Below are positions 1 to 40,816 of a DNA stretch of 40,816 nucleotides, in pieces. Made by a program: the position numbers and the translations under genes. Source of the stretch: an uncultured Bacilli bacterium (GTDB taxonomy: Bacteria > Bacillota_I > Bacilli_A > RF39 > UBA660); the NCBI GenBank assembly GCA_947626515.1, contig CANQSL010000007.1, positions 1 through 40,816 of the forward strand. The letters run 5' to 3'. Below the pieces are notes generated by a model. The model saw only the letters and a program-made list of their open reading frames with translations, searched no databases and was not told the DNA's origin. How positions within the stretch are numbered: the stretch's first letter is position 1; the number at the start of each line of letters is the position of its first letter.

Positions 1-101
1 AACAGATTTATAAAAAATATGCTATAATTTAATGAGAATAGTGTATAAAATATTGCAAATAAAGTGAAAAGCTTTATATTAAAAATTCTTAAAAAAACAT
101 A

Positions 102-131
102 TAAAAAAATCAAGGATTTTTTAACCTTGAT
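102..131 (-). terminator. Intrinsic terminator of the YjbR/EVE-like gene
   Basis: On the minus strand a 7-bp stem (ATCAAGG with CCTTGAT) is followed by a run of seven T. The stop codon of the gene lies in the loop. Bases 1-101 beyond it hold no gene that I can support; there is a TATAAT at 23-28 on the plus strand, but no gene follows it. Confidence 0.8.
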
Positions 132-1167
132 CTTTATTAATATATTCGCTTAAAGATATTGGCATATATCTAGGACCTCTAATAGCATTTATTCCAAAAT
201 CTTTTAGTTTATTAAATGATAGTAACCCTTTTTCATATCTTGTCATTAACTCTATTTTCATAGCTTTTTTAATTTTTATATTTTCATCATTGTATTCATA
301 AGGTATATTTACATCTATTACTTTAAATTTATACATAATTGATGAATATGGCTCTGCAACATATAAATAAACGATATCATTTATTTTAATATTTGTACTT
401 TGTTTCCAAGTTATTATATTATTTTTTTCTAATGCTTTTTCTATATCAAAAAATTTTGGATTGGCAGGTATTATCCACTCATTATTATTAATTTTATTTA
501 AAACAGTGTATGTGTAACTTTTTTCAATTAAATTCATTATATTTTCATCTAATATAGTATTATTTAGTACAATTGAAATCCAACTTTTCTTATTCATATG
601 ATATGCAGGATAAAAACCATCCTGTTTTAATAATTCTTTCATTTCATTTGGTTCTATTTTTATATTGATTATTTCTACTTCTCCATTATACTTTTTATCT
701 AATTTATTTATATCAAGATTCATTATTATAGCATACCATTTTTTACTATCTTTATTTCTAAAAGTTGCATATCCAGGAAACTTTTCCCATTCAAATTCTG
801 GATAATCTCCATACTTTTCTTCTATTAATGACGCTATCCTATTTGATTGCTCATATATAAAATCTTCTCTAATAAAACAATTATTTCTAATATCCTTTAA
901 TAAATTTTCAAATTCTTCTCTTATTTGATGAGTAAAAGATCCTATATTATTTTCTATACGAAAGTTAGTATATTCTTCTTTAAAAGATAAATCAAAAATT
1001 TTACCTTTAACTATACCTTTATTATTTATTTCAATTTCTATCCTAAAACTATTATTTCTAATATTTTTTGAATATTTATATAAACTGTTTTCTTTTTTAA
1101 ATCCATATTTTAATAATTTATCAAAATCTATTTTTGTTTTTTTAAATATTTCTTCTTCAATAGTCAT
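121..1167 (-). CDS. MmcQ/YjbR-like protein with C-terminal EVE-like domain
   Basis: A 348-residue cytoplasmic protein with no signal peptide or membrane segment. Residues about 125-215 look like the MmcQ/YjbR fold: a KWYAIIMNLD strand, a PNEMKELL helix start and a GFYPAYHMNKKSWISI stretch match that family. The C-terminal 110 residues, starting at NEWIIPANPKFFDIEKA and with IVYLYVAEPYSSIMYKFKV, look like an EVE/PUA-type nucleic-acid-binding domain (inference from pattern). The N-terminal 110 residues are charged and unassigned. YjbR proteins are usually about 120 residues, so this is a multidomain variant. ATG start at 1167 with GAAGAGTAAG just upstream. Function unknown; modified-base or DNA binding is a guess from the EVE-like part. 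Confidence 0.7.
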   Translation of the reverse strand: MTIEEEIFKKTKIDFDKLLKYGFKKENSLYKYSKNIRNNSFRIEIEINNKGIVKGKIFDLSFKEEYTNFRIENNIGSFTHQIREEFENLLKDIRNNCFIREDFIYEQSNRIASLIEEKYGDYPEFEWEKFPGYATFRNKDSKKWYAIIMNLDINKLDKKYNGEVEIINIKIEPNEMKELLKQDGFYPAYHMNKKSWISIVLNNTILDENIMNLIEKSYTYTVLNKINNNEWIIPANPKFFDIEKALEKNNIITWKQSTNIKINDIVYLYVAEPYSSIMYKFKVIDVNIPYEYNDENIKIKKAMKIELMTRYEKGLLSFNKLKDFGINAIRGPRYMPISLSEYINKDQG

Positions 1168-1210
1168 CTTACTCTTCCTATCTAATCAATATAATTTAAA
1201 TTTACGTTTA

Positions 1211-1247
1211 TTATATCAAAAAAAAGTTATTTAGACATAACTTTTTT
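1211..1247 (-). terminator. Intrinsic terminator of the XRE/zinc-ribbon gene
   Basis: On the minus strand AAAAAGTTAT pairs with ATAACTTTTT and is followed by more T residues. The stem overlaps the last codons and the stop of the upstream gene, which is common in this compact genome. Confidence 0.75.
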
Positions 1248-1835
1248 CTGCCAACTTTTTTTATTGCATTTTGGACATTTTAAATATCTAGTAGTTCCAT
1301 AGTGCATTGCAAAATATACTTGTGAATATTTAGGAATATATTTATTGTGACATTTTTTGCATTCATAATATCCTGTCTCTGTTTCTATTTTTAAGGCAAA
1401 TGAAATACCTATTATAAGAATAACAAAAGCTAATATAAATAATACAACTTTAACAATAATATTTTCAACTGCAAAATATAAGGTAAACATCAAAACTAAA
1501 AATGTTATACTTGATAAACATCCTATTACGCATTCATACATCATCATTTTTTTATTTTGTATTTCTTCCTTTTTAGCCATTTCTAATAAATTTTCTTCTG
1601 CTTTTTTATTATAATTTTCCATTTTAATAGCTTCCCCACTTAATAATTCATTTACACTAATTTCAAGTATATTACATAATTCCATCATTATAGATGAATC
1701 TGGCATACCTTTTCCTGTTTCCCACTTTGATATTGCCCTATCAGTAATATTTAATTTTTCAGCTAACTTCTGTTGTGTTAAATTTTTCTTTTTTCTATGC
1801 TCTGCAATAAATTTACCAATTTTTACTTGATCCAT
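1227..1835 (-). CDS. XRE-family regulator with two membrane helices and a C-terminal zinc ribbon
   Basis: A 202-residue protein. Residues 1-65 are a typical Cro/C1 helix-turn-helix (IGKFIAEHRKKKNLTQQKLA then NITDRAISKWETGKGMPD). A charged linker leads to two hydrophobic helices at about 100-120 and 128-148. The tail has two CxxC pairs (ECKKCHNKY and KCPKCNKKSW), a zinc-ribbon signature. The architecture is that of a membrane-tethered one-component regulator; the ligand is unknown. ATG start with AAAGGAGG upstream. The gene stands alone between two terminators, and an imperfect palindrome in its own upstream region suggests autoregulation (inference). Four other HTH proteins in the window share the same family of N-terminal domain (three with the same IGKFIA opening or close to it). 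Confidence 0.85.
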   Translation of the reverse strand: MDQVKIGKFIAEHRKKKNLTQQKLAEKLNITDRAISKWETGKGMPDSSIMMELCNILEISVNELLSGEAIKMENYNKKAEENLLEMAKKEEIQNKKMMMYECVIGCLSSITFLVLMFTLYFAVENIIVKVVLFILAFVILIIGISFALKIETETGYYECKKCHNKYIPKYSQVYFAMHYGTTRYLKCPKCNKKSWQKKVMSK

Positions 1836-1886
1836 AATTTTCCTCCTTTAATATTATTGTAAAATTTTTATTCTAAAAAGAAAACA

Positions 1887-1902
1887 TACTAAACGTTGAG
1901 TA
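1887..1902 (-). promoter_or_regulatory. Probable XRE operator
   Basis: The 16-base imperfect palindrome TACTAAACGTTGAGTA centres on ACGT and lies about 50 bases upstream of the XRE start codon. One half, CGTTGAGTA, resembles the CGTTGGTA half-site upstream of the XRE gene at 24599-26032, whose HTH recognition helix (ITDRAIS-WE) is nearly the same. Binding is inferred. Confidence 0.5.
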
Positions 1903-1923
1903 GTATTTATTTAATCATTTATT

Positions 1924-1956
1924 ATAAAAAAATTATTCACAATAAGTGAACAATTT
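1924..1956 (-). terminator. Intrinsic terminator of the cysS-YugP unit
   Basis: On the minus strand AAATTGTTCAC pairs with GTGAATAATTT (11 bp, one G-U) around a TTATT loop, followed by a T-rich run. Confidence 0.8.
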
Positions 1957-1974
1957 TAATTATTAAAAACTAAA

Positions 1975-2643
1975 TTAATTTCTTCTGTCGTCAGTAAATA
2001 TTAATATTAATCTAAATATTTCTAATGCACTAGAAAGTACTCCAGCTACATATGTTAAAGCTGCTGCAGTTAACATAGTTTTTGATCCTTCATAATCATC
2101 TGATATGCTTAAACTTTTAATTTCATTTAGTGCTCTTTTTGATGCATCAAACTCTACAGGTAAAGTAACTAATTGAAATACTAAACCTAATCCAACTAAT
2201 ATTATACCTAACCATATTAAATTCATTGCACTCATTATAAGCCCTATAACTAAAACAATATAAGCAAATTTAGTTCCTAAACTAACTATTGGAAATATAA
2301 AGCTTCTTATACGCATAAAAATATATCCATCTTTATCCTGAATAGCATGTCCACATTCATGTGCTGCAACTGCAATACTTGCAATACTTGTTCCATGAAA
2401 TATATCACTACTTAATTTAATAGTTTTTCTACCTGGATCATAATGATCTGTTAAATTACCTCCAGTTTCAACAATATACATATCTTTAAGACCGTTCTTA
2501 TCTAATATTTTTCTTGCTACTTCAAACCCCGTAAGTTCTTTATTATTTGATATATTTTTAAATTTTCTATATGTAGAGCTAACATATATTTGTGCTATTA
2601 AAGGAATTATTAATGCTAAAAAATATAATCCAATATTATCCAT
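1975..2643 (-). CDS. YugP-family zinc metallopeptidase (Zn_peptidase_2)
   Basis: A 222-residue membrane protein. An N-terminal helix (about 5-22) is followed by a catalytic segment with AAHECGHAIQ; H95, E96 and H99 form the HExxH-like zinc site, and D/E residues in the following EFDASKRAL stretch (about 164-172) fit the third ligand of the family. Two further helices lie at about 120-155, and another near 195-215. The family is widespread in Bacillota; its substrate is not established. The start ATG overlaps the cysS stop (TAATG), with AGAAGG inside the end of cysS, so translation is likely coupled. Length and motifs are complete. Confidence 0.9.
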   Translation of the reverse strand: MDNIGLYFLALIIPLIAQIYVSSTYRKFKNISNNKELTGFEVARKILDKNGLKDMYIVETGGNLTDHYDPGRKTIKLSSDIFHGTSIASIAVAAHECGHAIQDKDGYIFMRIRSFIFPIVSLGTKFAYIVLVIGLIMSAMNLIWLGIILVGLGLVFQLVTLPVEFDASKRALNEIKSLSISDDYEGSKTMLTAAALTYVAGVLSSALEIFRLILIFTDDRRN

Positions 2644-4043
2644 TATATACCTTCTTTCTTATAAGTAGTACCCTCTCTAGTATCTATTAATATTATACCA
2701 TCTTTTTTTAAATCATCTCTTATTTTATCAGCAAGATTATAATTTTTATTTTTTTTAGCTTCATTTCTTTCTTTTATTTTTTCCATTATATAATCATCTT
2801 TATCATTTAAATTTTCCTCTTGCTTTTTTATTAAATCTAAACTCAATACTTTATCAAAAGATTTTATTAATTCTAATTTCGTATGGTTATTTACTTCATC
2901 ATCTTTTAATAAATCATATATTAAACTTATTGAATTGGCTGTATTTAAATCATTTGAAATATATTCAATAAATTTATTATTATATTCATCAAATAAATTT
3001 TTATCTAAATTACCATTATCTTCAATACTATTTATTTTATTTAATAATTTATTATAAGCATTTTCCTGTTGTTTTAAAATATCATATGAAAATACTAATT
3101 GTTTTCTATAATGACTATTTAAACACATAAATCTAAATGAAAGTGGATTATATCCTTTATCTTTTAATACACTAACTGTCAATATATCTCCTTTAGACTT
3201 ACTCATTTTACCGGATTCATCATTCAAATGTTCATTATGAAACCAATAATTACACCACTTATGTCCTAAATACGCTTCACTTTGTGCTATTTCATTAGTA
3301 TGATGTGGAAATATATTATCTACTCCACCACCATGTATATCTAAATATTCTCCTAGATGTTTTATACTTATTCCAGTACATTCCATATGCCAACCCGGAT
3401 AACCTATACCAAATGGACTATCCCACTTCAATTCTTGATCTTGAAATTTACTTTTTGTAAACCATAATACAAAATCACCGGGATTACGTTTATTTAAATC
3501 TTGTTCTACGTCATTTCTTACACCAATTTTTAATTCATCTATTTTTTGGTTAGTTAATTCATAATAATTTTTACATTTACTAATATCAAAATATACGTTT
3601 CCATTAGAAATATATGCTATATCTTTATTTAATAAATCTTTTATTATTTCAATATAAAAATCTATTAGATTAGTAGCAGGTTCTACTATATTAGGCATTT
3701 TACAATTAAGAGCTTTATAATCTTTAAAAAATGCATCTGTATAAAATGCTGCTATATCCATAACACTTTTATGCTCTTTTATAGCACTTTTAACCATTTT
3801 ATCATCACCAGTATCAGCATCACTTGTCAAATGTCCTACATCAGTTATATTCATTACTCTTTTTACTTCATATCCTAAATATTCTAAAGTCTTTTGTAAT
3901 ATATCATGTCCTATATAACATCTTAAATTACCTATATGAGCATAATGATATACCGTTGGCCCACAAGTATAAAATCCTACATAATTTGGCTTTATACTTT
4001 TAAATTCTTCAACTTTTTTAGTTAATGTATTATATAGTTTCAT
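2643..4043 (-). CDS. cysS: Cysteinyl-tRNA synthetase
   Basis: A 466-residue class I aminoacyl-tRNA synthetase that charges tRNA-Cys. The HIGH-like motif is HIGN at 36-39, and KMSKS is at 279-283. The zinc ligands are C27, C222 (in HMECTG), H247 and E251 (in PHHTNE). The C-terminal helical region (330-460) is intact and of normal length. ATG start with AAAGGAGAAAT upstream, and a clear promoter about 20-50 bases upstream. The short leader has no room for a T-box, so tRNA-dependent control is not visible. It forms an operon with the YugP-type protease. Confidence 0.97.
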
Positions 4044-4063
4044 AAATATTTCTCCTTTAATAT

Positions 4064-4092
4064 ATTGTATAAAATATTTTAATTATTTACAA
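4064..4092 (-). promoter_or_regulatory. Promoter of cysS
   Basis: On the minus strand TTGTAA (4092-4087) and TACAAT (4069-4064) are separated by 17 bases, a SigA-type promoter about 20 bases upstream of the cysS start. Confidence 0.7.
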
Positions 4093-4124
4093 TCAGTTTT
4101 CATATTAATTTTATTTTTAATTAC

Positions 4125-4149
4125 ATAAAAAAATTAATTAGCAATTAAT
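4125..4149 (-). terminator. Intrinsic terminator of the DUF2798-like gene
   Basis: ATTAATT and AATTAAT (7 bp) close a three-base loop and are followed on the minus strand by a run of T. It separates the riboswitch-like unit from cysS. Confidence 0.7.
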
Positions 4150-4150
4150 A

Positions 4151-4705
4151 CTAACTAATCTTATAATTATTTTTCTTATATATTAATTTAAACAATTTTC
4201 TTACAAAAGGTTGTATAAAGAATAATTGAGAAAAATACGCAAATGGAAAATTGAAACAAATCAACTTTAGCCAATTAGCAAGCAATGTTAAAATATTAAA
4301 ACCATTATAGTATGGATAATATAGAAATGCTGCAATAAAACTCATTATTGGAACCATTATAGCAACTGTAGCACATATTACAGCTGTTTCAAATTGAACT
4401 GGATCAGTTTTTTTTATGTCAAAATTCTTACAAGCCATTTTAAAAGAAAATGGTTGACCTATCATCATTTCTGCTAAATAAGCAAAACAAAATTCTACTA
4501 GTATTACTGACCATATAGGTAAATAATGACCAAACATATATACTCCACCTAAATTATTTATAGCTTTTAGTACGCTACTAGAACCAGTTAAATTTATTAA
4601 TGTAGTGCCATTTACAACATATAAACTATAAAAAACATATGCATGAACAGTAATAATTACTGTAATCAAAGCAAATATCGCTTTTTCTTTTTTATTCGTT
4701 GGCAT
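4151..4705 (-). CDS. DUF2798-like multi-spanning membrane protein
   Basis: A 184-residue integral membrane protein. Four hydrophobic segments are visible (about residues 8-28, 62-80, 105-128 and 138-160), with an N terminus MPTNKKEKAIFALITVIITVH that resembles DUF2798 proteins. I place the start at the ATG at 4705 because GGAGGTG sits eight bases upstream; an in-frame TTG at 4720 lies inside that ribosome site. No enzymatic motif is seen. It is alone between a promoter with a structured leader and its own terminator, so its expression is probably set by the leader RNA. Transport of the leader's ligand would be a natural guess but is inference. The family assignment is moderate. Confidence 0.65.
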   Translation of the reverse strand: MPTNKKEKAIFALITVIITVHAYVFYSLYVVNGTTLINLTGSSSVLKAINNLGGVYMFGHYLPIWSVILVEFCFAYLAEMMIGQPFSFKMACKNFDIKKTDPVQFETAVICATVAIMVPIMSFIAAFLYYPYYNGFNILTLLANWLKLICFNFPFAYFSQLFFIQPFVRKLFKLIYKKNNYKIS

Positions 4706-4721
4706 AATTTTCACCTCCAAT

Positions 4722-4819
4722 TTTTTGCAATAAAAAACACATATATAATCCTTAGTTCCGTAATCAGATTTACGAGCAGGATTGCTCTACATGTGTCATC
4801 TAATGAATTGCAAATTGCC
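4722..4819 (-). ncRNA. Candidate pseudoknotted leader RNA (riboswitch-like)
   Basis: The leader between the promoter and the DUF2798-like gene folds into a compact three-way arrangement. P1 is ACACAUGUA (4796-4788) with UAUAUGUGU (4745-4737), 9 bp. P2 is GAGC (4787-4784) with GCUC (4777-4774). P3 is GUAA (4773-4770) with UUAC (4763-4760). The P2 loop AAUCCU (4783-4778) is perfectly complementary to AGGAUU (4752-4747) between P3 and P1, giving a pseudoknot. An outer helix can form between UUUGCAAU (4814-4807) and AUUGCAAA (4731-4724). A U6 run follows P1, and the ribosome site starts about ten bases later. I do not recognise it as a named riboswitch class. All pairings are read from the sequence; function is inferred. 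Confidence 0.5.
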
Positions 4820-4825
4820 AAAGAT

Positions 4826-4854
4826 ATTATAACAACTTTTTCTTTATTTAGTAA
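4826..4854 (-). promoter_or_regulatory. Promoter of the leader RNA and DUF2798-like gene
   Basis: Minus-strand TTACTA (4854-4849) and TATAAT (4831-4826) with 17 bases between them. Transcription would begin near 4819, just ahead of the structured leader. Confidence 0.6.
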
Positions 4855-4863
4855 GTAAATATT

Positions 4864-5358
4864 TTATTTACACAATTGGCTTAACTTATTAATAATATAA
4901 TTTTTCGTTTCATCAAAACTCATATCTAATGATAAAGATAATTCATTATATAAATATTTTTCTGCAAGATTAAAATAATTAGTATCTTTTTCACTTAATT
5001 TCTTATTATTTTTAATTCTATTATCATTTCTTAAATATGATGTTTTTATAATTTTTATTAAATCAATATGATTTCCATTATATAAAAGCTCTTTATAAGT
5101 TTTTTCTATATCTCTTTCTTGAATATTTTCTATTATATCTATATTTGGAATATTATTTATTAAATCTTCTGCTTCTTGTTTACTAATTATATTTTTTAAA
5201 AGATCTGTTTCATTATCTATAGGAACATTTATTTTTAATGATTCATCATCTATAGGTACTAAAATATAATAATCTTTTCCATTCATTTTATTATTCTTTA
5301 TATCTTTTATTTTACAAACATCTTTTTTATAAATCACATAATCATTAATCTTATACAT
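4864..5358 (-). CDS. CarD/CdnL-type transcriptional regulator
   Basis: A 164-residue protein. The first 65 residues form a CarD/TRCF RNA-polymerase-interacting domain (YKINDYVIYKKDVCKIKDI, then YYILVPIDDESLKINVPIDN). The remaining helical part carries IPNIDII, a YKELLYNGNHIDLIKIIKT stretch and the KKLSEKDTNYFNLAEKYLY segment typical of the C-terminal DNA-contacting domain. CarD proteins bind the RNA polymerase beta subunit and stabilise open complexes. The gene starts two bases after the stop of the MATE fusion gene with GAGGTAA as ribosome site, so the two are co-transcribed. A weak 7-bp hairpin (GTAAATA/TATTTAC, 4855-4871) follows. Confidence 0.88.
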   Translation of the reverse strand: MYKINDYVIYKKDVCKIKDIKNNKMNGKDYYILVPIDDESLKINVPIDNETDLLKNIISKQEAEDLINNIPNIDIIENIQERDIEKTYKELLYNGNHIDLIKIIKTSYLRNDNRIKNNKKLSEKDTNYFNLAEKYLYNELSLSLDMSFDETKNYIINKLSQLCK

Positions 5359-5360
5359 AA

Positions 5361-7373
5361 TTACCTCGTATATTTATCTTTATGAATAATTATATTTTTA
5401 ATTATTTCTGCTGTTTGTTCTACGCCTAATTTATCAACATTTATAACTAAATCATAATTTTCATAAGAATTCCAAATTTTATTAGTAAAATAATTATAAT
5501 GCTTTGCTCGTTGCTTATTTACTTTATTTATTTCTTTTAAAGCATCTTTTTTATTTAAACCATAATATTTAACTACCCTTTTAATTTTAGAATCGGTATC
5601 TGAATATAAAAATATTCTAATTAAATTTTTTGTGTTTCGCAATATATAATCTGCACATCTTCCAACAATAACACAAGATTCTTTTTTGGCAAGTGATTCT
5701 ATTACTTTAGATTCATTTTCAAACAACTTGTTATCATTAGTATAAAATATATTTGTAAAGCTTTTTTCTTCATTTTCTAAAATATATTTTTTACTGTATC
5801 CATATTCTTTAGCCGTTATATTAATAATTTCTTTATCATAAAATTTTATACCTAATTTTTCAGCAAGTAATTTTCCTACAAAATGCCCACCAGATCCATA
5901 TTCTCTAGAAATAGTTACGATTATTTTATTATTAAGTATTCTATTATTAATATCTTGATTTTCAATTTCTACATCATAATTTTCATTTATTTTTTCTATT
6001 TTACAAAATTCTTTTTTCAATAAAATTATACCTGTAATAAAAGCTAAAGCATCTGCTATTATAGCACTCCACAACATAGTTACAACACTATGGCTTAAAG
6101 ACGCAATTATTATAATTGTTGGTACAAAAAATATAACATCTCTCGCAAGAGCCAATAATGTTGATTTAAAACCTGATCCCATTGATTGCAATAATATAGA
6201 TATTGTTTTAATCAAACAAGTAAGTATAATGCCTCCTAAAAATATATTTAAACAATATTTTGAATATTCTAAATATTCTCTAGAATTACCACTTCCAAAT
6301 ATATTTATAATAAATGTAGGAAAAAACTCAAATAGTATAAATGCAATACACCCTATTATTAAATTTGTTATTAATATATATTTTATAGTTTCTTTAACTC
6401 TTTTAATATTACCTGCTCCCATATTATAACCAATAATAGGCATTCCACCCAATGATATACCAATAACAATAGATACAACTATTCCAAATACTTTCATGCA
6501 TATTCCTATAACAGCAAGAGGTGTTACAACTCCATAAGGTTTTCCAGTACTAGAGATTGTCATATATCCATACTTACCAACTAAATTATTAGCAACTGCT
6601 ATTATAATTACAATTGCAAGTTGTGTAATTAAAGAAGCTAACCCTAAAGAAATTATTTTCTTACAAATTGTTTTATCTAATTTAATTGATTTTTTATTAA
6701 TTTTAAAAGATTTGGACTTTTTTAAATATAAAATACTTATTATGAATGTTAAAATTTGACCTATGATAGTTGCAAGAGCTGCTCCTTTAACATTCATCTT
6801 AAAAACAAATATAAATATAGGATCTAAAATAATATTAGATATTGCTCCAACAACAGTTGCAAACATTGCATATTTTGGACTGCCATCACTCCTTATAGAT
6901 GCATTTAAACCTTGTCCAATAATATAAAATGGCAATCCAAAACAAATAATTCTTAAATAATCTTTAGCATATTGATAACATTCTACCTCATTAGGATTTC
7001 CACCAAAGATACTCAATATTTGTTCATTAAATATAATTCCTATGATAGTTAATACAATAGAAATAAATATAAGAAGTATTAAGCAATTGCCGATTGATTT
7101 ATTCGCTTTTTCCTTATTTTTACTCCCTAATGATAAATTAAATAATGTAGCTGAACCGTCTCCTATCAATAAAGCAAAAGCTAAAGCGATAACAGTAAAT
7201 GGATAAACAATATTAGTTGCAGCATTACCAAAAGCACTAGCTTCACTCCAACCTATAAATATTTGATCCACAATATTATATAAAGCTGCTACAATCATAC
7301 TTATTACACATGGTATTGAAAATTTTTTAATTAATTTAGAAATTTTATCTTCTCCCAAATCAAGATTTTTCAT
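5361..7373 (-). CDS. MATE efflux transporter fused to a cytidylate-kinase-like domain
   Basis: A 670-residue single open frame. Residues 1 to about 450 are a complete 12-helix MATE/MepA-type exporter (DLGEDKISKLIKKFSIP, IVDQIFIGW, GQGLNASIRSDG, MPIIGYNMGAGN). Residues 484-670 match the Cytidylate_kin_2-type domain: ISREYGSGGHFVGKLLAEKL, FYDKEII, VIVGRCADYIL and YYGLNKKDA. A charged linker of about 25 residues follows the last helix, so the kinase-like domain is cytoplasmic. MATE proteins export cationic compounds by Na+ or H+ antiport; the role of the appended domain is unknown. Start ATG with GAGGAGG. A leader terminator precedes the gene, and carD follows it. Confidence 0.9.
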   Translation of the reverse strand: MKNLDLGEDKISKLIKKFSIPCVISMIVAALYNIVDQIFIGWSEASAFGNAATNIVYPFTVIALAFALLIGDGSATLFNLSLGSKNKEKANKSIGNCLILLIFISIVLTIIGIIFNEQILSIFGGNPNEVECYQYAKDYLRIICFGLPFYIIGQGLNASIRSDGSPKYAMFATVVGAISNIILDPIFIFVFKMNVKGAALATIIGQILTFIISILYLKKSKSFKINKKSIKLDKTICKKIISLGLASLITQLAIVIIIAVANNLVGKYGYMTISSTGKPYGVVTPLAVIGICMKVFGIVVSIVIGISLGGMPIIGYNMGAGNIKRVKETIKYILITNLIIGCIAFILFEFFPTFIINIFGSGNSREYLEYSKYCLNIFLGGIILTCLIKTISILLQSMGSGFKSTLLALARDVIFFVPTIIIIASLSHSVVTMLWSAIIADALAFITGIILLKKEFCKIEKINENYDVEIENQDINNRILNNKIIVTISREYGSGGHFVGKLLAEKLGIKFYDKEIINITAKEYGYSKKYILENEEKSFTNIFYTNDNKLFENESKVIESLAKKESCVIVGRCADYILRNTKNLIRIFLYSDTDSKIKRVVKYYGLNKKDALKEINKVNKQRAKHYNYFTNKIWNSYENYDLVINVDKLGVEQTAEIIKNIIIHKDKYTR

Positions 7374-7385
7374 TTATATCCTCCT

Positions 7386-7457
7386 CAATTTTATCATAAA
7401 AATACGTAAGTCCTTTCAATTGGACTTACGCATTTTTGCAACTCATTGATAAAATCG
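7386..7457 (-). promoter_or_regulatory. Leader terminator/attenuator of the MATE fusion gene
   Basis: About 20-90 bases after the predicted start of transcription a 13-bp hairpin (AATGCGTAAGTCC with GGACTTACGTATT, 7434-7401, one G-U) is followed by T5, an intrinsic terminator inside the leader. Around it CGATTTTATCA (7457-7447) pairs with TGATAAAATTG (7396-7386), an 11-bp outer helix that ends directly at the AGGAGG ribosome site. This is the layout of conditional attenuation. Mutually exclusive folds are not obvious by eye, and I cannot match the guanidine-IV (mepA) consensus that controls some MATE genes. Confidence 0.6.
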
Positions 7458-7483
7458 ACTTAAATATTTTTTGTTTCGAATTG

Positions 7484-7512
7484 ATTATAACATAAAATTT
7501 AATTCTTTGTAA
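7484..7512 (-). promoter_or_regulatory. Promoter of the MATE-carD unit
   Basis: Minus-strand TTACAA (7512-7507) and TATAAT (7489-7484) spaced by 17 bases; predicted start near 7477, giving a leader of about 100 bases. Confidence 0.7.
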
Positions 7513-7563
7513 GTTTTAATTAATAAAATATCCCTTCAACACTTATCACTCGTTTTAATATTA

Positions 7564-7587
7564 TTCATATTATCACGATAATATGAA
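7564..7587 (-). terminator. Long hairpin at the end of the XRE gene
   Basis: TTCATATTATC and GATAATATGAA form an 11-bp perfect stem spanning the TGA stop. There is no good T run, so it may be a weak terminator or a 3'-end stabiliser. Confidence 0.5.
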
Positions 7588-8079
7588 TGAAACTGTATTA
7601 CAAACTGTAGCAATAAAAAACATGGTTCCAGTAAATAAATCAGTTTTATCTTTTTTTATTTTATACCTACTAAAAAAAGTTACTCCATTATAAGCACATA
7701 TTAAACTTACTAAAGCATGTAATGACGTATCTTTAAAAAAGGAAATCAAAGTTAGAATTATAAAGAAAATACTCATTCCAATTACTCCATATTTCATAGT
7801 TTTTAAATTAATTAGTTCAGTTAATTTTATAATATTTTCTTCACTCTTTTTTTCTATATCATTGCTTTCTATAAATTCTCCTATAAGAATCTCATTTACA
7901 CTTACTTTCAATATTTCACTAAGTGGTCTTAACAAAGACATATCCATTAAACATAACCCTCTTTCCCATTTGCTAACAGCATTTTTAGTAATACCTAAAC
8001 TTTCTGCAAGTTTTTCTTGAGTTAAATTTTGTTTTTTCCGAGCTTCTGCAATAAATTTTCCAATACGAACTTGATTCAT
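7573..8079 (-). CDS. XRE-family regulator with membrane C terminus
   Basis: A 168-residue protein. HTH at 1-65 (VRIGKFIAEARKKQNLTQEKLA, ITKNAVSKWERGLCLMD), then the linker KKSEENIIKL that also occurs in the XRE proteins at 24599-26032 and, loosely, 1227-1835. Hydrophobic stretches at about 95-115, 120-135 and 148-165 suggest membrane anchoring. I choose ATG at 8079, preceded by AAAGGAG; the longer in-frame TTG at 8094 would place the ribosome site inside the coding region. It follows the two fused ABC exporters on the same strand but has its own promoter region and operator-like palindrome, so it may regulate them or itself (inference). Confidence 0.8.
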   Translation of the reverse strand: MNQVRIGKFIAEARKKQNLTQEKLAESLGITKNAVSKWERGLCLMDMSLLRPLSEILKVSVNEILIGEFIESNDIEKKSEENIIKLTELINLKTMKYGVIGMSIFFIILTLISFFKDTSLHALVSLICAYNGVTFFSRYKIKKDKTDLFTGTMFFIATVCNTVSFILS

Positions 8080-8127
8080 AATTTCTCCTTTCAAAAAAAT
8101 TGTATCAGTTTTTTATAATATTTAAAC

Positions 8128-8140
8128 ATACCTACGGTAT
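8128..8140 (-). promoter_or_regulatory. Palindromic operator candidate upstream of the XRE gene
   Basis: ATACCTACGGTAT is a perfect 5+3+5 palindrome about 50 bases upstream of the XRE start and 25 bases after the end of the fused ABC gene. It differs from the CAACGTTG-type site of the other XRE genes, consistent with this protein's different recognition helix (ITKNAVS versus ITDRAIS). Confidence 0.5.
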
Positions 8141-8164
8141 ACTTATAAAAAACATAAATACAAT

Positions 8165-10180
8165 TTATAAAGAATTTTTATTTAAATCTATTGGATTTAA
8201 TTTATTTATCTTTCTTAGACAATAGAAAGTAATTAAATAACATAATAGATAAATAATAACAAATATAATAAACACTCTAATTAAATTTAATCTTAACAAA
8301 TTAATTTTGAATAATACTAATTTATTTATATAAAAATTACCCAAGAAACAACATAAACTTGCAAATATTGTGCTTAATATATAAGATATTAAACTAATTA
8401 TTAAAATCTCTACTGAAAATATACTTTTAATTTTAAATGTATTTATACCCAAACTCTTTAATATAAATATATTTTTTTTATTATTATCTATACTATTTTG
8501 TATATAATTAATTATTATTAATAAAGATATTAATCCTATTACTATAGAAATGTATATAAATATATTTGCAAGTTTATCTAAAATTTCTTTTAACTCTTTA
8601 ATACTATTTTTATAAGTAGTCATAATTGTTGAATCTTCATTATCAATTGGAAAATTTTTAAATATATTAATTAAGTTATCTTTATTGTTTTCAATTATAT
8701 ATACTCTATTTGTTACTTCATTATAATCTCTAACTAAATTATAAAAGTCTTTAGTTATATAAATATTTTCTTTGTTATATCTTATATCACAATAAAATAA
8801 ATTATCTATCCATTTATATGCTGTTCCTGTAGATTGATAAGACGTTATTTTTTTAAATATTTGATATGGTTCAAGATTTTGTTTTAAAATACCTGTAATT
8901 TTTACATCTATGCCATTTAAATCTAAACTATCTAAATTCAATAATTCTTCGTAACTATCTAATTTAATAAATTCATTATGATTTATAAATCCATGATGAA
9001 TAAGCAAATCTGCTAAGTATTCTGTAATCATTATTTCATTTTCTTTTGTAGGTATATTCCCTATATATTTTTGATTTCTACTAAAAGTATAATCATTTAT
9101 TTCAAAGAAAACTAAATCACTTAAATATTCAGAATAATATGCGTACTCTTTATTATTATATTCAAATAAATAATTAATTTTTAATAACTCTAAGTCATCA
9201 TTTTTATTTATAAAACTTTTTCCTATTTGTAACTTTTCTTTATTATTTATCTTTGATTTAATATAATCTACATCATTTTCATCATATACAGAAAAACTAA
9301 CCATATCTCTATTATCATTTATCATTGCATTTGCATGTAATGTTTCAATATCATAATTAGACAAAATATCGCTAATTAATAATGAAAAAAATGCTGCTAT
9401 TAAAAGCAAAAATGAAAATATTAATTTTTTCTTACTTATTAATATACTATTCATAGCAAGTTTAAACATTGTTTTTTTACTTAATACATTATTTACTTTT
9501 TCTTCTTTTTGTTCATTATCTTTTATATTTAAATTTCTAATATTTTCTTTATTTTCTAAATCTATAATTATATCAGCATATTCTTTTACTAATTTAACAT
9601 CATGACTTACTAAAATAACTAATTTTTCTTTTGATATTTCTTTTAAAATATTCATTATTTCTATAGACATATGTTTATCTATGGCACTTGTTATTTCATC
9701 ACATAAAATAATATTAGAATTTTTAATTAATGCTCGTAATATTGCAACTCTTTGTTGTTCTCCTCCTGATAAATCATATACTTTTTTATTTTTTAAATCA
9801 TATATATTTAATTGTTTCAATAAATTATCTATTTTATCTTCTGTAAAGTTGATAGATTTTAAAATAGTAATATTTTCATAAACTGTTAGTTCATCAAATA
9901 AATTATAGTCTTGAAATATTAAACTAACTTCTCTATTTATATATTTAGTTAAATCTTTTTCATTTAGTTTATTTATAAAAATTCCATTTACTATAATATC
10001 TCCTCTAGTAGGTTTATCCATACCACTTATCATATTAAGTAAAGTAGTCTTACCTATTCCACTTCTACCACTAATAAATACTAAACCAGTACTTGGAAAG
10101 TTTATTGAAAAATTATTAAAAATATTGTATTCTTTTTTTCCATCAATATAGGTTTTTGTTATATTTTTTATTTCTATCAT
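8165..10180 (-). CDS. ABC transporter, ATPase fused to FtsX/MacB-type permease (copy B)
   Basis: A 671-residue fusion. ATPase at 1-215: Walker A GRSGIGKTT (about 39-47), Q-loop FQDYNLFDE, signature LSGGEQQ, Walker B IILCDE and H-loop VSHD. One membrane helix at about 245-270, a roughly 270-residue extracytoplasmic region, then three helices at about 540-565, 595-620 and 630-655: the MacB/FtsX topology. The outer domain contains IPTKENEIMITEYLADLL, which is nearly the same in the neighbouring copy. Such transporters usually act on peptides or lipids at the outer face without moving them through a channel. It starts three bases after the upstream copy, and the pair is clearly co-transcribed. 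Confidence 0.9.
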   Translation of the reverse strand: MIEIKNITKTYIDGKKEYNIFNNFSINFPSTGLVFISGRSGIGKTTLLNMISGMDKPTRGDIIVNGIFINKLNEKDLTKYINREVSLIFQDYNLFDELTVYENITILKSINFTEDKIDNLLKQLNIYDLKNKKVYDLSGGEQQRVAILRALIKNSNIILCDEITSAIDKHMSIEIMNILKEISKEKLVILVSHDVKLVKEYADIIIDLENKENIRNLNIKDNEQKEEKVNNVLSKKTMFKLAMNSILISKKKLIFSFLLLIAAFFSLLISDILSNYDIETLHANAMINDNRDMVSFSVYDENDVDYIKSKINNKEKLQIGKSFINKNDDLELLKINYLFEYNNKEYAYYSEYLSDLVFFEINDYTFSRNQKYIGNIPTKENEIMITEYLADLLIHHGFINHNEFIKLDSYEELLNLDSLDLNGIDVKITGILKQNLEPYQIFKKITSYQSTGTAYKWIDNLFYCDIRYNKENIYITKDFYNLVRDYNEVTNRVYIIENNKDNLINIFKNFPIDNEDSTIMTTYKNSIKELKEILDKLANIFIYISIVIGLISLLIIINYIQNSIDNNKKNIFILKSLGINTFKIKSIFSVEILIISLISYILSTIFASLCCFLGNFYINKLVLFKINLLRLNLIRVFIIFVIIYLLCYLITFYCLRKINKLNPIDLNKNSL

Positions 10181-10183
10181 AAA

Positions 10184-12226
10184 TTAACCTTTCTTTAATA
10201 TATCACTAGGTTTAAATTTTTTAATGTTTTTAGATAATAAAATTGATATTATAATAATGAGAATTACCAGTATAATAAAACTTACTAATATATTATTTAA
10301 ATATAAAATTAATGGATGATATTTAAATAATAAAGTTTTTTCTATGTAATGATTTGAAATTGTAAATGCAATAAAAGTAATTATTATTGACAATATATAA
10401 GAAAATATAATCATATATATATTTTCTAATAAAAGTATCTTTTTTATATCTTTCGTATAAATACCTAAACTTTTTAATATAGATATTTCCTTTCTATGAG
10501 AAAATATATTATTTTGTATAAAATACATTAGTATCAATATTAATATTATTGCAACTACTACATTTACATATTTAAATACGAGAGATATAAATTCTATATT
10601 TTCTAATAATTCAGAAATACTGTATGCAAATGATGTAATTGATGTAATATAATCATGTGCTCTCCCATCAAATAATGAAAAATTATTAAATATTTTAATT
10701 AAATTTGTTTTATTATCTTCTAATATATATGCCTCAAAATCTTCTTTATATTTTTTATCAATTAAATTAAGAAAATCTTTAGTTATATAAACGTTATTAT
10801 ATATCAAAGTACTATTCCCTAAAAATAAATTAATAGTATTATAATCTACATCATTGCAATTTAAATTTTTTAAATTATCAAAGCGTTTTAAATCTTGTTT
10901 TACTATTCCTGTAATTTTTACATCTATTCCATTTAAATCTAAACTATCTAAATTAAATAATTCTTCATAACTATTTAATTTAACGGGTTCACCATAATTG
11001 ATAAAACCATGATATACTAATAATTCTGCTAAATATTCTGATATCATTATTTCATTTTCTTTTGTAGGTATAACCCCTATATATTCTTGATTTTCAAAAG
11101 TATATTCATTTATTTCGTAAAACGTAATATTTATTTTTTCGTATCCTTTATTAGAAAAACACTTAGTACTATTATAATAGATATTTTCAATGCCATTATT
11201 TGTTAAATCGAAATAAAAAGGATTATTTCTATGATTTTCTTCTTCTGTCCAAAATGATTTTCCAATTTGTAACTTATCACTATTATTTATTTTTGATTTA
11301 ATATTTGATAAATATTTATCAGTTCTATTAAAAGGCAAATCAAACTTAACTATATTATTTTTTTCTTTAATCATAGTATTTGCATAAACTTTAGAAGAAG
11401 TCATATTTTTTAAGGCAAAAGATGTAAAAAAAGATACTAAAACTAATATAATAAGTAAAGTTGAATATATAAATTTCTTTTTATTTTCTTTAAAAAACAT
11501 ATTTGCAAATTTAAATAACATTTTATTATTAAAATTATTTATTTCTTTTGGTTTAATTTTTTTATCCTCTATATCTATCTTTCTAATATTATTTTTATCT
11601 TCTAAATTAATAGTTATATCTGCATATTTATTTATTAAATCTATATCGTGACTTACTACAATAATTAATTTTTCTTTACTTAATTCTTTCAATAAATCCA
11701 AAATTTCAATTGATATTTTTTCATCTACTGAACTAGTTATTTCATCACAGAGAATAATATTTGGATCTTTAATTAATGCTCGCAATATTGCAACTCTTTG
11801 TTGTTCTCCTCCCGATAAGTTTTTTATTTTTTTATCTTTTAAATCATATATATTTAATTTTTTTAATAAACTATCTATTCTTTCTTTGGATATATTATTA
11901 GATTTTAATACTGTAATATTGTCATATATTGATAAATTCTCAAATAAATTATAATCTTGATAAATTAATCCAATTTCTTTATTTCTATAAATAGTTAATT
12001 CTTTATCATTTAATTCATTTAAAATTACCCCATTTAGAATAATTTGTCCCTCATCAATATTCTCTATTCCAGCAATTAGATTTAATAAAGTTGTTTTTCC
12101 TAATCCACTTCTACCACTAATAAATACTAGTCCAGTATTAGGTAAAGTAAGAGAAAAATCATTAAATATAGTATAGCTTTGGTTTTTAACTTTATAACTT
12201 TTTTTAATATTTTTTAACTCAAGCAT
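10184..12226 (-). CDS. ABC transporter, ATPase fused to FtsX/MacB-type permease (copy A)
   Basis: A 680-residue paralogue of the next gene, with the same order of parts: ATPase 1-215 (GRSGLGKTT, YQDYNLFEN, LSGGEQQ, IILCDE, VSHD), membrane helix near 253-272, a large outer domain and three C-terminal helices. The strongest identity between the copies lies in the ATPase and around NEIMISEYLAEL and SLDLNGIDVKITGI in the outer domain, which points to tandem duplication. Whether the active form is a homo- or heterodimer cannot be read from the sequence. ATG with AGGAGTTGAG upstream. A terminator-like hairpin and a -10 box precede it, so it seems to be a transcription unit separate from the ABC-permease genes upstream. 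Confidence 0.9.
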   Translation of the reverse strand: MLELKNIKKSYKVKNQSYTIFNDFSLTLPNTGLVFISGRSGLGKTTLLNLIAGIENIDEGQIILNGVILNELNDKELTIYRNKEIGLIYQDYNLFENLSIYDNITVLKSNNISKERIDSLLKKLNIYDLKDKKIKNLSGGEQQRVAILRALIKDPNIILCDEITSSVDEKISIEILDLLKELSKEKLIIVVSHDIDLINKYADITINLEDKNNIRKIDIEDKKIKPKEINNFNNKMLFKFANMFFKENKKKFIYSTLLIILVLVSFFTSFALKNMTSSKVYANTMIKEKNNIVKFDLPFNRTDKYLSNIKSKINNSDKLQIGKSFWTEEENHRNNPFYFDLTNNGIENIYYNSTKCFSNKGYEKINITFYEINEYTFENQEYIGVIPTKENEIMISEYLAELLVYHGFINYGEPVKLNSYEELFNLDSLDLNGIDVKITGIVKQDLKRFDNLKNLNCNDVDYNTINLFLGNSTLIYNNVYITKDFLNLIDKKYKEDFEAYILEDNKTNLIKIFNNFSLFDGRAHDYITSITSFAYSISELLENIEFISLVFKYVNVVVAIILILILMYFIQNNIFSHRKEISILKSLGIYTKDIKKILLLENIYMIIFSYILSIIITFIAFTISNHYIEKTLLFKYHPLILYLNNILVSFIILVILIIIISILLSKNIKKFKPSDILKKG

Positions 12227-12253
12227 AATTAAAACTCAACTCCTATTTTTTAC

Positions 12254-12259
12254 AGTATA
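12254..12259 (-). promoter_or_regulatory. -10 box ahead of the fused ABC pair
   Basis: TATACT on the minus strand 25-30 bases upstream of the start codon, downstream of a terminator-like hairpin. The -35 region (an AT-rich stretch around 12277-12282) is poor, so this promoter may need activation. Confidence 0.4.
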
Positions 12260-12289
12260 ACATATTTCTATTTTTTTTAAAATTCATTA

Positions 12290-12318
12290 TAAAAGGTTTT
12301 CTTAAACTGAAAACCCTA
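12290..12318 (-). terminator. Terminator after the shortened permease gene
   Basis: GGTTTTC (12315-12309) pairs with GAAAACC (12301-12295), extended by one G-U and one A-T, followed by TTTTAT on the minus strand. It divides the locus into two transcription units. Confidence 0.65.
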
Positions 12319-12329
12319 GACTTTATAGA

Positions 12330-13190
12330 TCAATTTAATTTGTTTAAAATAAATAATATGATTCCACTTATTAATAAAACTATTATAAAACACATTAAAA
12401 ATAATAATAAAATTTTACTTGATGTTATAATTTTTATTTTATGTGAATCATATCCTAAATAATATAGTAATTTATTTATACCTTTTTCATCAATAATTAT
12501 ATTATAAATTATAAATATAAATATAATACAATATAATATAATTAACGCAATGGAAACTATATTAAAAAAGTTTATCTCATCATCAAAGTTTATATTTTTA
12601 TCTCGTATAGTAAAAGCTAAAATATCATAATTTTCATCATATTTTATTTTTTTTCGTATTTTCTTTATAGTAGTATCTCTTTTAAACCATTTTTTTAAAC
12701 TTATTCTGTATAAAACATTTTGTGTATCTTTAGATATTTGTTGAAATAAATCAGAATTAATCATAAGCGTATTATTTTTTTTAGCATTAAAATATCCTTT
12801 TATATTAAATAAATAATTATTATCATTATAATTTATAGTAATTTTATCATTTATATTAAATTTATCTTTAAAAGTTTCAGGAATTAATACAGAATTAAAA
12901 TTTATTTCTTTATTTCCTTTTTCTAGATAAATTATTCCTTCCTCAAATGATGCAATTATATTAATACTTACTTCTTCAACATTTTGTAAATTTAATATTT
13001 CATAATATTGATTTTTTGGTGCAATAAATTCTAAAAATGAGTTTTTAGTATTATCGTTATCTAATTTAAAATAGTAATCTCTACCAATTAAAATAAAAGA
13101 AAATATACATATTAGTAAACAAAAAATTATTATATATTTTTTTGTTGTCTTTTTTCTAAAAAAGCTTTTAATTATTAACATAAATTTCAC
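12330..13190 (-). CDS. Shortened FtsX-like permease subunit
   Basis: A 286-residue membrane protein: helix at about 19-38, extracytoplasmic region to about 208, helix 212-236, a cytoplasmic loop INKLLYYLGYDSHKIKII that resembles the coupling loop of FtsX permeases (LxxLGxxxxxI), and a final helix 256-282. The usual fourth helix is absent, so this is either a reduced partner or an old truncation. It begins at a GTG that overlaps the stop of the preceding permease (TAGTG); an ATG nine bases later is the alternative start. Coupling and position suggest that it forms a heteromeric transporter with the 411-residue permease and the ATPase upstream. Confidence 0.7.
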   Translation of the reverse strand: MKFMLIIKSFFRKKTTKKYIIIFCLLICIFSFILIGRDYYFKLDNDNTKNSFLEFIAPKNQYYEILNLQNVEEVSINIIASFEEGIIYLEKGNKEINFNSVLIPETFKDKFNINDKITINYNDNNYLFNIKGYFNAKKNNTLMINSDLFQQISKDTQNVLYRISLKKWFKRDTTIKKIRKKIKYDENYDILAFTIRDKNINFDDEINFFNIVSIALIILYCIIFIFIIYNIIIDEKGINKLLYYLGYDSHKIKIITSSKILLLFLMCFIIVLLISGIILFILNKLN

Positions 13191-14425
13191 TAGTCTTTCA
13201 ATAATTCAATAACATCAATCTTTAAAGATTTTTTTAGTACTTTTAAATTAATCAGTAATATTAAAAATAAGAAAATAAAGTAAATCAAGCTAACATAAAT
13301 ATAATTTAGATTTAAATCAATATTATATAAAGTAAATTCTCCAAGAAATCTATAATATTTTAATATATTTAATAAAGAGTAATATATAATAAACGCTATA
13401 GCAAAACTAAATGTATATATTAAAAAAGTTTCACATAAATTATTTTTTATTATTTCACTATTAGTATAACCACTAACTTTTAATATTCCCAAATTTTTTT
13501 GTTGATATAAAATTTTTTTCTTTATAATACTACTTACAATTACAATTGCAAGTAATAAAGAAATAAAAATAACAATAGTTGGAATTAAAATCATAATCGT
13601 ATAATAATTAGTATCAACAACGCCACTAATATAAGCATTAAAACCCATTTTTTGCAATTTTGTCAAAACTTTATTAACATTTTCCTTCTTATCTATTCTT
13701 ATTAATCTACCTTCATATTCAAATTGTTCTACATGTTTTTCATTATTTTCGTCATACCAAAGATCAATTCTTTCATAAGGAAAAGCAACTTTTTTAAAAT
13801 CCGACATACTTATATAGCAGGTATCCAACTGTTGATTTAAAGAAATGCCATCGTATGTTCCTACAACTTTTACAAGCAAATCATCATTTAATTCATTTTC
13901 AGAGTGAATCTTAAATGTTTTACCTAAAATTTTTTTACCATCCATTATTTTGGAACTAATTATTTTTTCTCCGTAAGCTTCATTATATAGTGTGCTGTAT
14001 GGATAAAACTTTTTAGGACATATTATTTCACCAGAATTATTTAAATTATTTCCATCAATTATTTTTATATCGTTTTTTGATAATAAAGGTAAAATTGTAA
14101 TCTTTCCTTCTAAATCACCATCATTAAATTCTTTAATAAGCGAAGTAGTCTGTGAATTAAAGATCATTTCAACATTTAATTCTATATTATCAATAGAGTT
14201 AATTTTCTCAAAATCTTCTTCAGTAAAATCAGGATTTTTTACTAAAATTGTTCTAAGAGACAAATTATTTTTTATATAAAAATTTTTTAAAAACAAAAAT
14301 GTTTTTATAGTTGATAAACAACACAAAATAATTATAATTATAAATATTAATATTATTGTAAAAATAATATTTCTTTTTTCAAGAACATGCTTTTTTATAT
14401 ATTTTATTCTAGTTACTAAATCCAT
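13190..14425 (-). CDS. FtsX/MacB-type ABC permease
   Basis: A 411-residue permease with the full four-helix layout: helix 17-38, extracytoplasmic domain about 40-272, helices 275-300, 330-352 and 374-395. The loop QQKNLGILKVSGYTNSEIIK is the coupling helix that contacts the ATPase, and the C terminus ends in IDVIELLKD as in many FtsX-family proteins. ATG two bases after the ATPase stop, with GGAGAAATAG as ribosome site. It belongs to the ABC exporter set directly downstream of the two secreted proteins, so export or extraction of those proteins, or immunity to them, is the leading idea (inference). Confidence 0.85.
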   Translation of the reverse strand: MDLVTRIKYIKKHVLEKRNIIFTIILIFIIIIILCCLSTIKTFLFLKNFYIKNNLSLRTILVKNPDFTEEDFEKINSIDNIELNVEMIFNSQTTSLIKEFNDGDLEGKITILPLLSKNDIKIIDGNNLNNSGEIICPKKFYPYSTLYNEAYGEKIISSKIMDGKKILGKTFKIHSENELNDDLLVKVVGTYDGISLNQQLDTCYISMSDFKKVAFPYERIDLWYDENNEKHVEQFEYEGRLIRIDKKENVNKVLTKLQKMGFNAYISGVVDTNYYTIMILIPTIVIFISLLLAIVIVSSIIKKKILYQQKNLGILKVSGYTNSEIIKNNLCETFLIYTFSFAIAFIIYYSLLNILKYYRFLGEFTLYNIDLNLNYIYVSLIYFIFLFLILLINLKVLKKSLKIDVIELLKD

Positions 14426-14427
14426 AT

Positions 14428-15093
14428 CTATTTCTCCAATATTTTTCCTTTGGAAATATTTATAACAATGTCCGAATAATTTTTAATAATGTTACTATGA
14501 GTAACTACAATAACACATTTACCTTGTTTTGATAGTTCTTTTAAAGTTTTAAAAACAAATTTTTCATTTTCTTCATCTAGTGCACCTGTAGGTTCATCTG
14601 CGAGTATAAAATCAGGATTATTTGCAAGAGCACGTGCTAAACATACTCTTTGTTTTTCACCTCCACTAAGTTCTTTTGGATAATGATAACATCTATTATC
14701 TAATCCTAAAAATTTTAAAAGTTTAAAAGAAATAGTTTTTCTTTCACTTTTTTTTATCTCTTTATTGATTAACATTGGCAACATTACATTCTCAAATGCT
14801 TTTAAATTTTCATCGAGATAAAATTCTTGAAAAATAAATCCAATATTTCTCATTCTTAAATTAGCTAACTCTTTTTCAGAAAGTTTTGTAACATCTTTAC
14901 CATTTATTGTATATTTACCACTAGTATATGAATCTATTAAACCCAAAATGTTAATTAAAGTTGATTTTCCACTACCACTGTGACCCATTATTGCATAAAA
15001 TTTTCCTTTTTCAAAACTACAATTAATATTATTTAATGCTTTAATATCATTAGATTTCATATAGTAAATTTTTTCAATATTATCTAAAATCAT
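14428..15093 (-). CDS. ABC transporter ATPase, LolD/MacB type
   Basis: A 221-residue ATPase: Walker A GHSGSGKST (about 35-43), Q-loop IFQEFYLDE, signature ELSGGEKQR, Walker B FILADEPTGALDE and H-loop VVTHS. All catalytic motifs are present. I choose the ATG at 15093, preceded by GAAGGAG; the open frame extends to 15156 but that part overlaps the upstream gene end and its hairpin. It is the ATPase of the two permeases that follow, with two-base spacing to the first. Confidence 0.92.
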   Translation of the reverse strand: MILDNIEKIYYMKSNDIKALNNINCSFEKGKFYAIMGHSGSGKSTLINILGLIDSYTSGKYTINGKDVTKLSEKELANLRMRNIGFIFQEFYLDENLKAFENVMLPMLINKEIKKSERKTISFKLLKFLGLDNRCYHYPKELSGGEKQRVCLARALANNPDFILADEPTGALDEENEKFVFKTLKELSKQGKCVIVVTHSNIIKNYSDIVINISKGKILEK

Positions 15094-15113
15094 TTTTTCT
15101 CCTTCAAAATATA

Positions 15114-15138
15114 CATAAGAGCCTAACTGGCTCTTATG
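15114..15138 (-). terminator. Intercistronic hairpin between secreted protein and ABC genes
   Basis: CATAAGAGCC and GGCTCTTATG form a perfect 10-bp stem with a five-base loop directly after the stop of the 133-residue secreted protein. It is followed by TATATTTTG, a poor T run, and then the ATPase ribosome site. Partial termination or mRNA stabilisation here would make the secreted protein more abundant than the transporter, as seen in many bacteriocin operons (inference). Confidence 0.6.
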
Positions 15139-15139
15139 A

Positions 15140-15541
15140 TTAAGGTGTTCCTGCATGACTTTTACTAGTTAATAACCATGCTGCATTAGCAGTACCAGTC
15201 TCACCAACAAAAGTTGTTTTGTATGTTCCAGATCCATAGTTGCTAAATAAAGAATACACTACCGAAGCATTTATAGCTTTTCTATCATCTCTTGCTTTAA
15301 TATTATATATGCCTAAAGTACTTTTTAAAAGTGTTGCAGAAATAACTGCATCACTTGTTGAACCTTGATTTGTATATTTAACATAAGGATAATCAGCACT
15401 TAAGTTTGCTGCTGATCCATAATCAACTTTTCCTCTAGTCAATGAAAAACTACCACTAGCGGTTGATGCTGCAAAAACAACTGATGCAAATGATAAGAAG
15501 ACAAATGATGTTATTCCTAATTTCTTTAATGTATTTTTCAA
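15140..15541 (-). CDS. Small secreted protein of unknown family, bacteriocin-like context
   Basis: A 133-residue precursor. The signal peptide is clear (KNTLKKLG charged start, then a hydrophobic core, and VFA before AST as cleavage site at about 24), leaving about 109 residues that are rich in Ser, Thr, Ala, Gly and Tyr and contain no cysteine. No double-glycine leader and no lanthipeptide-type Cys residues are seen. The start is TTG with AAAGGAGG seven bases upstream. It lies directly before an ABC ATPase and permeases, and after another secreted protein. The size, signal and context suggest a bacteriocin or effector, but the sequence does not match lactococcin 972 or any family I know. Confidence 0.65.
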   Translation of the reverse strand: MKNTLKKLGITSFVFLSFASVVFAASTASGSFSLTRGKVDYGSAANLSADYPYVKYTNQGSTSDAVISATLLKSTLGIYNIKARDDRKAINASVVYSLFSNYGSGTYKTTFVGETGTANAAWLLTSKSHAGTP

Positions 15542-15755
15542 TATTGTACCTCCTTTCCAAATGCTAATTAATTACAAACTTTGTCACTAGCAAGAAAAAG
15601 GTGTGAATTTAGTGCTTAATTATTTTAGTTTAAATTAATTAGCTTAATTTTCTGAAAGAACTACTTCTTTCAAATTAAGATTAACATAATAATAAATGAG
15701 AGTAACTCTATTCTAATTAAAATTTCTCTCATTTTTATGAGAATAATTTAATTCT
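15542..15755. other. Intergenic region between the two secreted-protein genes
   Basis: 214 bases with no open frame that I can support. On the minus strand AATGAGAG (15733-15726) can pair with CTCTCATT (about 15703-15696), and GAAAGAA pairs with TTCTTTC around a GTAG loop (15653-15670). Neither hairpin has a good T run. No convincing -35/-10 pair is visible, so the 133-residue gene may be expressed by read-through or from a non-standard promoter. Confidence 0.4.
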
Positions 15756-16454
15756 TTAAACAGAAATGTCGACGCCTTGCATTCTATCATATTTATTTGC
15801 AATGGATGTAGGAAAATCAAAAACGCCTCCTAATCCACTTGCAGAAAAATTATAGTTTTGACTTTCACTTAAAGTCACTGTAGTACTTGCATGTTGATAG
15901 CTTCCATTAACTATCCCAGACCCTGAAACTAAAAATGTTAAAGAAACTTCTGTACCTGCGCCGTTAAGTAATTTAAATGATGCACCGACTCCTGTAGAAT
16001 CAGATTTATAATTAGCATCAATATTCACAATTCCACCATTATAAGTTTGTTTGTAACCATAATTTGTAATTTTCAAATTTGTTCTAACACCTATTACATC
16101 ATATGATTTTATTTTAGGCGTTTTAGTCCATCTTAAAAGAAGTGTAATAATATTACCCGCTTTTGTTATTTTTATTGTCTTATAATTTGTAGTATGGCTT
16201 GTCCCCATAGGCATTATAGTATTCGGATAATATTCTTTTACTAAAATATCGGTTAAATCACTACTCATAATATTATCATATAAGTCCTTAGATAAAGTTT
16301 CTATATAATCTCTAGAATATAATTTTATTAATTGATCATAAACTAGTTTATCCATTTCAATACCACTATTAGTTACAATACTTTCTGCTTTAACAATAGA
16401 TGGAACTATAATAAATTCCATCATGATTATAATAATAAATGTAATTTTTTTCAT
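15756..16454 (-). CDS. Secreted protein of unknown family
   Basis: A 232-residue precursor with a signal peptide (KKIT then a long hydrophobic stretch, cleavage near VKA-ES at 23). The mature part has a charged helical region (about 30-80) followed by a Gly/Ser/Thr-rich, probably beta-structured domain from about 85 onward (NYKTIKITKAGN, LRWTKTPKIKSYDVIGVR, VNIDANYKSDSTGVGASFKL). There are no cysteines and no membrane anchor or sorting motif, so it is probably released. ATG with AGAGGAAAA; a promoter directly upstream. It is the first gene of the secreted-protein and exporter set and follows a membrane XRE regulator. Function not recognised. Confidence 0.65.
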   Translation of the reverse strand: MKKITFIIIIMMEFIIVPSIVKAESIVTNSGIEMDKLVYDQLIKLYSRDYIETLSKDLYDNIMSSDLTDILVKEYYPNTIMPMGTSHTTNYKTIKITKAGNIITLLLRWTKTPKIKSYDVIGVRTNLKITNYGYKQTYNGGIVNIDANYKSDSTGVGASFKLLNGAGTEVSLTFLVSGSGIVNGSYQHASTTVTLSESQNYNFSASGLGGVFDFPTSIANKYDRMQGVDISV

Positions 16455-16477
16455 ATTTTCCTCTTTTCTATATTAGA

Positions 16478-16505
16478 ATTGTAATTAAATTAATTTCCAT
16501 TGCAA
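16478..16505 (-). promoter_or_regulatory. Promoter of the secreted-protein locus
   Basis: Minus-strand TTGCAA (16505-16500) and TACAAT (16483-16478) with a 16-base spacer, about 25 bases upstream of the first secreted-protein gene and directly after the regulator gene. Confidence 0.6.
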
Positions 16506-16508
16506 GAT

Positions 16509-17618
16509 TTAATTTAATTCAATATATTTTTTAAAAAAATAGTTGATATATTTTACATAATCTACAATTTCAGTACAATTTTCTACTTTACAATTTTTTG
16601 TTTCAAAACCATTTAAATAATAATCTCCATATAAAGTTTCATTATTTTCAAAAATAATATAAGAAACTTTGTTAGAATTTAAGTCAGCGCTTAGTGAACC
16701 GACATCATCAATTACTAATAAAAAGGTATAATCATTTAGCGTTATATTTATTTTATCTTGTAAATTCATTTCATAATAATCTGACTTTTTTTCAAAGCCT
16801 TCATTTAATAAAAATTTAATAAAATCTTGAGATAGATTTTTGTAATCTTTTGTGCTTTCATTATCTTCAGATATTGAAGTAGATTTTTTAGGAAAAATAT
16901 TATTATTTGAATAATTTAATTCTTTTGATAATTTTATTGTTTTAATTAATCCTTCTTCATATTCTAAATCAACATATAAATCTTTATCTTTTAATTTATA
17001 TAAGTTATATTCATTATATCCATTATTTTCATAAATAAATTGATTTTCGTTTTCAAATGTTATAATTAAATTTTTTTTATCTTTATTTTCCTTATAATAA
17101 AATTCTATATTTTTTATTTCTTTTCCGTCTAACCCTTTTATTTTATCAAAATATAACATTGACATATCATTAGTAGTAATTAAATTTGCATTTATATCAA
17201 AATTATTATCATTGCTTTTTAATGTATATATTTTTATTGAATTTCTTATAAAGATAAAATAAATAGATATGAATAATATAATTGTTATTAATAATATTAT
17301 TATAATAGTAAATAAAACTAATATTTTTTTATTTTTTATATATTGTTTTAATAGTAATCTATAATTCATAAAAAAGGATTTGTTTAAATTTTCTTGATTT
17401 TCTTTTGTAATTCTCTCTCCATAAGTTAATTCCCCTATTGTGACATTAAAAATTTTAGATATTTTTTCTAACGTATTTTCATCAGGAAAAGAAATTCCAT
17501 TTTCCCATCGAGAAATGGTTTTATCACTATAATGCAATAAATTTGCTAATTCTAACTGTGTCATTCCTTTTTCTTTTCTTAACTCTGATAAAAATTTACC
17601 ATTTTTTTCAAACTTCAT
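16509..17618 (-). CDS. XRE-family membrane regulator with extracytoplasmic sensor region
   Basis: A 369-residue protein. HTH at about 5-65 (GKFLSELRKEKGMTQLELA, YSDKTISRWENGISFPDE), linker, one strong membrane helix at about 99-125, and an extracytoplasmic region of about 245 residues with two cysteines in NCKVENCTE near the C terminus. This is a single-protein membrane sensor-regulator. It sits immediately upstream of the secreted-protein and ABC genes on the same strand, so it is the best candidate for their regulator, perhaps sensing the secreted product or envelope damage (inference). ATG with TTGGAGTAG. Bases 17619-17800 upstream are extremely AT-rich with several weak -10-like boxes and no gene. 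Confidence 0.8.
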   Translation of the reverse strand: MKFEKNGKFLSELRKEKGMTQLELANLLHYSDKTISRWENGISFPDENTLEKISKIFNVTIGELTYGERITKENQENLNKSFFMNYRLLLKQYIKNKKILVLFTIIIILLITIILFISIYFIFIRNSIKIYTLKSNDNNFDINANLITTNDMSMLYFDKIKGLDGKEIKNIEFYYKENKDKKNLIITFENENQFIYENNGYNEYNLYKLKDKDLYVDLEYEEGLIKTIKLSKELNYSNNNIFPKKSTSISEDNESTKDYKNLSQDFIKFLLNEGFEKKSDYYEMNLQDKINITLNDYTFLLVIDDVGSLSADLNSNKVSYIIFENNETLYGDYYLNGFETKNCKVENCTEIVDYVKYINYFFKKYIELN

Positions 17619-17800
17619 AATAACTACTCCAATTGCTTAATAAAAATATAATAACATAATTTATAAAATATTTTTATATATTATTTATAATAATAACCTT
17701 TTTTTGACTTTTTTAATAAATTTTTTTATAAAAAAATTTAAAAAAATAAAATAAACTTAATATAAACTATTTTAATCAAATGGGTAAATTTAATAATAAA

Positions 17801-17830
17801 AAATACTAATTGTATTTTAATTAGTATTTT
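17801..17830 (-). terminator. Terminator of the envelope operon
   Basis: AATACTAATT pairs with AATTAGTATT around a seven-base loop directly after the MMPL stop, followed by T-rich sequence on the minus strand. The stem is symmetrical enough to work in both directions. Confidence 0.75.
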
Positions 17831-20800
17831 ATCTTTGTTTCTCTTTATAACTATCTTTACATATTAGCCTATCTGTTGTAGCTAGTACACCAGGCAACAT
17901 AAATAATATTAGTATTACAGCTGCAAACGTACCTTGAGATATTGTTTCACATATTTTTGCAGCAATAGCTGATGCAAAATTAGCGACAACTAATGTCACA
18001 ATAATCAAAATAGTCGAAGAGCTAATAATTGTATTAATAGATTTATTATAGGCATTGATTATAGAATCTTTAACTCCCATCTTTAATCTAGATTCTCGAT
18101 AATATGAGGTATAAACTATTGCATAGTCTATAGTTGCTCCCATTAATATAGCCTGAACTATAAGTAAAGATATAAAATATACTGAGCCACCTGTAAACGA
18201 TATAAAACTCATTATAATATATACCGCTGTTTGAATAATTAATACTAAAACAAAAGGTATAATTAGATCTCTAAATGTTATAGCAACTACAACAAATATA
18301 AATATCATTGTCAATATAGTAATTTTATTTAATTCATTATTAAACGTCTTACTCATTTCAACTGCCATTGCAGAATTACCAACAACATATATATCATCTT
18401 TATTTCCTACTTTGTCTTCAATAGAATTAATAAAGTTATATGTATCTTTATTTTCAAATTCATATTTAGTATTCAATACAGCTCTAGAATATTTATCAGA
18501 CACAATTAATTTTTTAGATTTATCAACATTTTTTTTAGAATCAGTAATTGTATTTCTTTTTTCACTAGTTATAAAATCATCAAATCTATTATCTGTAATA
18601 ATATCTGAATTCAAATATTTAACAAATTCTTCAATCGTCATTTTCCAAGATTCATTATATTCTTTATTGCTACCATAATACATATAAACTAAGTCTAATA
18701 AATCTTTATCTAAATTATTACTTAAAACTTTTAATATATTAAATGCTTCATTTGAAGTATATTTTGTTTGATTTAATGAATTATTCATTAATGTATTAAT
18801 AGTTGTTAATTTTTCTTTTTTTTCTATATCAAAGTTAGATGAATAATCTTTATTATTCATAACATCTTTAATAATAAAATCTACGTATTTATATATAGAA
18901 ATCTCTTCATTTGATTTTATATATTTAGAATTATATAAACTAAATAATAAACTCATTGTATCATTATTAATATTTAATAATTCACTTAATTTTAAAGATG
19001 TATATTTAGTTTTATTTATTGTTGATTCCATTACACTTTTAACTAAATTTAATTCACTTATTGATGAATTAGATATTTTTCCAACTAACAACTCATTATC
19101 TTTATTATTTAATATTAAATTTGTTAGTTCTAAAGGAGACAAAGTTGTCAAATTATAATTATAATCATAAACTCCATATATTTTTTTTACCTGTTCTTTA
19201 TCAGTATTTGTTATATTACTTATATCTTTATAATTATAAGAATTAGAACTATTTACAATAGTATAAGCTAAATTTAAAATATTCTTTTCACTATCAAGAT
19301 ACTGTTTAAAAAGTTCATTATTTTGATTTTCAATCAATAAATTTATTAAATCTTTTATAGAAATTTTCATTAAATTATCCTTTTCATGATAACCATATAT
19401 AATACTTACAACTGTTTCATTTTGATTCAAAGTTTCAGTTAAAGTTTTAGCATTTAATTTTACATTATTTAAAATTAGATTTGCTAATTGTAAATTAGCG
19501 ATTATATTTTTATCTACTTCTATAGCATTATCAGAAATAAGTAATTTTAGTAACTTTTCTACAAAAGATGCTGGAAGCATTGGTTCATCTTCAATATAAG
19601 AATCAATTTTAGCGATTATATTTTCATCTATTTCAAATACTTGATATAATTGAACTTTTGTCATTTGCATAGAAGAAATTGAATTTAAAGATTGTATCTT
19701 TTGTTGTAGAGGAGCCAACGTTTTGGAATCTATATTTATATATGATGAAGTTGCTAAAGAATTTGCTTCATAAACAAATTCACTTAGAGTTAATTGAATA
19801 TTTTCATTTTTTAATCCTGTATTATATAAATATAGTAAAAATAATGTATCACTATTCAATTTTAACCCTAGACTACTTATTGATGATAACATATCATTTT
19901 GATTTAAAGAAATATTTACAGAATTATCACTTAATGTTTTTAAAAGAGTTAAATCTTTAATATTTGTTTTTGAAAACATATCTTTATAAGCAACATTTTT
20001 AGACATTTCTAATGCAAATGTAGCAAATTCATTTAAAGTTAGTTTAGTATTACTTTCTAAATTAGTTCTATAAAATAATAATAATTGTTCAATTAAATTT
20101 TTATCTAATCCAAAAATATTAGATAACTCACTAGAATTCATTTCTTTATTTATTTTTGATACTTCAGTAAAATTTTGTAATCGTTGTAATTTTGAAATAG
20201 TAGATTTATCTAAACTAGAATTATATTTTGAATCTTTTGCTACATCATTAAGCATAAAATTTACAAAATCTTTTATAGTCATTTTTGTTACTAAATTTTT
20301 ACTATTATAATAAATTAAAATATTTTTAGCATCTTCTTCATTCATATTTAATATATTTGCAATTTCTTTAACAGATCTTTTCTTATTAATCAAAGAAGAT
20401 GTAGTAAAATTCTCAAGTAAATTTAAATTATCTTTAGTTTCTCTATCTAATGACTTATTAAAGTTATCATTCGTATATATATCTGATTTAATAAATTTAA
20501 TAAATTCATCTAAAGTCATTTTATTTGTTTCATCTTGATTATAATAATTATAATAAATAAGTTTAATTAAGTATTCATCAATATCTACATCTTGATTTAA
20601 GTCTTTAAATTTATTATTCAATTCATCATAGGCTAATTTTTCATTAATCGTATTAGAATAACATAATACTTGATCTATTTTTTTATCTTTTTCTAATTCT
20701 TTACAATAATCAGATATTATATCTTCATATTTATTATTATATACTATTGCTATTTGATTTGTAGCTGGAAATACTGACCCTACTTTATCTTGTTCAGAAT

Positions 20801-21878
20801 CAGTAAATAAAATACCAATATTACCTTTAAAAATATAAGCTAATACAAATAGTATAACAATTAAACTAGCTTGAATATATCTAGTTTTATATATTATTTT
20901 TCCTAATTTAGCTAAGTTAAAGTTTGGAGTTTTTTTCTTAGTTTTTTGAATTAAATTTTCAAAAATTAAAAGTAATGCTGGTAAACAGAAGAAAATACTA
21001 ATTAAACTTAATAATACTCCTTTAGCTAGAACAAAACCTAAGTCTCTTCCAATTGTAAAACTCATAAATACTAAAGCAATTAATCCTACAATTGTTGTTA
21101 AAGAACTACTAGATATTGCTTTAAATGATTGATATAAAGCTTTTTTCATAGCTTCTACTTTATTAGACTCTTTTTCTTTTTCTTGCTTATATCTATTAGA
21201 TAACATAATAGAATAATCCATAGATAAAGCTAATTGCAGAATAGCTACTATAGAATTAGTTATTGATGAAACACTATCAAATATTATATTTGTTCCCTTA
21301 TTAATAAATATAGCTATTCCTATTGAAATTAAATATAACCACGGCTCAATATAAGAATCACTTAATATTATTAATATTACCATAGCACATGCTACTGCAA
21401 GAACAACAATCCACAATTGCAAAATAGGCTTATTTTCATCATATATTGAACCACTAATACCAGCAACTTTAAAATTATCTTTAACATAATTATAAACATT
21501 AGTTGCTGTTTTTGAATCGCTATAGTCATCTACATTTAAAACATATAATGTATAGTTATCTTTATTAAATTCATCTGTATTTTTATAATCAACAGAACTT
21601 ACTCCATTAATGTTTTCTAATTTTTTTAATGTATCTTTCTTTTCATTTTCCGATAAGTCTTTAAACATTACATTAAGTATAGAAGAATCTTGTTCGATAA
21701 ATTCAGTTTCCATTATATCTTTACCAATTTTTGTTTCAGATGTTTTAGGTAAATATTCCATTATATCTTCATTGATATTAACTTTTGTCGATAAAAATAA
21801 ACTTACTCCTGAAAAAATAATAAATAGTATTAAAAAGAAATATCTTTTTGATACTATAAAATCTGTTATCTTTTTCAT
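17829..21878 (-). CDS. MMPL/RND-type transporter with a repeat-expanded outer domain
   Basis: A 1349-residue protein. Helix at 12-30, first outer domain about 31-150, helices between 152 and 310 (including the LSMDYSIMLSNRYKQE motif typical of MMPL proteins), helix 335-352, a second outer region 353-1185, and five or so helices from 1186 to the end (with GATIDYAIVYTSYYRESR). Usual family lengths are about 700-1050, and the excess is a run of about nine repeats at 453-1090. MMPL proteins move lipids or other hydrophobic envelope molecules by proton drive. ATG with CAGGAGGGG. It is the last gene of an operon with InlB-repeat, CHAP and DUF308 proteins, which points to envelope building. Confidence 0.92.
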   Translation of the reverse strand: MKKITDFIVSKRYFFLILFIIFSGVSLFLSTKVNINEDIMEYLPKTSETKIGKDIMETEFIEQDSSILNVMFKDLSENEKKDTLKKLENINGVSSVDYKNTDEFNKDNYTLYVLNVDDYSDSKTATNVYNYVKDNFKVAGISGSIYDENKPILQLWIVVLAVACAMVILIILSDSYIEPWLYLISIGIAIFINKGTNIIFDSVSSITNSIVAILQLALSMDYSIMLSNRYKQEKEKESNKVEAMKKALYQSFKAISSSSLTTIVGLIALVFMSFTIGRDLGFVLAKGVLLSLISIFFCLPALLLIFENLIQKTKKKTPNFNLAKLGKIIYKTRYIQASLIVILFVLAYIFKGNIGILFTDSEQDKVGSVFPATNQIAIVYNNKYEDIISDYCKELEKDKKIDQVLCYSNTINEKLAYDELNNKFKDLNQDVDIDEYLIKLIYYNYYNQDETNKMTLDEFIKFIKSDIYTNDNFNKSLDRETKDNLNLLENFTTSSLINKKRSVKEIANILNMNEEDAKNILIYYNSKNLVTKMTIKDFVNFMLNDVAKDSKYNSSLDKSTISKLQRLQNFTEVSKINKEMNSSELSNIFGLDKNLIEQLLLFYRTNLESNTKLTLNEFATFALEMSKNVAYKDMFSKTNIKDLTLLKTLSDNSVNISLNQNDMLSSISSLGLKLNSDTLFLLYLYNTGLKNENIQLTLSEFVYEANSLATSSYINIDSKTLAPLQQKIQSLNSISSMQMTKVQLYQVFEIDENIIAKIDSYIEDEPMLPASFVEKLLKLLISDNAIEVDKNIIANLQLANLILNNVKLNAKTLTETLNQNETVVSIIYGYHEKDNLMKISIKDLINLLIENQNNELFKQYLDSEKNILNLAYTIVNSSNSYNYKDISNITNTDKEQVKKIYGVYDYNYNLTTLSPLELTNLILNNKDNELLVGKISNSSISELNLVKSVMESTINKTKYTSLKLSELLNINNDTMSLLFSLYNSKYIKSNEEISIYKYVDFIIKDVMNNKDYSSNFDIEKKEKLTTINTLMNNSLNQTKYTSNEAFNILKVLSNNLDKDLLDLVYMYYGSNKEYNESWKMTIEEFVKYLNSDIITDNRFDDFITSEKRNTITDSKKNVDKSKKLIVSDKYSRAVLNTKYEFENKDTYNFINSIEDKVGNKDDIYVVGNSAMAVEMSKTFNNELNKITILTMIFIFVVVAITFRDLIIPFVLVLIIQTAVYIIMSFISFTGGSVYFISLLIVQAILMGATIDYAIVYTSYYRESRLKMGVKDSIINAYNKSINTIISSSTILIIVTLVVANFASAIAAKICETISQGTFAAVILILFMLPGVLATTDRLICKDSYKEKQR
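18609..20522 (-). repeat. Coding repeats in the MMPL outer domain
   Basis: Units begin at residues 453 (KMTLDEFIKF), 532 (KMTIKDFVNF), 612 (KLTLNEFATF), 695 (QLTLSEFVYE), about 767, 838 (KISIKDLINL), 911 (TTLSPLELTN), about 991 (EEISIYKYVDF) and 1079 (KMTIEEFVKYL, partial unit). Intervals run from 71 to 87 residues. Each unit continues with a short charged stretch, a pattern like LxxLxxhxxxS, a short EL/EI helix and an LLxxYxxx end. They are diverged at the DNA level, so the expansion is old. Confidence 0.85.
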
Positions 21879-21905
21879 TTAATATCCCCTCCTGAAATAA
21901 ATTAA

Positions 21906-22478
21906 TTATTTTAGTTTTAATCCACTAATATATTTTTCTATTTTTTTAACATTACTATTAAATATTATAATTTCTATTATATTTATTATTGCAAAACAAA
22001 TTAAAATATATCCTATAGTTCTAACTATAATTCCTTTAGTTAAAACAACAAATCCACCACATAAAACCATTAAAATGGATAATAATATACTTATTGCTCC
22101 AATCTTTTTATTTATATAACATACTTTGTGTGCTAAAGATATACTTATAATTCCTTCGTACATTACAATTAATCCAATAGCGATTCTAAAAATACTTTGA
22201 AATTCATTTTTAAATATAAAGCAAATTATACCTAAAATAATGTTCAAAATACCATATGATAAATCATAATTAAATATGCTATATTTACCATCAAATCTTA
22301 AATAATAAAATATTTTAAATAAACCAATTATTATTAAACTTATTCCAATTAAATAAGATATAAAATTTAATATATTATTTGGCCATAGTATCATAATAAT
22401 TCCTAATACTATAATCATTAAACTTATTAATACTGATTCAAAATTATATTCTTTTATTTTTTTTTCAACTGTTTTCAT
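21906..22478 (-). CDS. DUF308 (HdeD-like) membrane protein
   Basis: A 190-residue protein with six hydrophobic segments paired as in DUF308/HdeD proteins (for example MIVLGIIMILWPNNIL, then repeats of Gly-rich helices and ILMVLCGGFVVLTKGIIVRTIG). The family has internal repeat structure and no known reaction; some members are tied to acid or envelope stress. Its start overlaps the CHAP gene end by 14 bases, with AGAAGGAAA as ribosome site, and MMPL follows 27 bases later. The role here is probably envelope-related by context only. Confidence 0.8.
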   Translation of the reverse strand: MKTVEKKIKEYNFESVLISLMIIVLGIIMILWPNNILNFISYLIGISLIIIGLFKIFYYLRFDGKYSIFNYDLSYGILNIILGIICFIFKNEFQSIFRIAIGLIVMYEGIISISLAHKVCYINKKIGAISILLSILMVLCGGFVVLTKGIIVRTIGYILICFAIINIIEIIIFNSNVKKIEKYISGLKLK

Positions 22479-23400
22479 TTTTATTTTCCTTCTTATTTAC
22501 AAATTTTCTATTTCTTTTTAAAAATATTACTAAAATTATAATTAATATTATTAATAACGTTACTATTATATAATAAAATATATTTTTATTATCTTTTTTT
22601 AAAGTTTCATCTTTTTTAGTAGTATTTTTTTTCTCTTCTATAGTTGCTTTTAATTCTTCTCTAGTTATGTTAATAATATAATTACTTTCTGATTCGTCTT
22701 CTGCTACAACTTTAATAGTAATTATATTTTCTCCTGGTTTTAGTTCATATTCCTTTAATCCTTCAACTTTAGATTTACTATCTAAAGATTCTCCAGTAAT
22801 ATTGATTCTATCTTTCTCATTTGGAACAACAATATTATAAAAATAATTATCTTTATCAAAGTTAATATCTATATCTTCTATTTCTAAATTTTTTAAATAA
22901 CTATTAGAAGATCTTGATACTGATGTTATATTTGAATTATTACTAGGAACTTTTGATTCATTTACATAAATAAAACCTAATAAATAAACACCACTTTGCT
23001 CTCCGGATCCAATTCCCTTACTTCTAATACTCTCTATTTTTCCTTCTCCTGTAGATTTATTTTCAATAAGTTTCATACTATCTTCATATACTTCAATAAC
23101 AAACGCTACATGCCCATATCCATAAAAACCAGAATAAACAGCAATTGAATTAGCTTTTGCTTCATTTCCTACTTGGTATCCAGCATAAGAAGCATTTTTA
23201 TACCAATCCACTGCATTGCCCCATCCAGGAAGAGCAATTCCCAATCTATCATAAGTTTCCTGCCATACTACTCTTGTACATGGAGTACTAATTACACCAT
23301 CAAATTCTTGAGTTTGAGGATAAGGATTGCTAGCTGCATATATATTTTTTATAGGCAATATTAAAAGTATAAATAAACTTATATAAATTAATTTTTTCAT
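22465..23400 (-). CDS. Membrane-anchored CHAP-domain peptidoglycan hydrolase with cadherin-like domain
   Basis: A 311-residue exported protein. The signal peptide ends near residue 22. The CHAP domain (about 30-150) holds the catalytic C41 in TPCTRVVWQ and H97 in YGHVAFV, and ends in GVYLLGFIYV. Residues about 165-253 form a cadherin-like beta-sandwich (YLKNLEIEDIDINFD, YNIVVPNEKD, LKPGENIITIKV). A helix at about 276-298 followed by KRNRKF anchors it with the enzyme outside. CHAP enzymes cut peptidoglycan as amidases or endopeptidases. ATG with GGTGG, three bases after the InlB-repeat gene stop. Expected role: wall remodelling alongside the MMPL transporter. Confidence 0.88.
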   Translation of the reverse strand: MKKLIYISLFILLILPIKNIYAASNPYPQTQEFDGVISTPCTRVVWQETYDRLGIALPGWGNAVDWYKNASYAGYQVGNEAKANSIAVYSGFYGYGHVAFVIEVYEDSMKLIENKSTGEGKIESIRSKGIGSGEQSGVYLLGFIYVNESKVPSNNSNITSVSRSSNSYLKNLEIEDIDINFDKDNYFYNIVVPNEKDRINITGESLDSKSKVEGLKEYELKPGENIITIKVVAEDESESNYIINITREELKATIEEKKNTTKKDETLKKDNKNIFYYIIVTLLIILIIILVIFLKRNRKFVNKKENKNENS

Positions 23401-23403
23401 TAA

Positions 23404-24432
23404 TTACCACCGATCACAAACTAAATTATATTTTTGGCACATATCCTCATTTAATATGCCTCCTTCATGCTGACCATAAACGCCATATCCTGGTAAAGTA
23501 ACTTTTATTGCACCACTAGTAATATTATTTAATTCCGAATTTAAGTTATTTCGAACACTTTCTATTCCTGTATATAAAGTATTTAAAGTTTCTTTATTGA
23601 CATTTAAATATTCATATTTATAGCTAAAACAATGATTTTCACTAAAGTCAAAATTATTTTCTCTATTAGAATAATTTGACCCAATATTGCTTTCAAATAT
23701 GATACCTTTATATTTTTTATTTTTTATATTTTCTAATGTATTTTTAGCATTATTTTCTTTTGCAGTATCAAAATTAAACTTATTAAAAGATGCATACCAT
23801 TCTCCTAATTTTATATCATATATTTCATCAGGTGTCGCGTCGTCAAATCCTAATATTATGTTTGTTTTACCAGCAAGCTCAGGAAAAACATCTTTTAAAT
23901 TAGTTATATAATAATAACATATAGGCTGTGTATAATTAGCATAATTAATTATAGTAATAGGATAATCATTTAAATTAATTTTTTCAATCGTCGATTCTTT
24001 TTTTGTATTTATTTGAGGCGTAGAATTTTCATTATTTGACTCATTAATATTATCATTAGATATACTTTCCTTTTTCCAAACAGCTGTTAAGATAATATTT
24101 TCATTAATTGTTGTTGTAAAATCAAACTCTTTATCATTTAATGTCCAATATTCAAAAGTATATCCATTTCTAGTTGGATTATCTGGTTTTAAAACTTTAT
24201 CTCCTTCTTTTACATTAATACTTTTAACAAGACTACCACCATTTGAATTAAAAGTAACTTTATATTCTTTTAATAAATTATCATTACTTTCTTTTTTACT
24301 TTCACCTTTATCTTGACTTATTTTAGTATTTTGTTCAGTATTGTTTTTCGTTTTAAAAAATAATAAAAGACCTCCAATAATTATCAAAAAAATTAATACT
24401 ATTATAATTATTAAATTTTTCTTATTTTTCAA
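23404..24432 (-). CDS. Membrane-anchored InlB B-repeat protein
   Basis: A 342-residue protein. An N-terminal helix (about 5-27) anchors it, a Ser/Lys/Asn-rich linker follows, then one InlB B-type repeat at about 60-122 (YKVTFNSNGGSLV, GDKVLKPDNPTRNGYTFEYW, ILTAVWKKE). The C-terminal 190 residues form an unrecognised domain with four cysteines, suggesting disulfides outside the cell. I place the start at the TTG at 24432 because GGAAGTGA lies just upstream; the frame could be extended to a TTG at 24450. First gene of the envelope operon, with a good promoter. Function unknown; adhesion or scaffold role is inference. Confidence 0.75.
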   Translation of the reverse strand: MKNKKNLIIIIVLIFLIIIGGLLLFFKTKNNTEQNTKISQDKGESKKESNDNLLKEYKVTFNSNGGSLVKSINVKEGDKVLKPDNPTRNGYTFEYWTLNDKEFDFTTTINENIILTAVWKKESISNDNINESNNENSTPQINTKKESTIEKINLNDYPITIINYANYTQPICYYYITNLKDVFPELAGKTNIILGFDDATPDEIYDIKLGEWYASFNKFNFDTAKENNAKNTLENIKNKKYKGIIFESNIGSNYSNRENNFDFSENHCFSYKYEYLNVNKETLNTLYTGIESVRNNLNSELNNITSGAIKVTLPGYGVYGQHEGGILNEDMCQKYNLVCDRW

Positions 24433-24458
24433 ATTTATCACTTCCGACAACTAATTAT

Positions 24459-24487
24459 ATTATACTTTCATTAAATAAAATATTCAA
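24459..24487 (-). promoter_or_regulatory. Promoter of the InlB-CHAP-DUF308-MMPL operon
   Basis: Minus-strand TTGAAT (24487-24482) and TATAAT (24464-24459) with a 17-base spacer. The start of transcription would be near 24452, leaving a leader of about 20 bases. Confidence 0.75.
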
Positions 24488-24567
24488 GATAGTTTTATTC
24501 ATATATAAGAACATTGAATTATTAATTATAATTTAACTTCCATACATATATAATTATATAGTAGTCT

Positions 24568-24596
24568 ATAAAAAAAATTATCAATTTTGATAATTT
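24568..24596 (-). terminator. Terminator of the XRE/Ig-like gene
   Basis: AAATTATCAA and TTGATAATTT form a 10-bp stem followed by T8 on the minus strand. It separates the XRE gene from the envelope operon. Confidence 0.85.
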
Positions 24597-24598
24597 TA

Positions 24599-26032
24599 TT
24601 ACTCTATATTAAATTCTACAGAAAAAAGATATTCTTTACATTTATTTTTACAAGGAGTTTCTGAATTTAATAAAGCTCTTTTTACAATTCTATATTTTCC
24701 CTTAGATAGTATACCATAGGATTTTTCCCAATCAATATCAAACTCTAAATTACCATTTATATCTGGTCCATAAGCCATTAAAGTAAAAAGCAAAGGTTTT
24801 TTTGTAGGTAATTCTTTCCAACTATTACCTTCTTTTTTTTCTATTTTAAAGTCTGATCCATAAGAATATTTATAATTTGAAAAATCAGTTATTCTAACTT
24901 TAGCTGATTTAGAAGTTAATGTTCCTTCAACAATATCCATTCTTACATGCTCTAATTCATTTAACTCTACATCGCTTTCTAAATCATCATTAACTATTAT
25001 TTCTTCATTAATTTGTTCAGATATTTCTTTATCTGTTTCTATAGCTCTTAAAAGTGTAGAGTTATTAAAAATATTTTTTATATTATCTTCATATTTGCTA
25101 AAAGTTAAAAATGAAAATTCATAGGTATGTCCAGGTATTAATAAATATGAGTTATTTATCATAACTGTTTCTATATTATTATTTTGTTCTAATGTAACAT
25201 CATTGAATTCGCTATCATCTTTATTTATAGTAGAACTTAAAATTTTATAAGTCCTAATAAAACTTTCATTTTCATTTCTTTCATGACCACAATATTCACC
25301 ATTTAAATTTTCTACCATTTTATCATTACCTATATATACATCTTTATTCCCATTAATATTATTACAATAAATAACAACTATTCCAGCTTTTTTATAAATT
25401 GTTGTTCCTCCATCCCACATCCTCATAGCTTGATAGTTTTCGTATTCTATTTGTTTTTCTAAATAATCTTGAAAATCATTTAAACTTATTTGCTTACGTC
25501 TTAAAGCATCATCTACTTGAAAACACTTCTCTTCTTTATTACAAAAAATAGCAAAATCAATACCATAATAAAAAACATTTCTTTTATCAACACTTATTTG
25601 TTTATTTAATTTATATGGTTTATCAGGATCAGCAGGCTGAATAGTAAAATTATATAAATCAATTTTAGGACATATATTTTTTATAATTAAAAATAATATT
25701 ATAAATGATAAAATTATTCCTGATGATAGAATAGTTATTAATTTTTTTGATCTTTTTTTATGCCTTTTATTTTCATTTAATAGATTAATAATATTTTCAT
25801 CACTTTTTTTTATATTATTACTTACTCTTTCTCCACTAATTAATTCATTAATAGATATACCTAATATTTCACATAATTTTTTAAATAAAGAAACATCAGG
25901 AAGACTTCTGCCATTTTCCCAATGTGAAATAGCTCTATCAGTTATTCCTAATCTTTGAGCGAGTTGTTGTTGTGTTAAGTTATTCTCTTGTCTAAGTTTA
26001 GCAATAAATTTACCAATCTTTTCTTGATTCAT
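24599..26032 (-). CDS. XRE-family membrane regulator with extracytoplasmic Ig-like domain
   Basis: A 477-residue protein. HTH at 1-66 (IGKFIAKLRQENNLTQQQLA, ITDRAISHWENGRSLPDVS), linker with KKSDENIINLL, one membrane helix at about 97-119, and a large outer part. The last 110 residues (VRMDIVEGTLTSKSAKVRITD, GSDFKIEKKEGNSWKELP, GILSKGKYRIVKRALL) match the bacterial Ig-like fold often found in secreted Bacillota proteins. The outer part holds six or more cysteines. It is a likely surface sensor linked directly to transcription; the adjacent envelope operon is a plausible target (inference from position). ATG with GAGGTGAT. Confidence 0.82.
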   Translation of the reverse strand: MNQEKIGKFIAKLRQENNLTQQQLAQRLGITDRAISHWENGRSLPDVSLFKKLCEILGISINELISGERVSNNIKKSDENIINLLNENKRHKKRSKKLITILSSGIILSFIILFLIIKNICPKIDLYNFTIQPADPDKPYKLNKQISVDKRNVFYYGIDFAIFCNKEEKCFQVDDALRRKQISLNDFQDYLEKQIEYENYQAMRMWDGGTTIYKKAGIVVIYCNNINGNKDVYIGNDKMVENLNGEYCGHERNENESFIRTYKILSSTINKDDSEFNDVTLEQNNNIETVMINNSYLLIPGHTYEFSFLTFSKYEDNIKNIFNNSTLLRAIETDKEISEQINEEIIVNDDLESDVELNELEHVRMDIVEGTLTSKSAKVRITDFSNYKYSYGSDFKIEKKEGNSWKELPTKKPLLFTLMAYGPDINGNLEFDIDWEKSYGILSKGKYRIVKRALLNSETPCKNKCKEYLFSVEFNIE

Positions 26033-26066
26033 ATAGTATCACCTCTATAAAAGCATTATAGTATAA

Positions 26067-26096
26067 TATACTTAGTATATATACACAGCGTTGGTA
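26067..26096 (-). promoter_or_regulatory. Operator/promoter region of the XRE/Ig-like gene
   Basis: Two sites are visible. TATACTTAGTATA (26067-26079) is a perfect palindrome with a single central base. TACACAGCGTTGGTA (26082-26096) has half-site GTTGGTA and resembles the TACTAAACGTTGAGTA site ahead of the XRE gene at 1227-1835. A TATAAT (minus strand) lies between the palindrome and the start codon, so binding here would block transcription. Autoregulation is inferred. Confidence 0.5.
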
Positions 26097-26100
26097 GAGT

Positions 26101-26868
26101 TTAACTTTTTACATCATTTCTAATAGTTTCTAAAGCTCTAGTTATTCTAGATTTATAACATAATTCTTTGCCTTTTTTTATATTTTTATCACCTTTGTAA
26201 TAGTACCACAACAAATGATCCAGATCTTCTCTCGATATCACATATTTCTCTTTTTCTAGTGTTCCATTTATAATATTATCAATTATAGTTCTATACCATT
26301 GATATCCTTTTACTTTTATCTTGTTATTATTTATTGTTATTTTTTCTTCATTATTAACGTATTTAAAATAATAATAAGGTAAAATACTAGCCATTATTCC
26401 ATCGTAAATACTAAATTTATCATCATCAAACATATATCTTGACATATATGTACAAAATTTAGATGCAAAACTAATTATATAACGATTAGCTATAGAATTA
26501 GTTGCAATGTCATCTACTAATAAACTGTTTCCCTCATATATTTGTTTACTTAAGTTATCTATACCTATTTTATAAAATATATAATCAGTAGTATTATCAA
26601 TTCCTGTATTATTCCCTTTTTTAGTTCCAGAAGCTGATAAATGAGTAGAATTTTGTTTATCTATAGCTTTTATAATTTGCTTTAAATTATTTCTACTTGG
26701 ATTATTTTTATATTGTTTTACTAAATTTGCAGTAGATAACATATTATTTTCATCGTTATCGATTCTGTAATTTGAATCATTTTTCATAATAAAGTTTATT
26801 AATTTAACATTTTTTTCTGTTAATCTAGGAAAATCTTCCTCTATTGTATCAAATTTTAATTCATCCAT
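26101..26868 (-). CDS. Uncharacterised protein
   Basis: A 255-residue soluble, basic/charged protein without signal peptide or membrane helix. A conserved-looking core runs YIISFASKFCTYMSRYMF then DKFSIYDGIMASILPYYYF (about 130-170), a pattern I have seen in uncharacterised proteins often annotated only as hypothetical; I cannot assign a reaction. The C terminus is rich in Lys/Arg. ATG with AAGAGGTATT; it starts 17 bases after the CDF transporter stop and is co-transcribed with it. No clear terminator follows before the XRE promoter region. Confidence 0.55.
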   Translation of the reverse strand: MDELKFDTIEEDFPRLTEKNVKLINFIMKNDSNYRIDNDENNMLSTANLVKQYKNNPSRNNLKQIIKAIDKQNSTHLSASGTKKGNNTGIDNTTDYIFYKIGIDNLSKQIYEGNSLLVDDIATNSIANRYIISFASKFCTYMSRYMFDDDKFSIYDGIMASILPYYYFKYVNNEEKITINNNKIKVKGYQWYRTIIDNIINGTLEKEKYVISREDLDHLLWYYYKGDKNIKKGKELCYKSRITRALETIRNDVKS

Positions 26869-26885
26869 ATTGAATACCTCTTATT

Positions 26886-27977
26886 TTAATCACTAAAATC
26901 TATATCTAATAATATATCAAAACTATATTCTTTATATTTTTCTTTTAATTCTTCTATAATTTGTTCTTTTATTTTATTAGCATCTGCTTTAAAATCAATT
27001 ATAAGATCAAATGCAATAATCTTCTTTTTGTTATCTACATAAAGTCCATGGAATTGTAATACTTCATCATATTTTTTTACTACTTCATTAACTGTGTCTT
27101 TTATTTTTGGAAAATCTTCATTAGAAGCATAAATTCCTATTGTTAAAATAATTCCAAATTTTTTAAATACCTCAGCCATTATTTTTCTTGAAAGAGTATG
27201 TATTTCAAAAGCGGTCATTGTATCTTTTACTTCTATGTGTACACTACCTATTATTTTAACAGGTCCATAATTATGTAAAGTTAAATCATATACTCCACGA
27301 ACTTCTTTAAATGATCCAATCATATTTTTTACTGACTTTGAAAGATTAGAATCTATTCTTGTTCCTATAATACTATCTAAAGTTTCAAGTAAAATATCTA
27401 TTCCTGATTTAATAATAAACAAAGAAATAATTGAACCAATAAAACCTTCAATATTAATTTTAAACGTAAAACTTAATATAGCACTAATTAATGTTCCCAA
27501 TGACAAAATTGAATCAAAAAAAGCATCTAATCCAGAAGCTATAAGAGCTTGAGAATTTATTTGAGTACCTACTTTCTTTACGTAGCTTCCCATTATAAAT
27601 TTAGTTAAAATTGCAAATATAATAATAACAAAAGAAATAGCTGTATATTTAGTATCTATTGGATTAATTATTTTTTCAATTGATTCTTTAATAGAAAGAA
27701 AACCTACGATAAGTACAATTATAGATACTAATACAGATGTTATATATTCTATTCTGCCATGCCCATAAGGATGTTTCTTATCGGGTTTCTTATTTGATAA
27801 TTTAGTTCCTATAATAGTAATTACAGATGAAGTAACATCACTTAAATTATTTACAGCATCTAAAATAATTGCTATTGAATTAGATATTAAACCAATTATC
27901 ATTTTAAATATTACAAGAAAAATATTTACTATTATTCCTATAATACTTGTCTTTATAATTATTTTTAATCTCTCCAT
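26886..27977 (-). CDS. Cation diffusion facilitator (CDF) metal transporter
   Basis: A 363-residue CDF protein. Six membrane helices lie in the first 210 residues. The metal-site motifs are LDAVNNLSD in the second helix and SGLDAFFDS in the fifth, both with paired aspartates. KKPDKKHPYGHGRIEY is the family loop between the second and third helices. The C-terminal domain (about 212-300) is the cytoplasmic dimerisation domain (HNYGPVKIIGSVHIEVKD, HTLSRKI), and a further 60 residues repeat a similar alpha-beta pattern. CDF proteins export Zn2+, Mn2+ or Fe2+ by proton antiport; the metal cannot be fixed here. ATG with a weak ribosome site (GTGAG). Confidence 0.92.
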   Translation of the reverse strand: MERLKIIIKTSIIGIIVNIFLVIFKMIIGLISNSIAIILDAVNNLSDVTSSVITIIGTKLSNKKPDKKHPYGHGRIEYITSVLVSIIVLIVGFLSIKESIEKIINPIDTKYTAISFVIIIFAILTKFIMGSYVKKVGTQINSQALIASGLDAFFDSILSLGTLISAILSFTFKINIEGFIGSIISLFIIKSGIDILLETLDSIIGTRIDSNLSKSVKNMIGSFKEVRGVYDLTLHNYGPVKIIGSVHIEVKDTMTAFEIHTLSRKIMAEVFKKFGIILTIGIYASNEDFPKIKDTVNEVVKKYDEVLQFHGLYVDNKKKIIAFDLIIDFKADANKIKEQIIEELKEKYKEYSFDILLDIDFSD

Positions 27978-28042
27978 ATATATGTCTCACTTTTTTATTA
28001 TTTTTTAATATTAAATTGCACTTCTATAATTAAAAAGAAGTA

Positions 28043-28935
28043 TTATTTATCCATTTCCTTAATTGCAACAGTTGCAGCAATGCTTCCATCACTAACCGCA
28101 GTTGTTAGTTGTCTTAAATCTTTAACTCTCGCATCACCTGCAACATATATTCTCTTAGTTTTTGTATGAACGCCATCAATGGATTTTATATACCCTTTTT
28201 CATCTAAATCTACCATATTAATAAAAATTTCATTTTTAGGTTCTTGCCCTATAGCAATAAATAAACCATCTACATTTAATTCTTTAATATTGTTTAAATT
28301 ATCTTTTACAATAATTGTTTCTAATTTATTACTTCCTCTTAATTCTATAATATTAGAATTTAAAATAAATTCTACATTAGATTATTTTTTAATTCTTCTA
28401 AATATTTATTTTCTGCTCTAAATTCATTTCTTCTATGAATTAAATAAACTTTAGATACTATATTAGATAAATATATTGCATCTTCTAAAGCAGTATTTCC
28501 CCCACCATTTACAGCAACTATTTTATTTTTATAAAAATTTCCATCACAAGTTGCACAATAAGATATTCCTTTTCCAATAAATTCTTCTTCATTTTTTAAA
28601 TTTAATTTTCTTTTTAATGCTCCAGTCGCTATAATTATAGCTTTACCTTTATACTTATTATCTTTTGTAATTACTGTTTTATCATCTTCAATTTTAATTA
28701 CAGTTTCAAATTTTATTTCTGCACCTAAATTCAATACTTGATTATAAAGATTAGTAGCGAAATCAAAACCAGTTATTTTTTCTATACCTGGATAATTTTC
28801 TATATAATTTGCATTAATTATTTGTCCTCCATAATTTTTAGATTCCAAAACCAGTACAGTTTTATTTGCTCTTTTTAAATATAGTGCACTAGTTAATCCC
28901 GCTGGACCCGCACCAATTACAATAACATCATACAT
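28043..28935 (-). pseudogene. trxB: Thioredoxin reductase gene with a single-base frameshift
   Basis: The N-terminal frame (28372-28935) encodes the FAD site VIGAGPAGLTSALYL, the redox pair C127/C130 in CATCDG and the NADPH-site motif GGGNTALEDA, then stops after EELKNNLM. The rest, starting NVEFILNSN and running through LFIAIGQEP, YVAGDARVKDLRQLTTAV and SDGSIAAT to a TAA at 28043-28045, continues without stops in the -1 frame. Restoring one C near 28383 (AAT CCT AAT) would give a normal TrxB of about 297 residues. No other damage is seen, so the lesion is either very recent or an assembly/sequencing error. TrxB reduces thioredoxin with NADPH and is usually essential, which favours the error. 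Good promoter and AGGTAGGGAG site upstream. Confidence 0.85.
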
Positions 28936-28956
28936 AATATTACTCCCTACCTTAAC

Positions 28957-28986
28957 GTATTATTACTCATAGACATTTTATGTCAA
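28957..28986 (-). promoter_or_regulatory. Promoter of trxB
   Basis: Minus-strand TTGACA (28986-28981) and TAATAC (28962-28957), 18-base spacer, about 20 bases upstream of the start codon. Confidence 0.6.
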
Positions 28987-29005
28987 ATACATTTAGTTAA
29001 TACAA

Positions 29006-29467
29006 TTAATTTAATTTTTTTAAATACTTATTTCTCAATCCTCTTTTATATTCTTTTTGACTTATAAATTCAAAATCATCTTTAATAAAATTATTTATAG
29101 AATATATATTATCAGGATGAATAGTTGCCATTGCATTAATATAACCTAAATTTAATGAATACTCATCTAATTTTTTTAACATTTGATACTGCAAATTTTT
29201 TCCAACATAATTTGGATTAACAAACATTGGACCATAATTGGCTACTTTTTCTTTCGATGGGATAAACATCATTGAACAAATAGGTATTTTATTTAGATAG
29301 TAAATCCAAATTTTAGATTCATTTTTTAACATAAACTCTAAATCTTTTTTTGAAAAATCACCTAACCATTCTGGATATTGCATATGACTTTTAACAAAAT
29401 TCATAAAATCGAGATATTCATCTATATCAATAAATTCACTAATACATTCTAAATTATTTAAATTCAT
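29006..29467 (-). CDS. GNAT-family N-acetyltransferase
   Basis: A 153-residue protein with the order of a GNAT fold: KIWIYYLNKIPICSMMFIPS (strands 3-4), YGPMFVNPNYVGKNLQYQML (acetyl-CoA loop; the usual RxxGxG is replaced by NYVGKNLQ) and INAMATIHPDNIYSINNFIKDDFEFISQKEYKRG (the end of the fold, with N-x-x-S-x-N-F typical of the family). Substrate unknown. ATG with AAGGAGGTAA; it follows the flavoprotein gene by 11 bases in one operon. Confidence 0.75.
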   Translation of the reverse strand: MNLNNLECISEFIDIDEYLDFMNFVKSHMQYPEWLGDFSKKDLEFMLKNESKIWIYYLNKIPICSMMFIPSKEKVANYGPMFVNPNYVGKNLQYQMLKKLDEYSLNLGYINAMATIHPDNIYSINNFIKDDFEFISQKEYKRGLRNKYLKKLN

Positions 29468-29478
29468 ACATTACCTCC

Positions 29479-30672
29479 TTATTTAATAGATTCACCTGCT
29501 ATTAATCCAGTCATCCAAGCAATTCCCAAATTATATCCACCACAATCACCATCTACATCTAAAAGTTCACCAGTTACATATAAACCTTTTACTTTTAAAG
29601 ATTCCATAGTATTAGTATCTATTTCATTTAAATATACTCCTCCAGAACATACTTGTGCATTTTCATATGAAAGAGTATCTTTTACTTCTATTTTAAAACT
29701 CATTATTAAATCAACTATTCTTTCTTTATCTACTTCTTCCCAATAACTATCTAAAGTATTTTTACTTAATTTTATAATTAAGTTTCCAATTTTATAGTTT
29801 AAAAATCCATCTAGAAGTTCACTTAATTTATATCTTTTATCCTTTTTATCTAACCATTTAATAAATTCAATTTTATTTCCATTAAACCAAGGAACAAAAT
29901 TTATTAATATTTCTTCTTTTTTAGAATTATTTAATCCTCTTGATATTAACCCACTTAAATTAAAAGTACAAATACCACTTAAGCCAGTCTTATTAAATTG
30001 TACTTCTCCTCTTTCTTCTTTAATAATTACATTATTTTCTCTTAAACTTAATATAACATCACTTCTTACACCTTCAATTTCCTTATAAAAGTTTTCTTTA
30101 CCTATTATAGGTACTAAAGATGGTAAAATTTCATTAATATTATGTCCAAAATTTTTTAATAATTTATAACCACTTCCATCAGAACCAGTTTTAGAATAGG
30201 ATTTAGATCCAACTGATAAAATTACTCTATCACATATATATTTATTCATATTTGTATTTATAATAAATTTATCTTTAAAATTTATATTAGTAACTAACTC
30301 ATTATAAATTATTTTTATATTTAATTTTTCTATCCTATACAATAATGCATTTAATATTGTAATGGATTGATTAGTAAATGGATAAAAGTATCCATTTATA
30401 TTTTTTTCAACTACTCCTAAATCATTAAAAAAATTAATAACTTCATCTTTTTTATTATTTAAAATATTTTCAAATAAATTTAAATTAGCAGAATGATATT
30501 TATCTATAGTTTGAATATTATTCCAAAAGTTGCATTTTCCATTTCCTGTCAATAATAACTTTTTCCCACATTTATTATTTCTTTCTACTATTGTTACATT
30601 ATGTCCTAATTCTCTTGCCTTTATAGCTGCAACTAAACCACTAGCGCCTCCACCAATTACGATTACATCCAT
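29479..30672 (-). CDS. BaiN/HI0933-family FAD-dependent oxidoreductase
   Basis: A 397-residue flavoprotein. The FAD-binding motif is VIVIGGGASGLVAAI at the N terminus, followed by ERNNKCGKKLLLTGNGKCNFWN, the signature of this family. LSVGSKSYSKTGSDGSGY and TGLSGICTFNLSG are present, and the C-terminal FAD contact is VKGLYVTGELLDVDGDCGGYNLGIAWMTG. Length and motifs are complete. Members are annotated as aminoacetone oxidase-like or BaiN; the substrate here is not known. ATG with GTGGTGAT. Upstream (30673-30803) is a divergent region shared with the HD-domain gene. Confidence 0.9.
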   Translation of the reverse strand: MDVIVIGGGASGLVAAIKARELGHNVTIVERNNKCGKKLLLTGNGKCNFWNNIQTIDKYHSANLNLFENILNNKKDEVINFFNDLGVVEKNINGYFYPFTNQSITILNALLYRIEKLNIKIIYNELVTNINFKDKFIINTNMNKYICDRVILSVGSKSYSKTGSDGSGYKLLKNFGHNINEILPSLVPIIGKENFYKEIEGVRSDVILSLRENNVIIKEERGEVQFNKTGLSGICTFNLSGLISRGLNNSKKEEILINFVPWFNGNKIEFIKWLDKKDKRYKLSELLDGFLNYKIGNLIIKLSKNTLDSYWEEVDKERIVDLIMSFKIEVKDTLSYENAQVCSGGVYLNEIDTNTMESLKVKGLYVTGELLDVDGDCGGYNLGIAWMTGLIAGESIK

Positions 30673-30756
30673 AAGTTATCACCACTTCAATTGTACAAAA
30701 TTTATAAATAAAAGTCTATAAACACAAAATAAATATTTATTTGTAATTTAAAATTA

Positions 30757-30785
30757 TTTCTAGTTTTTTTATTATTTGTTATAAT
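30757..30785 (+). promoter_or_regulatory. Promoter of the HD-domain gene
   Basis: A good TATAAT at 30780-30785 with a poor -35 (TTTCTA) 17 bases upstream; GGTGG is the ribosome site before the ATG at 30804. Confidence 0.5.
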
Positions 30786-30803
30786 TAATTTAGGTGGTTT
30801 GTT

Positions 30804-31922
30804 ATGAATTTTAAAGATAATATGTTAAAATATGAACAATATTTATCAAAATATGCTTCTAAAGACAAAGATGCAATTAGATTAGAAGAATATGTTAGCG
30901 ATATACGTCCTAATTATTTTAGAGATATTGATAGAATAATTCATAGTTTATCTTATACTAGGTATAACGATAAAACACAAGTTTATACTAATGATTCAAA
31001 TGATCATATATCAAAAAGACTTATACATGTTCAATTAGTTAGCAAAATTGCTAGAACAATAGGAAGAGCTTTAAATTTAAATGAAGATTTAATAGAAGCT
31101 ATTGCATTAGGACATGATTTAGGTCACGTTCCATTTGGTCATGTCGGTGAATCTATCTTGAATAAGATCTCTCTAGAATATGACGAAGGTTATTTTTTAC
31201 ATAATGTACAAAGTGTAAGAACTTTAATGAATTTAGAAAATAATGGAATTGGCAAAAATATCACAATACAAGTATTAGATGGTATACTATGTCATAATGG
31301 AGAAAAATTATCTAATAAATATACTTATAAAAGTAAAACTAAAGAAGAATTTTTAAATGATTATCAAAAATGTTATAAAGATAAAAAATTTGCAAATACT
31401 TTATCTCCAATGACATTAGAAGGCTGTGTAGTTAGAATAAGTGACATAATAGCATATATTGGAAGAGATTTAGAAGATGCAATTGAATTAAAAAAAATTA
31501 AAAAAAGTGATATACCAGTTGAGATAAAAAAGACTTTGGGAAATTCCAATAAAGATATTGTTAATAACTTAATTCTAGACGTCATAAAAAATTCATATGG
31601 TAAAAACTATTTAAAATTGTCTAAAAAAATGCATGAAACATTAAATGCTTTAATTAAGTTTAATTATGAAAATATTTATTTTAAAGCAAATTCTAAAGAT
31701 GAAATAAAAGAATATGAATTTAGATTTAATGTAGTTTTTAAAAAATGTTTATATATATTAGAAAATAATTTGACAGAATATAATATTTATAAAAATTTTT
31801 TAAATGATATAAGTAATGAATATAAAGAAAATAATAGTAATGTAAGAATTACAATAGATTATATTGCTGGCATGACAGATAGTTATTTCTTAAATGAATT
31901 TGAAATATTAAAAAAGATTTAA
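30804..31922 (+). CDS. dNTP triphosphohydrolase-like HD-domain protein (dGTPase family)
   Basis: A 372-residue protein and the only gene on the plus strand. YRF-like start LSYTRYNDKTQVY, then the HD metal site: H75 in RLIHVQLVSKIARTIGRAL, H104-D105 in ALGHDLGHVPFGHVGE, and the later D in VVRISDIIAYIGRDLEDAI. CHNGE (about 153-157) is a further family motif. The order and spacing match deoxyguanosinetriphosphate triphosphohydrolase-like proteins, which split dNTPs to nucleoside and triphosphate. The length is a little shorter than many members (about 400-500). It ends in a terminator shared with rny from the other side. Confidence 0.88.
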   Translation: MNFKDNMLKYEQYLSKYASKDKDAIRLEEYVSDIRPNYFRDIDRIIHSLSYTRYNDKTQVYTNDSNDHISKRLIHVQLVSKIARTIGRALNLNEDLIEAIALGHDLGHVPFGHVGESILNKISLEYDEGYFLHNVQSVRTLMNLENNGIGKNITIQVLDGILCHNGEKLSNKYTYKSKTKEEFLNDYQKCYKDKKFANTLSPMTLEGCVVRISDIIAYIGRDLEDAIELKKIKKSDIPVEIKKTLGNSNKDIVNNLILDVIKNSYGKNYLKLSKKMHETLNALIKFNYENIYFKANSKDEIKEYEFRFNVVFKKCLYILENNLTEYNIYKNFLNDISNEYKENNSNVRITIDYIAGMTDSYFLNEFEILKKI

Positions 31923-31938
31923 CAACTTAAATCTTTTT
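31911..31938. terminator. Bidirectional terminator between HD-domain gene and rny
   Basis: AAAAAGATTTAA and TTAAATCTTTTT form a perfect 12-bp stem with a CAAC loop. The stem covers the stop codon of the plus-strand gene and reaches the rny stop, with T runs in both directions. Confidence 0.9.
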
Positions 31939-33491
31939 TATTTAGCTTCTTCTTGAGCACGAGTTTCTCTAATAACAGTAATTTTTATAGTACCAGGGTA
32001 TTGCATAGTACTTTCAATTTTTTCTTTTAGTTCTCTTGCAATTTTAAAGCTCTTTAAATCATCTATTTCTTCTGGTTTAACAATTACTCTTATCTCACGA
32101 CCAGCTTTCATAGCATAAGTTTTTTCAACACCTTCATAACTATTACCAAGCTCTTCTAATTGTTCCAATCTCTTGATATAGTTTTCCATAGTATCATTTC
32201 TTGCACCAGGTCTTGCAGCTGATAGCGTATCAGCAATTTGTGTAATAATCGCTATAACACTTCTAGCTTCTGTATCTCCATGATGTGATGCAATTGAATT
32301 TATTACTACTTCGTCTTCTTTAAATTTCTTAGCTATATCAATACCTAATTCTACATGACTTCCTTCTACTTCATGATCAATAGCTTTTCCTATATCATGT
32401 AGTAATCCAGCTCTTTTAGCTAATGTAATATTTTCTCCCAATTCAGCTGCTATTAAACCACATAAATGAGCAACTTCTTTTGAATGCTGTAAAGCATTTT
32501 GCCCATAACTCGTTCTAAAGTTTAATTTACCAATTAATGATAATAATTCTGGATCAAATTTAGATAATCCTAATTCTACTATTGTATCATTTCCTATTTC
32601 TTTAACTTTAGCTTCCATATCATTTTTAACTTTTTCATAGATTTCTTCAATACTTGTTGGATGTATTCTTCCATCTTTAATCAAAGTCTCAATAGTTATT
32701 TTTGCAATTTCTCTTCTATATGGATCAAATGAAGATATAACTATTGCTTCAGGAGTATCGTCTATTATTAAATCAACTCCAGTAACTGATTCAATAGTTT
32801 TAATATTTCTTCCTTCTCTACCAATTAATCTACCTTTCATTTCATCATTAGGTAAAGCAATTGTGTATACAGTTTGTAAAGTAGTCACATCATTACTATA
32901 TCTTTGCATACTATTTACTAATAAATCTTTAGCTTTTTTGTCAACTTCTATTTGTGCTTCCGCTTCTTTTTCTTTAATGTAATTTGCAATCTCAATAGAC
33001 ATTTCGTCTTCTACTCTTTTTAATATTAGATCATGTGCTTGTTCTTTTGAAAACTTTGCAATACTTTCCAATTTAGTCATTTCTTCTTTTAGTAAGTCAT
33101 CCATTTTATGCTCTTTTTCTTGGATTTGTTTTTGTAAAGCACTTAAATTACTATCTTTTTGATCTAAAAGATTATCTCTATTCTGTAACATTTCTTCTCT
33201 TTTATCTAGAGACTTCTCACGTGTCAATAATCTTTCTTCACTTTGCATAATTTCTTGTTTTTTTTCTTTAATTTCTTTATCAGTATCAGCTTTTATTTTA
33301 TAACTTTCCTCTTTAAGTTCTAAAATTCCATCTCTTTTATATTTTTCTGCATCCTTTTTAGCTTGTTCTAATAATTTTTCAGCCTTTTTACCTGCTCCAG
33401 CTCCAGTTATTACAATAACTATATATATAGCTAAAGCACCAACAAATAAACCAACAATCAGAGCAATTATGGACATAGTAGTTATTTCCAT
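31938..33491 (-). CDS. rny: Ribonuclease Y
   Basis: A 517-residue endoribonuclease that starts mRNA decay at the membrane. An N-terminal helix (about 5-28) is followed by a long coiled coil (about 30-200, rich in Glu/Lys), a KH domain with GREGRNIKTIE, the HD domain with LLHDIGKAIDHE and the C-terminal IKVTVIRE-like end (TIKITVIRETRA). I choose the ATG at 33491 because GGAGG sits five bases ahead; the ATG at 33503 has no ribosome site. It lies next to recA as in other Bacillota, and has its own promoter. Confidence 0.95.
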   Translation of the reverse strand: MEITTMSIIALIVGLFVGALAIYIVIVITGAGAGKKAEKLLEQAKKDAEKYKRDGILELKEESYKIKADTDKEIKEKKQEIMQSEERLLTREKSLDKREEMLQNRDNLLDQKDSNLSALQKQIQEKEHKMDDLLKEEMTKLESIAKFSKEQAHDLILKRVEDEMSIEIANYIKEKEAEAQIEVDKKAKDLLVNSMQRYSNDVTTLQTVYTIALPNDEMKGRLIGREGRNIKTIESVTGVDLIIDDTPEAIVISSFDPYRREIAKITIETLIKDGRIHPTSIEEIYEKVKNDMEAKVKEIGNDTIVELGLSKFDPELLSLIGKLNFRTSYGQNALQHSKEVAHLCGLIAAELGENITLAKRAGLLHDIGKAIDHEVEGSHVELGIDIAKKFKEDEVVINSIASHHGDTEARSVIAIITQIADTLSAARPGARNDTMENYIKRLEQLEELGNSYEGVEKTYAMKAGREIRVIVKPEEIDDLKSFKIARELKEKIESTMQYPGTIKITVIRETRAQEEAK

Positions 33492-33545
33492 AAATTCCTC
33501 CATCTATTTCATAAATAATTATTTTTTATAAATATTTACATATCT

Positions 33546-33574
33546 ATTATAAAATCAAAAAAAGAAATTTGCAA
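33546..33574 (-). promoter_or_regulatory. Promoter of rny
   Basis: Minus-strand TTGCAA (33574-33569) and TATAAT (33551-33546), 17-base spacer, directly downstream of the recA terminator. Confidence 0.7.
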
Positions 33575-33578
33575 TATT

Positions 33579-33600
33579 AAAAAAAGTCTATTTACTAGAC
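33579..33600 (-). terminator. Terminator of recA
   Basis: GTCTA and TAGAC form a short 5-bp stem followed by T7 on the minus strand; the recA stop lies in the loop. Confidence 0.65.
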
Positions 33601-34625
33601 CCTTCATCCGATTCTTTTTCTAATTCATAATGAACTCTTATTTTATGTTCTATTTCAGCCATTATGTCTGGATTTTCTTCTAAATAAGCTTTTGTATTTT
33701 CTTTACCTTGTCCTATTTTTTCACCTTTATAAGAGTACCAAGCTCCACTTTTTTCGATAATATCAATATTACTTGCAATATCTACGATTTCTCCAGATTT
33801 TGAAATACCAGTTCCATACATTATATCCACTGTTGCACTTTTAAATGGTGGAGCAACTTTATTTTTTACAACTTTTATATTAGTTCTATTACCTATTATA
33901 TTATCTCCCATTTTAATTTGTTCGCCACGCCTAATATCAAGTCTAATAGTAGAATAAAACTTTAAAGCTCTACCACCTGGAGTAGTTTCTGGATTTCCAA
34001 ATAAAACTCCAACTTTTTCTCTTAATTGATTAATAAATATTGCTGTTGTCTTTGTCTTATTAATAGTACCACTTAATTTTCTTAATGCTTGAGACATTAA
34101 TCTAGCTTGTAAACCTACATGACTATCTCCCATTTCACCTTCAATTTCAGCTTGAGGTACCAATGCCGCAACTGAATCTATTACAATTATATTTACAGCT
34201 TCACTTCTAACTAAAGCTTCACAAATTTCCAAAGCTTGCTCTCCCGTATCTGGTTGAGACAATAATAACTCATCAATATTGACACCTAATTGTTTAGAAT
34301 ATACTGGATCTAATGCATGTTCTGCATCTATAAAAGCTGCACGTCCACCTAATTTTTGTACCTCTGCAACAGCCTGTAGTGCTATTGTAGTTTTACCACT
34401 ACTTTCAGGACCGTATATTTCTATTATTCTTCCTTTAGGAAAACCACCTACTCCCAAAGCTATATCTAATCCTAAAGAACCACTAGAGGTCGTTTCTATT
34501 TCCATGTGTTCATTACCACCTAGTTTCATAATAGATCCTTTTCCAAATTGTTTTTCAATATCTGCTAATACTTGTTCTAAAGCTTTATCTTTATCTTTTT
34601 TATCATTTATTTCTTTTGCCTTCAT
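33588..34625 (-). CDS. recA: Recombinase RecA
   Basis: A 345-residue recombinase that forms filaments on single-stranded DNA, pairs homologous DNA and triggers LexA cleavage. Walker A is GPESSGKTT, Walker B is [10 protein letters not shown], and the family signature [14 protein letters not shown] is intact. The C terminus is acidic. I choose the ATG at 34625 ([10 protein letters not shown]) with GGAGGATAC just upstream; the open frame extends to 34697 but that part covers the promoter. A LexA-type box lies just upstream of the promoter. The usual cinA gene between pgsA and recA is missing. Confidence 0.97.
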
Positions 34626-34651
34626 GTATCCTCCATATTTCTTACAAAATA

Positions 34652-34681
34652 ATTGTAACAAATCAGAAATACTTTTGTCAA
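34652..34681 (-). promoter_or_regulatory. Promoter of recA
   Basis: Minus-strand TTGACA (34681-34676) and TACAAT (34657-34652), 18-base spacer; start near 34645. Confidence 0.8.
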
Positions 34682-34690
34682 TCATTTTTA

Positions 34691-34704
34691 CGAACAAATG
34701 TTTT
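34691..34704. promoter_or_regulatory. LexA (DinR) box upstream of recA
   Basis: CGAACAAATGTTTT matches the Bacillus DinR/LexA consensus CGAACRNRYGTTYC at 13 of 14 positions and lies ten bases upstream of the recA -35. It indicates SOS control. No lexA gene is in the window. Confidence 0.8.
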
Positions 34705-34723
34705 AAATTTTAAAAATTTGCAT

Positions 34724-34749
34724 ATAAAAATAGCTAAATTTAGCTATTT
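34724..34749 (-). terminator. Terminator of pgsA
   Basis: AAATAGCTAAA and TTTAGCTATTT form an almost loop-free palindrome followed by a T run on the minus strand; the pgsA TAG stop is within the stem. Confidence 0.75.
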
Positions 34750-35337
34750 ATTTTTCAAAAGTAATTTTTTATTCTGAATAAAATACTCTATACCAGAATA
34801 TATAGATAGTACAGTTGCAATAATTAAGAATATATAATCAATTCTTAAACCTAATAATTCAAATGGTAAATTTGAGAAGAATACCAAAGACAAACCGACT
34901 AACATAAATATTGTTTTTAGTTTTCCCCAAATACTAGCACCAACAACTTTTCCATTAGAACCTGATACCATTTTAATCGAATCTACAAATGTATCTCTAG
35001 TAATAATTAAAACTGGTATAATAAGTGGTATATTTCCATTATAAGCCAATATTATTAAAACTCCATTAACCAATATTTTATCTGCAATAGCATCCATTAC
35101 TTTTCCAAAATCAGTAACCATTTTATTTTTTCTAGCTAAATAGCCATCTAAAGTATCACTTAATGCAGCAATAATAAATATAACTCCTGCTACTATATAA
35201 TTTAAACTAAGTGTTACATTAGATATTTTATATATTGGAACATTGTATCCTACATTCCCATAAGGAAACATTAATAATATCATTACAACTATTGCTAGTA
35301 TTATTCTTGTAATAGTTATTTTATTAGGTAAATTCAT
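34744..35337 (-). CDS. pgsA: CDP-diacylglycerol-glycerol-3-phosphate phosphatidyltransferase
   Basis: A 197-residue membrane enzyme that makes phosphatidylglycerol phosphate from CDP-diacylglycerol. The CDP-alcohol phosphatidyltransferase motif D-G-x2-A-R-x8-G-x3-D-x3-D is complete (DTLDGYLARKNKMVTDFGKV then MDAIADK, about 61-89). Five or six membrane helices. ATG with ATAGGAGTAA, ten bases after the RodZ-like gene stop, so the two form an operon. Confidence 0.93.
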   Translation of the reverse strand: MNLPNKITITRIILAIVVMILLMFPYGNVGYNVPIYKISNVTLSLNYIVAGVIFIIAALSDTLDGYLARKNKMVTDFGKVMDAIADKILVNGVLIILAYNGNIPLIIPVLIITRDTFVDSIKMVSGSNGKVVGASIWGKLKTIFMLVGLSLVFFSNLPFELLGLRIDYIFLIIATVLSIYSGIEYFIQNKKLLLKNK

Positions 35338-35347
35338 AATATTACTC

Positions 35348-35812
35348 CTATCTTATTATATAACTAATTGAATTCGCTATAGTAATTTGATTTATACTCC
35401 AAACAAGCGCTATAACCATTAAAATAATTGAAATAATTAACGCTATAATATATGGAGCAGTTTTTATTTTTGGATATTCTTTAGTATATGGTGAAGCTAT
35501 TCTATCTTCTTTTTCTTCCTCAGTTTGTTTTTCTTTAGCAGCTTTTTCTATCTTATCCATAGGAATTTTACTAGTTCTTTCAAACATAAAACTATTAAAT
35601 TCATCTATTATCTCTTCTGGATTAAGTCCAATATATTTTGCATATTTTTCAATATAGCCTTTAAGTTCAAAAATATCCTTAAATGCACCCATATTACCTT
35701 CCTCAATTTGTTCAAGTAATATGATTGGAATATCTAAATCTCCACTGACTTCTTCTAAAGTCATCCCCGATACTTCTCTAGAATTTCTCAAATTATCTCC
35801 AACTTCTATCAA
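35348..35812 (-). CDS. RodZ-like membrane protein with N-terminal HTH
   Basis: A 154-residue protein. HTH_25-type domain at about 5-70 (GDNLRNSREVSGMTLEEVSGDLDI, LEQIEEGNMGAFKDIFELKGYIEKYAKYIGL), a charged juxtamembrane stretch and one helix at about 119-140, with only a dozen residues outside. This is the layout of RodZ, which links MreB filaments to the wall machinery, but the extracytoplasmic domain is absent, as in other small Bacillota forms. Start TTG with AAAGGAGTGAG; no promoter of its own is visible after rnpB, so it may be read through from there. Confidence 0.8.
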   Translation of the reverse strand: MIEVGDNLRNSREVSGMTLEEVSGDLDIPIILLEQIEEGNMGAFKDIFELKGYIEKYAKYIGLNPEEIIDEFNSFMFERTSKIPMDKIEKAAKEKQTEEEKEDRIASPYTKEYPKIKTAPYIIALIISIILMVIALVWSINQITIANSISYIIR

Positions 35813-35840
35813 AGTTTCTCACTCCTTTAAAATAAAAAAA

Positions 35841-36186
35841 TTAAAATCCTATAAGCCATGTTCTGTACCAATTAGGTGACAAACATTTATCTACAAATTA
35901 ACTTTGTCCTTTACTCAATTCATTTTTATTGTAAAGGTTCCCCTACCAAATTTTGGGTTTCTCGCTCATGGGGTTTACCACGTTCCACTATATTCGTTTC
36001 CAAATATACTCGTCTCTTTGACACTTTTATATCTAATAAGACCATTTGAGGTCGTTTCGAAGCCGTTAGTAAAAACTACCTAGAGTTATTTTTTCCTCTA
36101 GCATGAACACTACTACCATCTCAGGATAGTGCGAGCATGGACTTTCCTCTACATATTATTATATGCAGCGTTTGCCCAGATTTTAA
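35841..36186 (-). ncRNA. rnpB: RNase P RNA, bacterial type B
   Basis: The catalytic RNA that matures tRNA 5' ends. The conserved pieces are in order: CGCTGCA near the 5' end, GAGGAAAGTCCATGCTCGC (P4 5' side and CR-I), TAGTAGTGTTCATGC, GTGGAACGTGGTAAACCCC, GAGCGAGAAACCCAAA, TAGGGGAACC and the 3' ACAGAACATGGCTTATAG. The arrangement is type B (Bacillus-like). Helix P1 pairs UUAAAAUCU (36186-36178) with GGAUUUUAA (35849-35841) and is followed by U7, so P1 itself may serve as terminator. The 5' end overlaps the gpsB stop codon. Confidence 0.95.
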
Positions 36187-36515
36187 TCTTCTCTACCATA
36201 AACAGTCTTTTCAAGATTGCTTATTCTTCTAAGTAAATCTAAATTAGTCATAGCACCAGTATTCTCTGTACTATGAGAAACAGAATCAATCTTATCTCTT
36301 AATTTTCTATATTCAGATTTAATTCTATTATTTTCTTCAGTTAATTCACGATTATCTTTTTCAATTCTCTTTATAGTATTAATAAATTCAGTATAATCAG
36401 CTATAACCATATCTAATAATTTATCTACTTCTTGTGGTCTATATCCTCTTGCATCAACTTTAAATCTATAATTTAATATATCTTGAGTAGTTAAATGAAA
36501 CCTTTCACTATGCAT
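36183..36515 (-). CDS. gpsB: Cell-cycle protein GpsB
   Basis: A 110-residue DivIVA-like protein. The N-terminal membrane-curvature and partner-binding segment is LTTQDILNYRFKVDARGYRPQEVDKLLDMVI (about 9-39), followed by a coiled coil to about 80 and a short trimerisation end RRISNLEKTVYG. GpsB coordinates penicillin-binding proteins between septum and side wall. ATG with GAAGGGTGAT and a strong promoter. Located just before rnpB, as in Bacillus. Confidence 0.93.
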   Translation of the reverse strand: MHSERFHLTTQDILNYRFKVDARGYRPQEVDKLLDMVIADYTEFINTIKRIEKDNRELTEENNRIKSEYRKLRDKIDSVSHSTENTGAMTNLDLLRRISNLEKTVYGRED

Positions 36516-36541
36516 AGAATATCACCCTTCTTATATTTAAT

Positions 36542-36570
36542 ATTTTATAAAATATAACCCCTGTTGTCAA
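36542..36570 (-). promoter_or_regulatory. Promoter of gpsB (and probably rnpB)
   Basis: Minus-strand TTGACA (36570-36565) and TAAAAT (36547-36542) with a 17-base spacer, about 27 bases upstream of the gpsB start. Confidence 0.75.
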
Positions 36571-36594
36571 GTTATCAAAAACTGACGTTAATAT

Positions 36595-37830
36595 TTATTG
36601 ATTTAGTAGAAAATCAATTGCATTAATAAGAGCATATTTCCCACTTTCATAAGTAAGACCACCTTGTTGATATGCAATAAAAGGATCTCTTAAAGGTCCA
36701 TCACAACTTATTTCAATACTGCTTCCCTGAGTAAAAGAACCACTTGCCATTATTATTTTATCACTATATCCTGGCATATCTGTTGGAATTGGTAAAGCAA
36801 AAGAATCAATTGGAGAACCACTTTGTATTCCCTGACAATATCTTATTAGTGATTCGCTATCTTTAAAAATTATATTTTGAACAATATCTGCTCTTTCTTC
36901 ATTATATCTTGGTTCTACATTATAACCTAATTTTTCCATAACTAAACTTGTCAATGTAGCAATCTTTAAACTCGAAGCAACAACACTAGGAGCAAAAAAC
37001 AATCCCTTAAGAAACTCCTTATTAGCTCCTAAACTAGGCCCTACATCTATACCTTCTCCTGGCAAAGTCAATCTTTCTCCACATAGATTAATTAATTCTT
37101 TAGTTCCTACTATATAAGCTCCATTTGAAGCTATACCTGCACCTAAATTTTTTATTAGAGAACCTATTGTTAAATCAGCTCCAACATTACTCGGTTCAAG
37201 TGAACTTACCATTTCACAATAACAATTGTCCACCATTACAATAACATCTTTATCAATATTTTTAATAAAATCTATTACCTTTTTTACTTTTTTTATAGTT
37301 AAACTTTTTCTAGTAGCATAACCTTTACTTCTTTGAATATGTATTAATTTATACTTCTTTTTAGATAATTTTTCTTTTATTTTTTCATAATCAAAATCAT
37401 TATTTATTAAGTCTATTTCCTCGTACTTTACACCAAAACTACTCAAACTACTACTATTTTTTTTAATACCTATTACCTCATGCAACGTATCATATGGAGT
37501 TCCAGTAATTGATAACATCGTATCTTTTGGTCTTAAACAAGCAAATAAAGCTACATTTAACGCATGAGATGCACTTATAAATTGATTCCTAACTAATGCC
37601 GCTTCTGTATTAAAAATAGTTTTATAAACATCTTCTATAATATCTCTACCTAGATCATTATAACCATACCCTGTTGTAGAATTAAAATGTATCTCACTTA
37701 CTTTATTTTTTTTAAAAGAATCCATTACTTTAAACGTATTTAATTCACATATTTTTTCTATATTTTTATAATAATCAGATAACTCATTTTCACACTCATT
37801 TATTAATTTAATAATTTCACTTTTTTTCAT
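36595..37830 (-). CDS. PLP-dependent lyase of the YnbB / methionine gamma-lyase-like family
   Basis: A 411-residue fold-type I PLP enzyme. The Schiff-base lysine is in GSLIKNLGAG (about K227), the PLP-contacting aspartate in MVDNCYCEMV (about 201-210), and STTGYGYNDLGRD and ALVRNQFISASHALN are hallmarks of the family once called aluminium-resistance proteins. Annotated reactions range from methionine gamma-lyase to cystathionine beta-lyase-like; the substrate is not certain. The ATG at 37830 overlaps the SDR gene by 14 bases; GGGAG lies about 20 bases ahead, so translation is probably coupled. No clear terminator follows. Confidence 0.88.
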   Translation of the reverse strand: MKKSEIIKLINECENELSDYYKNIEKICELNTFKVMDSFKKNKVSEIHFNSTTGYGYNDLGRDIIEDVYKTIFNTEAALVRNQFISASHALNVALFACLRPKDTMLSITGTPYDTLHEVIGIKKNSSSLSSFGVKYEEIDLINNDFDYEKIKEKLSKKKYKLIHIQRSKGYATRKSLTIKKVKKVIDFIKNIDKDVIVMVDNCYCEMVSSLEPSNVGADLTIGSLIKNLGAGIASNGAYIVGTKELINLCGERLTLPGEGIDVGPSLGANKEFLKGLFFAPSVVASSLKIATLTSLVMEKLGYNVEPRYNEERADIVQNIIFKDSESLIRYCQGIQSGSPIDSFALPIPTDMPGYSDKIIMASGSFTQGSSIEISCDGPLRDPFIAYQQGGLTYESGKYALINAIDFLLNQ

Positions 37831-38485
37831 CAATAATTATTACACTCCCACTTTCTTTATTAGAATTAATTAATTCATATATTTGTTCACCTACATAATT
37901 TACATCTAATAATTCTTTTTGATTAGTTCTTTTTAATTCTTCTTTTAAATATATTGGATTCATTTCTTTTACACTAGATGTATTAATCCATGCTGGACAT
38001 ACTACATAAATATATTTATCTTTATAATATAAACTTAAATTTTTAGTTAAATTTATAATACCAGCTTTACTAGATGAATAATCCAAACTTATAGGACTAT
38101 ATGTATCTATACCATCTTTACTACTAATATTTATTATATATTTAGCATCTATAGCATATTTACACATTAAATATGTTCCACCCAAATTTACTTTAACAAC
38201 ATACATAAATTCAAGAAAACTTTTATTTTCAATATAATTATCTAATGATTTAGCTGCATTATTAATTAAAATATCTATATCATATTTATTAAATATATTT
38301 TTTACACAATCTTCGTCAGTAATATCAATATATTCCAATATTAAATTATCTTTATATTCTGATTTAACTTTTTCTGCTATATCCAAATGTTTATAATAAC
38401 CAAGTATTACACTATATCCATTTTCTAAAAAAATCTTAACTAATGCAGTTCCCAAAGTACTAGTTCCACCAGTAATTAATACCAT
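37817..38485 (-). CDS. Short-chain dehydrogenase/reductase
   Basis: A 222-residue SDR. NAD(P)-binding ITGGTSTLGTALV at the N terminus, LINNAA (about 86-91), catalytic S in NISSKDG, and Y-x3-K in DYSSSKAG (about 143-150). This fits the classical SDR, slightly short (240-260 is usual), lacking some C-terminal substrate-loop residues. The substrate is unknown. It overlaps the PLP lyase start, so the two may act in one pathway. ATG with TTGGTGAT. Confidence 0.88.
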   Translation of the reverse strand: MVLITGGTSTLGTALVKIFLENGYSVILGYYKHLDIAEKVKSEYKDNLILEYIDITDEDCVKNIFNKYDIDILINNAAKSLDNYIENKSFLEFMYVVKVNLGGTYLMCKYAIDAKYIINISSKDGIDTYSPISLDYSSSKAGIINLTKNLSLYYKDKYIYVVCPAWINTSSVKEMNPIYLKEELKRTNQKELLDVNYVGEQIYELINSNKESGSVIIIDEKK

Positions 38486-38506
38486 AAAATCACCAATATA
38501 AGTTTA

Positions 38507-38538
38507 TCAAAAAAGATTAATTATGTAAAATTAATCTT
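38507..38538 (-). terminator. Terminator of tmk
   Basis: AAGATTAATT and AATTAATCTT form a 10-bp stem around a six-base loop, then T6 on the minus strand; the tmk stop is in the stem. The SDR gene therefore probably has its own promoter in the short gap. Confidence 0.8.
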
Positions 38539-39209
38539 TTATTATCTAAAAATTCCTTAACTATATTAAATAACTCATCATTAATATCATCTATAGTTCT
38601 AATTTTATTTTCTATTACACATTCTATTGTTTTAAAGTCATATATCTCAGATAATTCTAAATATGTTTTTTCTGAATTAATTAAATATTCTTCATTTTTT
38701 TCTACTTCATCTAAATTAACTCTATTTTGTTTTAATATACAAGCTTGTTCATAAGGCATATGTAAAAATAAAGTTAAATCAGGTTTAGGTAATTCTAATA
38801 AACCATATTCTAATGTTTCAATCCAATTATATAACTTAAATCTTTCAGATTCATCCATTATCTTACCACCTTGATGAGCCATATTAGAAGAAACATATCT
38901 ATCCAATATAACTATATAATCATCATCCAAATACTTTCTTATTTTATCTATATTGTACTTTCTATCAATTGCTAAATAAAGAGAAAATATCTTAGGATCA
39001 AGAGTTGATGGATTATCAAAATAAGACTTACAAATTTCTGGTTTACCTAATAGTGGACCACCAACAATTTTACCAGTTGGAGTATCGTACATAGGAAAAG
39101 AAAACATAGCCACCCTTTTACCAAGTTTTTTTAACTTTTCTTCTAAAAGTTTAGCTTGTGTTTCCTTTCCTGAACAATCCGTTCCTTCTATAACAATTAT
39201 CTTAGACAT
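38517..39209 (-). CDS. tmk: Thymidylate kinase
   Basis: A 230-residue dTMP kinase that makes dTDP from dTMP. The P-loop is GTDCSGKET (9-17), in which the residue after GK is Glu rather than Ser/Thr and Thr follows at 17. The DRY motif is LDRYVSSNMAHQGGK (about 101-115), typical of the family. The lid region contains NRVNLDEVEKNEEY. The start ATG overlaps the stop of the small membrane gene (TAATG), so translation is coupled. The length is slightly above the usual 205-215. Confidence 0.88.
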   Translation of the reverse strand: MSKIIVIEGTDCSGKETQAKLLEEKLKKLGKRVAMFSFPMYDTPTGKIVGGPLLGKPEICKSYFDNPSTLDPKIFSLYLAIDRKYNIDKIRKYLDDDYIVILDRYVSSNMAHQGGKIMDESERFKLYNWIETLEYGLLELPKPDLTLFLHMPYEQACILKQNRVNLDEVEKNEEYLINSEKTYLELSEIYDFKTIECVIENKIRTIDDINDELFNIVKEFLDNKRLILHN

Positions 39210-39601
39210 TATTTTAAATAATCGTAATTAGCATCTTCATCGCATAGATAGTAAACCTTGATTTGTTCTTTTCCTTTAACAACACTTCTCTCAGCGTATG
39301 TCATTGCTTTATTACATGAACTTTTTTTATCATAACTAACATAATTATTCATAGAATACCCAGCTCTTTCTAAATCACCAAGAGTAAGCACTACTATATC
39401 GGCAGCATCAGGAAGATTGACTTCACTATACATTTTTTTAAAATCAGCCTTTAATTTTGTTTCCATTTTTTCATAATATATTTCTTTGCTTTCTTTTTTA
39501 CCTTTTAACAAAAAGCATAAAACTAATACTACAACAATTAGAAACACTACTAAAATACTAACTATTATAATACTCTTTTCCTTCTTTTTCACTAATATCA
39601 C
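39209..39601 (-). CDS. Small membrane-anchored protein of unknown function
   Basis: A protein of up to 130 residues: Lys-rich start, one helix at about 11-32, then an extracytoplasmic domain of about 95 residues with two cysteines (about C93 and C119) that could pair. No family recognised. The start is GTG at 39601 or, perhaps better, GTG at 39592 with AAGAGTGAT ahead. Translationally coupled to tmk. It follows the cysteine-rich secreted protein gene by 24 bases, so the three may share a transcript. Confidence 0.65.
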   Translation of the reverse strand: MILVKKKEKSIIIVSILVVFLIVVVLVLCFLLKGKKESKEIYYEKMETKLKADFKKMYSEVNLPDAADIVVLTLGDLERAGYSMNNYVSYDKKSSCNKAMTYAERSVVKGKEQIKVYYLCDEDANYDYLK

Positions 39602-39625
39602 TCTTTTCTATAATTATCTTGAAGT

Positions 39626-40816
39626 TTACTGTTCTCTAGATGATGCTTCTGGGGATGCTTCATATGATGTAATACCTGATGTTTCTGATGATGAAGTTTC
39701 TGATGATGAAGTTTCTGATGATGATGTTTCTGATGATGATGTTTCTGATGATGAAGTTTCTGATGATGCTACTGAATTTCCACACTCTGCAACACCATAA
39801 AATGCCCTTTCTTTACCATTACTATCAGTTATATACCACCATCCATCTTCATATCTTAATGTAGAATAACTATCATCAATATTTCTTAAAGTTTCTGCTA
39901 AAGCTATATTTTCTTCATGTAAATTAGTTTTTACTTTATCATCAGATGATGTACACCAAGCTCTAGAATTATCTTTCATTTGTTCAAAATAAGTTTGTGC
40001 TTCAAGCACATAAAGAGGTTGATTTTCTTTATATACATTAGATAGAGAATACCACAATCCTGAATCACCATAATATTTAGTTTCAAATGGTAATAAATGT
40101 GCTAAACACGTATTTTTATCTTCTAATTCGTTTTTATTATCAGCTATAAACCACTTTATTGAATTTTTCTTCATTTGTGGGATTATAGAATCTATAGATC
40201 TTTGCCTATCGTATAAGAACACTTTTGTTAGATAATTTCCCATGTATGCATATGCATATGTAGACCATCTACCAGTATTTTCTTCATATATTGCATCTAC
40301 ACAAAGACTTTTAGCTATTTCTTCATTTGAAGTATGTAATGCTTGTTTATAAGAAGAATCGTTAGTTAGACACCAATTAATAGAATTTTGTAGCATCTTA
40401 TTTATTTTTTCACTATCATTGCAAAATTCCCCAGAAGTACTTTCTCCAGAAGTACTTTCCCCTGATGTTCTATTTGTTGACGAAGTAGAAGGTCTTACAC
40501 AAGCTCCATTGGCATTTCTACTGTATCCTTCTTTGCAAACACAATCTTCTCCGCTTGCTACTTCATTTGAAGCTGTACAAATATTTAATTTTACACATTT
40601 ATTAGAATAATAATCTCTTACATAGCCTGTCCTACAAGAACATACTTCACCACTTGCTACTTCATTTTCTCCACATTCTGGCAAACACTTACCTTCACGT
40701 CTTTCATAACCTGATTGACATACACAAGTACCTGAGCTATTTCTTTCTTCGTTTGTTCCACATTTTAGTACACAAACATTATTGTACTTTTCATAATTTT
40801 GTTTACATACACAAGT
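39626..40816 (-). CDS. Cysteine-rich secreted or surface repeat protein, 5' end outside the window
   Basis: The frame is open to the last base of the window (397 codons including the stop), so the real start is upstream; the apparent start at 40684 is a TTG within the repeats. The visible part begins with EGF-like cysteine units (TCVCKQNY, TCVCQSGYERREGKC, VCSCRTGYVRD, DCVCKEGYSRN). A TSGES-rich linker follows, then three repeats of about 65-74 residues that start MLQNSINW, MKKNSIKW and MKDNSRAW, then a tail of SETSS units. No sorting motif or C-terminal helix is present, so anchoring, if any, is N-terminal. Function unknown; the cysteine units suggest a location outside the cell. Confidence 0.75.
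   Translation of the reverse strand, partial: TCVCKQNYEKYNNVCVLKCGTNEERNSSGTCVCQSGYERREGKCLPECGENEVASGEVCSCRTGYVRDYYSNKCVKLNICTASNEVASGEDCVCKEGYSRNANGACVRPSTSSTNRTSGESTSGESTSGEFCNDSEKINKMLQNSINWCLTNDSSYKQALHTSNEEIAKSLCVDAIYEENTGRWSTYAYAYMGNYLTKVFLYDRQRSIDSIIPQMKKNSIKWFIADNKNELEDKNTCLAHLLPFETKYYGDSGLWYSLSNVYKENQPLYVLEAQTYFEQMKDNSRAWCTSSDDKVKTNLHEENIALAETLRNIDDSYSTLRYEDGWWYITDSNGKERAFYGVAECGNSVASSETSSSETSSSETSSSETSSSETSSSETSGITSYEASPEASSREQ
39678..39768 (-). repeat. 15-base tandem repeat coding for SETSS units
   Basis: Six near-identical copies of a 15-base unit (plus strand GAAGTTTCTGATGAT with A/T variants), giving SETSS repeats in the C-terminal tail of the secreted protein. It is likely to vary in copy number between strains by slippage. 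Confidence 0.85.
39800..40396 (-). repeat. Three coding repeats in the secreted protein
   Basis: Units start at about 40396 (MLQNSINW), 40174 (MKKNSIKW) and 39979 (MKDNSRAW). Each continues with a helix-like stretch and ends with an aromatic segment (TGRWSTYAYAYMGN, SGLWYSLSNVYKEN, DGWWYITDSNGKER). They are diverged and not tandem copies at DNA level. Confidence 0.7.

What the first reader, a model, noticed from the sequence alone, without database searches (positions are those of the whole stretch)
18609..20522. MMPL transporter with about nine extracytoplasmic repeats
Residues 453-1090 consist of units of 71-87 residues starting with a K-M-T-h-x-E-F-like motif. I know of no repeat family of this type inside MMPL porter domains; it could form a long helical arm reaching into the wall, perhaps to bind a partner or substrate.
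Basis: seen in the sequence. Interest (0 to 1): 0.6.

Follow-up and report, generated by a model that had tools for sequence, protein, structure and literature searches.

The report
Membrane pump with nine-unit repeat arch
A proton-driven membrane exporter of an uncultured Bacilli-class bacterium carries nine tandem helical modules in one of its outer domains, a module family found in no searched database outside this kind of pump, and the way the modules evolve suggests that they form a folded-back arch reaching into the cell wall.

Summary
The repeat is real. The 1349-aa protein is an MMPL/RND exporter, and residues 414-1123 (window 18510-20639) are nine tandem units of 69-86 residues. The best off-diagonal self-alignment scores 411, against 135 +/- 19 for shuffles. 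A three-unit model is all-helical (pLDDT 84, four helices per unit) and matches no solved fold significantly. The unit is absent from Pfam, NCBIfam and PDB sequences. In about 1000 Bacillota genomes, every array I fetched and read (about 35 genomes) was in an MMPL protein, always at the same place in the second porter domain. Unit number varies from 0 to 9. Mycobacterial MmpL4 carries its unrelated coiled-coil at the corresponding place. Conservation falls from both array ends to the centre in 7-, 8- and 9-unit proteins alike (9 units: 54, 47, 40, 30, 25, 35, 39, 45, 53% identity). The array is therefore most likely a folded-back arch whose middle is the distal, fast-evolving tip, not a one-way arm. 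Most relatives have a divergent TetR-family regulator, which suggests inducible export of an amphiphile. Substrate, oligomeric state and conduit function are inferred.

The parts
17829..21878 (-). MMPL/RND exporter gene, 1349 aa
   Evidence: Two Pfam MMPL matches, whole-protein E 4e-45
18510..20639 (-). Whole array of nine units, residues 414-1123
   Evidence: Self-alignment and unit HMM
20382..20639 (-). Unit 1 (residues 414-499)
   Evidence: Mapped
20145..20381 (-). Unit 2 (500-578)
19908..20144 (-). Unit 3 (579-657)
19668..19907 (-). Unit 4 (658-737)
19461..19667 (-). Unit 5 (738-806), the least conserved unit, proposed tip
19242..19460 (-). Unit 6 (807-879)
19008..19241 (-). Unit 7 (880-957)
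   Evidence: in the three-unit model
18765..19007 (-). Unit 8 (958-1038)
   Evidence: in the model
18510..18764 (-). Unit 9 (1039-1123)
   Evidence: in the model
20640..20810 (-). Porter domain 2, part before the array (residues 357-413)
   Evidence: Alignment with MMPL proteins that lack units
18369..18509 (-). Porter domain 2, part after the array, begins at the strand with Y-S-R (residues 1124-1170)
21213..21218 (-). Asp221-Tyr222, expected proton relay of TM4
   Evidence: Motif and alignment to MmpL4
18123..18128 (-). Asp1251-Tyr1252, expected proton relay of TM10
   Evidence: Motif and alignment to MmpL4
21906..22478 (-). DUF308 membrane protein gene, 27 bases upstream of the exporter; takes the place of the TetR-family gene of most relatives
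   Evidence: Pfam DUF308 E 8e-12; TetR absent from the window

Best explanation
A proton-motive-force-driven MMPL (RND superfamily) exporter whose second porter domain carries an expandable array of helical modules. The array leaves the porter at residue 414, runs outward through units 1-4, turns around unit 5 and returns through units 6-9 to the porter at residue 1124. It thus forms a folded-back arch or hairpin that projects into the cell wall. It occupies the place where mycobacterial MmpL4/5 carry a coiled-coil hairpin, and most likely does a similar job with different bricks: it extends the exit path of an amphiphilic substrate (fatty acid, lipid or membrane-active compound) away from the membrane, or holds the pump in the wall, with length set by unit number. 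Shown: the repeats, their occurrence in MMPL proteins only among the genes read, the common insertion site, the variable number, the V-shaped conservation, and a linked TetR-family gene in most relatives. Predicted: the four-helix unit. Inferred: the arch, the oligomeric state, the substrate, the conduit or anchoring role.
For: MMPL matches and both Asp-Tyr pairs. Nine units with no long linker at either end. Helical three-unit model, pLDDT 83.6, pTM 0.72. Same insertion site from 0 to 9 units. MmpL4 coiled-coil in the same gap; the MmpL5 insertion is required for efflux (PMC12501195). Symmetrical fall of conservation to the centre in 7-, 8- and 9-unit sets. dN/dS 0.17, 0.26, 0.39, 0.46, 0.68, 0.47, 0.51, 0.16, 0.11 against 0.10-0.13 in most of the core, with similar dS. 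Divergent TetR_C_8 gene in 20 of 27 unit-bearing loci, as for FarR/FarE.
Against: No confident full-length model: residues 150-1349 gave pLDDT 41.7, so the arch is not seen. The window copy itself lacks the adjacent TetR gene. The V-shape could also come from growth or gene conversion in the middle of the array (unit 3/4 similarity in L003). The second dN/dS pair is noisier. No substrate evidence.
Confidence: 0.5

Rival explanations
1. The array is a binding or adhesion surface (for a wall polymer, a partner protein, host material, or a site used by phages) whose exposed middle changes under outside pressure; transport itself does not need it.
For: The middle units evolve fastest; unit number varies between relatives.
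Against: All dN/dS values stay below 1; no known binding domain matches; the units stay inside one exporter family at one site.
Confidence: 0.25
2. The array is a mostly passive spacer: central units are under weak selection and are copied and lost by recombination, and only the end units matter because they pack on the porter domain.
For: The gradient of constraint; positional match of end units but not of middle units; some recent copying in the middle.
Against: No intact relative of the window's own clade has shrunk to a few units; 6-9 units are kept across the family, and the central units still show dN/dS below 1.
Confidence: 0.2
3. The array is a one-way solenoid arm that runs outward from the porter domain.
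For: Tandem helical units often stack as solenoids; the units are predicted all-helical.
Against: There is no linker long enough to bring the last unit back: unit 9 runs straight into the porter strand. Conservation is symmetrical about the middle, not graded from one end.
Confidence: 0.05

Closest known systems
Mycobacterial MmpL4/MmpL5 with coiled-coil insertion in periplasmic domain 2
   Same: MMPL exporter core; long helical insertion at the corresponding place of the second porter domain, entering and leaving at the same point (PMC12501195)
   Different: Insertion is one antiparallel coiled-coil of about 196 aa with a tip disulfide; here nine sequence-related four-helix units, 710 aa, no cysteine, no sequence kinship, no MmpS partner gene seen next to it
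FarE/FarR of Staphylococcus aureus (MMPL fatty-acid exporter with divergent TetR-family regulator)
   Same: MMPL exporter with a divergently placed TetR-family gene in most relatives
   Different: The FarE sequence was not compared here; the window copy has no adjacent TetR gene; substrate unknown
690-aa MMPL proteins of the same bacterial family
   Same: Same core and topology, both Asp-Tyr pairs
   Different: Zero units: a short linker replaces the array; they form a separate branch of the tree
EF-hand pairs
   Same: Two helix-loop-helix halves per unit with short bridges at the loops and hydrophobic-x3-E-[FL] spacing; GCAP-1 and calmodulin appear at Z 2.7-2.8 in the structural list
   Different: No calcium-loop signature and no Pfam EF-hand hit; those Z values are at noise level

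Membership tests
MMPL family (PF03176) | Match to the family profile over the curated cut-off | tested here: met
   154.6 bits against 20.5
MMPL family (PF03176) | Two homologous halves, each with TM1/TM7, outer porter loop and five further TMs | tested here: met
   Two profile matches, one in each half; the exact TM count rests on homology, the hydropathy plot merged segments
MMPL family (PF03176) | Asp-Tyr pairs of the proton relay in TM4 and TM10 | tested here: met
   D221-Y222 and D1251-Y1252, aligned with MmpL4
actII/MmpL subfamily TIGR00833 | Score over the subfamily cut-off | tested here: not met
   136.3 against 874.7 bits
MmpL4/5-type coiled-coil insertion | Insertion at the same place in porter domain 2 | tested here: met
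   Profile alignment of eight relatives to MmpL4
MmpL4/5-type coiled-coil insertion | Antiparallel coiled-coil hairpin with tip disulfide | tested here: not met
   Many short helices, four per unit; no cysteine in the array
FarE-type exporters | Divergent TetR-family regulator gene | tested here: inconclusive
   20 of 27 unit-bearing loci, but not the window copy
FarE-type exporters | Export of unsaturated fatty acids | not testable with these tools
   Needs an export or resistance assay
EF-hand | Calcium-binding loop signature | tested here: not met
   No PROSITE-like match in 39 array-bearing sequences
EF-hand | Fold | tested here: inconclusive
   Z 2.7-2.8 among unrelated rows

The most novel reading that the evidence does not exclude
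A new modular repeat family, confined to Bacillota MMPL pumps, builds arches of adjustable height that assemble (for example six limbs in a trimer) into a wall-crossing conduit: an independent counterpart of the MmpL5 coiled-coil tube in bacteria without a mycomembrane.
Probability: 0.2. Interest if true: 0.75.

Novelty: new variant of a known kind. Interest (0 to 1): 0.5.

Why it matters
How lipid and drug exporters of Gram-positive bacteria hand cargo across the wall is open. This is an unannotated repeat family at the very site where mycobacterial MmpL4/5 carry their extension, with natural length variants from none to nine units. The hypothesis that insert height sets function can therefore be tested with ready-made homologues.

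Tried and rejected
Prediction of residues 150-1349 with four rows: pLDDT 41.7, used only as a hint of helices. A three-unit alignment with overlapping windows aligned shared units out of register and was dropped. Foldseek on PDB (best E 0.69), on viral models (best E 0.11) and VIA-align (best Z 4.0) gave no trustworthy fold match. PDB hit 8vd6 at E 2e-12 is five copies of one 25-residue helix-turn-helix match in a repeat protein (no stretch passes on its own), not kinship. Weak unit hits in a 365-aa and a 374-aa frame of two relatives (28-70 of the model) cover only part of the unit, mostly its helix-turn-helix half; not read further. The viral contigs scanned and the plasmid collection gave no array. 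The Monoglobus plasmid MMPL has one unit-like hairpin that the HMM does not score; seen by alignment only. The idea that each unit is an internal duplication of two hairpins: 12 columns aligned, single-comparison P 0.002, probability 15%, undecided. Clostridia could not be searched. Full-text paper searches found no description of such repeats.

Full report
The gene. Window 17829-21878 (-) encodes 1349 aa with two Pfam MMPL matches (E 4e-45). It is the only MMPL gene found in its 1.37-Mb genome. Asp-Tyr pairs stand at the TM4 and TM10 positions (D221-Y222, D1251-Y1252), aligned with the same pairs of MmpL4. The linker before TM7 is strongly positive (+7) and the loop that holds the repeats is negative (-21), so the loop is outside, as expected for an RND protein.

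The repeat. The best off-diagonal self-alignment of residues 453-1090 scores 411, against 135 +/- 19 for shuffles. An HMM of the unit, refined on relatives, finds eight full units and a ninth start, plus a weak half unit before the first motif. In the natural frame these are nine whole units at 414, 500, 579, 658, 738, 807, 880, 958 and 1039, ending at 1123. Consensus: KLTLKEFVNFILNNVLNNEKYSSSLDEETINKLKLLKNIMNSSLNNKKYTSKELSNLLGIDKDKVKLLYLLYD.

What the unit is. No Pfam, NCBIfam or PDB sequence family covers it. A model of units 7-9 built from a 12-row alignment has pLDDT 83.6 and pTM 0.72, with twelve helices, four per unit, and short bridges at the M-T and Y-T positions. Solved structures give no significant match (Foldseek best E 0.69, VIA-align best Z 4.0); this does not prove a new fold. 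The helix-loop-helix pairs recall EF-hands in spacing, but the calcium loop is absent.

Where it occurs. About 1000 genomes of the phylum were searched, 60 with the whole protein and the others with the unit profile. Of 145 genomes of the window's family, 32 matched, in 32 genera; one of these is a single weak partial hit (G060). The arrays I fetched and read (about 35 genomes, in at least six families of the class) are in MMPL proteins; a few are contig-end fragments with one MMPL half. Unit number is 6-9 within the family, about 3 in two proteins of other families, one unit-like hairpin in a Monoglobus protein and in one short relative, and none in 690-aa MMPL proteins. The site is the same every time: porter domain 2, before the strand that holds Y-S-R. 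In a profile alignment MmpL4's coiled-coil falls into the same gap. MmpL5's insertion there is needed for efflux and is modelled as a 13-nm tube (PMC12501195).

How it evolves. Within proteins the units are old (median identity 24-33% between units of one protein), with some recent copying in the middle, for example units 3 and 4 of L003 at 49%. Across relatives the end units match by position and the middle ones do not. In three sets with equal unit number, identity falls from both ends to the centre: 54-47-40-30-25-35-39-45-53 (9 units, 13 sequences), 43-38-35-26-29-36-41-48 (8 units, 10 sequences), 40-33-26-26-32-36-44 (7 units, 8 sequences). A strict valley with its minimum in the centre has chance 2e-4 for nine values in random order; the three sets are related sequences, so they are not fully independent. 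Between the window gene and L003, dN/dS per unit goes 0.17, 0.26, 0.39, 0.46, 0.68, 0.47, 0.51, 0.16, 0.11, while the core on either side has about 0.10-0.13. A second close pair shows the same trend with more noise.

Reading. Both ends of the array enter the porter domain with no long linker, so units 1 and 9 must lie near each other. The symmetrical gradient says that constraint falls with distance from that base. The simplest shape is an arch or hairpin with unit 5 as the far tip. This is inference: a 1200-residue model failed (pLDDT 41.7).

Function. In 20 of 27 unit-bearing loci examined a TetR-family gene (TetR_C_8) stands divergently 53-359 bases from the exporter, as FarR stands to the fatty-acid exporter FarE in S. 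aureus (PMC10019231). The window copy instead follows a DUF308 membrane-protein gene by 27 bases. I read the protein as an exporter of an amphiphile, inducible at least in the relatives, with an arch that extends its exit path or anchors it in the wall. Substrate, assembly and conduit role are not shown.

Limits. One phylum was searched; Clostridia could not be reached. Structure prediction was restricted to the window and three loci. The paper library is partial.

Noticed in passing
L047:5503-7704 and 7661-7993: In a genome of the same genus the homologous gene is in two pieces: a 110-aa N-terminal frame and a 733-aa frame that begins in the units, with TM2-TM7 missing. A decayed copy or an assembly error.
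   Followed up: no
21906-22478: DUF308 membrane-protein gene directly upstream of the exporter, where most relatives have the divergent TetR-family gene; no close homologue of that regulator in the own genome, only a weak hit on another contig.
   Followed up: partly
22465-23400: Secreted protein with CHAP domain, cadherin-like domain and a C-terminal TM segment, its start overlapping the DUF308 gene: a possible wall hydrolase in the same operon.
   Followed up: no
24599-26032: Protein with an N-terminal Cro/C1-type HTH and a C-terminal bacterial Ig-like domain (Big_14), an unusual pairing of a DNA-binding and an extracellular domain; 16509-17618 also joins such an HTH to a TM segment and an unknown C-terminal part.
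   Followed up: no
L049:4386-8117: A 1243-aa MMPL of the same bacterial family without these units but with other extra sequence and a TetR-like neighbour: a different way of extending the protein.
   Followed up: no
L046, residues 685-790 of the protein at 3642-7745: A stretch of about 100 residues inside the array that the unit model does not recognise, perhaps a decayed unit.
   Followed up: no
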